DNA of 64,000 nt from Sipunculus nudus (taxonomy: Eukaryota; Annelida; Sipuncula; Golfingiida; Sipunculidae). Numbering within the stretch: position 1 is the stretch's first letter; each line of letters starts with the position of its first letter. The notes beneath the pieces were generated by a model that did not search any database, had not been told where the DNA came from, and saw only the letters and a list, made by a program, of their open reading frames with translations. The DNA lies in contig CM049309.1 in NCBI GenBank assembly GCA_026874595.1, forward strand, positions 92,030,723 to 92,094,722, read 5' to 3'. A program made the translations under genes and the position numbers. Positions 1-64,000 of the stretch are shown here, one piece after another.

Positions 1-1263
1 GCTTGTTCTGAAAATGACAAAATTACACGCCAACATACACCCACAAGTAAAATAATATGTACAATGTATTAATTTATCAAATATTTACATACAGCAGGTA
101 TATACATATGTTTGACTATATCCATGGCTGTCTGTCTGCTTGCCTTACTCTCTGTCACTATATCTCTCTCTCTCTCTCCCTCATACATGAATACACATAT
201 TAAAGTGCCCTGGCTGATCAAAAACGCTCACACATACTCACACACATTGAAAGGAGTGGTCAAGCCGAGGGTATACAAACTGGCCGGATACGGACTAGTG
301 GACAGAGACTGCCCACCGCATGGACAGATGGTCTTTATGTGCGGAAGAGGGTATGGCTGAGTGACCGCTCGGCAAATTTGATGATTTAAACATAGGCCAC
401 CTGTATATATGGATGTAGTACAACGGCGATCATACTCTGACCATCTATACGGTTACACTCAAACTCGCACACTTCAGTCCACCCGAAAAGACAATTTTCA
501 CGCCTTGCCGATACATACAGTAACTCCATGTGTATATGACATTCTATCTATTGCTTTTATATTGCTTGCATGCTTTCTTGCCCTTTGGGCTCATATCTTG
601 CACGTGATTATATATCCCAAGAGTAAAATCATATACAATTAAGTAAACGTTATGTAAAAGAAGCAACCTCTCCGGGTTTGGAGGGAATCGGTTACCACTG
701 ATTTATATATAGCTCCGGCATAACAGAGTGTATATAATCTACCTGTATGCCTGTGATCATATAGCGCGACTAGTAATACTTGAACCTACTCTACATTGAA
801 AATAGGCGATTAACTGGTAAACTAAAACTCTCCGAGGGTAGTAAGGCTCCTGAGTTGTCTCCTTGAACGACATTTTCTCATGCTCAAAGCAGCCGCTGTA
901 ACACCATGCAAATAAGACCCGAACGTCGCCATCAATCATTGTTTTTTTTTTCTTCCTGGCGAAACACTCTGTGTTGCGGATACAGACGGAGTCACTAATA
1001 TCGCATAGTTTCATCTTTATAAAAAATTACAGCATGTAAATGAAAATGGAAGTAACAACATGAAAAACCATTAGTTTTGCAGTGACAATTTATGTTTTAA
1101 GTGTTGAGTTTATATATAAGTATATTAATGTTACACAAACTTATATCAATGGGATAATTCCGACTGTATTATATCCTGTGTGTTTTTACACCAATCCCCC
1201 TCCACACTCTCACACACATATACGATGAATAAATAATGATTATATGTATAATATTGATAAATT
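1..1263. other. 5' flank, no gene recognised
   Basis: AT-rich sequence upstream of the HYR/sushi gene. A short CT-rich simple stretch (about 164-180) makes a signal-peptide-like leucine/serine run in one frame. That frame ends around 358 in a Cys/Gly-rich segment (two Cys, G-x-V-x-C-x-x-GY-like) that slightly resembles part of a sushi domain, but it meets a stop and lacks the rest of the fold. I see no convincing exon, RNA gene or transposon here. Confidence 0.5.
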
Positions 1264-1282
1264 TATATATATATATATATAC

Positions 1283-1342
<60 letters not shown>
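1264..1342. repeat. (AT)n microsatellite
   Basis: Nearly pure AT dinucleotide repeat with two ATAC interruptions. Apparent Tyr/Ile-alternating ORFs on both strands are produced by the repeat. Confidence 0.97.
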
Positions 1343-1345
<3 letters not shown>

Positions 1346-2610
1346 GTGGGCGGATTTTACGATGATGTACGCTTGCTTCCATCGGAAATGACGGACCAAA
1401 TGTCAAAGTACAGAGTTTCGAATATAACATCCCTGTGGACTCCCTGCGGGCAATATCATAAGGGGGTGGAAGGTTTAGTATCAGATGATATACCGGAGTC
1501 AGAAAAGACCACCCGGGAAAAAGTACAAAATGATGAAATTGGCATGCCTAGTTTAGGGAGGGATGCTGCGACAAATTGAATGTTGCTGCCACGAGGGCGA
1601 GGCAAAACAAACAGTTAGCGGAATGGGGAAGTGATCCGGCTGGAATAGTCTGTTGTATCAATGGAAGTGTTCTTGGGCTCGCACGGGAGGCAGGGGTGTA
1701 AACCGGGCTCATTGACGCTTTACACAAGTATGAATGTTAAAGAAAGGGGTCTCGCCTCAAAGACGGCGGCGATGGTGGTCTGTACCAAACGCATTACGCG
1801 TTCACTGGCGTTTACGTAGCTCATAAAAAACAAGCACAAGTAAGCGCCCGAGGCGTGCTCAGCGGACCAAGGGCCGGCACAATATGATATTTGTCTTCTC
1901 CGAGTTGTGAGCAGACCTGCGCTACAATACCTTTGAACACATCAGTGCTATTAAGATATACTTCTAAGGTAAATTAAACGCCGACTAGTTATAATCGCAG
2001 ACCTCGGCCGTGGAGCTGAGAGGAGATGCACGTCTTCTGTAACGGCTGTCCGTTAACCGGTTGCTGTCCCGGTCTGACCATCCCTCCCTGATGTAGTCTG
2101 GCACTCAGTAAAGATTGACAAACCATTCGACTGACCGTCAGACTGAACCGGACCTGTCTACATGTGTGGATGCATTCAACCATACTCTCACAACGGTCTC
2201 TATCTTTTCAGGAGCCACAGCACGAGCGCCACCTGTTGTGGACTATAGGGACAGCTATATTAGAAAGCGAGCGAATGTGGCCTCGCTGTGTCTACGATGA
2301 GTGGTGCTTGCATCAAAGAGTTGGACAAAACCTAGCCGCGAAAGCTTGTGAGAGCAGTTGAGGGAGAGAGTTGGTGTTGGATTGTACGCTGTGAGCTCCC
2401 CGGCTTTTGAGATGACGTAGATGAGTTCAGCCACAAGGATAGCGTCCGTGGGGTCCTCCCACTGTGGGAGGATTCTTACGGCCATAGGCCGCCTCATTGA
2501 TTGTGAAATATGGCCACATCCTTAAGACAAAGGTGAAATTTGCTGAATGTGTATACACAGGGGGTGCACCCTGTATCTGTTATCTCCCGGAAATATCACC
2601 CGTGAGACTG
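1343..2610. other. Upstream region of the signal-peptide exon
   Basis: Higher GC than its surroundings. It must hold the 5' UTR and possibly the promoter of the + strand HYR/sushi gene, but no clear TATA box or initiator can be singled out. A pyrimidine-rich CTATCTTTTCAG acceptor-like site lies near 2210, followed by a short open stretch with no recognisable domain. It could belong to an alternative 5' exon. Confidence 0.4.
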
Positions 2611-2653
2611 ATGGTGCTTATAATCCTCGTCCTCTGCCAATTACTTGGGACAG
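2611..2653 (+). CDS. Exon 1: start codon and signal peptide of HYR/sushi protein
   Basis: The ATG at 2611 opens a 14-codon segment reading MVLIILVLCQLLGT plus one base of the next codon, followed by a strong donor (CAG|GTAAGC, GT at 2654). The segment is almost entirely hydrophobic, ending in small residues, as expected for the h-region and start of the c-region of a secretory signal peptide. Ending a signal-peptide exon in phase 1 is the usual arrangement for modular extracellular proteins, and phase 1 matches the next exon at 22251. This start is chosen because the in-frame upstream sequence is not signal-like and the donor is close to consensus. The main uncertainty is the assignment to the same transcript as the exons 20-60 kb downstream, which rests on phase match and strand only. 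RNA evidence would settle it. Confidence 0.6.
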
Positions 2654-4115
2654 GTAAGCCGACTGATTTTATACATTTTTACCCCCTCGGGGTTATTTAT
2701 GGGCCCCACAAGCATGTAGTGCAGTTTTTCCCTCAAGCAAAACCATATTTGCCCTCAGGTGGTTTCGTGGGTCGCCATGCAAAATGCCTTGTACAGGCGT
2801 ACATGTTTAGTGAGGCAGCACACGCACAGTGGCTCCCGTATAGTTACATGCAGATATATAAATGTACATACATATATATACCAGTGTATTAGCAATGAAA
2901 GCCAGGACGTGTAACATGGACTCCCAGGTCGTTTGATCAACCTCTAGGCAATTTGTAAATAGAATTAATCGCTCACCAGGGAAATTGATGTCCAGTGCGG
3001 TTAGTCCTGAGCGGACACTGTACCGCACTTTAATTGTCGCTGGGTAGGTGAATGGTATAAAATGTTCAGACAGTCCCGGGTACGGAGGCCTACACGACCT
3101 CAATGCCCGCCTTGTAGTAACATTAGTATTACTGGCTTGTGACCCGTATCATGGCAAACCTTTAAACACAGATCCTGGGGAATGGAAGCCTATACCTCGC
3201 GCGGTCATTAGTTAGTAGCAACCTAGAGGCTGCAGAGAGGTAAAAACGACAGGTTCCTTCAATTTTCAACTTCTTCCCAGACGTGGGACTAGGCAGGTCT
3301 CCGCGTCAACCCCTAAATACAAAAGTTCCAGTCCCCATTGATGTTAAACCCCTATTTACGAGTAACTCAACTAAAGCACGCTTAAAGACAGCAATCATGT
3401 ATTGGTAAATATGCACGCCCTAAAAAGAATGAACAACGTCTGGAGACCTATGTGTATTAATGTAAAGGCACTTCACTGTACAACTCGGTGATGGCCACTT
3501 TTTTTTCTTCTCGTTCGTCTGGCCGAGTCACTTCACCTGAGGTAAGCGCGTCTCGGGGGAACATTGGCACTGTATTCGTTGCCCTCAGTTTATGCATGAG
3601 ATAGAGTCTGCTATCACAAAAACCAACGGCTCCCCATGGAATTTGCTATAAACGCAATATAGGAAACTGGATTTTTTAATATCTACACCTTGCAGGTGTT
3701 GCATAACGTTGCTTGCACGGTTAATAGTTGTCAGGTGTTGAGGTAAAGTCACAGGTGGGGGACTCGATACTGGTGAGCATTACGCGGGATGCTCACAAAA
3801 TACCGTCACTTTACCAGTTGTAATAGTTACAAAAAACTGTATAAATTTTGCATGGCTGATATCAGATATGGGCCGCTTCTGTAACTGAAGCATATAGCCT
3901 GCACGTTTACAAGGGGTATAACGCTGGCAGGCATCTGGGTGATCCGTGAAATTATATGTAATGTTCTCCCCGTTTGTACTGTGCGTATTTGTGTATGCAT
4001 TGCTGTAGGTACATCCGTCTGTTGGTTCGTTTATCTATATACTTTCTGTACTTCTGTGTATATGGCTGTACTGGTATGTATATATGAAATGAGTTAAACA
4101 CATTAAAGGACAATC
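2654..4115 (+). other. Intron 1, first part; nothing recognised
   Basis: Unique-looking intronic sequence after the exon 1 donor. No open reading frame with recognisable domains, no RNA gene and no clear repeat were seen. Confidence 0.5.
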
Positions 4116-4249
<134 letters not shown>

Positions 4250-4327
4250 GATATAAGAATTATTGTCTTTTAAATTTTAACCTTGTGAATTTTATGTCAT
4301 ATAATCAATTGAAGCACAACACAAGCT

Positions 4328-4329
<2 letters not shown>

Positions 4330-4390
<61 letters not shown>
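4330..4390. repeat. (AT)n microsatellite
   Basis: About 30 AT dinucleotides without interruption. Confidence 0.97.
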
Positions 4391-4393
<3 letters not shown>

Positions 4394-4899
4394 ATAGGGC
4401 GTCAGCATAATACGTATTTGAACAAATATCTGTCAGAGAAACTTTATCATGTGAATGTAAGAATATTTATTGTAAATTTAAAGTTTGAGGTGAAACAGCT
4501 GCGAAGTGAACACACTGCTCCCCGACTGTCCCTGATACGCCTGTTATATACGGATATTAACCGGAACACGTCTCAGGATGTATAATGTAAAGATTCAATA
4601 TTGGTTTAGTCGAGAAAAAACTGGTGTAAATAGGCTACAGCGTACGCGACTCTTTCGTTGCATAGAATTATTGAGTTTCCGAGGGAAGAGCCCACACAAG
4701 TAGCTCGAAATCACAGACATAATATACACATCGGCTTATATAATACACAATGCAGTCTCATCAACAGATTTTAATACATGGTTGGACTTTTAGAAAGGGT
4801 TTGCATTTAACTACAAGTACTTTGAAAGAATACTTTGTGTAAAAAATGGGTCATGTATATACTTATGGGTCTTGTTTTCTCGGTGATCAAGTATTGCTG
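4391..4899. other. Intron 1, unannotated
   Basis: AT-rich sequence with no recognisable exon, RNA or repeat until the tRNA-like TIR element that begins near 4900. Confidence 0.5.
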
Positions 4900-5057
4900 G
4901 TGTTACGAAGACAAATTTTTCAGGGGAAAATACTGGGCCGACCCGGGATTCGAACCATGTCGATAGCGCACAAGCCCGGCGTACCAACCGCTTCGCTAGA
5001 AAAGCACGCTTCACTAGGGAGACAGTTCAGTCCGCTTTTATGTCACCCCGTAACAAT
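4900..5057 (-). mobile_element. TIR element with tRNA-like core, copy 1
   Basis: Read on the - strand, this element begins ATTGTTACGGGGTGACATAAAA and ends near TTCGTAACA, so its ends are short, imperfect inverted repeats. Inside is a tRNA-like Pol III promoter: an A box-like segment (4984-4999, CTAGCGAAGCGGTTGG on the - strand) and a near-consensus B box (4945-4956, GGTTCGAATCCC), 27 bp apart as in real tRNAs. A second copy of the CTAGYGAAGC motif lies about 20 bp upstream of the A box. The same element occurs at 37929-38085 on the + strand, with identity over the ends, the A-box region, the B box and the 3' tail. It is non-coding and non-autonomous. It could be a tRNA-derived SINE whose ends happen to be complementary, or a MITE that has captured a tRNA-like sequence. 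Confidence 0.7.
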
Positions 5058-6650
5058 GGTAATTAAGCAATAACTACATGTTAACTTTGAACTGCTGCGG
5101 AATTTGGGGAGAAATATGCCTTCGGTGAATACGTTTTTGTGGTTTGGGAACAATTGGTAAATCATGAGAACTTAATAGTTAACTGAACAGTAACGTAGTC
5201 GGAGATCAGACGTGTAAACGCCGAGCGTACTAGTTATAGTGTCTTTGTGCTCTAGTTACATCTAACTAACTACACACGATGTAACGAGGGATGCCAGTTT
5301 ATCCTAAAGGTCAGATGCAAAATACAATACGTTTATATCCACAACAATAATCTGATTCTGACTTAAAACTCTAGAGATACAAGTTAAACCTTTATCTGAT
5401 GGTGGCCAAGGACACTTTACGTTTATAGATAAAACAATAATTCGATTTTGAGCCATGCAGGACACTTATTATAGTTCATATTAAAACAGAACATGTTGCA
5501 CATTTATAGTTAAAACATGAATCTAGTGCTTTTGCCCAGATCATGTTAGGTTTGAGACAGGAATTGTTTGAAATAAAGTCCAGTTCGGAATCAAGTCAAA
5601 TTACCTTAATAGTTCAAACAATACCCGGGCTCGTGCTAATAAACGATATTATACATTTATATTTTAACCAACGATTATATTTTGCTCAAGATTGAATCGA
5701 TTTATATCGAGAGGAATTATTGGATCCTGTACAAAGTCGCTATAGATTCATGAAAGACAAATATGATGTTGAAACCTGAGAAAAATGGGACCTGCTACAT
5801 ACGCACGCACGGACGCGAGACAAGGCATTTGTGTATAATAGTGACTTATGGCCCGGAGAGGTTGGAGAAAAGACCAAACTGTCATCTTAAAAGAGTACAC
5901 ATTCCAAAGTCATGTTCTGCATGTGTGAAGACTAAGTTAGCTGCCGCTGATCCATTGTACAAGATATTTATGCCACACACGTGGCCTCCGTAGTGGAGGG
6001 CTACCAGCTCTGGTTGGAAAGGTGAGTTTCGGGTGTCGTGTCCCGGGGCTAGACGAGGTATGAAACTGTACTAGCTAACACAAGGGGTGGCGAGGTTTGT
6101 TTGTGGAGCTAGCCTACCTCTATCCTTAATAATAGCGGCACTCAGCAGGCTCAAATAGCTGCTACAGAATAGAAATGATACCGCTACCACCGACCGAGCC
6201 ATGTCGCCCATCTAATTCATGTTACTCCTACTGTACACTGATGATGTCAGACTTCGTATTAAGTCCCGGTAGCTACATCAGCATCACAAACTGCATCAGC
6301 TTCAAAGATAAAACCACGTGACTCAATGCTTGCCCTTCACCATGTGGTTCTGGCTGTCCATGAGAACTCTCTATGTATACGTCCATGTCTATCATGTTAC
6401 TTTTGGTATAATTACTGTAAACTACGTAAGCACTATATACAGCTTCGGGGACAGAGATAACACCTCGCATCTCGTATGGCTTCTTGCTGTTCCTGCTGAT
6501 GTCAGCTTGCTTAGACTAAATTGTTCCTGTTTTCTTTGCCTGAGGTGTTTTAAGTGGTATTTATTTGTACAGTCGGGATGCAATCGTTTTGAGTAAAATG
6601 AAATGTTCCCCTGATCCATAAGGAATGATACTTTGATTTCATTCTCTCCT
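5058..6650. other. Intron 1, unannotated
   Basis: No supported gene. Open stretches around 5763-5993 and 6318-6596 have no domain, signal peptide or splice context that would justify calling them. Confidence 0.5.
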
Positions 6651-6686
6651 TCTCTGTCTGTCTGTCTGTCTGTCTGTGTGTCTGTG

Positions 6687-6728
<42 letters not shown>
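6651..6728. repeat. (TCTG)n/(TC)n microsatellite
   Basis: TCTG tetranucleotides, some as TGTG variants, pass into a pure TC tract. Similar TCTG/CTGT runs recur inside the tandem-core elements at 24.0-24.7 kb and 56.7-57.7 kb. Confidence 0.93.
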
Positions 6729-6732
<4 letters not shown>

Positions 6733-7282
6733 GTGTGTAACCAGGTTATAGAGCGGTGTAGCTTTTGTTAAGTTTATCTAAAAGATTGAGTTCAAAAGCA
6801 GAACTTGATTGTGAAACAACAATCCGAGGAAGAAGATCTACTGCCCCTGGGAGCATTTAAGACACTCACGAACAAAGCATGTACTGGCGTACAGGATTAC
6901 AAATTATAACGGGGCACAATGATCTAGTTGCAATAAATTCCAGTTTCTAGGGATGTCCATCATGCTGCTTTTGGCAGATGGGGCGCCTCTAGCTCCAAGA
7001 GTAATCATTCAGTATGTACAACGCTACATCTCACCACAAGAACGCAAATTAGAGTTGGGTGAGAAGTTTCCAGGGACTGCATCTCAAGATACCGACACAT
7101 ACATATTGCAGGAGATGCTGTGTCTCTGGCGAGGCCGCGCCAGCGACTCTACTGTATAATACTGCTGCTGATGTAGAGCCTTGTCGGCAGGCCATGTTTT
7201 ACGGGACATGGCTTGTTACCAGACTTGTACGGAATGCACGTATAGCACATGTTGTAGTTTGTAGTATATGGGAAGATGGTGT
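6729..7282. other. Intron 1, unannotated
   Basis: A 68-codon open stretch starting at ATG-like codons near 6953 runs into a donor-like GGTGAGAAG near 7058. It has no recognisable domain, so it is recorded only as an open stretch. Confidence 0.4.
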
Positions 7283-8240
7283 ATTAGCGGGCGGTGGTTC
7301 TCGTAGAGCACCTCACTGTAACATAGTGAATAAACTGGCTGTGGTTCTCGTGCACCACCTCACAGTTACATCGTGTATATGCTGGCAGTGGTTCTCGTAA
7401 AGCACCTCACGGTTACATGGTGTATAAGCGGTGGGTGGTTCTCGTGCAGCTCCATACATTAACATTGTGTTTAAGCTGGTAGTGGTTCTCGTACAGCACC
7501 TCACAGTAACATGGTGTATAAGCGGTGGGTGGTTCTCGTAAATCACCATACATTATCATTGTGTTTAAGCTGGTAGTGGTTCTCGTACAGCACCTCACAG
7601 TAACATGGTGTATAAGCGGGCAGTGGTTCTCGTTCACCACCTCACAGCAACATGTTGTATAAGCGGGCGGTGGTTCTCGTGCAGCTCCATACATTAACAT
7701 TGTGTTTAAGCTGGTAGTGGTTCTCGTACAGCACCTCACAGTAACATGGTGTATAAGCGGTGGGTGGTTCTCGTAAATCACCATACATTATCATTGTGTT
7801 TAAGCTGGTAGTGGTTCTCGTACAGCACCTCACAGTAACATGGTGTATAAGCGGGCAGTGGTTCTCGTTCACCATCTCACAGCAACATGGTGTAAAAACG
7901 CTGGATGGTTCTCGTGCAGCACCTCACAGTTACATTGTGTTTAAGCGGTGGGTGGTTCTCGTACAGCACCTCACAGTTACATGGTGTTTAAGCGGTGGAT
8001 GGTTCTCGTACAGCACCTCACAGTTACATGGTATTTAAGCGGTGTGTGGTTCTCTTACAGCACTTCACAGTAACATGTTGTATAAGCGGGCAGTGGTTCT
8101 CGTGCAGCACCTCACAGTAACATGGTGTATAAGCGGTGGGTGGTTCTCGTAGAGCACCTCACAGTTAAATGGTGTATAAGCTGTGGATGGCTCTCGTACA
8201 GCACCTCACAGTTACATGGTGGGTCGTTCTCGTCACAGTT
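7283..8240. repeat. 47-bp tandem repeat array (about 20 units) with a 235-bp higher-order unit
   Basis: Units read roughly GTGGTTCTCGTACAGCACCT followed by CACAGTAACATGGTGTATAAGCGGGCA. Two five-unit blocks are nearly identical and start at 7446 and 7681, exactly 235 bp (5 x 47) apart, showing a recent block duplication. Several ORFs of 77-123 codons on both strands come from the repeat and are not genes. Confidence 0.93.
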
Positions 8241-8960
8241 TACGTACATGTATTGGTGGGTGGTGGTTAACGTACATATAGCACGGCAGTGTGAGCCGTG
8301 TTGACGGAGGGTATGTTACGAACATACGTAAGGCAGAATGAGTGGTGTGTGGGTGGGTGGTGGTGTACGTACATATAGTAAGGTAGAATGTGTGGTGTGC
8401 GGATGGGCGGTAGTTACGGTCATATAGTAACGCAGAATGTGTGGTGTGTGGGTAGGCGGTGGTTTACCTACATATAGTTAGGCAGAAAGTGGTGTTTGTG
8501 GGTAGGCGGTAGTTTACGTACATATAGTAAGGTAGAATGTGTGGTGTGTGGGTGGGCGGTGGTTTACGTAGATATAGGAAGGCAGAATTTGGTTTTATGT
8601 GGGTGGGCGGTGGTTTACGTACATATATTAAGGCAGAATGTGTGGTGTGTGGGCGGGCGGTGGTTTACGTACATATAGTAAGGTAGAATGTGCGGTGTGT
8701 GGATGGGCGGTAGTTTGCATGGAACAAGCAGTTTTATGTTTGTTGTCGGACAGTTGTTTACGTACAAGCAGCACGGCAGAATGATGTGTTTTTTTTTTTT
8801 TTGGGGGGGGGAGGGGAGAGGTGCGTTACATACCTGCAGTACGGAACATACAGTTTGTTAGTTGTGGGCGGGCGGTGGTTTACGCACGTGCAGCACGGCA
8901 GTGTGCACATGGTGTGTGGGCGGGCGATGCGTTGCGTACATCAGGATATTCACGGTGCAG
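8241..8960. repeat. Diverged ~50-bp tandem repeats related to the preceding array
   Basis: Roughly 8-10 degenerate units read GTAAGGCAGAATGTGTGGTG followed by TGTGGGTGGGCGGTGGTTTACGTACATATA. The shared GGGCGGTGGTT-T/C-ACGTA core and AGCAC...CAC..ATGGTGTRT order suggest the 47-bp and 50-bp families descend from one ancestor. A poly(T)/poly(G) tract lies at about 8787-8812. Confidence 0.8.
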
Positions 8961-9090
8961 GGTGTTGAAGGTCGTTGTGTGATGCCAGGGGATTCACGTG
9001 CTGTTGTCTGTAGTATCTGATCTGTAGGCTGGGACGAGCTTGAAATGCGTCATGGTACATGCGTGTTCTGGCTAGCGGTGGATCAAGGAA

Positions 9091-9218
9091 AGTGTTTCTC
9101 GATAGAACGTCATTGTAGGTAGTGTTTCTCGATAGAACGTCAGTGTAGGTAGTGTTTCTCGATAGAACGTCAGTGTAGGTAGTGTTTCTCGATAGAACGT
9201 CAGTGTAGGTAGTGTTTC
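9091..9218. repeat. 30-bp tandem repeat, four units
   Basis: Four near-identical 30-bp units (GTGTTTCTCGATAGAACGTC plus AGTGTAGGTA) and a partial fifth. On the - strand they give a repeated NTTYTDVLSR decapeptide, an artefact of a unit length divisible by three. Confidence 0.95.
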
Positions 9219-9968
9219 GTGGTTTATGCATTTGTAGATCTGCACATCTTACAATGCACTGGAGGTGGATAGTTCAACCAAAAACGTGTTTAGAGTGTAT
9301 ATTTTTTCGTGGTTTATATGCTTGACAGCTTGTCAAAGGCTTGTACAGTGTTACTGAACGGGCGGGCAGTTGTTCACGTAAACACGATTTGGTATATAGT
9401 GTATGGCCTGGTTACGAACATGTTGGTACATTTCACGGTATTTAGTACACGGGCGGGCGGTAGTGCGCGAATGAAGACTTGCCTTGCACTTTTTTCTGAC
9501 ATATATCACCGCCCGGTGCTCGTGCCTCAGTCATTCTCCATCCTGTAATATAACATTTTCATCCCACATGTCAGCCCTCTGTCACTTTGTGTCGTTTAGA
9601 CGCTCGCCCTGTGCATGTAACCAGCAGAGCGGAATAATATTACTCCTAATAAAATGTACACATTGTAATATTAGAAATAGGGAAAGATTGAGCTTTACAT
9701 CATCGGGTTTTACCTTTTTCACATAATTCCAGTGCCCGTGTTGAGGTAATATCAAAATGTGACATGGCACGAGTCATTCTGAGTACTATCAGCTGTACAT
9801 TAAAGTACCTGGTATCATGGTCTGAAGATCTGCATGGGGAGTACATTGATATAAATATGTAGGCTTTCCTGATCTAAAAGGCTCTCCTGGTATGCATGCA
9901 TTATTATTATAAGCATATAAGTATTGCATTATTAAGAACTGGTTTACGTTACCATGTAGATGTATGTT
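9219..9968. other. Intron 1, degenerate GGGCGGGCGGT remnants, no gene
   Basis: Isolated GGGCGGGCRGT-containing pieces (near 9360 and 9450) continue the decay of the tandem arrays to the left. Nothing else is recognised. Confidence 0.45.
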
Positions 9969-11178
9969 TTTTAGCTCAGCTGACTGAACGTCATTTGAGC
10001 TATAGCGATCACTCTTTGTCCTTCGTCAGTCTGGCTATCTGTCAGTCCGTCCGTTAACAGGGCACAAATCGTGACCACTGGACCCTAGAATCTTTTAACC
10101 TGATATCCAGGGAGGTCCATGAAACATCTCCTTGGAAACCTGAAATTAGGTTTCTGTTACCCATACCCTTTGAGCTATGGGGCTCAGAATTGCCCCCCAG
10201 AATAATAAAAAAATTGATAAAAAAGCTCCAGTATCTGAACAGCTAATGCATTGATCAACATGATTCTTTGCATGCATATTGATCATGGAGTTTATCATCA
10301 GTTCCTGCAGACTCTAGGCGCTACCTGGATTTTTCCTAATTTTTACGCATTTTTTCACTATTTTTGAAACCTTCAAAGATGCGGTTGTCCGTTAACAGGG
10401 CACAAATCATAACCATTGCACCTAGAATCTTCTAATCTAATATCCAGTGAGGTCCATAAAAATCTCCTTGGAAACTTTAAATTAGGTCTCTGTTACCCAT
10501 ATCCTCCGAATTATGGGTCAAAGAATTACCCCCAGAATAATTAAAAATTTGATACAAAAGATCCAGTATTTGAACAACTAATGCATTGATCACCACGATT
10601 GTTTGCATGCATATTCACCATGGAGTGTTTCATCAGTGCCTGCAGACTGGTGGGCAACCTGGATTTTTTTCGAATTTTACGCATTTTTTCTCCTCTAATT
10701 TTGAAACTTTCAAAGATGCGTCTTCCGTTAACAGGGAACAAAACGTAACGATTCAACCTAGAATCTTCTAATTTTAAATCCAGGGAGCTCCATGAAAAAA
10801 TCTCCTTGGAAACCTAAAATTAGGTCTCTGTTATCCATATCCTTTGAGCTATAGGGCTTGTAAGTACCCCTCAGTATAATAAAAAAATACTCGTGCATTC
10901 ATCATCATGACACTTTGCATGAACATTTATCATGGAGTGTTTCATCAGTTCCTGCGGACTTGTGGTGTCACTTGTTTTGTTTTTTTTTTAATTTTTACGC
11001 ATTTTCTTCAAATTTTTATTTTTTTAGACCTTCAAAGATACGGTCGCCCGTTAACAAGGCATATATCGTGATCATTGGACCTAGAATCTTCTAATTTGAC
11101 ATCCAGGAAGTTCCGTGAAATATCTTCTTGGAAAACAGAAATAAGGTCTCTGTTACCCATATCCTCTAAGCTGTGCTT
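9969..11178 (+). mobile_element. Dispersed tandem-core repeat, ~335-bp units, copy A
   Basis: It starts with an imperfect palindromic head (TTAGCTCAGCTGACTGAACG ... GAGCTATAGCGATCAC) followed by GTCAGTCCGTCCGTTAACAGGGCAC. The CCGTTAACAGGGCACAAATC motif recurs near 10050, 10389, 10726 and 11049, giving four units of 323-339 bp. Each unit contains CTCCTTGGAAACCTGAAATT, CTGTTACCCATATCCT and CTAATGCATTGATC-like segments. A second copy lies at 15594-16485. It is non-coding. The layout (short head, GTCCGTCCGT-rich lead, tandem core) is like bivalve pearl-type non-autonomous elements, but homology to that family is not shown. Confidence 0.8.
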
Positions 11179-12659
11179 CAGTTGAATTGGGATCCCACCT
11201 GCTCCTGGGCCACTTGTTTATTTGTTTACTCAGATTTTCTGTACCCCCCCCCCCCCCCCCCCATCTGTGGTCAAGCCTCCTTCCTCTTCCCATCAATCGA
11301 AATATATGTTCCTTAGCATGAAGAAAACAAGGAAAATATAGAAATACGATGACCAGTCTAATGCTGCTTGTTCTTAAAATACTTAAAGTAGATCTCAGTT
11401 ATCAGTACATCACAACAGTGAGGGTATACAGGACTCTTCTTCTCAGTCGCGTTATGTATAGCGTTCTTACAACAAGCCACACCATCATGTGACGTCATCG
11501 TGTATTAGCGTTTGAAGTGTTTGACTGCAGCTTTAATCTTTCACCATGGATGGGTGTGGGGCCAAGCTATTAGCTCTGTTCTGCTGCACTTTCCATGGGC
11601 GTGAAACTGGGCAGGGGAAAATTGTGCTAGTTTTGCTCGGAGGTATCAGAACCATGTAAATTAGTGTTTAAAATGCGTGTGTTGGCATAACATGAGTTTC
11701 AGAGATATAACATTTAATTATGTGTTAAATATTTATTTATGTTTAGAGGTTGTTTTAATTTGTAATAATCATTGAAGAACTGATAGTCTAATTGCAAATG
11801 ATTTGTTCATTAAAGGGGCACGTTGTATCTTTATATACTGTACCAATAGGACCAGAACTGATGATTTAATAGTATGTTTATATTAATAAAATATAAAAAA
11901 ATAGATACAATAAATGAAAATTTATAAATATGATAAAGTAAGCAATAAGTAATGTAACAAGCGATTATAATAAAAGAGTATAATAAATACGACTATAATG
12001 TCTGTTCTTGGACCATCATGCTAGTATATAGAGCACAATGTTTGCACCATTGTTTTACACCCTAAACGTTGATATATTACTTCATGTGCAAGTGAATCTT
12101 GATATTTTCCAGTTAGATTGGTCTCCAAGCCCATATTGTTTATTTTCAATTATTAACCAGGTTTATTTAGTTAGGTGATCAACAGATTTATTTTTATTTT
12201 TATATTAAATAATTGGATAGAAATTTAAAATGATATACAAAACAAAAGAAAATGATAAATACATGTGTACTAATCAACAATTAACTCAACAATATCATAG
12301 TTTATTGAAAAAGGCAATATTTATCTCGCATAACAGGCAGGTCATTCTTTAACTCGATGTATGTCTCCTGTCCCTATTAATAGAGTGAGAGTATTATTAT
12401 GGTCTTTGTTGCGAGGGTCCATCTATCTATACGCCTGTGTGAAAAGGAAGGGTTATGTTATATCCTAATTACATTTTTTAAAAAAAAGAAAATAAGTGGG
12501 AGCACATCCAAGACTGCAGAACCTAAGATATGATACGTCACATTAGCCAGGTGCATGCTGGGTATAGGGTTACGAATTCAAGATCGTCTGCCCTTGCAGC
12601 CAAGGGCTGTAATTGATTATTGAAGCCAGCGCTATATATATCAAGCAATACTATCGAAA
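11179..12659. other. Intron 1, unannotated; contains a poly(C) tract
   Basis: A C16 homopolymer lies at about 11247-11262. The rest is AT-rich with no recognisable exon, RNA gene or repeat family. Confidence 0.5.
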
Positions 12660-12918
12660 ATACTAAGCACAGGCGCTTGAATCGCTATTAGTGTAGATTT
12701 CGGTTAAATTTGTTACTCTTCTTGGTCATTTCCTTATAACTTTTACTTATCTTGCCTGTCTATCCCAAATATAAGGTAAATAATAAAGGGCTGGACCATT
12801 TAGTGTGAAAACGCTAGAAAATGTCAGATAAGTAAAAGTTATAAGGAAATGACCCAGAAAAGTAACACTTTTAACCGAAATCTACACTAATAGCAATTCA
12901 AGCGCCTGTGTACTTATT
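12660..12918. repeat. Foldback (long inverted repeat)
   Basis: The left arm (about 12660-12752) and right arm (about 12826-12918) are near-complete reverse complements for over 90 bp, including the shared segments CACAGGCGCTTGAAT, ATTAGTGTAGATTTCGGTTAA and CATTTCCTTATAACTTTTAC. The loop of about 73 bp is unique. Small differences between arms (CGCTATTAG versus TGCTATTAG, TCTTCTTGGTC versus TTTTCTGGGTC) show the arms have begun to diverge. It fits a foldback/MITE or a hairpin-forming inverted duplication. Confidence 0.93.
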
Positions 12919-12959
12919 CATATCCAAAGAAGACATTTACATTTAATGTTAAAATATAT

Positions 12960-13160
12960 CTAACAAACAATTAAGTTGTTTAGTTGAAACGTGGCCGAAA
13001 TTTGACGCGTATACACTGTTGAAACGGGTGGTGCCTTAAAAAAAAGTTTGTTAAAGATTTGAAATTCCCTCGCTCCAGCGAAGACAGAGGTGACAGGTGT
13101 CCAACGAATAAACCACAGAGCAAATGCTACAAGCATCACAATGGTAATGGAACCGTCCAT
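12960..13160 (-). CDS. Possible small secreted peptide or first exon, unknown product
   Basis: A 66-codon frame runs on the - strand from ATG at 13160 to TAG at 12960. Residues 1-29 look like a signal peptide: MDGS, then a hydrophobic ITIVMLVAFALWFI, then small/polar residues ending VFAG. The remaining 37 residues start AREFQIFNKLFF and contain a single Cys, at the very end. The stretch VSTVYTRQ resembles the start of PAN/apple-like modules in molluscan secreted proteins, but that is a weak impression and the following cysteines are missing. It could be a genuine short gene nested antisense in intron 1, a first exon whose later exons were lost, or a chance frame. The foldback ends about 40 bp beyond the stop codon. 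Confidence 0.25.
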   Translation of the reverse strand: MDGSITIVMLVAFALWFIRWTPVTSVFAGAREFQIFNKLFFKAPPVSTVYTRQISATFQLNNLIVC

Positions 13161-13199
13161 GTTCAACCAAATGTTAATGCCGTACCGGCTTGAATACAT

Positions 13200-13726
13200 T
13201 TTACAACATATACACTGATACGTACTCGCCTCTGGATAAACTGTGTCGGCGACTGCAGACGAACAAACAAACAGACCGGTTCATATAAAATATTAAGACG
13301 GGAAGGAGCTATTTGACACTGGAACCACAGCAAACAGTTATACAGAACTTTAAAACTCCGTAAACATTCTACTGCATGTGTCAGATTTTATTCCTTTACA
13401 CAAATCCATGTTTATGTGCCCCCATACCCCCAGTCTGATTGCTTGTATATCCCTCAACAAATGCTTATAACGAATGTGATGATAACATTTGATACCCTTT
13501 TCTTTCTACATCTACAGGCTTTTCCTGAATCGTTAACTATAGGCCTCATGGGTTGAGAGTTTTGCCTGCATGATATCTAAGCTAGATTGAATATTAAACA
13601 CTCTCTTTGTGGTAGCAGATTGAAGACACCCTACGGAAATATGTTTCTCCCATGGATTCAGAAAAATGGGTTGGTATGTCCATTGAGATTCTGCTGTGAA
13701 CAAACCCTAATCATTTATTCAATTGG

Positions 13727-13728
<2 letters not shown>
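13200..13728. other. Intron 1, unannotated
   Basis: No gene, RNA or repeat recognised. Confidence 0.5.
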
Positions 13729-13766
<38 letters not shown>

Positions 13767-13767
13767 G

Positions 13768-13827
<60 letters not shown>
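13729..13827. repeat. (AT)n microsatellite
   Basis: Two AT tracts separated by an ATACATGTTAT interruption. Tyr/Ile ORFs on both strands are produced by it. Confidence 0.97.
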
Positions 13828-13830
<3 letters not shown>

Positions 13831-15593
13831 ACTTAACATACAAAATGCTACACCGTGAGGGAAAAAGAAGAAAAATGTAAAATGCGCAATTCAACCCCCC
13901 AAAAAGGATTGATCGAACGTTACACAGTGGGGCATTAACTAATAGCTCGTGACCAAATAGGCCCAGAGGCAAACTGTGTTATATGTATTGCAGAGTACTA
14001 ATAAATATGAGCCGGTATATAGGCTGATAAAGTATGCTTGTAGTACACAAGTCATTAACATTAATAACATAAACAACAGAGCTACATGGGTAAATATCAA
14101 CCACGTGAGAGGTATTTATTAGAGGAATGAGTTATCAAATAAATGAAAAAATCATTGTGCTTGCCAATCAAAATATAAAAATGCTATTATGAGAAGAGTG
14201 CAAACTATACGAGGAACCATTTATAGATGTATGGGTCTTATCAAGCGCAGATTGCCTACAGTAAAGTCGCAGCCATTTGGAGAGGGTTCAACATAAAACA
14301 CATTGTTGGTGTACAGGAGAATATAGGAACTGACAGCCTTTGAACGTGTGATTCATTCAAAGGGTTAATTGGATTGGGGATTTCTAATGGATGTAGTTAC
14401 GAGATCAGAAAATCTTAATGCTAGCAGCAAATTTGGTTGGTGATATCGTTTTCTTTGATTTCCTTTGTCAGTCTGATGTTAATTTCCTTCACTGGTTTTG
14501 ACAATTTCGTCTGAGGTCATTAGACCGGTCTCAGCCTTAGTTTTTTTGGGGTTGGTTGTCGCCCTGTGAACCATTTCTCTCCGTAAACTATCATCTCCCT
14601 AAACTAATATAGTTTACCCTTATTGTATTATCCAATTCAGGAAAGTGATCAATCTTTCAGCTGTGACTGTCTGGAGTCCGCGCATGCTGTGCGGGCATGT
14701 AGCTTTCAGCATCACAAACAGAAGGTTATCTTGCACTGGGGACATAGACCTGCTCTCATCTGATCACTTCCATTATTTTACTGCCTTCTGGTTTCATGTT
14801 AGCCGCACAAAGATTCGAGGCGCTGTATATAGGCGACGTGGTCTCTTTAATGAACATACAAGTAACCATAAGATAAAAGTTATATGTGAACATTAAGCTT
14901 TCTAGATGTTATGTTTTATATGCATGAAGTTGGGAATCATTCCGGAGTAATAACCTGTTGTTAAGATGATGGAGCGAATCACTAGGATTCTATATATGTC
15001 AATGTTTCTCCGGGGTTTTTTTTCGCCTTTACAGGGTACTCTCGGTCTACGAATCATGTAGAACATTCGCTTCGTATAGTCTTATATCTCGCTTATATCT
15101 GGGCTAGTCCTGTATGTATACCTCCTCTACGAATTCTTCCTGCATTCCTGACGGGTTAATGGACAATCAGACGTTGGTTGTTGCAGACTCATTAGTTGAC
15201 CAATAACATATATATACGCTGACATATAGGCACCACGGTACTGGCAACAAAGACCATTCATTTGTTGTTTGGTCTACCGACTTTTTATAATGCTTGCTCA
15301 AGCTCCCGGGGGAAAAAAATCTGACTGCGGCCCAAAGAGCAGACACCAGTTGAGAAATCTCATAATGCATGGTAGATATACTAATGTATACATGTTAGTA
15401 CCAGGATCATGTTGAATCACCGAATATCTTCTACATACTCAGCACCTGATGTCTGAATCTGATGTGCGCTGGCTCTGACAGTTCCGAATCTCTGACTGTA
15501 TAGGCTCATCCAATTCACCTGATCGGCGACCGATTATATTTTATGCAAACACATTTTTTCACTTCGTATCATGCAGTGAATATTGCTGATTGT
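13828..15593. other. Intron 1, unannotated
   Basis: AT-rich, with no supported gene. A short open stretch near 14645-14896 has two CAG acceptor-like sites but no domain or donor that makes an exon convincing. Confidence 0.45.
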
Positions 15594-16485
15594 TTTTTAG
15601 CTCAGCTGACTGAAAATCATCTGAGCTATAGCGATTACTCTTTGTCCGTCGTCAATCTGTCTGTCATGCCGGCCGTCCGTTAACCAGGCACAAATCGTTA
15701 CCGCTGGACCAGGAATCTCCTAACTTGACATCCAGGGAGGCCCATAAAAAATCTCCTTACAAACCTGAAATTAGGTCTGTTACCCATATCCTCCGAGCTA
15801 TGGGGCTCAGAAGTACCCCCCCCCCCCCCACCGAATAATTAAAATTTGATACAAAAGCTCCAGTATCTGAACGAACAACTAATGCATTGATCACCATGAT
15901 TCTTTGTATGCATATTGATCCTGGGGTGTTTTTCTCTATTTGTGAAACCTTCAAAGTTGCGGTCATCCGTTAACAGGGCACAAATCGTAACCACTGGACC
16001 TGGAATCTTCTACCTTGAGATCAAGGGATGCCCATGAAAAATCTCCTATGAAACCTGAAATTAGGTCTCTGTTACCCATATACTCCGAGCCATTTGGCTT
16101 ATAACTACAGCCTCCCCCCCCCCCCCCAACCCCCAGAATATTTGAACATTTGATACCAAAGCAGGGCACAAATCATAACCATTGGACTTAGAATCTTCTA
16201 ATTTGACATCCTGGGAGGTTCATGAGAATTCTTGGAAACTAAAATGAGGTCTCTGTTACTCACATTTTCCGAGCTATGGGGCTTATAAGCACCCCTTCCC
16301 CCCCCCCCCCCCCCGAATAATTGAAAATTTGATACCAAAGCAGGGCACAAATCATAACCATTGCACCTAGAATCTCATAACTTGAAATCGTGAGAGTACC
16401 TTAAAGTTCTCCGTAGAAACCTGAAATAAGGCCAAAGTGACCTATATTCTCTAAGTTACGGAGCATAATTTCCAGAAATAATGGA
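15594..16485 (+). mobile_element. Dispersed tandem-core repeat, copy B, with shortened units and poly(C) tracts
   Basis: It has the same head (TTAGCTCAGCTGACTGAAAA ... GAGCTATAGCGATTAC) and unit motifs as 9969-11178, in the same orientation. Unit starts (CAGGCACAAATC or CAGGGCACAAATC) fall near 15685, 15975, 16163 and 16343, so successive units are about 290, 190 and 180 bp instead of 335. The later units lack the CTAATGCATTGATC half. Three units carry a run of about 10-18 C at the same place (near 15817, 16110 and 16290), where copy A has only ACCCCCAG-type sequence. Confidence 0.8.
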
Positions 16486-17980
16486 AAATACACACAAATT
16501 GCCAGATTCACTAGGAACGGCTGAATAGGTTATCGTCAAATTTGGTTTGCTTATGGGTTTTGATGAACTTAAGCTAATATGCATGAACGATGATGCCAAC
16601 TACATTATCTTAATTAGTTGCCTGTGCAAGGGCATATTGTCAACATTTCAGTCGGCTTAGCGTCATGACCCTTTGTTCTCTTGTTATCTATTACTTCTCT
16701 GCAATATTATCACTATGCCACTCGAGCACGTATTAGATGTTAGCATTTCCAAGTTATAATTAAAGAGAATTTTTAAGGCAGTGGCGGATGAAAGCACTGT
16801 TCTCTTCTAGTCTTTTGCTATTTGCTTCGGAGGTCTTACCAGATGACTTTTTATCAATCATTAAGCAAGACAAGCCAAGAAATTTCGACTATTGTTAAGC
16901 AGAGAAAGCCAGCTTGTAGATATCAGTACGATTTCTATATAGTACTTTTTTGCCCTTATTTTTTAGAGGGTGTCAAATATTTTAAACAAACAAACGTAAT
17001 TGATAATTTAATAAGTGGATTTTATTTCCTCTTTCAGTAAATAATTAGGCTTTTCTTTCTAATAGACGAGAACATGTCTAAGTGTAATCACCATGTAGAT
17101 GAGAGGGAACATGCTGCAGCTTTCTCGATTGCACACAACTGCCAGACCCAAGAAACCACTTGCGGCGGACTTGGAAGACCTCCCCGGAAGCCAGGGGAGG
17201 GAGGGGATATCTCTGTTTCGTAACTGGGCCGCAGTAGCAGTAAGCTGTTGTGTGAAATGCTGTTCACACCTGGTGTGAGTGGCTGGGATTGTTTCAGGCC
17301 GTTTGTTAGCTTTTGGCCGGTAGCTACAATCGTAACCTGCTGCCCTGGATGGGCCGTACAGCGACAGAGGTGGGTGGGGCTGCGATCCCGATGCAGCAAT
17401 TACTGGACAAAGTGGTCAGTTGGACCGAGTCAGTGACAGCAGTGGGTCGAGGTCAAGCGTCGGTTCTTGATCACGTATACACGGTCTTTTGATGTACTTA
17501 CGCAGACCTTTTCTTACAGAAGAAGCCGCAGGTTTTTGGATGCTTCCCAGGACCTTGGCGGTGCAGTTGTCATTCTTTTGACAACCACATTAGCTTCTGT
17601 TTCTTTGTTTTCTCCAGCTGTCTTACACTTATCTCTCCCAAGAATAATAAACTCACCTTTCTCCTGGCATGGCATCAGAGGTACTATTGGCCTGACGGCA
17701 AAACCATCAGATGACGGCACAATTCTACCAAATAACGGCACAAACCTATCAGCTGACTATGCAAACGTATCAGCTGAGGACCAACGCAAATATCAGCTGA
17801 TGTCGAAGTCCCATCAGGCCATGCGTATCAGCGCAAGGCGTAAGGCAGCCTGAAAATCCCTCAGCCTGACCAAAGCTGCATGTTCCATTATTTTAAATTT
17901 ATATTCAAGTGTAGCTTGTTATATAACTAAGTAACTGTACATAAAACCACCTTTGACAGCGCAGGTAATTTAAGACTGCT
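16486..17980. other. Intron 1, GC-richer stretch with degenerate ATCAGCTGA repeats
   Basis: The stretch 17100-17460 is GC-rich but holds no recognisable exon. From about 17670 to 17850 a degenerate unit of roughly 20-24 bp recurs (ACCATCAGATGACGGCA, ATCAGCTGACTATGCAAACG, ATCAGCTGAGGACCAACGC, ATCAGCTGATGTCGAAG). An open frame from 17467 to 17853 passes through it but shows no domain. I treat it as non-coding. Confidence 0.4.
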
Positions 17981-17986
17981 CATATA

Positions 17987-18043
<57 letters not shown>
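17981..18043. repeat. (AT)n microsatellite
   Basis: Almost pure AT dinucleotides, one TATG interruption. Confidence 0.97.
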
Positions 18044-18049
<6 letters not shown>

Positions 18050-18550
18050 CACCAGATACAAGTGACATTTTGTGAAAAGATATATCCAAAATGTGCAAAT
18101 TAACTGACGTGTTTCCTCTCATCTGTATTGTATATCTGGACATTGGACGTAGCTAAATTGAAACCTGCATCGTGTACATTATTTGAATAATTTTAAATGT
18201 GTGTTTTTTTTTTGTTGCATTCCGACTGTGTGGTCTGTCATTACCATAATAAGTCACCAATGCTTTGTCTAAGAAAGAGATATAATTATACCAGTTTGAT
18301 TTACAACGGTGTGCTTCTTTGGTTTAATTAATATTCCGTGTGTATAGACGCCAACGATTAGCTCCCGTTCGTTAAACTACATGCATCATCATCTGTTAGA
18401 TCTAAAGAAATGGTTACACATTTTTGTGATCGGTTGATGGAGCAGACCAATCGTCTTCAGAGGCAGATCAATAGACGATGAGCAGACATGGATATAAATG
18501 CACACACAATGTCCCATACCGATACATACATGCACACACACACACATACA
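18044..18550. other. Intron 1, unannotated flank of the satellite
   Basis: No gene seen. A short CACA run lies next to the start of the 58-bp array. Confidence 0.5.
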
Positions 18551-21500
18551 GGAGGAATACATGGGTTAAACCAGACTTAGCAGAGTATTAAGACTACTGT
18601 AATAACATGAGAGAATACATGGGTTAAACCAGACTTAGCATAGTATTAAGGCTACTGTAACAACATGGGAGAAATCATGGGTTAAACCAGACTTAGCAGA
18701 GTATTAAGGCTACTGTAACAACATGGGAGAATACATGGGTTAAACCAGACTTAGCAGAGTATTAAGGCTACTGTAACAACATGGGAGAATACATGGGTTA
18801 AACCAGACTTAGCAGAGTATTAAGGCTACTGTAACAACATGGGAGAATACATGGGTTAAACCAGACTTAGCAGAGTATTAAGGCTACTGTAACAACATGG
18901 GACAATACATGGGTTAAACCAGACTTAGCAGAGTATTAAGGCTACTGTAACAACATGGGACAATACATGGGTTAAACCAGACTTAGCAGAGTATTAAGGC
19001 TACTGTAACAACATGGGACAATACATGGGTTAAACCAGACTAAGCAGAGTATTAAGGCTACTGTAACAACATGGGAGAATACATGGGTTAAACCAGACTT
19101 AGCAGAGTATTAAGGCTACTGTAACAACATGGGACAATACATGGGTTAAACCAGACTTAGCAGAGTATTAAGGCTACTGTAACAACATGGGACAATACAT
19201 GGGTTAAACCAGACTAAGCAGAGTATTAAGACTACTGTAACAACATGGGAGAATACATTGGTTAAACCAGACTTAGCAGAGTATTAAGGCTACTGTCACA
19301 ACATTGGAGAATACATGGGTTAAACCAGACTTAGCAGAGTATTAAGGCTACTGTAACAACATGGGAGAAATCATGGGTTAAACCAGACTTAGCAGAGTAT
19401 TAAGGCTACTGTAACAACATGTGAGAATACATGGGTTAAACCAGACTTAGCAGAGTATTAAGGCTACTGTCACAACATTGGAGAATACATGGGTTAAACC
19501 AGACTTAGCAGAGTATTAAGGCTACTGTCACAACATTGGAGAATACATGGGTTAAACCAGACTTAGCAGAGTATTAAGGCTACTGTAACAACATGTGAGA
19601 ATACATGGGTTAAACCAGACTTAGCAGAGTATTAAGGCTACTGTCACAACATTGGAGAATACATGGGTTAAACCAGACTTAGCAGAGTATTAAGGCTACT
19701 GTCACAACATTGGAGAATACATGGGTTAAACCAGACTTAGCAGAGTATTAAGGCTACTGTAACAACATGGTAGAATACATGGGTTAAACCAGACTTAGCA
19801 GAGTATTAAGGCTACTGTAACAACATGGTAGAATACATGGGTTAAACCAGACTTAGCAGAGTATTAAGGCTACTGTAACAACATGGTAGAATACATGGGT
19901 TAAACCAGACTTAGCAGAGTATTAAGGCTACTGTAACAACATGGTAGAATACATGGGTTAAACCAGACTTAGCAGAGTATTAAGGCTACTGTAACAACAT
20001 GGTAGAATACATGGGTTAAACCAGACTTAGCAGAGTATTAAGGCTACTGTAACAACATGGTAGAATACATGGGTTAAACCAGACTTAGCAGAGTATTAAG
20101 GCTACTGTCACAACATTGGAGAATACATGGGTTAAACCAGACTTAGCAGAGTATTAAGGCTACTGTCACAACATTGGAGAATACATGGGTTAAACCAGAC
20201 TTAGCAGAGTATTAAGGCTACTGTCACAACATTGGAGAATACATGGGTTAAACCAGACTTAGCAGAGTATTAAGGCTACTGTCACAACATTGGAGAATAC
20301 ATGGGTTAAACCAGACTTAGCAGAGTATTAAGGCTACTGTCACAACATTGGAGAATACATGGGTTAAACCAGACTTAGCAGAGTATTAAGGCTACTGTCA
20401 CAACATTGGAGAATACATGGGTTAAACCAGACTTAGCAGAGTATTAAGGCTACTGTAACAACATGGTAGAATACATGGGTTAAACCAGACTTAGCAGAGT
20501 ATTAAGGCTACTGTAACAACATGGTAGAATACATGGGTTAAACCAGACTTAGCAGAGTATTAAGGCTACTGTAACAACATGGTAGAATACATGGGTTAAA
20601 CCAGACTTAGCAGAGTATTAAGGCTACTGTAACAACATGGTAGAATACATGGGTTAAACCAGACTTAGCAGAGTATTAAGGCTACTGTAACAACATGGTA
20701 GAATACATGGGTTAAACCAGACTTAGCAGAGTATTAAGGCTACTGTAACAACATGGTAGAATACATGGGTTAAACCAGACTTAGCAGAGTATTAAGGCTA
20801 CTGTCACAACATTGGAGAATACATGGGTTAAACCAGACTTAGCAGAGTATTAAGGCTACTGTCACAACATTTGAGAATACATGGGTTAAACCAGACTTAG
20901 CAGAGTATTAAGGCTACTGTCACAACATTGGAGAATACATGGGTTAAACCAGACTTAGCAGAGTATTAAGGCTACTGTCACAACATTGGAGAATACATGG
21001 GTTAAACCAGACTTAGCAGAGTATTAAGGCTACTGTCACAACATTGGAGAATACATGGGTTAAACCAGACTTAGCAGAGTATTAAGGCTACTGTCACAAC
21101 ATTGGAGAATACATGGGTTAAACCAGACTTAGCAGAGTATTAAGGCTACTGTAACAACATGGTAGAATACATGGGTTAAACCAGACTTAGCAGAGTATTA
21201 AGGCTACTGTAACAACATGGTAGAATACATGGGTTAAACCAGACTTAGCAGAGTATTAAGGCTACTGTAACAACATGGTAGAATACATGGGTTAAACCAG
21301 ACTTAGCAGAGTATTAAGGCTACTGTAACAACATGGTAGAATACATGGGTTAAACCAGACTTAGCAGAGTATTAAGGCTACTGTAACAACATGGTAGAAT
21401 ACATGGGTTAAACCAGACTTAGCAGAGTATTAAGGCTACTGTAACAACATGTGAGAATACATGGGTTAAACCAGACTTAGCAGAGTATTAAGGCTACTGT

Positions 21501-21975
21501 AACAACATGGTAGAATACATGGGTTAAACCAGACTTAGCAGAGTATTAAGGCTACTGTAACAACATGGTAGAATACATGGGTTAAACCAGACTTAGCAGA
21601 GTATTAAGGCTACTGTCACAACATTGGAGAATACATGGGTTAAACCAGACTTAGCAGAGTATTAAGGCTACTGTCACAACATTGGAGAATACATGGGTTA
21701 AACCAGACTTAGCAGAGTATTAAGGCTACTGTAACAACATGTGAGAATACATGGGTTAAACCAGACTTAGCAGAGTATTAAGGCTACTGTCACAACATTG
21801 GAGAATACATGGGTTAAACCAGACTTAGCAGAGTATTAAGGCTACTGTAACAACATGGGAGAATACATGGGTTAAACCAGACTTAGCAGAGTATTAAGGC
21901 TACTGTCACAACATTGGAGAATACATGGGTTAAACCAGACTTAGCAGAGTATTAAGGTTACTGTTACAACGTTCA
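18551..21975. repeat. 58-bp satellite array, about 59 units, with 12-unit higher-order structure
   Basis: The unit is GAATACATGGGTTAAACCAG + ACTTAGCAGAGTATTAAGGC + TACTGTAACAACATGGGA, repeated head-to-tail without spacers for 3.4 kb. Units are almost identical except for the junction, which occurs in classes: AACAACATGGTA (A), CACAACATTGGA (B), AACAACATGTGA (C) and AACAACATGGGA (D). Between about 19.7 and 21.1 kb the order is six A, six B, six A, six B, i.e. a 696-bp higher-order repeat, followed by five A. The left part (before about 19.2 kb) is mostly D, and a B-B-C triplet pattern lies between. The last unit decays at GTTACTGTTACAACGTTC. Every unit has stops in several frames and no promoter is evident. 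The array lies wholly inside intron 1, ending about 275 bp before the micro-exon. Confidence 0.98.
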
Positions 21976-22250
21976 GATCATAGAGGTTCTTCAACAGGAC
22001 AGGTATATTATAGATTTCTTTAAACAGCCTGTGTGTGGTCTTAGAAGTCCCCGTCCATAGCCTTGTATTGACTTAATTATGTGAAGTGAAGCGTCTGGGT
22101 TTACACTTGTGGTTTCTTCAAGGCTTGGATAAATTATTATATAGTCATCATACGTCTTCTTTTAAATTGTGAGGCGAGTGTGGATTCTATAGCTTAGCCT
22201 GTTATGCGGTGTGTTAAATGTGTTATAATGGATTTCTGTTCTCGTTTCAG
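21976..22250 (+). other. End of intron 1 with acceptor
   Basis: Unique sequence ending in a pyrimidine-rich acceptor (GATTTCTGTTCTCGTTTCAG) immediately before the micro-exon. Confidence 0.6.
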
Positions 22251-22271
22251 ATGCTTGTGTGCGGAGCCGAG
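22251..22271 (+). CDS. Exon 2: 21-bp micro-exon of HYR/sushi protein
   Basis: Twenty-one bases lie between a strong acceptor (TTCTCGTTTCAG) and a consensus donor (GAG|GTGAGT). With phase 1 on both sides it adds residues D-A-C-V-R-S-R without shifting frame, joining the end of the signal peptide (exon 1 also ends in phase 1) to the HYR exon (which also begins in phase 1). It would give the mature protein a short N-terminus with one cysteine. Splice sites and phase are read directly from the sequence. That it is used, and that no other exon lies between it and 55783, is inference. The alternative is a chance pair of splice sites 21 bp apart. Confidence 0.5.
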
Positions 22272-22517
22272 GTGAGTACAGTCAGCTTTGTAATTCACTA
22301 ACTTTTTACCACTTAACAATATGTCCTTATTCCACATGGACTGTTCCTTTCACGACATTACCTGTGTTTGATGCTGCTGGCTTTCTGTTTGCTGTATCCC
22401 GCTAGTTGATGCTCTCTATTCCACACCTTTATCGTTCATATATATATTAAATACAGCAGTTTACAAACTTCTTATTTCTTTAAAAGGCTGCATTTTTTCC
22501 AGATGCAAATTGACGTG
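22272..22517 (+). other. Start of intron 2, unannotated
   Basis: Unique sequence with no feature recognised. Confidence 0.5.

Positions 22518-22561
<44 letters not shown>
22518..22561. repeat. (AT)n(GT)n microsatellite
   Basis: A short AT tract runs into about 17 GT dinucleotides and ends directly at the palindrome-rich repeat that follows. Confidence 0.95.
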
Positions 22562-22564
<3 letters not shown>

Positions 22565-22815
22565 AGGGAAAAATGAGAATCTGGGAAGATCCAGACTCAT
22601 CCCGGGAAGAATGGGAACTCTCATTCTTCCCGAGAAAAATAAGAATCAAGAGACGGTATGAAATGATTCCTGTTCTTCCCGTGGAAAATGAGAATTCCAG
22701 TCTTTCCTAGGTAGATTGAGAATTCTCATTTTCCCGGGAGAGACTGGAATTCAGATTTGAAATTCAAACCTGGGTAAAATGAGAATTGTCATTTATCCTG
22801 AAAAGCACAGGAATC
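22562..22815 (+). repeat. Palindrome-rich GAATTC/CCCGGG repeat, copy 1
   Basis: Built from short self-complementary pieces: ATGAGAATCTGGGAAGAT, CCCGGGAAGAATGGGAA, CTCATTCTTCCCGAGAA, GAGAATTCTCATTTTCCCGGG. A central AAGAATCAAGAGACGGTATG is shared with 23110-23300 (AGAATCAAGTCATGGTATG). Each copy sits against a dinucleotide tract. It is non-coding. Confidence 0.75.
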
Positions 22816-23109
22816 ATTTAGGACAACTGTTAACTCTTTTAATTTTTTATTTTTTTTTGTCTATCTTACCTCGTTTTCAGAGAGAAACTTGGATTATCTT
22901 TCTTTCACAGAAATTCTGGACTGTTCAAGTAGTAAAAAAAAAAACTCAAATAAAATAGAATAATGTGAATAAGATATGATGCTTTCAATTGCAAGTTCAG
23001 ATAAGTGTTATATATATATATATAAAACAAGTTTCTTCATTAATAACATAAACATCTGGTTATAAAAGTAAAAAATGCAAAATGAACCTGCCTTACCTAA
23101 AGGATATCA
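22816..23109. other. Spacer between the two palindrome-rich repeats
   Basis: AT-rich with homopolymer A and T runs and a small (AT)n tract near 23010. No gene seen. Confidence 0.5.
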
Positions 23110-23300
23110 CTTAACAAATTAGAGCTGGGAAAATTGAGAATTCCCATTCTTCCCGGAAAAAAATCAGAATTCTCAATTGTCCCGGGCAAAAAATGAGAAT
23201 CAAGTCATGGTATGAAATAATTCCCATTCTTCCCGGGAAGATTCTGAATCTTCCCAGAATCTTCCCAGAATCTTCCCAGATGCTCATTCTTCCTTCGACA
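23110..23300 (-). repeat. Palindrome-rich GAATTC/CCCGGG repeat, copy 2 (inverted relative to copy 1)
   Basis: Same motifs as 22562-22815, including GAATTCCCATTCTTCCCGG and three consecutive AGAATCTTCCC pieces. The end next to a microsatellite lies on the right here and on the left in copy 1, so the two copies are inverted. The inner AAGTCATGGTATGAAATAAT keeps the copy 1 orientation, which is possible because the element is internally palindromic. Confidence 0.7.
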
Positions 23301-23326
23301 TATATAAAAGTATATATATAAATAAA

Positions 23327-23369
<43 letters not shown>

Positions 23370-23370
23370 A
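23299..23370. repeat. (AT)n then (AAT)n microsatellite
   Basis: AT-rich tract passing into nine AAT/ATA trinucleotides. Read on the - strand, the (ATT)n part forms the tail of the SINE-like element to its right. Confidence 0.95.
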
Positions 23371-23487
23371 TGGATCCCCTGTTTCTTGCGAAATAAATAG
23401 CACCTCGGCTGAGATTTGAACTCACGATCTTCCGGCTTTTGTCCGGCGCTACCCTTAGACCAAGGGACTGCTAGGCCACAGACACCG
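23343..23487 (-). mobile_element. tRNA-derived SINE-like element with (ATT)n tail
   Basis: Read on the - strand: an A box-like TGGCCTAGCAGTCCCTTGG (23460-23478), then AAGCCGGAAGATCGTGAG, a B box-like GTTCAAATC (23413-23421), a short body ending AACAGGGGATCC, and an (ATT)n tail (23343-23370). This is the order expected of a short tRNA-derived SINE. The head shares about 32 nearly identical bases with the + strand sequence at 25385-25418. It is not called a functional tRNA gene because acceptor and D-arm pairing are not convincing. Confidence 0.65.
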
Positions 23488-23926
23488 GTCATTGATCTAA
23501 TTTGTCACATTATGTGAAGTAAGTAAAACGTTTTTAGTTATGTTAAGAATACAAAACGTGTTGTATATGGTATAGATGATTTGAAAACATGTTAACTCTT
23601 AAAGGTTAATGAATTTCACTTCAGTCCACAAATCTTAAAATAATATATATTTGCATGTGCTACAGACCTTTGAGATTCAGTTTCATGATATGTACATTTT
23701 ACATCCAACAAATACATTTACATTCGTCATCTCTGTGATTTTGTACTGACCATAACTCAGTTATCCTCTTCCTTTAATAAAATTTTAGCACTTAAAAGGT
23801 TTTATGGACTACATGTATTTGCATTTTCTTGCCACTGTGTATCGGTGCTTGTAGGCAAAATCCAGCGCAGATTTCACTACTCCATGGACTGTGTAAAATT
23901 ACCAGTGCTCCATTTGCAAATACATG
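23488..23926. other. Intron 2, unannotated
   Basis: AT-rich. No gene or repeat recognised. Confidence 0.5.
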
Positions 23927-24697
23927 TATAACAAGCAAATTCGTGGTTTTAATGTCTCCCGCTTTGGGATCTTGTTGTGTTTCATGCTTGATAACAGACG
24001 GAAAGACAGAGTGACAGACAGACAGGTAGAAGCCAGACACTCCAAAACCAATCCCAACAAAGGTGAGCATTAGCGCAATCACTGACCAAAATTTGAATGA
24101 AATGGTATAATATTTAGGAAAATTATTGCACGGAAAGGAAAACCTGATGGACGGACAGAAGAGTGACAGACAGACATAAGGCTGACACTCCAAAATCAAT
24201 CTCAACCAAGGTAAGCATGAGAGCAATCACTTACCTAAATTTGAATAAAATTGGATAATTTTTAGGAAAGTTATCCCTTATAAACGAAAACCTGACGGAC
24301 TGCCAGGCAGAGTGACAGACAGACAGACAGACAGATGCCAGACACTCCAAAACCAATCCCAACCAAGGTAAGCATGAGAGCAATCACTGACCAAAATTTG
24401 AATAAAATCAGAAAATATTTAGGAAAGTAATCGCACGGAAACGAAAACCTGATGGACAGAGAGACAGAGTGACAGACAGAAGCCAGACACTCTAAAACCA
24501 ATCCCAACCAAGGTATGCATGAGAGCAATCACTGGCCAAAATTTGAATGAAATCGGATAATATTTAGGAAAGTTGTCGCATGGAAACGAAAAAACCTGAC
24601 GGACGGACAGAGAGACGGACAGACAGACAGACGGACAGACAGACAAACCCAAATCAATTTCCCCCGCATCCGCGTTAACCGCGTTGCGGGGGACAAC
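23927..24697 (-). mobile_element. CTGT-rich tandem-core element, copy 1 (four core units)
   Basis: On the - strand it starts with a hairpin-forming head (TTGTCCCCCGC ... GCGGGGGAAATT), then GGGTTTGTCTGTCTGTCCG, then four core units of about 150 bp. Each unit holds an ACTTTCCTAAATATTATCYG segment (at + strand positions near 24105, 24252, 24410 and 24570), CAAATTTTGGTCAGTGATTG, ACCTTGGTTGGGATTGGTTT and a CTGTCTGTC run. It ends AGCGGGAGACATT ... AATTTGCTTGTTATA. Copy 2 at 56702-57714 has the same two ends in opposite orientation. Repeated GIGFGVSGF peptides in its ORFs are a by-product of the repeat. It resembles pearl/HINE-type non-autonomous elements of bivalves in layout. Confidence 0.85.
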
Positions 24698-25359
24698 AAA
24701 TGGGTTCATTTTTTAACGGACACAGTTCTCATAATTATGTGATAGACCATTGCTGCTTTATGTGAAACTTGCACAAATGCTTGTGTCCTGTGGAAGGTCT
24801 AAATCGGAAACTGGCGAGTAAACATGCATGGTTCTGTATGAGGTATGTTAGGGACCTATTGTTATATAAGCATCAGTGATTGGTGTCAGTGTCTTTAATC
24901 AAGAGTAATTTATTACCCGAGTATTTAATGGAGTACAGTCCAGATGCATATCCCATGTTACTGGTTTTAGGTAACTGTCCAGTTTAAACCAGCAAAGTGC
25001 ACATGCTTGTTGTTATTTCCTGGGCAGCTGTGCCATAGCTACAGACACAACAGTGTACTTTATGCATGGGCTACACGGCACATTAAGCAGTTCATCATCT
25101 CACGATGATAGTATCCACCCTACACGGTAAGTCTGAGGCCTTAACTGACACGGAACGTATAGTAGCCATGACATGTGTAGTTCTGGGGTGACCTGGAGAG
25201 AATATTTAGTGTACCGACACATTGACAATGACTATCTTATTATACAATATTCTAGAATGACAATGTTATTCTTCGATTCCTCAATATATGCATTTTAAGA
25301 TAAAAAAAATTTAGTTATAAATATACACTGCATCTATATAACTCCTACTGGCTTCTATG
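24698..25359. other. Intron 2, unannotated
   Basis: No gene, RNA or repeat recognised. Confidence 0.5.
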
Positions 25360-25640
25360 GTGTTGGAGGATAGCCTAGGGATATAAGCCGGGAGGTCATG
25401 AATTCAAATCTCAGCCGTAGAATATTGAGGCCCCTACCCACGCTGAGCGCTCTGCAGACTTAATGGTAAGGGCGTGCCCCACAACCGTATTCCTCGCAAG
25501 AACGATTGTATGTTTGGGACCATGCAAAAGGGTGATAACACAAAAAAGATTCGCAGGTGCGGTGGTCACCGGGCCTGGGTGACACCATGATACACAATAA
25601 CATGATAACAAGCGAGTCTACCGCCCTGCCACGTAGTGCC
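25360..25640 (+). mobile_element. tRNA-derived SINE-like element, second member
   Basis: A box-like TAGCCTAGGG (25371-25380) and B box-like ATTCAAATC (25402-25410). The head segment AAGCCGGGAGGTCATGAATT ... TCTCAGCCG (25385-25418) matches the - strand element at 23.4 kb. The body continues with a GC-richer sequence to about 25640. The right boundary and tail are not clear. Confidence 0.5.
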
Positions 25641-28400
25641 AAACCAAAATGGAATTCTGCAGATGAACATACTTAGATAAGAAAACATAGAAAATAGAGG
25701 CGGTTACCTCCACCGACAACTCTATATAACGTATGTTTCATGCTTGTAACAAATGAAGAGCGGAGTGTGCTAATACCCATCTTCAAACAGGAAAATATAT
25801 TATCATAGCTATTAAGTAAAAGGTTTCTAGATAGTTATGACTCTGACCGATTATCATCCCCAATACCAATTCAATATACTTGTAACAGGAAGTTGTCCAG
25901 TCCTACATCCACAAGGTATATATCAGCCAACCCTTTTGCTCTGAAAGAAGCCATCAGTGGTCGGCCACTTTTAACCATATGTTTCCCGTGATCTTTTGCC
26001 CTCACCTGGGTTCAATACTTTAATGTGTTTAGTCACCTTTGTGCGCGTTCTGTTGTGTCCTTAAACATTTCTTCACGATTACGTATGAGTGATCATACAA
26101 TATGGCCACCCGTTACGGCAGCACGAATCGAGCATGGTCCTAACCTGTCTCTTAGCAACCCATGGAAAGCTATGTTATATTCTCATCTCTTTTTTCCGAT
26201 TACATTGTTTTGTCCTGTATAGTTATGAATAGACTCAACGACGCGGCAAGGCCGTGGAACAAACTCTAGGTATCTCTCTCCCACGCTGTTCCACGCTTTC
26301 AATGAACTTATCACTCTTTTTGATCACTGGTGTTTTGATGCTGAAACTGGACGGCCGTGATGTTTGCGCTGAATGAGAGATGGGATGAACTACTAGTGTG
26401 ACATCCAGACAGTTAAGCAACAAAGAACTCTGTCTACCGTATGTTTAGCGACTATGTGACAACGCTCACTTGTCACATTTAGACCTTAATTGATTCTTGG
26501 TTTTGAATAGGATCCCTTGTATAAAGACACGTAGTCTGGCAGCGCACATACCGTATTAATTTATTGTCTTCTTAGCCTATAATCAACATCTTCCCCTTTC
26601 ATCTCTCTGCATGATACAGCGACCAAAATTGTGCCAAATTGTCTGTCTGTTCGTCCGTCGATTCAAGCTAGCGTCTGTGATATCTTCATGAATGTGTGAA
26701 TGGTTTAATGAATCCCTATAAAGTTTAAAACTTCAGGGACTTGTGCGGTCATGCTTCTCGATCAAAGATGTCCCCGCAAATGCTTGTGCATATAGCATTC
26801 ATCTTGGTGGTGAGGATAATAAAATAAATATACTGGTACCACCTCAGATTATGAAGAAATGTCCGAGAGACGCACCTGGCTGAAGTTCATGACCTGATTA
26901 CATCAAATGGCAAAGGTCATTTTTTCGGGTTGGAAGAGGATATCAAAGGTCAAAGTTTCCAGGCTATAGGCGAGAATAACGTACATTTGTGAGGAAGATC
27001 GGGCACATGTAGTCGGTATGGGTAACTCACTCCCACTAACCTTATTACATGTCAGCTGTCGGAAGGAAAGAGATAGGTGTGTAACATCTGTCCACATGCA
27101 TTTGCGGATCTGGGGTGGTCCCTCCCTATTTATTTGAACCAAATAAAATAATTTAAATGGATCTATATTGGATTAAAAGTCAAAGATTACCTCTGCGCCT
27201 TGTATTTTATGGAATTTATCATTCCTTTGACACCTCCGTGTCCATGACTCAAGAGCCACCCCTAATCAGAGCAATTCCTAGGATTTATCTCAATGACATG
27301 CATGAATTTCCTCAGCAATTCTTTCCATATCATGTACCCGCCTACCTTTTGGAACCCCCTCCTGTGCTAGTCAATTCATATAGCACATAATACATTTAAA
27401 ATACACAGACAGTTACACACATAACATTAAAAGTAAAATAAAAAGACAGCTGATTGTCCAGATTTGAAATGCCTTTCACTTGTGGCACAGTGGAGGACTG
27501 ACGATAAATTTTCTCTGAACTGCTTGTCAGGCAACGTTCCACAAGGAACAGAGAAGGAACCGTCAACGACACTCTTGGGAACATTTACTCTTTACGTCTT
27601 CCTGATATCGGGGAAAGCTCAGCGGTCCGTGGTCCCTCGTCGCGGTATCCGGGCTTTTTACAAGCTATTCAATCGAGCCCAGATTATGCTTCTTTCCGTA
27701 CGGTCATGCCCCCGATAAATACATATACTGGGCTTGTTATTTATTATTACCCTCCATTGAGACTCAAATGTCATTACATGCTACTGCCTGTGGTATTTAA
27801 TTGCAGCCAAAGCAGCGCACCAATTAAGTAGGCTTGCATTTTTATTCTATAGAAATACTGGGGAGCTTGTTGACATGTCACAATATGTGACGGCAAACTG
27901 AGATACAAAACTGCATAATCAGGTCAGGCAAGCAAAGCAGCATATAGAACATAAGTCTAAGGTATAAGTGATTTACATCAGGGTTTAACCATAGACATGC
28001 AGACAAGTGCATTTGTTTATTTCCGGTGAAAGTATTTCCGGTTTGTATGAATTGTCCCCGGCTCGGAATCAGACTTGCTGTAGCACATTTGCCCTTGGGT
28101 TAGAATATTTGATACCACCTGGGATGACGAAGTAGCCCCAAAGGTCGATCAGTCATCATAAATCTGTTTGTGCACTAATCCTATAAGCCGCGTGTAATGC
28201 AAAGACATGTCCCACCAATGTCGTGCTGTTCTATATCAGTTGCAGAGTCGTTGTGTTCAAAGATTACCTCCATCGCAAAGGGACCGGTCCGTATTTGCTT
28301 TACCTATGAGATACTGTAGGTTGTACGTGGCTTTGCCAAAGCGAGCAGCGTGTCTCAATTAACTATACATTGGTTTTACATACTGAAGGTAATTTAACCA
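25641..28400. other. Intron 2, unannotated
   Basis: Several 60-85 codon open stretches occur with no recognisable domain or splice context. A GTCTGTCTGTTCGTCCGTCG run near 26640 resembles the lead of the tandem-core elements but is not followed by recognisable core units. Confidence 0.45.
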
Positions 28401-28739
28401 GTGTTCAGTAGAGTTAATATAGAGCCCTCCCCGCACTGCACTGTGGTCATATCCCTACGTACACGATGTACAAAAACTCCGCCCGGGTCAATTGGTCAAA
28501 GTTGTTCTCACCGTCAAGGAATTTCATTGAATGTCCGCGTGACTGACTTTTATGATTTAGCCTTGTGTTATCTGACAGTATCTGCGAATCTCAGGTTAAT
28601 ATTCAAAGAGTATACTATTCATGTTTTTCCAGCGGCAGTGTACAGTTACACCTTCTATGCCTTAACTGTTAGTGACCCCTTTACACTTAGATCTATAACA
28701 ATTAAATTCTGTTCCTCCATAACAAATATATATCTGTAT

Positions 28740-29045
28740 GTGACATCTTTCATTTCTTGTTCTATATACATTGCAAAAAATGTTTCACATTTCATTTATT
28801 CTTTTATCTATTACAGACATGTTCTTAATTATTGTAACTCATTAATACCTTGATTTGTTGGTTAACCGTTTATAATAGTGGTATCTCTCAAAACTATAGT
28901 CGTCTTCATCCCCATAAATTACCTGTTTATATCAGCTGTCTTAAAATAATATCGATGCCCTTTGTAATTTTCCCCAATTAGTTATGTATAATTTTAGGCA
29001 TAACGCTAATGCATTCAGTGAAATACCACAAACCTGGAATATTTG
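28740..29045 (+). pseudogene. Possible relic of a CR1/Jockey-like LINE reverse transcriptase C-terminus
   Basis: Three pieces in the right order but in three different frames resemble the conserved C-terminal part of CR1-type RTs. They are HFIYSFIYYRHVLNYCNSLI (ending about 28847; family pattern hAFvtSRLDYCNSLL), RLHPHKLPVYISCLKI (from 28901; pattern LHWLPVxxRIxFKI), and AFSEIPQTWN (29011-29040; pattern AFSxxAPxLWN). Spacing between the last two is shorter than usual, implying a deletion. The similarity is weak and based on motif memory only. Confidence 0.35.
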
Positions 29046-29063
29046 CAGATTACCAGGTTTGTG
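29027..29063. repeat. Perfect 11-bp inverted repeat (hairpin)
   Basis: CACAAACCTGG (29027-29037) and CCAGGTTTGTG (29053-29063) flank a 15-nt loop. Confidence 0.9.
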
Positions 29064-31027
29064 TCTTATAGAGTAAACCCTCACGGATATTTGCATTATG
29101 GATAAGATCAAGTTAACGGGTTAAAAACCTGCTTTAAGTATCATCGTGATTGTCTGCATGGAGTATGTAAAATTTATTCCTTTCTTCTGAGGAAATGAAA
29201 AACAGACCTGGTACTGTGATGAAGTGTCACGTATTTAGAGATCTCATCAAGATCTATTTGACACTTGATGTTGCCCATCGCTGAAAGCGGGCCAAGTAAA
29301 CTGTGTCCACGCAGGTATATGACACCTGACGTAGATTGTGACAGCGTCCTTACTCGGCCACCAACCCGCGGCGCTTTGTATGTAGATCTACTCCCGTCAG
29401 ATTCTACCAGCCATCACCCGGCCCCTTTAAACTACTGACAGGGGTATAAGGTTATACTATTTACCTAAAGCCAACTGTTTGCTAGATGTTATACATTGTA
29501 TATATGACAATGGCTTATGACTGGATCCTTGTGTATATGAGGATCTACAACAAGTATATGTTTAAAGCCGTCCTCTCTATGGTGGTTATATTACCTCAAT
29601 AGAGCAGCTCTACCAAGGTAAACAATCCGTATTTTCTGAATCATATACACGGTGATCTTCAGACGATTCATTTTGCGGACTTCTATACTGAAGTTCGCCT
29701 TCATTCTTCATTTTACAATAAGCGTTCTATGATACAAGAAAGGAATTATATTGTTTTGCCATTATGATTCTAAATTTACAGCTCATTATATTTGTGAAAT
29801 AATCTTCTTTAACGCACCGGTTTCGCGGCAGTTGCTTTTATATACATATCATACACCTGTATTTTCTCTTATTCAGTGATCAGATTATTCAAGAAGATTA
29901 TGCCATCTTAATGTCACTAAATGTCTTTCGGTTTTTAGAATGGGTCATGTTTTTAGCTATAGAGTTTTCCATGTATTTTTTTAGGAAATATATAAAACAC
30001 GGTGAATTTTTAAAAATAACCAATCAAGGTATAAAGATATGCATAGCTATAGCTGCTTTAAGATCCGAATGATCAGTTCACGGGTTTCACTGTGAAAACT
30101 AACGAACATTTGTGAGGATTGTCGTAATGGGAAGGATGGTAGCTCTCACAATCTTGTGCTCATCTTGGCTGCGGTGAGATGGATAGAATCCGACAGTGCT
30201 TCAGAAGCCCTGGGCCAAAAGTTCACTGTTTTTCTTGTAGGTATACCGTTAGGTGCTGTGCTTAGCTGCCTACTGTCATTTCAGTTCATGTTACTTTGTG
30301 ATGGTATGATGAGAAGGATGACAGACGCAGCAGACGATCACAGACCACTCAGCAGACGATTACTGATTTTTGGCGGGCGTGGCGCCCAGGTGTCAGATCG
30401 TCTGCTCCAGTTTATGGGAAAAGTAACAAGAGTCAACAAACGAATTGGTCTCCATATACTCAATAATAGTTAATTAGGATAGTATACGCACGAATCTGAT
30501 TACTCAATAGTTGTTTATATATACGTATTCATGTTATGTACTGTTTAACGTTAAGTTTTTTCGACCACACTTTTAAGTTGGTTACCCCGGGCATCTGCTT
30601 CTAATATAGACGGTGAAACGTGACGCCTCAGGTGGCTGAAGGAATGTAGGTGGTACGAGACTACCTGATTTGTAACGCCCTGTTCGCCACAGGTATATTA
30701 GGATTTCATGCTTGTTGGGCAGAAGGTGGATAAAACTGACCTAACCCCCGCGAAGACTGTCTACAATAGGTGCCATATATCACTGGTTGTCTCTGTGATC
30801 CGACACCGCGTCATGGCTTTGTTACCGATTCCATTGGGAGTTGGGTCCCGCGGTCCCTTCGATACAACTAAGCACAAGTCCAAATAACACGGGTCAGCTA
30901 GATGTTTGGTGTGGGATCATTGACCATCTGGCTTCGACTTCTAAAGCCCTGCCAACAAAATACCATGTTGTATCGATACGTGTTGTGAGAATTATATGTT
31001 TGCCTTGCCTCTCTCCTTTGCTGGTCT
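29064..31027. other. Intron 2, unannotated; one open stretch without assignment
   Basis: A 105-codon open stretch (about 30156-30473) contains a hydrophobic segment (VFLVGIPLGAVLSCLLSFQF) but begins at a non-ATG codon, has no known domain, and includes short inverted repeats of AGCAGACGATC. It could be an exon of an unrecognised gene but cannot be supported. Confidence 0.35.
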
Positions 31028-32045
31028 ACGGGTCTAAATTGTTCTGTGATTTCATGATCTACGAGTCGGAATTGTTCTGTGATTTCATGATCTACGAGTC
31101 GGAATTGTTCTGTGATTTCATGATCTACGAGTCGGAATTGTTCTGTGATTTCATGATCTACGAGTCGGAATTGTTCTGTGATTTCATGATCTACGAGTCC
31201 GAATTGTTCTGTGATTTCATGATCTACGAGTACGAATTGTTCTGTGATTTCATGATCTACGAGTACGAATTGTTCTGTGATTTCACGATCTACGAGTCCG
31301 AATTGTTCTGTGATTTCATGATCTACGAGTCCGAATTGTTCTGTGATTTCATGATCTGCGAGTCCGAATTGTTCTGTGATTTCATGATCTACGAGTCCGA
31401 ATTGTTCTGTGATTTCATGATGTACGAGTCCGAATTGTTTTGTGATTTCATGATGTACGAGTCCGAATTGTTCTGTGATTTCATGATGTACGAGTCCGAA
31501 TTGTTCTGTGATTTCATGATGTACGAGTCCGAATTGTTCTGTGATTTCATGATCTACCAGTCCCAATTGTTCTGTGATTTCATGATCTACCAGTCCCAAT
31601 TGTTCTGTGATTTCATGATCTACCAGTCCGAATTGTTCTGTGATTTCATAATCTACCAGTCCGAATTGTTCTGTGATTTCATGATCTACCAGTCCGAATT
31701 GTTCTGTGATTTCATGATCTATCAGTCCGAATTGTTCTGTGTTTTCATGATCTACCAGTCCGAATTGTTCCGTGATTTCATGATCTACGAGTCGGAATTG
31801 TTCTGTGATTTCATGATCTACGAGTCGGAATTGTTCTGTGATTTCATGATTTACGAGTCCGAATTGTTCTGTGATTTCATGATCTACGAGTCCGAATTGT
31901 TCTGTGATTTCATGATCTACGAGTCCGAATTGTTCTGTGATTTCATGATCCACGAGTCGGAATTGTTCTGTGATTTCATGATCTACGAGTCTTAATCGTT
32001 CTGTGATTTCATGATCTACGAGTCTGAATTGTTCTGTGATTTCGT
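31028..32045. repeat. 33-bp minisatellite, about 31 units, open on both strands
   Basis: The unit is GATCTACGAGTCGGAATTGT + TCTGTGATTTCAT. Because 33 is divisible by 3 and the unit lacks stops in the relevant frames, the array gives a 384-codon frame on the + strand (ELFCDFMIYES repeated) and a 397-codon frame on the - strand (HEITEQFGLVD repeated). Variants form blocks: GAGTCGG at both ends, GAGTCCG, TGTACGAG, then CCAGTCC in the middle. Most changes are nonsynonymous in both frames, and no signal peptide, domain or splice context supports translation, so a minisatellite is the better reading. Confidence 0.92.
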
Positions 32046-32991
32046 GCCTTCGGGTTTTAGTACAACTATTAACTCCAGGTCCCAGAATCACGAGATTTTT
32101 TCATGACCATTGCTTAACCACTATCAAGCATCAGTTAAACGAAAATTAGTGAACACTGAAAGGTTAAGAAACATCCCATTTTGATTAACAAAGCTAAGAT
32201 TTTCATATATTTATTTAAGTTCATGGAAAATATGAAAATATACGACTAACCGTAGCCCCTTCGACTATTGCACTATATCTGCTGCTGCACTAATAAAGTT
32301 ATCCAATTTTGTCTAAGAACATATGGAAAGAATCCCCTGTTATTTAGTTCCTTGGCGACGAATTAACTGTTCCCTTTTGATTATTTTTGGTAATGCCATG
32401 AAGTATCTATCTTATCGTCATCTCCTTTCACAAACTTTAGATAATGTGAGTTTTGTATTTAACTTCTGTAACTTTAATTCTGTTGAAAAAAAACTAAATA
32501 TCAATGTATTTTTTAATTATTATTCATAACGGGATACATAATACAGGTAAACAATAAGTAATTCTCAGCTTGACCTTGAACCCGATGTCAGAGCCATACA
32601 ATTGTATAAAAGGATGTGTAAGTTTGGCAAACAGAGCTGTGATAAAAAGTAAGTAAGTATATATTTTTAAATGAGCGGGTATACCCTTATTCAAGTGTAG
32701 GGGCCTACCATGGAGGAACCTAACGCCTCGGGCCACTCTGGTGTAGATTTCAGGGTCAGGGGCCAGTGTTAATGAGTCACTGCTGCTGCCTGCCTGCGGT
32801 TAATGAAAGGCCACAGTCGTGGTACCCCATGAGACGTAACCGCAGGCATGCACAAGGCACGTGCTCTGTTTATATGTCCTGGGCAAACAACACATCCGGT
32901 GTCAGATTATTAATAATTTATATATAAATATTCAGGCGTTTAGGACATGAAGGAGTTCGTGGGTACTGAATTCCAGATAATTGTAACCGAG
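32046..32991. other. Intron 2, unannotated; contains a 12-bp hairpin
   Basis: TGCCTGCGGTTA (32791-32802) and its exact complement TAACCGCAGGCA (32837-32848) could pair around a 34-nt loop. No gene recognised. Confidence 0.5.
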
Positions 32992-33190
32992 TACTCGCGT
33001 TCTGAACTAGGCCTCAATTAAGTATTCGGGTTCTGAACTAGGCCTAAATTACTCGTGTATGAACTAGGCCTCTTGTACTCGGGTATGAACTAGGCCTGAT
33101 GTACTCGGGTATGATCTAGGCCTCATGTACTCGGGTTCTGAAATAGACCTTAAGTACTCTGATATGAACTATAGGCCTCAAGGACTCGGA
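32992..33190. repeat. 26-29-bp degenerate tandem repeat, seven units
   Basis: Units read ACTCGGGTATGAACTAGGCC + TCWTGT with variation in the GGGTTCTGAAC/GGGTATGAAC half and in length. Confidence 0.9.
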
Positions 33191-35145
33191 GGCTTACTAA
33201 ATAAAGCTTCCTGACGCGATTTATTTTCCACATAACGACCAGTTACATAATGCATAGTTTTTACCAAGTGTTGCATGATATATACTTCGTTCAGCAGCTG
33301 TATACTTACAGAACTTCAGAATGTTATCAACTCCGAATCAAATAATATCTGTAGAAGTACTTAGGTCCAATTTTAGCTACCCGTTTCAGCCTTAACTTAT
33401 ATTGTATGTATACAAGAGGATAATAAGCCGAGGAAGGACCTAGAGCTGAATCATAGCTATAAATTATGTTATTTAAGTATATATATTATATATATACTTT
33501 TATAGGTCTATATTGTAGGTTTATTAATATACTGGCAATATTGTTCCATCCCACAAATTAATTCTCACATAAGGAGAAAAGTTGTTACTATTTACGACTA
33601 AAGAGTATTGAGTTATAAGCACTAAGATGAATAATTTGAATAAAAAAACTTCCAGCCCAACTCAACTTATGAATAACATCGGTCCTTAAATAATCTAATG
33701 ATGGAACACTGCATAAAAGGTCTATTTACCTTATACTTTAATGTAGTGTTCCATTGGGGTTTCCTGTAAAATTGCAGAGATGAACATGGATTCATTTATG
33801 ACACACTGATGCAGTTATGATAGAATATGCTAGAAAACCTTAACCTCAAAGTGGTTATTTTCAAAACGTTTTATAGTAGCGTATTTGTCAGTATAATTAT
33901 TTTTTTAAGAAATTCTTTTACCTCATTACCATTATATAATAACAAATTCGTTTGTGGTATGCCCACAGCATATACCATACGGTTATCGTATAGGAACACT
34001 TTGCAACGATAGTGGTCTTCTACGCGTTCATGGCTCCTAAAGAAACACATTTATTTAAACCTGTTGATATAACTATTGATACAATCGAGAATCCGAATTA
34101 ACTAACGAAACCGCGTCGTTTTTCTCCGTTTCCTTGAGGTGTTGAGTATTTTAAGGAAAAGGTTTTATAATAAGCCACACGTACTCTCCTTGCTGGGAGC
34201 TTGCTCGGTGCATTTACAGACAGAATAGACACCCACGCTAAATGCTTTCATATGAAGGTCCGTTAGTTAAATTAACAAACGTGGATTTTGTTTAATGCCT
34301 CATTTAACACATAAACATGTGCGATGTTTCAAGAGTTCAGAGTGGTGCGGCATTTGAAGAATTTCACCTCTAACATAGAAGAGTTAAAATTAATTAAAAC
34401 GGGAAGTTGTCATCACAACCACGTGTGCATACCAAGATAGCCACCGAGTACTGTTTCCTACGTCACAAGGAACGTGTTCCCAAGACCACACGGCAGTTTT
34501 TAGACGGGTAAGGGTTGTGGTTGCACAAAAAGCCACCACACCCGAGGCGGCGCAAACCACAAAACACGCCGGGTTAAAATCACTGACATGGGGTGAATTT
34601 AGTCACATGGTACGAATAGGAAACTTATCTTGTAAAATACTCATGTATAGACTATATGACCCCCGTCAGACCGTGCGTGCGACCACACTATACAAGCTGA
34701 ACAGGACAATATTGTTATTCCATTAGACAGTGGCAATTGGTAGGTATTTACTTTGGCTAGGAGCGGACGACCTCCTCAATAAACGTCCAGGAATAGCCCA
34801 GTTCTAAAAATACGCTGTTAACTAGGAATAATGCTAGGGATAATTGTAAACTCTAATATTTATTAAGTTTGCTCACGGATTTGGTAGGAAGTACAGCGGA
34901 AAACTTGACCAGCACGTTCCGGCATTTCAAATATAATTCTTTAGACGATTTAACAGTAAAGTACAAATATGTAATATAATTGTTAATAAATTATAATTTT
35001 TAATTAAACGTTTATTGAATTGCTTTGCTATTACCAGTTGTGATGCTACACTGACCAGTCATTATTTTGACATTGCCTATATATATATACATGCAGGAAC
35101 ATTAAGCCTACATAATATGTATTTTACTGAAACACTAAAAATATA

Positions 35146-35146
<1 letters not shown>
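33191..35146. other. Intron 2, unannotated
   Basis: AT-rich, no supported feature. Confidence 0.5.

Positions 35147-35211
<65 letters not shown>
35147..35211. repeat. (AT)n microsatellite
   Basis: About 32 uninterrupted AT dinucleotides. Confidence 0.97.
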
Positions 35212-35212
<1 letters not shown>

Positions 35213-35762
35213 TTAGAGTTGACTGTCATTATATGACAGATTCTTTGATACTTAACGTCATCAAGAGCAACTGATTTTGTTTCATCTTCTGTTCTGTTCT
35301 ATTATATTATATTAGATATTATTTTTCATTCTGTTCTATCTTCTATTATGTTTTCTCTATTCTGTTCTTTTTCTATACTGACTCTGACAGTATAATAAAT
35401 CCACACTTTGTAATTATCTGAATTTACTCCGCATGTGGATATTAATCACACATTTCACGTTTGCCTGTTCGGGTCTCTGGAGTATTTGAATATAAGGCTG
35501 GATCTTGATTTTAGACCGTCACATACAGGTCATCCAATACTAAGATGTTTTAGACACACGTTACCTTGGCCGGAACATGGATACCTAACTGCATTTGTTA
35601 TAGTCAGTGGAACGTGATCTTTTTGATATATTTTTTTATCAAAGGCAAGCTCGGAGGACACAATTCACGTTGTTCGGGTAACAGACATTAAAATGACCAT
35701 ACCATGCAAGATATTGATATAATGAAACTGTTTTGACCGTCAACGAAGAAGTCAGGCTTAAC
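35212..35762. other. Intron 2, unannotated; TTCTGTTCT-rich
   Basis: A TTCTGTTCTATTATATTA-like pyrimidine-rich stretch occurs at 35280-35370. Nothing else seen. Confidence 0.45.
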
Positions 35763-36612
35763 CAGCACTGACGACCTGCTGAACGTACGGCCGGACAGAC
35801 TGATTCAGCACTGACTACCTGCTGGACGTACGACTTGACTGACTTACCGAGCACTGACTTCCCGCTGGACGTACGGCCTGACAGACCGACCCAGCACTGA
35901 CTACCTGCTGGACGTACGGCCTGACAGACTGATCCAGCACTGACTTCCTTCTGGACGTACGACTTGACAGACTGACCCAGCACTGACTACCTGCTAGACG
36001 TACGTCTGACAGACTGCCTATACAGCACTGACTACCTGCTGGACGTACGGCCTCACAGGCTGATTCAGCACTGACTACCTGCTGGACGTACGGCCTGACA
36101 GACTGACCCAGCACTGACTACCTGCTGGACGTACGGACTGACAGACCGACCCAGCACTGACTACCTGCTGGACGTACGGTCTGACTGACTGACCCAGCAC
36201 TGACTACCTGCTGGACGTACGGTCTTACAGACTGCTCATACAGCACTGACTACCTGCTGGACGTACGGCCTGACAGACTGACCCAGCACTGACTACCTGC
36301 TGGACGTACGGTCTTACAGACTGCTCATACAGCACTGACTACCTGCTGGACGTAAGGTCTGACTGACTGACCCAGCACTGGCTACCTGCTGGACGTACGG
36401 CCTGACAGACTGCTCATACAGCACTGACTACCTGCTGGACGTACGGCCTGACAGACTGACGCAGCACTGACTACCTGCTAGACGTACGCTCTGACAGACT
36501 GCCTATACAGCACTGACTACCTGCTGGACGTACGGTCTGACTGACTTACCCAGCACTGACCATCTGCTGGACGTACGGCTGACAGACTGACCCAGTACGG
36601 ACTACCTGCTAG
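35763..36612. repeat. ~44-bp minisatellite, about 20 units
   Basis: The unit is CAGCACTGACTACCTGCTGG + ACGTACGGCCTGACAGACTG + ACCC, with a longer variant in which ACCC is replaced by CTCATA or CCTATA. Variants alternate irregularly. Overlapping - strand ORFs rich in Val-Arg-Pro come from the repeat. Confidence 0.93.
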
Positions 36613-37928
36613 ACCGCTTGACTGACTGCTCCCGTGGTCAGGCGCAGGTGCCTGAAGCTCTCTTGCTATGAGGTGTGCAGATCAGCCCAGCCACTCACTT
36701 ATTACCTGGCCTTGGTTGTAACCAGCTTTAGACTACCTAACTGCAACAGGATAATGTCAATAAATTATATGCATTTTCATCAAATGATAATTTAAAGTAG
36801 CCTGTTAAGCTAGTTACGGAAAAATAAAAGCTTGTGGGTATATAATCCCATTTGTTATTTTGAAGTATTTACGAGGTTAACGTTACTTCTGAGTTAAGTT
36901 TGAATGATCTTTCCGATCGTTTTTTTTTTACCTGACGAACACAAGAATTTCATATATTGTAATTACTATAAAGGTGTCGGTACCAGTCTACGCTAACAGG
37001 TGTTTCCGTCGACTCTACCAGTTAACAATGCTGAGAATCCCGCAGAATGTATATTCTGTTTGATTGTAGTGAGGCTGGGTGTATGCATGCTTAGCAGCAG
37101 ATCACCTGCCCTTAATTATGCCGGGTGTTGACTGACTGGCAACACAATTGTAAGCCATTCATGTTAGAATGTAGTTTCTTGCGCCAGCTGGTTGTTACAT
37201 ACCTCGCACTTCACATCACGTGACCACGCCGCGGATCCCCAGTCTAAAATCAGTACAGTCTCAAAGGTTTATTTTGAATACCAACCTCGCAGAAATAGAT
37301 CCTGCATAAGCAAGATGTAATCATGTTAGTGGGGCTTATTTTTTATACTTTTTATTTAGAAGCTTGGTAAAGCGATAGGCGGAGAAGCAGGCGCTGGTAC
37401 AGCGTTACTGAGCGTACGGTACAGATTTTGGAATGTTTAGGGGGTGATATCAGAATCTAAACACGAGTACCATAAGGAAAACCTCCGCGTTTATTAACCA
37501 CCAATCATATGGACTGGAGAACACCCATTAACTACCAATACCGGCGTAATTACAGTGTCCGGAGCTCTAGCCATGACAACATGAGTCACAGGCCTTTTTA
37601 AAACATCCTGATGGGCCCTTGAAGTCATGACACCAGTCATAATTGAACAGTCGTTCCAAAGGTCGTAGTAAAATATTATCTGCATGGGTGAGAGTTTTTT
37701 TCAAATATAAACACTAAAAAAGGCGTGTTTTACTTGTGCTACGATTAAATATATAGTAAAAAGTGAGTCTGATGATGCAAACTACCTCCTCTCTTTTTCG
37801 AAGCAACATTTTGGGACAAAAACGATCGTTAGTTTCAACCGCAGTTATGGCGGTATCCGAGACTAGTCCACACATGTCCCTGTTAGTCTCTTTCTGTTTC
37901 CGTTCAATTGAAGCACGCGTCTCTCTAT
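36613..37928. other. Intron 2, unannotated
   Basis: No gene, RNA or repeat recognised. Confidence 0.5.
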
Positions 37929-38085
37929 ATATTGTTACGGGGTGCACATAAAACCGGACCGAAATGTCTCGCTATAGTGATGCTTGCTTTACTAGTGAAG
38001 CTATTGGAACGTGCTCCACCGACATGGGTTCGAATCCCGTCTTCGAGCCAATTTTCCACTGAGCAAACTGTTTCCGTAACAATAT
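37929..38085 (+). mobile_element. TIR element with tRNA-like core, copy 2
   Basis: The element is bounded by a perfect 12-bp terminal inverted repeat: ATATTGTTACGG at 37929-37940 and CCGTAACAATAT at 38074-38085. Inside, a Pol III A box-like AGTGAAGCTATTGG (37994-38007) and a consensus B box GGGTTCGAATCCC (38026-38038) lie 18 bp apart, about 9 bp closer than in copy 1 (4900-5057), implying a small internal deletion. The 5' segment (TTGTTACGGGGTG, ACATAAAA, CGGAC, TGTCTC), the duplicated CTAGTGAAGC-like motif and the 3' segment (TTTTCC, CTGA, TTCCGTAACA) align with copy 1 across the full length of 157-158 bp. It is non-coding. Confidence 0.75.
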
Positions 38086-41000
38086 TCATGCAGAAAAAAG
38101 GCACGATTTCGTCTAAGTTTCGTGTAGATTTGCAGTTATGATAATGTAGACTTGAACTTGGCGCTTATAGGGACTTTCCATTCTTCGTCGGGCGTCCATG
38201 CATGGACCTAATCCGCGCTTGTTGTCCACGCCAGTCTCGCCTACCGTTTCCGACAAGATTTGTATATCTGTTCGAACCAAAACATATAAGAGACACATTC
38301 GTCCCTCCTTTATTTACTTTTACATTTCACTGATTTGTGTCGATGCCAGTGAACCATAAATAGAATAATCTCGTTTGCAACTGTGTATCAATCTTTGATT
38401 AAATGTGAAAGAAAATGATAAAGAGTATTATATAATAAAAGCCTCAAACCTGTACTCACATGAAGGGTGGGTCGCTGAACTTCATAAAATCTGTTTATAC
38501 ATGTAAAGCCAGTTATTGCGTGTATATAACACATTACTTATACATTTGCGTACTGATAAACGGGATAGGTTTGATCATTTATATGAAATGAGGACTATAT
38601 GTATATATATATAGTAAATATATGTATGTTTGCGACATTTACATAATATGGACTTGTGCTATCAATATAACAATCAAGTGCATCATGTGAGTTCATATTT
38701 AAATGATCAAACTGTTCTCTAATTAGCTCAGGAAACAATGGATATAAATACCCCCCCCCCCCCTTTGCTCAATAGATAAAATAGTCCTGATGATAGAACA
38801 TGCAAATATTCAACACGCATCGACTATGTGTAGACTTTAAATATATACGAAAACGTAATGATTCGCATTTCCATATTTTCTTATGAATTTAGAAGCGTAG
38901 TCCGCGATATAGCTGCAAGTACCCACATGTCAAGAATGTGTGAGCGCTCATTTTTGAGCGGGCGGTGTCGTGTGTAGTCGGATCTGTATAGAGATTTTGA
39001 TGGACTCGGATGAGTTTTTATCAGCTTACGTTCCCTTTACCAGCAAGGCTCAAAGATCAGAGAAATGGCCAGGCACTTTTATTAAAAGTGGTATCTTTGA
39101 AATAGTGGAATGTGCGAGTTAACACGTCGGGGTCTGGGTGGAACAGAAGCCAAGGTCTCGGTGTCAGAGGGCAGCGGTATCAGCCCGTACAAGATAGACC
39201 CGCAAATATCAGACGGGCGGCTGCAGCCTCTCAGAGGGCGTTCTGGCACTGCCCTATGTCGGCTTATGAAATATTCAGCGGATTCGCTTATTATATATAA
39301 TTTGTATATGTGTCTTTTTTGAGTGTGATACTTTTGCCCTCTGTGACCGTAACTGGGGCTTCCTCAGTCAGGTCAGACGAGACGGTTTATTGTCAGCAAG
39401 TGTTACGTTCACTAAGAGACCTGTATCACAGCTGGTCCCACAGATCTGTCCTGTCCTAATCTAAAAATGCTGGCACCAATCATCCAGGCTCTATCTGATA
39501 AAAAAACCCCATGGAAGAAGGTCAACCAAATGTTATAATGTCAAGGATATATATTGGGATAGATAGACGGACACCATACATTCATAGATGGCGGAAAAGG
39601 GGAATTTTAATAAGTTGCATTATGCATTTAAAATGCATTACATTTAAAACATAATTAATTCATTAATAAATCAAATAATAATATAAACATGTAATATATA
39701 TTATTTAAATATATATATATATTAATTAAAAAGATATTAGCGTGTGGATATCTTCTCTGTTTTTTTTCAGTAGCCTCAAAATATCGGTCATTATTACAAC
39801 TATAATACAGTTTTCAATATACGACCACCTGAATCTTCGAGTCATTTGCGTTTTCTACTTGAGGGCGTATTGTTTCATGTAATATTTTATATAGTTATGC
39901 TAAGGTCCATGAACATGTCCTTGAATATGTACCGCTAATCATACAGATGTTGTACTGCTCCTCTACACCAGGACCCCAGTACTGATGACTCATCACTCTG
40001 TATAACTAGGAAGGACTTTGAAGTGTCTTAGCCGAGTAAGTGACGCTGATGTAACAATGAGTGATTCTTTCTGTTACAGGCTCTGGGTGGTCCAATACGT
40101 GTGATGTTTGTGTTCTCTAGAAACATTTCGCTTTTTGTTTTCAATAAACATGGCTCATGTAAAAGCGTGAATTAAAATTCCACCACGTTCCTCTGCCGGG
40201 CTTAAGTTTACCACTTGTTAAAACTTAGCAGCCTGCACTGCCCTCAAAGACCCTTAGACTATGTCTAACCGTATCACAGTCTATCACATAGGGGCAATGC
40301 AACAGGATATGCAGCAATCAGTGAGTCTCGGCGGTCCTGACCCATTAGGGGCGTGCTTGTTTTACTACATTCAATGGAAGATTGCATGCAGCATGTTCCA
40401 AGTGTCCTTTGATTTGGGCTCGAGTTTCTCCGCCAAGTCTGACAGGAGCATTTGATCTTTTAACAATGCCTCTCTCTCTTGGCCGAGACCTCGTATGGAA
40501 TCTTGATATGGCATGATTCTGTTCCCCCGCTTCGTCCACTATTGTTTTATCATTGCGCCCTGCAGTCAACATGTATACACTATACAGGCTTACTTTAAAT
40601 TAACTAGAACTATCAAGAACTATCGATATATTTAATGATACATCTAATTATATGAAATAAAGATGTTCATTTTATGACGTTCAATAGTAAATAAGACAAC
40701 TTATCTGGAGATGTATATACTTTAGGATACACATTAACAAATACCTTTCGCTATTCTAAATGCTGTGAATGTTTTTCTTTTGGAAATTTATATACAAATG
40801 AAATATCTGAGCACGTGAAAAAAGCTCCCAATGCGCGCAATTGTTTTTAAACGGTCACTCTCAGGGCTTTTTTAGGATGTTATTGTCCCTTTCTTAAATC
40901 AAAACGTAAATTTTTCTAATGATGGGAGTACAATGTCTCCTTGTTTAATGATTCAAAGGTCAAACATCTTCAGAGTTTATGGCCACATTAAAGATTTACA

Positions 41001-42519
41001 TGCAAGGCGAGTTTAATCAGTGTTTATCCCGATGAAATTAAAAATATTCAAAGTCTTTACCGCAGTGTAAAGAAACAACAGAAATCCACCACAATAGCTA
41101 CAGATAATTTCTCTACACAAACAATTTAGTTGGTAATACACTAACGAAAATATTCAGTGTTGTTGTATTACCGCGGTTTTCAAAAGGCGCAAAAGGGAAA
41201 TATCTGTCAGCGGCTAGGTTTTGATGGCACAGAAAGCGGTAACACTACCTGCTGGGTAACTAAAGCACCGCCTGGATTCTACAGTCACGTCTGAGCCATG
41301 GTTAAACTTCCAGAAAAAAAAATAAAGACAACACTGCCGCTAGCTCCCTGCATGTTGTATTCATAAAACCATGGTCTTATTGCTTGTAAGGAAAAAGTTA
41401 ATACCGTCCCCCAGGGGATATATATAAGATGAAAAAATAACACACTGATACCTCTGGAAGTTTTACATTTATTTCATTACTAGTAAAATCGTTTGTCTTA
41501 CCACATATATACCAATAGTCTTCAATACAAGTACATTGTCGAGAGAATAAGACCTTTATACAAGAGACAGGTCAGAATTATCTTTAAGACTGGCTACATG
41601 TAAAATAATAAATACTTGTAGGTACACACTTAACTGAAATTTACTTGTAAACAAAACTAGCACAATAAAATAAAACGCCAGGAAAAAGATAACACTTACA
41701 CTAAACATACACACATATATAGGGCCGTATTATCTTTTTATATTGATAATATTGTCTGCTTCTTTTCAGTATGCAACCAGAATGTACGGAAATGGTGAAA
41801 CTCTTAAAATTGTGACTATTAATGACTGATATATATTGCAAATGAATCTTTTATAAGAATGACTCTTAAACCAAGATTCTAAAACTGCTATACACTGCAT
41901 ACAACTTTTTTTCTCTTTTATCAATAATGACCTTTCTTTAAAGATGATTTTTACGATGATTTTTAGACACTGAGGGAGGTACATTTATTAAGAAGTATGA
42001 GACACTTTTTCGTGACGTGACTTAGCATTTCCCTCAAAGCGGTTCTCATAAGGATTGGGGGACGCTCAAGTCACTCATAAGGATTGTTTGAGCTAGAATG
42101 ATGGACATGCCCTGGAGCGCCTAATTTATTCATTGGCCTGGCTTTCTACAGACTAGAGATGACTAAAAACGTTTATTCAAAACAAGATTAAGAAGGGAGT
42201 ACTTCCATTACTGAGAGTAAAGTCAGTACAGGATTTTAAAACCTCACCGGTAGACAGATAATACTAATGGAGTGGTCACAGAGTTGATCCCTCACCCAAA
42301 ACCTGACATTTTAGAATAAATGCTATTTCCCTAAAGGATACACACAGCCAAATGGATATTGGAAATTGGAAATAGGTGGTCCTTGCTAGAAAAGCAATCA
42401 TCTTTTGCCGAACGATGGGTGAAAATTTCGAGGCCGCGTACGTATAATTGGATGTAGACGAAGACATTTGAAAATGCCCAGGTGACAGCTTGTCTGTCAC
42501 AAAATGTCGGTAATGACCA
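38086..42519. other. Intron 2, unannotated; poly(C) near 38751
   Basis: Mostly AT-rich with a C13-14 run at about 38751-38763. Open stretches near 39110, 40261 and 40345 have no domain. No supported gene. Confidence 0.45.
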
Positions 42520-42707
42520 CTATGAGAGATTGGATCTGACACTTTCATTTGCTGTTCCACGGCGCAGCCCTTCAGGTCTGTCCATGTTCTGTCCATCCAG
42601 CACCTCAACAAGGGCCCTCAGGAAGTCATGTCGTATGCATTTGATCTGATATAAGCCCTGCATCATGTCCAGACAAATGTCCTTGAGTATAGGGACTTTC
42701 AGTCCAT
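42520..42707 (-). CDS. Candidate terminal exon of an unidentified - strand gene
   Basis: On the - strand an acceptor (GTGTTTTACAG) precedes a 188-bp stretch that stays open for 61 codons and ends in TAG at 42520. It begins in phase 1. The translation is GLKVPILKDICLDMMQGLYQ, then IKCIRHDFLRALVEVLDGQ, then a polar tail ending VRSNLS. The first two-thirds has the heptad-like spacing of a soluble amphipathic helical domain with balanced charge, and the composition is far more protein-like than surrounding frames. I do not recognise the family. AATAAA-like signals occur downstream on the - strand (near 42128 and 42310). If real, it belongs to a gene nested antisense in intron 2 or reading through it. 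The upstream exon was not found. It could also be a retained piece of a pseudogene. Confidence 0.35.
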
Positions 42708-45700
42708 CTGTAAAACACGTGACTGTGCATGGTATAAATGGCTGGAGACTATAACATTATACACAAAGAACTACTAAACACAGTGATCGACGGTATGGAA
42801 GTGTTACCGTAAGAGGACATTGTTGTTGCGTACAACTGCTGTCTTTTAACAGGATTCGGCAAACTGGATCATTCATCTGTGATCTCCAGGAAAACGTATT
42901 TGTCTCGGGAAAACGCAGTGAAAAACCAAATGTGGTATTTTTTTCAAATCATTCAGATATTCTTTTTTTGTTGAGAGAGAAAGAGAAACTTCTACCGGCA
43001 CACCTGGTCGAGGAGTAATTGATACACAGTCAAACATTTAATTAAGGAACATTTTAACTTATATTGGCCATAACAGTAATGGTATAATTAAAAAGTACAG
43101 GTTTATTACGCACTTAAACATTTCATAACTCATGACTACAACCAGCATTCGGAAACAAATATAGCAGGTACCATACATTCAACAATTTTATTTAATGATA
43201 CACTAATAGACCAATATGTTATCACAGGAAGATTAACGTTGTTGCTCATAGGAGCTTTCAGGGGCATTTGAAAGAACATCAACAAGGGTCCAATGTGTGT
43301 GAGTGATCGGTCTCACAGAATGAACTTAGGTTGAACTTGGGTTGATGAGCGATTCAAGTTCATTAAATATTTCCAAGAAGTATCTATAAAAAAAACCAAG
43401 GCCTTTTACCTCTAATAACTCCTAATATACGGCCTGCATGTACAGAGAGTCAGTTCTGATATTTGATTATCATTTAGATGCAAGTCTGTCGGAAAAAGGG
43501 CGGTCCACGCTAACACGAGGTTTCATACCACCCAGTGGTTGTGTCACTGCCGTACGAGGAGACCGACATCACACTGCTCGTACAATGCCAAAGCTTCATG
43601 CACTGATTATATATAAAAGACCCGCCACTCCGTCATCCTACATCCAGACAACAGGACATTTTGTTTATTTCAGCTAAAGAAAGTATTTATGACCCTCACC
43701 GCAAAAGATTTTGTAAAGGCAATGCATTAATAAACAAAGATGGCAGCTTCATTCATCATCACCGTACAATTACGTCAGAAGCGGTACCCAGCATCCCAGG
43801 CCAATTTACTTTTCACAACACACACAAATATATATTATATATATATATATATATAAATATAAATTAACGACCTACGTGTGTGCCATGTGTTACTTCATAC
43901 TTCAGCGCTTCTATCTTCTAACTACGTATAGAAAACACAATGGTGGAAATGCGGTCATTATATTATGACAGCGTCATCATTATATAACAGGGTCTTCGGT
44001 TATAGAGCTTTATAATTATGCCCTTACATTATAAGTGTTGTGACAGATGCCAGGATCAGGATGTAAGCAGTAAGACAGTCCGTCCATTTCTGTGGAGTGG
44101 TTTTTGCTGCCAATGTGTTTTGCTCGTTTGCCCGGAGAAAGCACTACCATATGACATTTGATTACGCGAGTTGATTCATCATTTTGTATCTAAATAGCCG
44201 GGGTCTATTTGTTATACCAGATGTGTTTGTGCTTGCTGTTTAGTAGCTGTGCTGTACAAAACCAGCCACAGGATTAATCATGCCCAAGTTATCAAGGTGC
44301 TACACGGTTTACTTAAGATTATATTTGAGAAATAGACAGTCACGTGGCCGTCCGACCTGCACTCGAGCCGCATGGCACGGCCATGTCGGGGTTTGTAACA
44401 TTATAAGGGGAGGGGTCCATGATTTCAAGTGGTTAGACACCCTGTTACAACACCGACGTCTAAGTTTTTACCCGGTGCGAGGTTGAACGCTTGTTTAGCT
44501 GATCAGATGTCTCAATACAAGTTCTGATTTCTCTCTCACTCAGTCACGTATATAAAGCTCATCAGATAACCTCAACCTGCTGTCACGTGTCACTGGATGT
44601 CACTCAATGCGAGCAAGACTCGGAGAGAATAAACACGTTCCTTATTCAGCGTCCTGCCAGAAATATACCTATTTCATCAAAGTGTTACTGCTTATGGCCC
44701 AAATAAATTGTTTGTGGTTTATGCCGAGTTGTTTATAGATTATCTTCACACTTCGGCTCACCCTGGCTTCCACCAGAGGTCATTTCTACTCGTACTCTTA
44801 ATTGTGGGTACGATTCTGCAGTGACTCAGAGTGACTTCGACTGTTTCGTGAAATATACTGGTACCTGCATTTATTAACTTTATAGTCTGGTCCCATCTCA
44901 CTTCGGCTCAAACAGGCAAAATGGAAAAAAACTGTACTGCACTGTGTCTAATGAATGGAGCTTCCGATGACACAGATTATCAGGTACCGAGAGATTGTTA
45001 TTCGGTTCGTTCGGGAAACCATACAATGTAATAACTCAGAAACACGAATATTTCCGTATAAGGACAGTCTGGGTTTATAAAGACTTAATATACCGCATGT
45101 ATTTTTTTCATTTTTCAACAGAATATCATTTATATTTTTAGACTTAAATTACAGCAATATGTCATTTTTTCTTATTTGGAAGCTTATTCTGTATTCTAAT
45201 TATGTAATTGAGAAACAGCTATCATCATGTTTATGAAACCTACAAAGTGTAACGAGGTTAAACCACAAAGTTCTTCAAGAATAAGGCTAATTTCCCAACA
45301 ATTGGTCCCAGTTTGAAAACAAATTCATTCAAAAGCACCAACTTAAAATACTCGAATTGTCCTGATACTCCCCTGAAGTTCTCCTTTATTTTGATCTGCA
45401 TGGGACAGCTTTATCTTCAGCATTGGCACCTGTGGTCCCTTCTTCTTAGCCCTTAGTGTTACAGGTCATGCCTGTCGAGCAGCTGAGGGTCATGACCCAT
45501 GGGTCACTTGTTTCATGTTTCACTTTAATGCCACATCAAGAAAACCTGCATGGTTCTTTTCCACATAGGCGTACTTTCAAGGACCACAGTAATCGGTTCC
45601 TTGGCTAGTTTACTTGGCTAGTGCAGATGGGGGGGGGGGGGGGGCTTTCAAAATATGTTGCCTTATTGCCATTCAAAAAAACTATCATAGCAGCATCATA

Positions 45701-46513
45701 TTATTGTCATGTGATGGTTGGAGTGACGTGTATCTGAAACTGATCAAAATTAATTATGCTGATGCGTGTCAGGATCCACCCACTGTAGGCTCATGTGAAT
45801 TTGATCGAGATAAATGTCGTCATACCACGTGACCCCCGAATCCGGAAGTAATACTGTCCTGATGCCATGTACGATAAGGTCAACTTATATTAACGTCATC
45901 CAGTTTATTCTCATTTTGCCTTATGAGCATGCCATTTGCACATGCCATTTGCACAATCTGTATATGGTATTATTCAGTGTTTTATTAATGGTGTAACTGA
46001 AGCAAAGCATGAAGAATAAAGCACGATATATATATATGTGATTAAGCCAAATATAATTTATTTTTCAATATATCCTCCGAATTAGGAGGAAATGTTTCCC
46101 TGAAAGTTTGCAAGTTGGGTTTTCTGTGTTATTTTGAGTGTTTGTTTGTTGCATTGTGCATGTGTAACTAAACACAGATTCAGCAGAGATTTTTCAGATT
46201 CGATGGGTTGTAGTAAATCATGGAAGAGAATCCATAATTTATATGCCTGATCCGGATCCGGTTCCAGAATCTTTGTTTTTTTAATCAAAACCAAAACTTT
46301 ATGTATCACGTGTTACTATCTGGGATTTTAAGGGTTTTTTTTTTTCTTTAACTTCTCTCTCCCGGGGTTGTCTCAGAGCATCTTTTATTCCATACATCTC
46401 ATTTCATCATCGACATCGCCCGAGAAAAGTTTAATATTATAACATAGTAAAACATAATCTGCAAACAATCACGTTAAATCTAATAATTATTTTAACATTA
46501 TTGCATGATCAAA
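42708..46513. other. Intron 2, unannotated; poly(G) near 45629 and probable LINE 3' UTR at the right end
   Basis: A G run of about 14-15 lies at 45629-45643, and a short (AT)n tract at about 43828-43858. From about 46020 to 46513 the sequence lies just beyond the LINE ORF2 stop and probably includes its 3' UTR. A - strand A11 run at 46335-46345 is a possible poly(A) end, but no matching target-site duplication was found. No other gene recognised. Confidence 0.45.
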
Positions 46514-47971
46514 TTAAGCCTGGTTGGATAATTTTCCATTTTTGTACATGTTTATCGAGTTTGTTCCTTTTTCTGCTACCCTTCTTTCCAACAGTTCAAT
46601 ACATTTTACTTTCCTAAGAAACTTATTTAATGATGGAGCATCAAATTTTTCTCTGTCAGAAAATACCACCAATTTAAAAATTAACAATATAGTGTCAATA
46701 AGAGGCTTATGTTGGGCATCTTTGCTAATTCCCATGTAGATTATGCATGTGTTCAATAGTGGTAGATTTAATCCATAGTTACAGGCCCATTCTTTTATCT
46801 TACAATGAAAATTTACGCTGACTATATACATTCACAAAACAAATGCATGACCGATTCACGTTCTACAAAACAATAAGAACATCCGTTGTTGTCGGCTATT
46901 CTCCAGATGTAGAGTTTTGCCTTTACATTTTAAAAGTTATGCAGTATTCTATACTGGAACTGGCGCAAATACATATCCATTGTTGTTGTGTTAATATGCG
47001 CAGCTGCATCAGTCCAAGAAAAAACTATTCCCAAGTACACTTTGGAGATAAGATTTGAAAGAGGTTCACATACTTTCTTTTTTATCATTTCATCATATAT
47101 ATATCTAAACTTAATGTTTCTAATGTCTAACCAGTTTTCTCCCAGTGGCATAACTATACGGCCTCTGGTGATGGCATAAAAATCAACTGGTTCTTTTTTG
47201 CCGGTAAGTGTTTTTTTCCAGTTCTGAGGTATAGCTTGTTGAATAGACAACCAGTGAATAAATTGTGTTTTATAAGCTTTACATTCTCCTGGCAACAGTT
47301 CTATCAGACCTTTCTTACACCCGTTGCTATGATATAATTGAAATACATACTTTATTCCAAGGTCATGCAAGTATTTGTTAAAGATTGTCTTCTCCCCAAC
47401 TAATATAAGTCTGATATTCCATATTGTTTGCAACCCTACACTCAAGGCGCTGGCAGGTATACTTGAGGTAAATGTTGCCCATGATTCGAGACAATCTATA
47501 TAAAATCCTGGTAGCTTTTTCAATAATGTGCGTGTTTCAAAATTTGCATGGATATTTTCAATTCCACCAATATTTTTTAAAATAGAAGTTTGGTATCACC
47601 GTACATTTTAAATTTGGTACAGTTTTTATCCTTATTATCCACATAATCCTCTGGCTTTCTAACACACAATCTATATATGGCAGTGTTATTCCGCCGTTTT
47701 CAGTACCGCTTATAAGGACCTCATACTTAATCTTTGGTTTTCTACCATACCAAATAAAATCCACCATGCAATTTTTAACCTGTTTGACAAAATCTTTCGG
47801 CGGTTCTGGGATATTCATGACATACAGTGGCTTTGAGATACACAAACATTTTAACACGGTATTTCTCCCGTATATAGTCAAATTTCTAGACTTCCAAAGA
47901 TTCAATACATTCCTCATATTATTATATACATTTGTAAAGTTCAACTGGTTGCCTTAATCAATATTATATGT
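46514..47971 (-). pseudogene. LINE ORF2 C-terminal region with Cys/His motif
   Basis: It continues after two stops with LWKSRNLTIYGRNTVLKCL and FIWYGRKPKIKYEVL, then GRIVMPLGENW and LRQFQYRILHNF. An in-frame TAA at 46930 is followed by LYIWRIADNNGCSYC and HLFCEC (about 46829-46880), the CxxC...HxxxC motif near the end of L1/Tx1 ORF2. After a frameshift the tail LPLLNTCIIYMGI ... FKLVVFSDREKF runs to a stop at 46514. Confidence 0.88.
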
Positions 47972-48945
47972 TTACCAAATCCCTAAGATCTTAATCGCAT
48001 CTTTATGTAAATTGGTCCATTTAAAATCTCTTGTATAAATTGGACTTGCGTTCATCCTTCCAATATAAGCTGCTTCACACTTATTTGAATTTATTCCAAT
48101 TGACGAACCTTTAGCAAACTTGTCAAGTATATCTTTGATTTCTAACATAGAAGCGAGGTCCTTCAGGAAAAAAGTAGTATCGTCAGCGAAGAGACATTGT
48201 TTAATTTCAGTTTCATTTATATTAAATCCAGAAACGCGAACACATAATGCAAGGACCTCTATCACAAGCAGGAATAAATACGGTGCCAAAGGATCCCCCT
48301 GCCTTGTTCCTCTCTCCAATTTAAAATATCCTGTAGTGTATCCATTATTTATAATGCAGCTTTCAAGATTGTTGTGTAGCAATTTAATCCATGTGAGAAA
48401 ATTTTGGCCAAAACCAAATTTTTCCAGTGTGGCAAAAAGAAAACTATGATCTATGGAATCAAATGCTGCGGCAAAATCGACTGCTAACATAATGGCGCTT
48501 TTGTTTTCAAATTTAGAATATTCTATAATATCACTTATCAACCGATTTGAATGTGATATTCGCCGACCTTTAATAAAAGCTGTCTGGTCATTACCAATTA
48601 ACTGTGAAATGACTTTTTTTAATCTTTCTACTAGTATTTTACTTCAAACCTTTACGTCAACATTCAATGAACTTATTGGTCTCCACGACGATAAATATCT
48701 AGTATCCTTACCAGGCTTTTCGATAAGTGTTATGACAGCTTGTCGCTGACTTGTCGTTAATTCCCCTTCTGTGAAGCATTTATTTAAGCATAGGACAAGA
48801 TCATCACACAAAATATCAAAAAGGATCAAGTAGAATTCTTTTGGTAAGCCATCATTCCCTGGTGTTTTATTACTTTTCATTCCTTTCAAAACTCTTAATA
48901 TTTCATCTTTACTTATTTTACCATCACAGTTACATATTTCTGTCT
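47972..48945 (-). pseudogene. LINE ORF2 reverse transcriptase domain
   Basis: RT blocks in order: KSNKTPGNDGLPKEFY, SSWRPISSLNVDVKV, (TGA stop at 48644), DQTAFIKGRRI, LAVDFAAAFDSIDHSFL (block A with catalytic Asp), RGTRQGDPLAPYLFLLVIEV (block B), CLFADDTTFF (block C, FADD catalytic pair) and KILGI (block E). The frame is the same on both sides of the TGA. It stops at 47972 just after block E. Confidence 0.95.
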
Positions 48946-49470
48946 GAGATAAGAAGGAAAAGATATATTAGAAAGAAATTTATCATGGTCAGTATAAGAA
49001 ACCAATTTCCTAGTATATTTTTCTTCATATGAGAGTTTTATGTGAGACATTATCTCTTTTTGGTCTGTCAATTCTTTTTCGTCGCTGATTAGTTTGTATA
49101 TTGTTGATTTTGATTTGTTTCTCTTCTCCATGTTAAGAAAAAGTTTTGAAGATCTTTCACCCTCCTCAAACCATTGAACTCTAGATCGTACAATCTGGCC
49201 TTGTGTTAAATGTTCATAATACTGTTCCAATTCACTCTTTAGTATGTCATATTCTTCCATGTTGACTGGCTTCATTGAGGATAAATTTTGTTCCGCCTGT
49301 GCAAGTTTTTTCTCAAGATTTTGGATATTTTCACGATCTTTGTTTCGTTTTTGCTTTGAGAAGCGTATAGAGATCTCTTTAATTTTAAATTTAAGATACT
49401 CCCACCAAGCCTTTTCATCCATTTGACCTTTATGTGTTATTTTTAACTGATTAATATTTTCTATTATACA
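48946..49470 (-). pseudogene. LINE ORF2 linker region
   Basis: Charged coiled-coil-like sequence (NLEKKLAQAEQNL, ILKSELEQYYEHL) followed by the well-conserved pre-RT motif RSRVQWFEEGERSSKLFLN and MEKRNKS. It is in the same frame as the endonuclease. A frameshift near 48945 moves the frame before the GKISKDEILRVLKGMKSN segment. Confidence 0.88.
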
Positions 49471-50268
49471 TTATTTGTATTCGTTATCTTTTAGCAGAGA
49501 TATATTCAACTTCCAATGCGAGGGACCATGTTCATAATTCAGTACAGTGTTAACTGTGCATATAACTGCAGAATGATCAGTTTGAATCGCAGGTATAATT
49601 TCTATATCTTTTATATGGGCATTCAGAGAACCTGCGACAAATATATAATCAAGTCGCCTTTGTCTAACTGGATTTTTCGATCGCCATGTATATTGATATA
49701 TATCCGGGTTTTGCAACCTCCACAGGTCAACTAAATCATACTCACACAGAATAGATCTTAGCATGTTTGATGAAGTAAGTGACCTTTTGACATTCCCAGT
49801 GTCTGTGTCAAATTTTGACAAACATAAGTTTAGATCACCTCCCCAGATTATCTGTGTTTCAGAATCCATGTTTAGGTTTTTTAATAAGTTTGAAAAATCA
49901 GTTAAGAACGATACACGTTCTGTTTTAGTTTTAGGAGCGTATGTGTTAATCAAAATATAATGATTACCCTGAACCACAGCTTTCAAAATTAAATAACGAC
50001 CATTAGCATCAGCATGCTTATACAATTCTTTAAACTGTAAATTTTCACCCACCATATTAACAACACCCCTTGCATTATTAGTTCCATGAGAAAAATAAAT
50101 TGAACCAGACCATTCTTTTTGCCAACACTCCTCTACATGTGTTGTACAATGGGCTTCTTGTAGGAAAATAATACTCTCAGACCCACCTCTATTCGACAAC
50201 CAACTGTTGATTTCTAGTCTTTTCTTTTTTCTACCCAAACCTCTTACATTTAATGTAATATTGAAAAT
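49471..50268 (-). pseudogene. LINE ORF2 N-terminus: APE-type endonuclease
   Basis: It opens with ITLNVRGLG (catalytic Asn motif), followed by FLQEAH (catalytic Glu), GGDLNL (Asp/Asn motif), RRLDYIF and QTDHSAV (catalytic Asp-His pair), the full set of APE-like endonuclease motifs. The ATG is missing: the frame is open only from a TAA at 50269-50271. It ends at an in-frame TAA (49471-49473), after which the same frame continues into the linker. The enzyme would nick target DNA for target-primed reverse transcription. Confidence 0.92.
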
Positions 50269-51860
50269 TTACCTGTGGCTATTATTTTCATGTATGATAA
50301 ATGTTATAGGGAAAGCACCATCATAGATTTTCACAAACCTTAGTCTTTCCATAACCTGATTGTCAAGAACATCATGATCTCAATTCGATGCGATCTCAAT
50401 TCCATCCACTCTAATGTGAAATATTTCTTTAGCAAGTCTCTCAGTCAAATGAAAAATAAAAATCAAAACCAGCGCAAAACGTGCACATAGCATAGCAAGT
50501 ACAATGTAAATTGTATTTATAAGCTAGTTAAGTATATATATATATTTGGCGCTATTCGAGTGGCTTATGCTGTTAACTCGCTAAATATATTGCTGGATTG
50601 GATTATATAAGGGTTATAAAAAAGAAAAGTAAAGCTATTCTCTATTCAAGTGTGAAGATTGGCACAAGTATATATATTTTTATTGTTCGGCCAACTGAAT
50701 GCCCTTAGTTTCGTAACACATAAGTTATAACGTTTTATATCTAGTTAATATGCATATTGTTCAATATTGTATTTGCATATATTTTTGTTGATCCAATTGT
50801 TGTTCTAGTTTCAACAGCAGATTTAGAATATTACTGTGTTAGTGTATTACCTAACTGTAGATTATACCTTTGCTTTAAAAATGTTATTGACTCAAATTTT
50901 ATATTAATTATAAATACAGGGCAGTGACTAAACGATATTCTCAAATAATCAATCCTAAAATAAAGCAAATTTAAGCAACACAGGATTCTCTTTTTACGCA
51001 GGTCTCTAATAAATATCTCTCTATAAGTGATATCAGAAAAATTGAACAGTAACACGGATTTCAATCCGTTGAATCTGTAAGTGTTTAATGTTCAGGACTA
51101 CCAACAAGGTTAATCGGAAGTCGTCTTCTGTTATTTCATTTACACTCCTCCTACTCGGACAAACACTGCAAGAACGCTCAAAGCATGATCCGCAATAAAT
51201 GTGAAGTTAGGGCGCGCTCTCCATCACTGAAGCTGATGTTTACAGCAATAACGGGATATACCCGGTCATGTTTGTGACGATGCCTGCGGTGAGATAATGA
51301 TCATTTACTGGTGAATCAGATGATTGAGAGTAATAGTGGTTTATTTCAGTGCATAAAGAGAGAAAGTATAAAACTCCGAGCGGCTCATGCTGATCCTTAT
51401 GGGACCGTCAGATGATGACGTTGTTATATCATACAGAAGAAGGCTGCATGTGTGTCAGTTTTATTTATAGCGAAATTAAAAGAGCTGCGTATTTAATCAT
51501 CTCAACATTTGTGTGTTGTATCATGACATGTTAGATAATACATAGATATATTGTATATGATTCACGGATATGTTCATGGGATATCCTCATAATATAACAA
51601 CTTAATTACAAATGTTATTTCACTGAAAATCCATGCATAATGTTTGTTTTATACCGAAAGATGACACTTTTACGTTCTCTATATTACCAAACGTGTCCTA
51701 GTCAACTCGCGCAAGGACAAAACGTCAGGATAAACAATGATAATGTAAATGTCACAGAACATATCACAGGACAAAAAAAAAGTCAAATGAAAATGCGATA
51801 TATATGCATCTTACACTTGTAGATATGGTGGCTGCGGTGACTGATTTAGGATTCAGAAAT
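50269..51860. other. Intron 2; possible LINE 5' region, nothing decisive
   Basis: AT-rich sequence upstream of the LINE ORF2 on its own strand. A 77-codon - strand frame at 50831-51064 has no RRM or zinc-knuckle motif, so an ORF1 cannot be claimed. Confidence 0.4.
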
Positions 51861-51955
51861 AAATCTCGAGTCTTTATTTCGAGATCTTGAAAACTTTTTT
51901 TCGAGATCATTTATTTCGAGATCTTAAGATAATTAATCTCAAGATCTCAAAAAAA
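51861..51955. repeat. TTTATTTCGAGATCTT direct and inverted repeats
   Basis: TTTATTTCGAGATCTT occurs at about 51873 and 51910. An inverted, partial version (AATCTCAAGATCTCAAAAAAA) follows at about 51934, and more CGAGATC/AGATCTC pieces lie near 52308-52345. It looks like the end of a dispersed element that can fold on itself. Confidence 0.7.
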
Positions 51956-54889
51956 TGTTCATCCCATTTTTAGCAAAAAAATACTTATACTAAGAATTTT
52001 AAAAAATTAATATATGTCTCAATGACTAGCAGTTATAATTTAAAGTCTGGTATCATTTGACAGACGCCGGACAAAGATTCCTATAACTAATGTCAAGGTT
52101 ACCTCAAGTCAACTGATCTAATTATAAATTTTTCAAATGGAAGAATAAATTATTCAAATCATCTCGGTCACAGTTCATCATGATTTTCTTTCTATTATCT
52201 TCTCTATTTCTGTCTTATAAACAACTGATTTTGGTAGAACCCAAACGAGATCAGTATGACTGACCCCGTTTGTGTTATTCTCGATAACTTTCACCTATAA
52301 TTTATATCGAGATCAGGAGATGATTTGTTTCTAGATCTCAGAATAATACTCAAGAACCCATTGTGCATTACAGCAACCACATTTTATACATATGAGACGT
52401 ATAACGCGATGACTTACAAATACGATCTAAATATCTCCAGATAAGGCTTCAGCAAATAATAGCAAATTTTACGGGGACATAATCAGTTTTATCCTAGGAT
52501 ATATGCAGTGGTTGAGGAATAATCCTGATATAAACATTCCGGTTGAATCGTGTACTCGTTCATACACAGCGAGGCTCCACAGGCGTCACTGATTCCGCTT
52601 TTCTCAATCCTTTATCTGTTACTGTTTTTCTACGGTCAATGCATTTAGTAAGTTGATCATTAAACATTCGTTATAAAATCGTATCTCCACATTCACTTTT
52701 CTTCGCAGCAATATAGTGTATCCAATTAACGGAGCCTATTATTACAGACCACGTGGCTGAACTTTGTAACATTATGAATTGCTTTCTGATTACCTTGGTA
52801 GCCCTAACGAACCATGGAAATACACAGGCGGCAGACTTTGTATCCAAGACAGTTAAACTGTTGTAAATAGCTCATAACTACAATAAATCAACGATGTAAG
52901 AACTCAATAAACCACGACAGCTCACGGACGTCATCAGTCTTATGATAATGGTTTAAAAGATGCTTGCCTTTAAAGATTCTGTGGGGGCACTTCTTATTTA
53001 ACTTGAATGAAAACAGACAAATTTAAAAAATAACCATTTCGGTTAAGAAACTGGTCTAAATATGGATATTAATTAAAAATTTCACACATTTTCCTTAAAT
53101 TTTATCTTATTCCCTCCCTATCTTTTCGGCCATATGCATTATACAACGATTTCATTTTACAGCTTGGTAAGTGCTTTTTAATGAGCGATGTGGGGTCAGG
53201 AATCTCTGTCACAGTGATGCAGTTTATTTCAAAGTTTACTTCAAACCCACCTGATCAAATATGGAATATCATGATAATTTTAAACTAAACGGACATACCA
53301 CAAAGCCATACCATTTTCAAATTTAGAATTCTTAAAGTTATAGAAGCAAGTTATTCTCAACAAAGAACCAAGACGTTATATTAAGGAGGATGTGTAGTAA
53401 TAATAGTAACTAGATGCACCCGTGGAAACGGTTCTATACATGATAAATAGTTAATAATGAGCCTTAAGTAACTGAATGTCGCATATTTTAATCCTGCGAT
53501 TTTTGCAGGGACTGTTTTTCATGACAAAAAGATCACTAGTGCTAGGATTCTCCTGGAAACCCTGTCTTCTTTAAAAAAAAAACCCTGCAAATAATGGCAA
53601 ATTGTGTTTTCAAGAAATCAAACAAAGAAGTATAGACGTGAGGCATATTTAGGGTGTACGAATTTTGCGTGGGAATGTTTTTTTTCTGCTTCCGCTAAAC
53701 AACATGGGCACGATATTATCATTGCCGGAGTGATGGTGATTGTATATATATAAGCCATCTATACTTTCAAAATAATCTGAAGAAATTATATGACTGTATA
53801 TAGAACAGTGAAGTTTATGAAATATAAATGGTTAAATTGAAGCCCAAAGTATATCGCGAATAACGATGTTTATAGTTGTCAGTTGATGAAAGTTTTGGGT
53901 ATGATAACAAATACATATATGTCATTGATGGTTCTTGCATGCGAAATAGCAGAAAAATTTAAAGCTGCCAATATGGAATAGTATCCTACATTATTAAATG
54001 CTTGAGTTTTGTTGATTGACATCAGAATGATCGAATGCTGATGATGGTAACAGATAAACGGCAGGTTTACATTCTTTGGTAGAAGTCCATACCAAAGAAA
54101 TAACCTTAGCCTTGGTTCGTTGCTTTGTCTCAAGTAAAATTAACGCAAAAAGGTATATCCGGATTTTTCAGAAAAATTGCAGAGGGTAAGCAAAAAACCG
54201 TTTGAGTAATCCGTTAAATTTCGGAGGTAATCAGAATAAACGTAATATATTTTTTCCTAACATACCATTATGACCAGAAACCGGGTCACTGAAGCGTAAC
54301 AGTGTTTATACATGAAAAGGGTACACTTGAACTCACGACTGATGAGATTCTGATGGACGCTTTTAGGCTCCGACTGCAGAATTTAGTTGGTTAATAGAAT
54401 CCTTTATCAGTAAAGATGTACCGGCACGGTAATGTATCTTCATGTTTCAAAGTCCCTGGAGATTGCGGATCCTAAAAAAATGTGCATCCCCCACCCCCAC
54501 TGCAAAAAAAAAAAAACAAAAAAAAACTGGATGAACTTTTGAAACCGTAGTTATAATGAAAATATATTTATGAATATATATTAATCGACATACCTTTAAA
54601 CCCATAAAAAGTCAAACAGTGGTCGTGTTACTGGTCGAACCAAACTGAAAGGCCCTCCCATTGAAAGCGTATGTGGTCTCTATTATGAGTTAAAATGCTT
54701 CACTTTCTTTTGAGGGAAGTACCGGGATCAGTGGGGATACCTGTGACCGCGTATTGCACAAAACCCTGTGTGTCCGGTGAACTCGAAATGCAAGAAAATC
54801 CCCCAAGTCGCCTCCTGAAAAAAAAGTGACCGACGTGGGGGACGTTAAAGCTCAAAAGAATTAGGGGCACCTATTAGGGGAATATATTA
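51956..54889. other. Intron 2, unannotated
   Basis: No supported gene or RNA. Poly(A)-rich interruptions occur near 53570 and 54505. Confidence 0.45.
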
Positions 54890-55600
54890 TTAGGGCCCCG
54901 CTTGACAAGCGGTGCCCTATAGTGATCACCGTGTCAGTCCGTCCTTCCGTCAGTGACACTTTCTTTCGCGCGCGATAACTCAACAAAAACATACTGCAGC
55001 TTTCCCAAATTCACAGGGATGATTGGTACCTATGAGGGCTCCAGATCTATTGAATAACAGACCTCTCTGAATTCCAATATGGCCGCCACAGCCCCTATCC
55101 TGATTTTCTTTCGCGCGCGATAACTCAACAACAATCTACTGCAGCTTTACCAAATTCACAGGGATGATTTGAACCAATGAGGCAATGAGGGCTCCAGACC
55201 TATTGAAACCAGACCTCTCTTAATTCCAATATGGCCGCCACAGCCCGATCGCTGATTTTCTTTCGCAGACGACAAGTCAATAACAACATTACTGCAGCTC
55301 TCCAATTTCACAGGGATCACTCGTGCCTATGACTCTACCAAACCTATTGATATACAGACTTGCTCAAAATCAAATATGGCTAACAGGCTACATTCAGTGT
55401 TTTTCTATTGCACGTTTTTGTCAGACAAATCTTCTTTAATATCATTTGATTATTTTTCCCTCATGCATATTGATAAAAACCTGTTTCTGTTTGTCATATT
55501 TTTCAAATTTAAACTTGATTTTTCACCCACATGTAAACTAGTCCAGCACTAGCGGAAGCGCGGGGCCCTCTGAGGACTATTGTCTGACCACATCTAGTTA
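54890..55600 (+). mobile_element. Third tandem-core dispersed repeat (GCGCGATAACTCAAC type)
   Basis: It starts at an imperfect GC-rich palindrome (AGGGCCCCGCTTGACAAGCGG), then GTCAGTCCGTCCTTCCGTCAG, then three core units of about 147-153 bp beginning TTTCTTTCGCGCGCGATAAC (54961, 55104, and 55257 diverged). Each unit has TACTGCAGCTT, TTCACAGGGATGA, CCTATTGAA and ATTCCAATATGGCCGCCACA. It ends GCGGAAGCGCGGGGCCCTCTGAGG. It is unrelated in sequence to the other two tandem-core families but has the same plan. It lies directly upstream of the first HYR exon. Confidence 0.8.
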
Positions 55601-55782
55601 AATATGCAGCTTAATAGGGCATAATTCCGTTAAATAAAACGATTTCGTCCTAGAAGACAACACAAGTAAGTAAGCCTTTGTCTAGAATAATCCAACCGTT
55701 TATTAATTATATAGATAGAATTTTAATAGATATATAATTTAATGTATCTTCATTAATCATGTAAATTATTTGTTCTTTCCAG

Positions 55783-55900
55783 CAATTGTTCGCATCACGT
55801 GCCCACCAAATAAATACGAGACAGCTGCCCAACGGTCAACATCTGCTATCGTCGCCTGGAACCAATCAGAGTTTCGCTTGCAATCAACTAATCCAATCGC
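55783..55900 (+). CDS. Exon 3: first half of HYR domain
   Basis: The exon is bounded by the acceptor TTGTTCTTTCCAG and donor CGC|GTAAGT. In phase 1 it reads AIVRITCPPNKYE ... STSAIVAWNQSEFRLQSTNPIA. The CPPN start and the xAxVxW strand match the hyalin repeat (HYR) pattern, an Ig-like extracellular module found in proteins such as SRPX, SVEP1 and hyalin that takes part in adhesion. The exon ends in phase 2 and is completed in frame by 58988-59130. Length is 118 bp (2 + 38 codons + 2). Phase 1 at its 5' end matches the micro-exon at 22251. No in-frame stop is present. Confidence 0.85.
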
Positions 55901-56701
55901 GTAAGTTCTTACATTATCAATTTATTGTCAGTCGTGTAATCCCTGTATAGGACTGCATTGAGAATTTTTCAATATTAAAAGACCTGTCTGTGTCTACCCC
56001 GATCACGGCCCAATGTTCAGGGCGATGAATATAACGGACAAACAATCCCAAACAGCCCGTCTGAAGTGGGATCTGAATGCCGTCGGAAATCGGCAACACG
56101 ATGTCCACTTTACCTAATATAGTCGTTTCCATTTATTCCATGAATCCATAAAGCCTTCTTTTTTTTAACAGTAAATTTTATGTTTCATTTTCTTCCATAT
56201 ATCCAAAGAAGAATAATTAACCTAGTTTTCATGAAAATCAATAAGTGATTTGGTTACTGACTGTCAGTACAACCTGTATTATAGGGCACTAGACAAAAGG
56301 AAATTGGAGAAAACGCCAATAGAACAATACCTCCTTGGTAAACAGTTGAACATCTGTTTACGATATAGCCTCTTAGCCTTGACCTTCAAGTTTATTCCGA
56401 GTGACCACAACAGTGACCTCACTTTATCAACTCAGATTAATTCTAGACTCAGAAAAATTCTTAACTTTACATCACATGTAATACTCAAATGTTATGTTGT
56501 CTACAAAGTTTGCAAATGAGATGATTTTACTTAGGTTATTTGAAAACTAAAGAACTGAAATTGATTTAATATTACCGGAGAAAGTTAAACCATATGAGGA
56601 ATAATCTTAGAAGGGTAATAGGTATGTTGATTTTTTTTGTTTTGTGATTACACTATGTAAAACCCTGCCCAGATAAAAAATTCTACCGTCTTTAAATATG
56701 A
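55901..56701 (+). other. Intron 3, left part; nothing recognised
   Basis: Short open frames on both strands without domains. No RNA or repeat seen. Confidence 0.5.
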
Positions 56702-57714
56702 TTGTTGTCCCCCGCTCCGCGGATGCGGGGGACATTGATTTGGGTTTGTCCGTCTGTCTGTCTCTCTGTCCGTCCGTCAGGTTTCGTTTCCGTGGATAAC
56801 TTTCCTAAATATTATCTGATTTCATCCAAATTTGGGACAGTGATTGCTCTAATGCATACCTTGGTTGGGATTGGTTTTGGAGTTTCTGGCTTCTGTCTGT
56901 CTGTCTGTCGTTTGTCTGTGTCTGTCAGGTTTTCTTTTCTGTGCGATAACTTTCCTAAATATTATCCAATTTCATTCAAATTTTGGTCAGTGATTGGTCT
57001 CATGCTTACGTTAGTTGGGATTGGTTTTGGAGTGTCTGGCTTCTGTTTATGTGTCTGTCACTTTGTCTGTCCATCCGTCAAATTTCGTTTTCGTGGGATA
57101 ATTTTCCTCAATATTATCCGATTTCATATAAATTTTAGTCAGTGATTCCTCTCATGCTTACCTTGGTTGGGATTGGTTTTGGAGTGTCTAGCATCTGTCT
57201 GTCTGTCTGTCACTCTGTCTCTCCGTCTGTCAGGTTTTCGTGTCAGTGTCATTACTTTCCTAAATATTATCTGATTTCAATCAAATTTTGGTCAGTGATT
57301 GCTTTCATGCTTACTTTGGTTGGGATTGGTTTTGGAGTGTCTGGCATCTGTCTGTCTGTCTCTCTGTCACTCTGTTTTTCGGCCACTTTGTCTGTCTGTC
57401 TGTCAGGATTTCATGCTCTAATGCATACCTTGGTTGGGATTGGTTTTGGAGTGTCTGGCTTCTGTCTGTCTGTCTGCCCTTTTCTGTGTCTGTCAGGTTT
57501 TCGTTTCTGTGCAATAACTTTCCTAAATTTTATCCGATTTCATTCAAATTTTGGTCAGACATTGCTCTCATGCATACCTTGGTTGGGATTAGTTTTGGAG
57601 TGTCTGGCTTCTGTCTGCCTGTCTGTCACTCTGTCTGTTCGTCCTTTATCAAGCATGAAAAACAACAAGATCTCGAAGCGGGGGACATTAATTCCACGAA
57701 TTTGCTTGTTATAG
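56702..57714 (+). mobile_element. CTGT-rich tandem-core element, copy 2 (about six core units)
   Basis: The head TTGTTGTCCCCCGCTCCGCG + GATGCGGGGGACATT folds into a perfect 9-bp stem. Then come GGGTTTGTCCGTCTGTCTG and core units spaced about 147-153 bp, with the ACTTTCCTAAATATTATC segment near 56803, 56949, 57097 (TTTTCCTCAATATT variant), 57251 and 57521. One unit near 57405 lacks that segment. It ends AGCGGGGGACATTAATTCCA + CGAATTTGCTTGTTATA, as in copy 1 at 23927-24697. ORFs of 147-190 codons with repeated VGIGFGVSGF are repeat-derived. It is inserted within intron 3, between the two halves of the HYR domain. Confidence 0.88.
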
Positions 57715-58987
57715 AAATGTATACGCTTTGCTCCGTTGCTGAATCTTGCATTATTATGCTCTCACATGTGTATATGTAACAGTTATACCCATTACTTGTC
57801 ATGCCCTGCAGGTACATCAATAAATCATGTAATTTATTATCATATACAGAATTATATGTTATGAACATATTGTAACCAAGTTAAATTCCCATGAATCTGA
57901 AATGTTAGCGTTGCTACCGTGTGAAAATTACACATTCCTGTCCAGAGCTGGCCCCCTAATTAAAGCCGTGGCTTTTTTTTCATATTTGATGTTAATATAA
58001 CTTCTGTAACCGCCATATATTCAGTTGTTAAAGCTGCATGTTTTATTACTAAGAGAAACCACTAGAAACGGGGATAAATTTGAGTGAAAATTTTTATATA
58101 GCTGTAAAATACTGATTATGTCGGGAGAGTGTGCAGCTTTGTCGTAATGAGAACTCTACAAAGTGGTTACAAATCAAAGGTTTCCATGAAAGCACATGGA
58201 TGCCCTCACATTTGGCCTCGGGACGTACAGAATTTAAATCATACTGGTTGCCTCCCGTAGCATGGGAAATTGTGCCGTAACTGCGTCCTAACCCATACAT
58301 CTCCGTGCCAGAGCTGTAAATGTTCACAGTATGATTTCTTTGACATTGGTAGATATTTATTGTTATATCAAACAGAATTTCGGAGAACACTAATTTACGG
58401 TGAAAACTCTCCTAGGAATCATATTATATCTGATCATATTGTGATTGCAGTTATGATCACTATATCCAAGGAGTGCGTGTGATGAAATAATGATCTCAAA
58501 TCTCTAATTATAAAAGAGCTAGTGTATTTGAGTATATTTGTATTAAAAAAGTATATTTGTATGATTTTTTTAAAGCTGCCCTGAGATAATCAGGGAATCT
58601 GTTTGAATTCTATTTCGCATCTTTCCTATACAATTAATTCAGTTAATTATAAATTGCCAGTTCCTTTTCGAATAACTCTTTTTAGTACTGGGTTGAATGG
58701 TTTTGAAGTTTTGAACTGCGTACCAATTGTAAGAGATTGAATAGACTGTTTATGAGGCTTGATCATCCTATTTGTGGAACACCACTCTCCAAACAGACGG
58801 GGTCGACCTTCCACTCTGCTTCAAAGACTACCGTCACAGGGGGTGTTCCTGCTCTGGGGGTTTAAGGAACAAGAAGGGCCGACAGTGGCAACTATCCCGT
58901 CCCTGACCCCTGTCTGCCGGGGTGCAAAAATCCCCGGCGTAAAGAAGTGTATAGTGTAGGGTAATTGTCTCTGTGTTTTTGTTTCAG
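57715..58987 (+). other. Intron 3, right part, ending in acceptor
   Basis: Mostly AT-rich, GC-richer after 58790. It ends with the acceptor TTGTCTCTGTGTTTTTGTTTCAG directly before exon 4. No other feature recognised. Confidence 0.5.
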
Positions 58988-59130
58988 TAATATCTACCAG
59001 ACCATTCCCAATTATGGAGCCGAGGCCACCTACACAAGTACATTCCAAGAAGGCCGCCACACTGTGGAGTACCGCGCCCAAGACGTGAGCGGCAATTTCC
59101 ACAGTTGTACGTTTTCAGTGATTGTGTCGG
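58988..59130 (+). CDS. Exon 4: second half of HYR domain
   Basis: The acceptor GTTTTTGTTTCAG and donor TCGG|GTAAGT bound 143 bp (1 + 47 codons + 1). Joined to the GC left over from exon 3 it reads A-NIYQTIPNYG, then FQEGRHTVEYRAQDVSGN, then CTFSVIVS. GxHxVxYxAxDxSGN followed by CxFxVxV is the diagnostic C-terminal half of a HYR domain, so the two exons form one complete module of about 80 residues. The two cysteines (CPP in exon 3, CTF here) are the pair usually present. It ends in phase 1, matching the first sushi exon. It is a secreted/extracellular module and probably structural. Confidence 0.92.
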
Positions 59131-60761
59131 GTAAGTTAGTACATTCGGTGACAAACATTTGTCACCTAAACCCGATAACACATTCAAAGTCAACCACCCA
59201 TTCTAATCAATGTCTGCTATAAAATACCTTAAAATGTGTTTAAAAAATCCCATTTGGTCAAAGAGAAGCAAGGACTTCTCTGTCCACTCTATTGGACAAA
59301 TTACCACTGCTCCAAATACCGACCGACCCCGAACTGCTCGAAATAGCAGAAGATACCTTTCTAATGTCAATCAGAAAAAAAAAAAACATCGTACAATCTC
59401 AGAATTCACACTGACAAGATATATTGCCTTGTAACTGTTCATATACAAGTCATAAATAAGGTTGTGCCTGAGCGTCTTTATATTGTGTCATCCTTATGCC
59501 ACATATGACATCTTTTCTTACCGCCAGTTCACATCACATTTTATTTTACTTTCCCACCAAATGAGTATAACTGATAAACGGGCACTTTGTTCATTGACGT
59601 TTATGGATATCTGAAATGTCTGAAGGTCAAGTCATTAGTGATATTCTTTGGGACATTTGTGATATTCTACTTGACAGTAGATATATACGTTTGATCCTGT
59701 AAATAGATTCGTCTGATAGCCGTTGACGTCACAGTGTCTTTTCCTCATGATTTCCACTTGAGTCTTGAATTAACAAATCAAGAAGTGAAGAACAACACAC
59801 ATCATAGAAACGACTGCCCATAGCGCAGTGTTCGGAAGCTAAGTTTATATCCATTCATTCTCTCATAACCCACTTGTTTTATAGTATAAATTTGTTCCAC
59901 CAGATGGCAGCCCTTGTGGCAGTTTGAGAAAAATCCTGCATCCGTAGCAAATGAAAGGATTGAATTTAACCACCTCCTTCTCGTTAAATATTTGCCCAAA
60001 ATTAAACAATGTACATAAATCGGTTATATACATGTCTCACAGATGAAAAAAAGGGGAAGACAGACCAGGGTGAAATTTTAATCTCCGTACATTTTGGGTG
60101 GCGGAAACAAAAATTAGACACATGTCTGCCACACTGTATATTACCATTAGCTTCACCTGTATTCCGGGCATTGAGACGGAAGGGGCTAGCCCTTCCAAGC
60201 CCCAGAGGTGCTACTGTAAGCCAAACAGCTGAAAAGGTTACAAGGAGATTTGTGACCGGCACTTACCGGCTGCAAAGTTTACAGCGCTAGTCCGTGAGAG
60301 ATGACGGCAGCAGATACCTGCGTACTGGTCTAACCCTTCTGCCCTTCTGGAGCCCTTCATGGCGCGATAAGAACCCCATAACCCACTTTTGTTGTATTAT
60401 CTCCTAGCCTGCTCCTTAGATACGGGGTTGCTCCTGTTTTTTTACATGGTCTGGCCTGTCAGTATGTAATCCCCTCTTTGTAGGTACTTACACGTTTTGT
60501 AATTGATTGGAAAAGTGAAAAGAAGACCCGGTATAACTCGTAAGGAGCCCCAAGTGGATACGTGTATCCAGGCATTAACTGGCTCTGTGAAAACACCCTG
60601 AAGGTCTTAACATAATTCAAACTCAGCTTAGCTATTAGGATTATTCCTTGTCTCTTGTCTGGAACGCCTGTATATTTAGGTAAAAACACACGATTACTCC
60701 CCTTTATATCATGCAGAACGTTCCCAAACTAATCATAGGTTTATCCTTTTAAATTTGAGAC

Positions 60762-60765
<4 letters not shown>
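59131..60765 (+). other. Intron 4, left part; nothing recognised
   Basis: No domain-bearing open frame, RNA gene or clear repeat. Confidence 0.5.
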
Positions 60766-60829
<64 letters not shown>

Positions 60830-60830
60830 G

Positions 60831-60861
<31 letters not shown>
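60766..60861. repeat. (AT)n microsatellite, two blocks
   Basis: Two AT tracts separated by ATAATGCTAT. The right tract is also followed by ATAATGCT. Confidence 0.97.
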
Positions 60862-60865
<4 letters not shown>

Positions 60866-61033
60866 GCTGAAGAAAAACAAAACTGTAAATTCCTAACAGT
60901 CTGTTTCACGGGATGCGACCCGATTATCAGGTGAATGTGGTTAGAATGAAGCTAACGCCGTGGTTAACAGCATTATACCGCTCTGGACTAGCCTGTAGGC
61001 CATAGAGCACTTTACAACGGAGGGTAACTCTAG

Positions 61034-61079
<46 letters not shown>
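61034..61079. repeat. (AT)n microsatellite
   Basis: About 22 AT dinucleotides. Confidence 0.96.
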
Positions 61080-61081
<2 letters not shown>

Positions 61082-62347
61082 GGAAATTAAACTGAGCATA
61101 CCATTTTTTTCTGAAACCATGGCTACTTGGATAAGACAATTTTATATTCAAAATGTGTATTCTGATAGATGTGTATGATTCATACGAGTATGTTGGTCAG
61201 TACGCTCTTTACACAGCGCTTTACCCATAGGCCAACTTATGACCTTGTATCCTGAATCTCTACACCAGAGGGGAGCACTGTATTTTGGTCCAATCAGATG
61301 AGACCCTGTGCTTGAAGCAAAACGGTTTACCAGCCAAGCGGGGAATACTCAAAGCCAATGTTGATCATTTCGTTTTGAGTGACAGCTCATCGCCCCGGCG
61401 ACCGTTTGAACAGGCCACAGGCTCAGAGAGAATTGCCCCGCACGTGGTTTCTGGGCGGAGCCTGATGCCTGTCGAGTGTTTGTTGACTTGCACTTGGTTG
61501 GCTGATAGTCACATCAGCAGTTTTTTTTAAGCAGACAGGCCCATGTGCATCACCTGGTGTTGAAATGCATCATAAACGGTCAAAGCAAGCAGTGAGAAAA
61601 AAAAATCAGTAGCTTCTGTAGAAGCGCAAGATTTCCGCTGCTTCGGGAGCGTAGTTGGTCAGTTCCTTATTTGTAAAGCTCCTTCCCGATAATCGCAGTA
61701 TATGAAGGTCTCTTGCTGTTTAACCCTTTTGACAGTTAGGTGTCAAAGATCTTATAATCTGTCCATGTCAGGAATTGTTTAAGATAATTTAAACTGATTA
61801 TTATCTTTCACGCCTTTCTCCAATCTTTTCGGGGTTAATGATCCCACGTCTAGAAGTTATTTATTAAAACTCTTGCTATAACTCCGTAAAAAAGCATCAA
61901 TCAGATGCCAGAACAATTCACTTCTTGTCAAAACAAATATCAAATCATCTACCATGTAGGAAAAGTGCAAATGAATGTCAATATATACAAATTTCAGTAA
62001 GAATTGGAAACGTACAATTAAAAAGCTTTATGTGGAAGCTAAGTTTAATCGGTTTATATATTAAAAGCACATAGCTTGTGACGGAGTTGTTACAGTTTAT
62101 CACCCACATGTTACTCTTATGAATCAGACTTAGCAAGCACACACTCTGGATATGTGTATATAAGCTTGAAGCGCTTGCTTGTGCAGGCAATGACCACTGG
62201 GTAAGGTTGATGTAAATGACCTCCGAGCATGTAGAGGAAATTGATTTTTGATGTAGCGTTGGAATGTTCATGGGAACTGTCCCCTATGATAATGTACCCT
62301 CTGGGTGATGCTGCGTAGATTAATGCCGGTTCCTTGATCTCTTGCAG
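61080..62347 (+). other. Intron 4, right part
   Basis: An 81-codon open frame at 61285-61530 has no recognisable domain or splice sites. The segment ends with CTTGATCTCTTGCAG, the acceptor of the first sushi exon. Confidence 0.5.
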
Positions 62348-62524
62348 TAATCCGCTGTGCCCCTCTGCTCAATCCAGAGTCAGGCTTGGTCAAGTGCAAC
62401 GCCGCGAATTTGTATGGCTCCACCTGCCATTCTAGCTGCGACACCGGCTTTGCTATCATGGGACAGCGGACAGTGCAATGTCAACGAAATGGACAGTGGT
62501 CATCAGAAATCCCTTACTGCAGAG
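62348..62524 (+). CDS. Exon 5: sushi/CCP domain 1
   Basis: 177 bp between the acceptor TCTCTTGCAG and donor AGAG|GTAGGC, phase 1 to phase 1. It encodes one complete sushi (complement control protein) module: VIRCAPLLNPESGLVKC, LYGSTCHSSCDTGF, QRTVQCQRNGQWSSEIPYC. Beyond the usual four sushi cysteines (CAP, CHS or CDT, VQC, YC) there are extra ones, as in the six-Cys sushi domains of SRPX-type proteins (KC...STCHSSC). The conserved Gly, aromatic and Trp (GQW) positions are present. One-exon, phase-1 sushi modules are typical of exon-shuffled extracellular proteins. The module follows the HYR domain directly, as in SRPX (HYR followed by sushi). Confidence 0.93.
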
Positions 62525-62787
62525 GTAGGCATACTCACGCACGGACACACACTGTTTTTGGCTTTTTCGTTCATTTGTTCATTATACTAATGCATCTACA
62601 AGCACGTCTACTGGTGGAGTAACCGCTACTCTTTCAAATCAATAATGATTCAAATTAAAAAATTAAATTTAATATTTCAGTTTGCCGCTTTTAGACATCG
62701 CAGTTTTTACTTTTAGTAGTAGATGTTCGTTTTCTTATCATGCTTTAATGGTCCTTATGATTCATCACTTTATCATCACTATTACAG
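62525..62787 (+). other. Intron 5 (263 bp)
   Basis: The shortest intron of the gene. GTAGGC donor and CATCACTATTACAG acceptor, otherwise unremarkable. Confidence 0.8.
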
Positions 62788-62973
62788 TTATCACTTGCTC
62801 AGACCCGGGAACTCCGTTTCACGGCAGTCGGTACTGTCACACAGTTCACACTTACGGCAGTCAGTGCGCATTCAAGTGTGATGATGGCTACAAACTGGAC
62901 GGGGCCGCCCAGCTCCTGTGCACGTCAAGCGGAGATCGGCCCAGATGGAGCGCTCCTACCCCGAGCTGCAGAA
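62788..62973 (+). CDS. Exon 6: sushi/CCP domain 2
   Basis: 186 bp between the acceptor CACTATTACAG and donor AGAA|GTACGT, phase 1 to phase 1. It encodes a second complete sushi module: VITCSDPGTPFHGSRYC, TYGSQCAFKCDDGYKLDG, AQLLCTSSGDRPRWSAPTPSC. It again has six cysteines, the GY-x-L-x-G turn and the late Trp followed by P-x-C. The next exon lies beyond the window, so the protein's C-terminus is unknown. A 40-bp satellite begins 20-30 bp after the donor. Confidence 0.93.
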
Positions 62974-62994
62974 GTACGTCACTTCTACTCCAGA

Positions 62995-63912
62995 AACAGG
63001 ACGGAACAAAGTCCCCTGATCTCCATAGGTCAAGCAACCGACAGACCAAAGTCCCCTAATCTCCATAGGTCAAGCAACCTACAGGCCAAAGTCCCCTAAT
63101 CTCCATAGGTCAAGCAACCGACAGACCAAAGTCCCCTGATCTCCATAGGTCAAGCAACCGACAGGCCAAAGTCCCCTAATCTCCATAGGTCAAGCAACCG
63201 ACAGACCAAAGTCCCCTGATCTCCATAGGTCAAGCAACCGACAGAACAAAGTCCCCTAATCTCCATAGGTCAAGCAAACGACAGGCCAAAGTCCCCTGAT
63301 CTCCATAGGTCAAGCAACCGACAGGCCAAAGTACCCTAATCTCCATAGGTCAAGCAACCGACAGACCAAAGTCCCCTGATCTCCATAGGTCAAGCAACCG
63401 ACAGGCCAAAGTCCCCTAATCTCCATAGGTCAAGCAACCGACAGACCAAAGTCCCCTGATCTCCATAGGTCAAGCAACCGACAGGCCAAAGTCCCCTGAT
63501 CTCCATAGGTCAAGCAACCGACAGACCAAAGTCCCCTAATCTCCATAGGTCAAGCAAACGACAGGCCAAAGTCCCCTGATCTCCATAGGTCAAGCAAACG
63601 ACAGGCCAAAGTCCCCTAATCTCCATAGGTCAAGCAACCGACAGGCCAAAGTCCCCTGATCTCCAAGGGTCAAGCAACCGACAGGCCAAAGTCCCCTAAT
63701 CTCCATAGGTCAAGCAACCGACAGACCAAAGTCCCCTGATCTCCATAGGTCAAGCAAACGACAGACCAAAGTCCCCTAATCTCCATAGGTCAAGCAACCG
63801 ACAGACCAAAGTCCCCTGATCTCCATAGGTCAAGCAAACGACATGCCAGAGTCCCTTGATCGCCATAGATCAAGCAATCGACAGACCAAAGTCCCCTGAT
63901 CTCCATAGGCCA
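62995..63912. repeat. 40-bp tandem repeat, about 23 units, with an 80-bp sub-pattern
   Basis: The unit is CCAAAGTCCCCTAATCTCCA + TAGGTCAAGCAACCGACAGG. CTGAT/CTAAT and ACAGACC/ACAGGCC variants partly alternate, giving an 80-bp higher-order tendency. The last two units are more diverged. The array sits at the very start of intron 6. Confidence 0.97.
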
Positions 63913-64000
63913 AGTTAACGTATTTTAGGTCCTTTTATCACAGACCACGGATGGATACACATTTATTTCCATCAAATAAACCACTTATGGTGGAAGAAAT
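63913..64000. other. Window end, intron 6
   Basis: Unique sequence after the array, with nothing recognised. Confidence 0.5.

Follow-up and report, generated by a model that had tools for sequence, protein, structure and literature searches.

Solo LTRs of a probable Helenus-type TRIM with a tRNA-like promoter, and inverted derivatives of its family

Terminal sequences and target sites

The window, by which we mean the whole 64-kb stretch of DNA analysed here, is of eukaryotic origin and contains a LINE, microsatellites, and long tandem arrays. Dispersed in it are two copies of a repeat of ~150 bp with short terminal inverted repeats (TIRs), as the sequence-only reading had described (Table 1). 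These are homologous end to end (74.7% identity, 162 columns, E ~2e-22), and a similarity search within the window revealed no third copy. Both have termini of the TG...CA type. In the family alignment, homology across members starts at TGTTACGG and stops at CGTAACA, and the inverted repeat common to the family is TGTTACG/CGTAACA.

Copy 2 had been credited with a 12-bp TIR. The repeat is exact (37929–38085), but the outer four bases on each side are an ATAT target-site duplication (TSD) and lie outside the element. The apparent 12-bp TIR of copy 2 is an 8-base LTR end plus a 4-bp palindromic TSD, a mimicry that arises because ATAT is its own reverse complement. The TIRs of copy 1 seemed weaker because this copy sits in another target. 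The elements do lie where they were first placed (37929–38085 and 4900–5057), with their bounds now corrected by the family ends to those in Table 1.

Table 1. Features of the window and of selected genomic loci, as assigned in this work
Feature	Position	Strand	Remarks
Copy 1, solo LTR, same family as copy 2, 155 bp	4901..5055	-	TGTTACGG...TCGTAACA on - strand
Copy 1 downstream flank, probable decayed TSD	4897..4900		CCAG on - strand
Copy 1 upstream flank, probable decayed TSD	5056..5059		CCAT on - strand; 3/4 letters vs CCAG
Copy 1 A-box-like motif	4988..4998	-	11/11 letters; by eye
Copy 1 B box	4946..4956	-	GGTTCGAATCC
Copy 1 TTTT past B box	4927..4930	-	Possible Pol III terminator; by eye
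Copy 2, solo LTR, Helenus-type TRIM, 149 bp	37933..38081	+	TGTTACGG...CCGTAACA; ends match family alignment
Copy 2 TSD, left	37929..37932		ATAT
Copy 2 TSD, right	38082..38085		ATAT
Copy 2 A-box-like motif	37993..38003	+	10/11 letters; by eye
Copy 2 B box	38027..38037	+	GGTTCGAATCC
Copy 2 TTTT past B box	38052..38055	+	Possible Pol III terminator; by eye; same place in most family members
58-bp tandem array	18555..21970		~59 copies, 97% matches
~150-bp repeat array	24013..24645		LVGIGFGVSGFCLSVC-like frames; orientation opposite to array at 56747..57714
33-bp tandem array	31025..32043		~31 copies; both strands open ~400 codons
Broken LINE	46930..50268	-	Endonuclease-like and RT-like frames (translations, by eye)
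~150-bp repeat array	56747..57714		LVGIGFGVSGFCLSVC-like frames
Single LTR followed by PBS-like stretch	L008, L012		
Truncated single LTR	L029		
Second open frame of autonomous Gypsy	L061:379-4389	+	MYND zinc finger near start, before RT/RNase H/integrase (Pfam, 4e-10)

Relatives in the genome

The assembly (1.43 Gb, 153 contigs) was searched with copy 2 as a DNA query. Forty of 1553 candidates were scored, and all 40 match (E ≤ 1.1e-26). Thirty loci were fetched, corresponding to 28 distinct places (L014 repeats L004, and L015 repeats L007); these are the best matches and no random sample. In 16 of the 28 places there are two or three LTR pieces, all in direct order; the spacer between them is 115–123 bp in 13 of those 16. 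Four places (L003, L004, L007, and L009) are head-to-tail arrays of the form LTR-interior-LTR-interior-LTR, with three full LTRs and two interiors. A single LTR is found in 12 of the 28: nine are clean solos, copy 2 among them, two carry a PBS-like stretch, and one is truncated. The full element is laid out as an LTR of ~156 bp, a PBS, an interior of ~119 bp, a purine-rich tract, and a second LTR of ~156 bp in direct orientation, with a total length under 1000 bp. Judged by its length, the interior would be non-coding and too short for any mobility protein.

Flanking sequences of 4 bp are identical in all four letters in 13 of 26 places, and at least three letters agree in 24 of 26. The set consists of 25 of the 28 places plus window copy 1; L023, L029, and L030 were excluded for an incomplete end. 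Re-paired flanks gave means of 3.99 places (4/4) and 12.31 places (≥3/4), and none of 20000 shuffles reached the observed values. ATAT forms the left flank in 13 of the 26 places, often inside AT repeats, and therefore marks a target preference, which the shuffle takes into account. The sequence-only reading had tied its inverted repeats to genomic copies ending there, and the genomic copies do end there. It had also looked to the flanks for duplications of TA or 8 bp, or else of 5–20 bp; the 4 bp seen instead fit neither.

By eye, 17 of the 18 aligned interiors open with a form of AAATGGGGGCTCGTCC (the exception is L017) and end in a purine-rich tract, short in L022, before TGTTAC. The genome has 200 places (101 and 99 by strand) where an LTR end and the exact 18-nt PBS adjoin, as compared to 0 for a reversed control pattern. 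We take this PBS to fit the 3' end of tRNA-Pro. The assignment is supported by four copies in which the complement of a tRNA-Pro-like sequence continues past the PBS; this stretch reaches the anticodon stem in two of them (L069 and L082) and extends into the D arm in the other two (L047 and L078). These extensions look as if reverse transcriptase had copied the primer beyond its usual stop. The partial tRNA copies in L047 and L069 were not flagged by Rfam, and in L082 the LTR match is missing upstream of the PBS. A pattern aimed at tRNA-Pro genes gave 25 PBS-side copies, because the complement of the added CCA is part of the PBS; LTR-end-like sequence adjoins the match in the first 12 that were checked.

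Promoter elements

An A box-like motif and a B box had been reported in both copies, along with a duplicated CTAGYGAAGC motif upstream. All are confirmed, and the duplicated motif is present in most aligned family members. The sequence GGTTCGANTCC occurs exactly twice in the window with both strands searched, once per copy. The A-box motif used here has 11 letters (TRGYNNANNNG), and the stricter 12-letter form TRGCNNARNNGG is found in neither window copy. Promoter counts were made on 47 LTRs, of which 46 come from the loci and one is window copy 1. An exact A box is present in 33 of the 47, an exact B box in 29, and both in 23. Among the 33 LTRs with an exact A box, 26 have a spacing of 43 nt from A to B box; TTTT is present past the B box in 33 of the 47, at an identical distance in 29. 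The A and B boxes are not much better conserved than the rest of the LTR (0.951 and 0.945, respectively, against 0.932 overall), the highest value being that of the first 33 bp (0.970).

ARAGORN and Rfam, the latter at gathering and relaxed thresholds, recognised a tRNA in neither the window nor the tested loci. Weak matches to tmRNA models covered 13–18 bases over the B box and were far below cut-off. From its motifs, transcription of the family by Pol III appears plausible, and the founding paper on Helenus puts it no more firmly for its own families (PMC10886601).

Classification of the family

Very probably, the family is a TRIM of the Helenus type, a short, non-autonomous LTR retrotransposon with a tRNA-like promoter, and both window copies are its solo LTRs. 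The tRNA-like A and B boxes of the 5' LTR would serve RNA polymerase III as the promoter, and an autonomous Gypsy element with the same primer would supply the proteins that copy and insert the RNA. The two LTRs would later recombine, leaving the single LTR and TSD seen in the window.

The sequence-only reading had pointed out that a tRNA-like A/B-box promoter combined with TIRs is odd for a SINE or a MITE. The combination holds up, but the two classes that it offered do not, as the genomic relatives have the structure LTR-interior-LTR with a PBS and a purine tract. A MITE, here a DNA-transposon derivative with a captured tRNA-like gene, would account for the short terminal inverted repeats and the 4-bp TSD; Ginger1, for example, is a superfamily whose members have 4-bp TSDs and TG...CA-like ends. 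A MITE should, however, be a stand-alone TIR element devoid of LTR, PBS, and purine tract, whereas the relatives hold two direct LTRs with a PBS and a purine tract between them. The tRNA-Pro-like sequence copied past the PBS, moreover, requires reverse transcription, and we consider a MITE highly improbable. The same very low probability attaches to a tRNA-derived SINE with fortuitously complementary ends, even though tRNA-like A and B boxes ~43 nt apart and a size near 150 bp are what such an element would have. A SINE should carry a 3' tail or simple repeat and TSDs of variable length; the aligned full copies instead have the constant 3' end CGTAACA with no tail and TSDs fixed at 4 bp, and the LTR-interior-LTR relatives again speak against it. 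A SINE may enter the history of the element in another way. Insertion of a SINE into an LTR has been proposed by Kojima as the origin of the tRNA-like part (PMC10886601), and this may hold for the family here.

A further alternative keeps the element and changes its promoter: transcription would be by Pol II from the conserved ACATAAAAG box near the LTR start. This TATA-like box lies inside the most conserved 33 bp, and the near-average conservation of the A and B boxes is in line with it. On the other hand, the 43-nt spacing (seen in 26 of the 33 LTRs whose A box is matched) and the constant distance of TTTT past the B box (29 of 47 LTRs) point to the tRNA-like promoter, and LTRs of this design are found again in fungi, animals, and plants (PMC10886601). 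We regard a Pol II promoter as unlikely, while giving it some weight.

Inverted copies

Of the 200 exact LTR-PBS places, the first 30 by contig order (L031–L060) were read for what comes after the PBS. An interior beginning GATGAC follows in 18 (L031 and L032 look like duplicates), an antisense LTR in six (L035 and L036 look like duplicates), and a direct jump into an LTR in two (L033 and L034, 60 bp apart and constituting one place). The other four are one each of a jump within the interior (L043), primer read-through (L047), another interior (L053), and Gypsy (L059). Extending the pattern by 6 nt gave 25 places, all of which were read and some of which overlap the 30-place set. Among these, 22 continue into an antisense LTR, starting at position 115 and descending, and the other three are read-through; L066 duplicates L065, and L081 resembles L080. 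The proportion of 22 in 25 is no rate, as the extended pattern selects for the junction, and the proportion of six in 30 carries less bias.

The junction sits at 8 nt (TCCGGGAT) common to the 3' end of the PBS and the antisense of the B-box region. At six independent places (L065, L070, L071, L072, L076, and L079), both outer ends are complete U3 ends. Their 4-bp TSDs are perfect in five cases and agree in three of four letters in the sixth; overall, 23 of 24 flank letters match, a value reached by one of 720 re-pairings, namely the observed one. The antisense arm is gapped in L072, ~50 extra bases precede the junction in L076, and a whole LTR-interior stands in front in L071. Flanks are also identical (4/4) at three rearranged places with one U5-type and one U3-type end (L067, CTGT; L080, AACA; and L087, AAAG). 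A TSD is not judgeable in L074, which lies inside an AT repeat, and the remaining inverted places are cut short or lack clear outer ends. The antisense sequence reaches LTR position 1 in one piece in 14 of the 22 places. The template copied was probably DNA, because LTR position 1 is beyond the likely start of the RNA.

The two arms overlap by ~115 bp in L065 (and its duplicate L066), L070, L071, and L079, and over this length are 0.835–0.939 identical. The best match of the right arm among 47 other LTRs is 0.897–0.974, which is above that of its own arm pair in five of five cases. This comparison has little power, because ordinary LTR pairs from the same locus beat the best LTR elsewhere in only six of 15 pairs. 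In a quick tree, read for tip order only and carrying no support values, the right arms of inverted copies are scattered, which suggests several origins; the right arms of L065/L066 and of L070/L079 adjoin the left arms of those loci. By these comparisons, the template copied may have been the molecule itself or a sister molecule.

The inverted copies would be most simply explained by plus-strand strong-stop DNA that was transferred wrongly or snapped back. Second-strand synthesis would copy 18 nt of the tRNA-Pro primer, giving a DNA 3' end of TCCGGGAT. Rather than with the PBS, this end would pair with the T-arm-like B box in the LTR of its own or a sister element. Extended to the outer end of that LTR, the DNA would become a molecule with two U3 ends and inverted repeats of ~115 bp, which integrase could still insert with a 4-bp TSD. 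We lean, with some reserve, towards the broader view that an LTR retrotransposon recurrently makes TIR-type, MITE-like elements with a tRNA promoter by mis-joining of B box and PBS. No description of such mis-joining was found among the titles and starts of abstracts listed in searches of an open-access library. The inverted derivatives are the part of these findings that goes beyond the known Helenus kind; the window copies are ordinary solo LTRs.

Implications and relation to known elements

Copy 2 illustrates that a TSD, when palindromic, can be mistaken for part of a longer TIR, with a wrong class assignment as the result. If the mis-joining reading is true, a tRNA T-arm in an LTR has both a cost and a product. 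Should mis-joining hold in other Helenus families, the promoter module would be tied to a specific class of reverse-transcription error, and LTR elements would have a route to TIR-like repeats. Recurrent mis-joining of the tRNA-like module of the LTR with a tRNA-copied PBS was not found in the founding paper as far as it is drawn on here, and a word search of its main text gave neither "inverted" nor "palindrom" (PMC10886601).

Patterns of the LTR core had 0 matches in viral contigs and 0 in prokaryote genomes. The haemocyanin domain PF14830 had no match in the assembly, a result of little weight since 14 control genomes gave none either. In the same genome, an autonomous Gypsy element (L059 and L061; C3:67375673) resembles the family in having the exact tRNA-Pro PBS and an LTR ending in GTAACA, and differs in that its LTR has no similarity to the family LTR (no BLAST match). 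Pfam identifies RT, RNase H, and integrase domains in L061; the first open frame of the Gypsy has no Pfam match, and a zinc finger precedes these domains in the second (Table 1). With the same PBS, this Gypsy is a candidate helper only.

Cassandra, a plant TRIM, likewise has a Pol III promoter inside its LTR and is known to form tandem arrays; it differs in that its promoter is 5S rRNA-derived, its hosts are plants, and transcription has been shown (PMC10886601). Closer are the elements named Helenus (TRIMp3) by Kojima in 2024, which are TRIMs with a tRNA-like sequence in the LTR (PMC10886601). Among the papers listed in literature searches, no other on the group was recognised; a meeting report names it in one sentence (PMC12859917). 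Like the family here, Helenus elements have A and B boxes inside the LTR, a length of <1000 bp, and a PBS and purine tract. Animal Helenus elements have 4-bp TSDs, in bivalves tRNA-Pro is among several primers and the PBS is shared with Gypsy, and solo LTRs and tandem arrays are reported for Helenus (PMC10886601); the present family is alike in TSD length, solo LTRs, primer, and a PBS shared with Gypsy. Judged by these structural features, the family adds a member to this already described group. It differs in one respect. Kojima found no complementarity between the tRNA-like part of the LTR and the PBS (PMC10886601), whereas in the family described here the PBS has, at its 3' end, 8 nt (TCCGGGAT) that also occur in the LTR, antisense to the B-box region.
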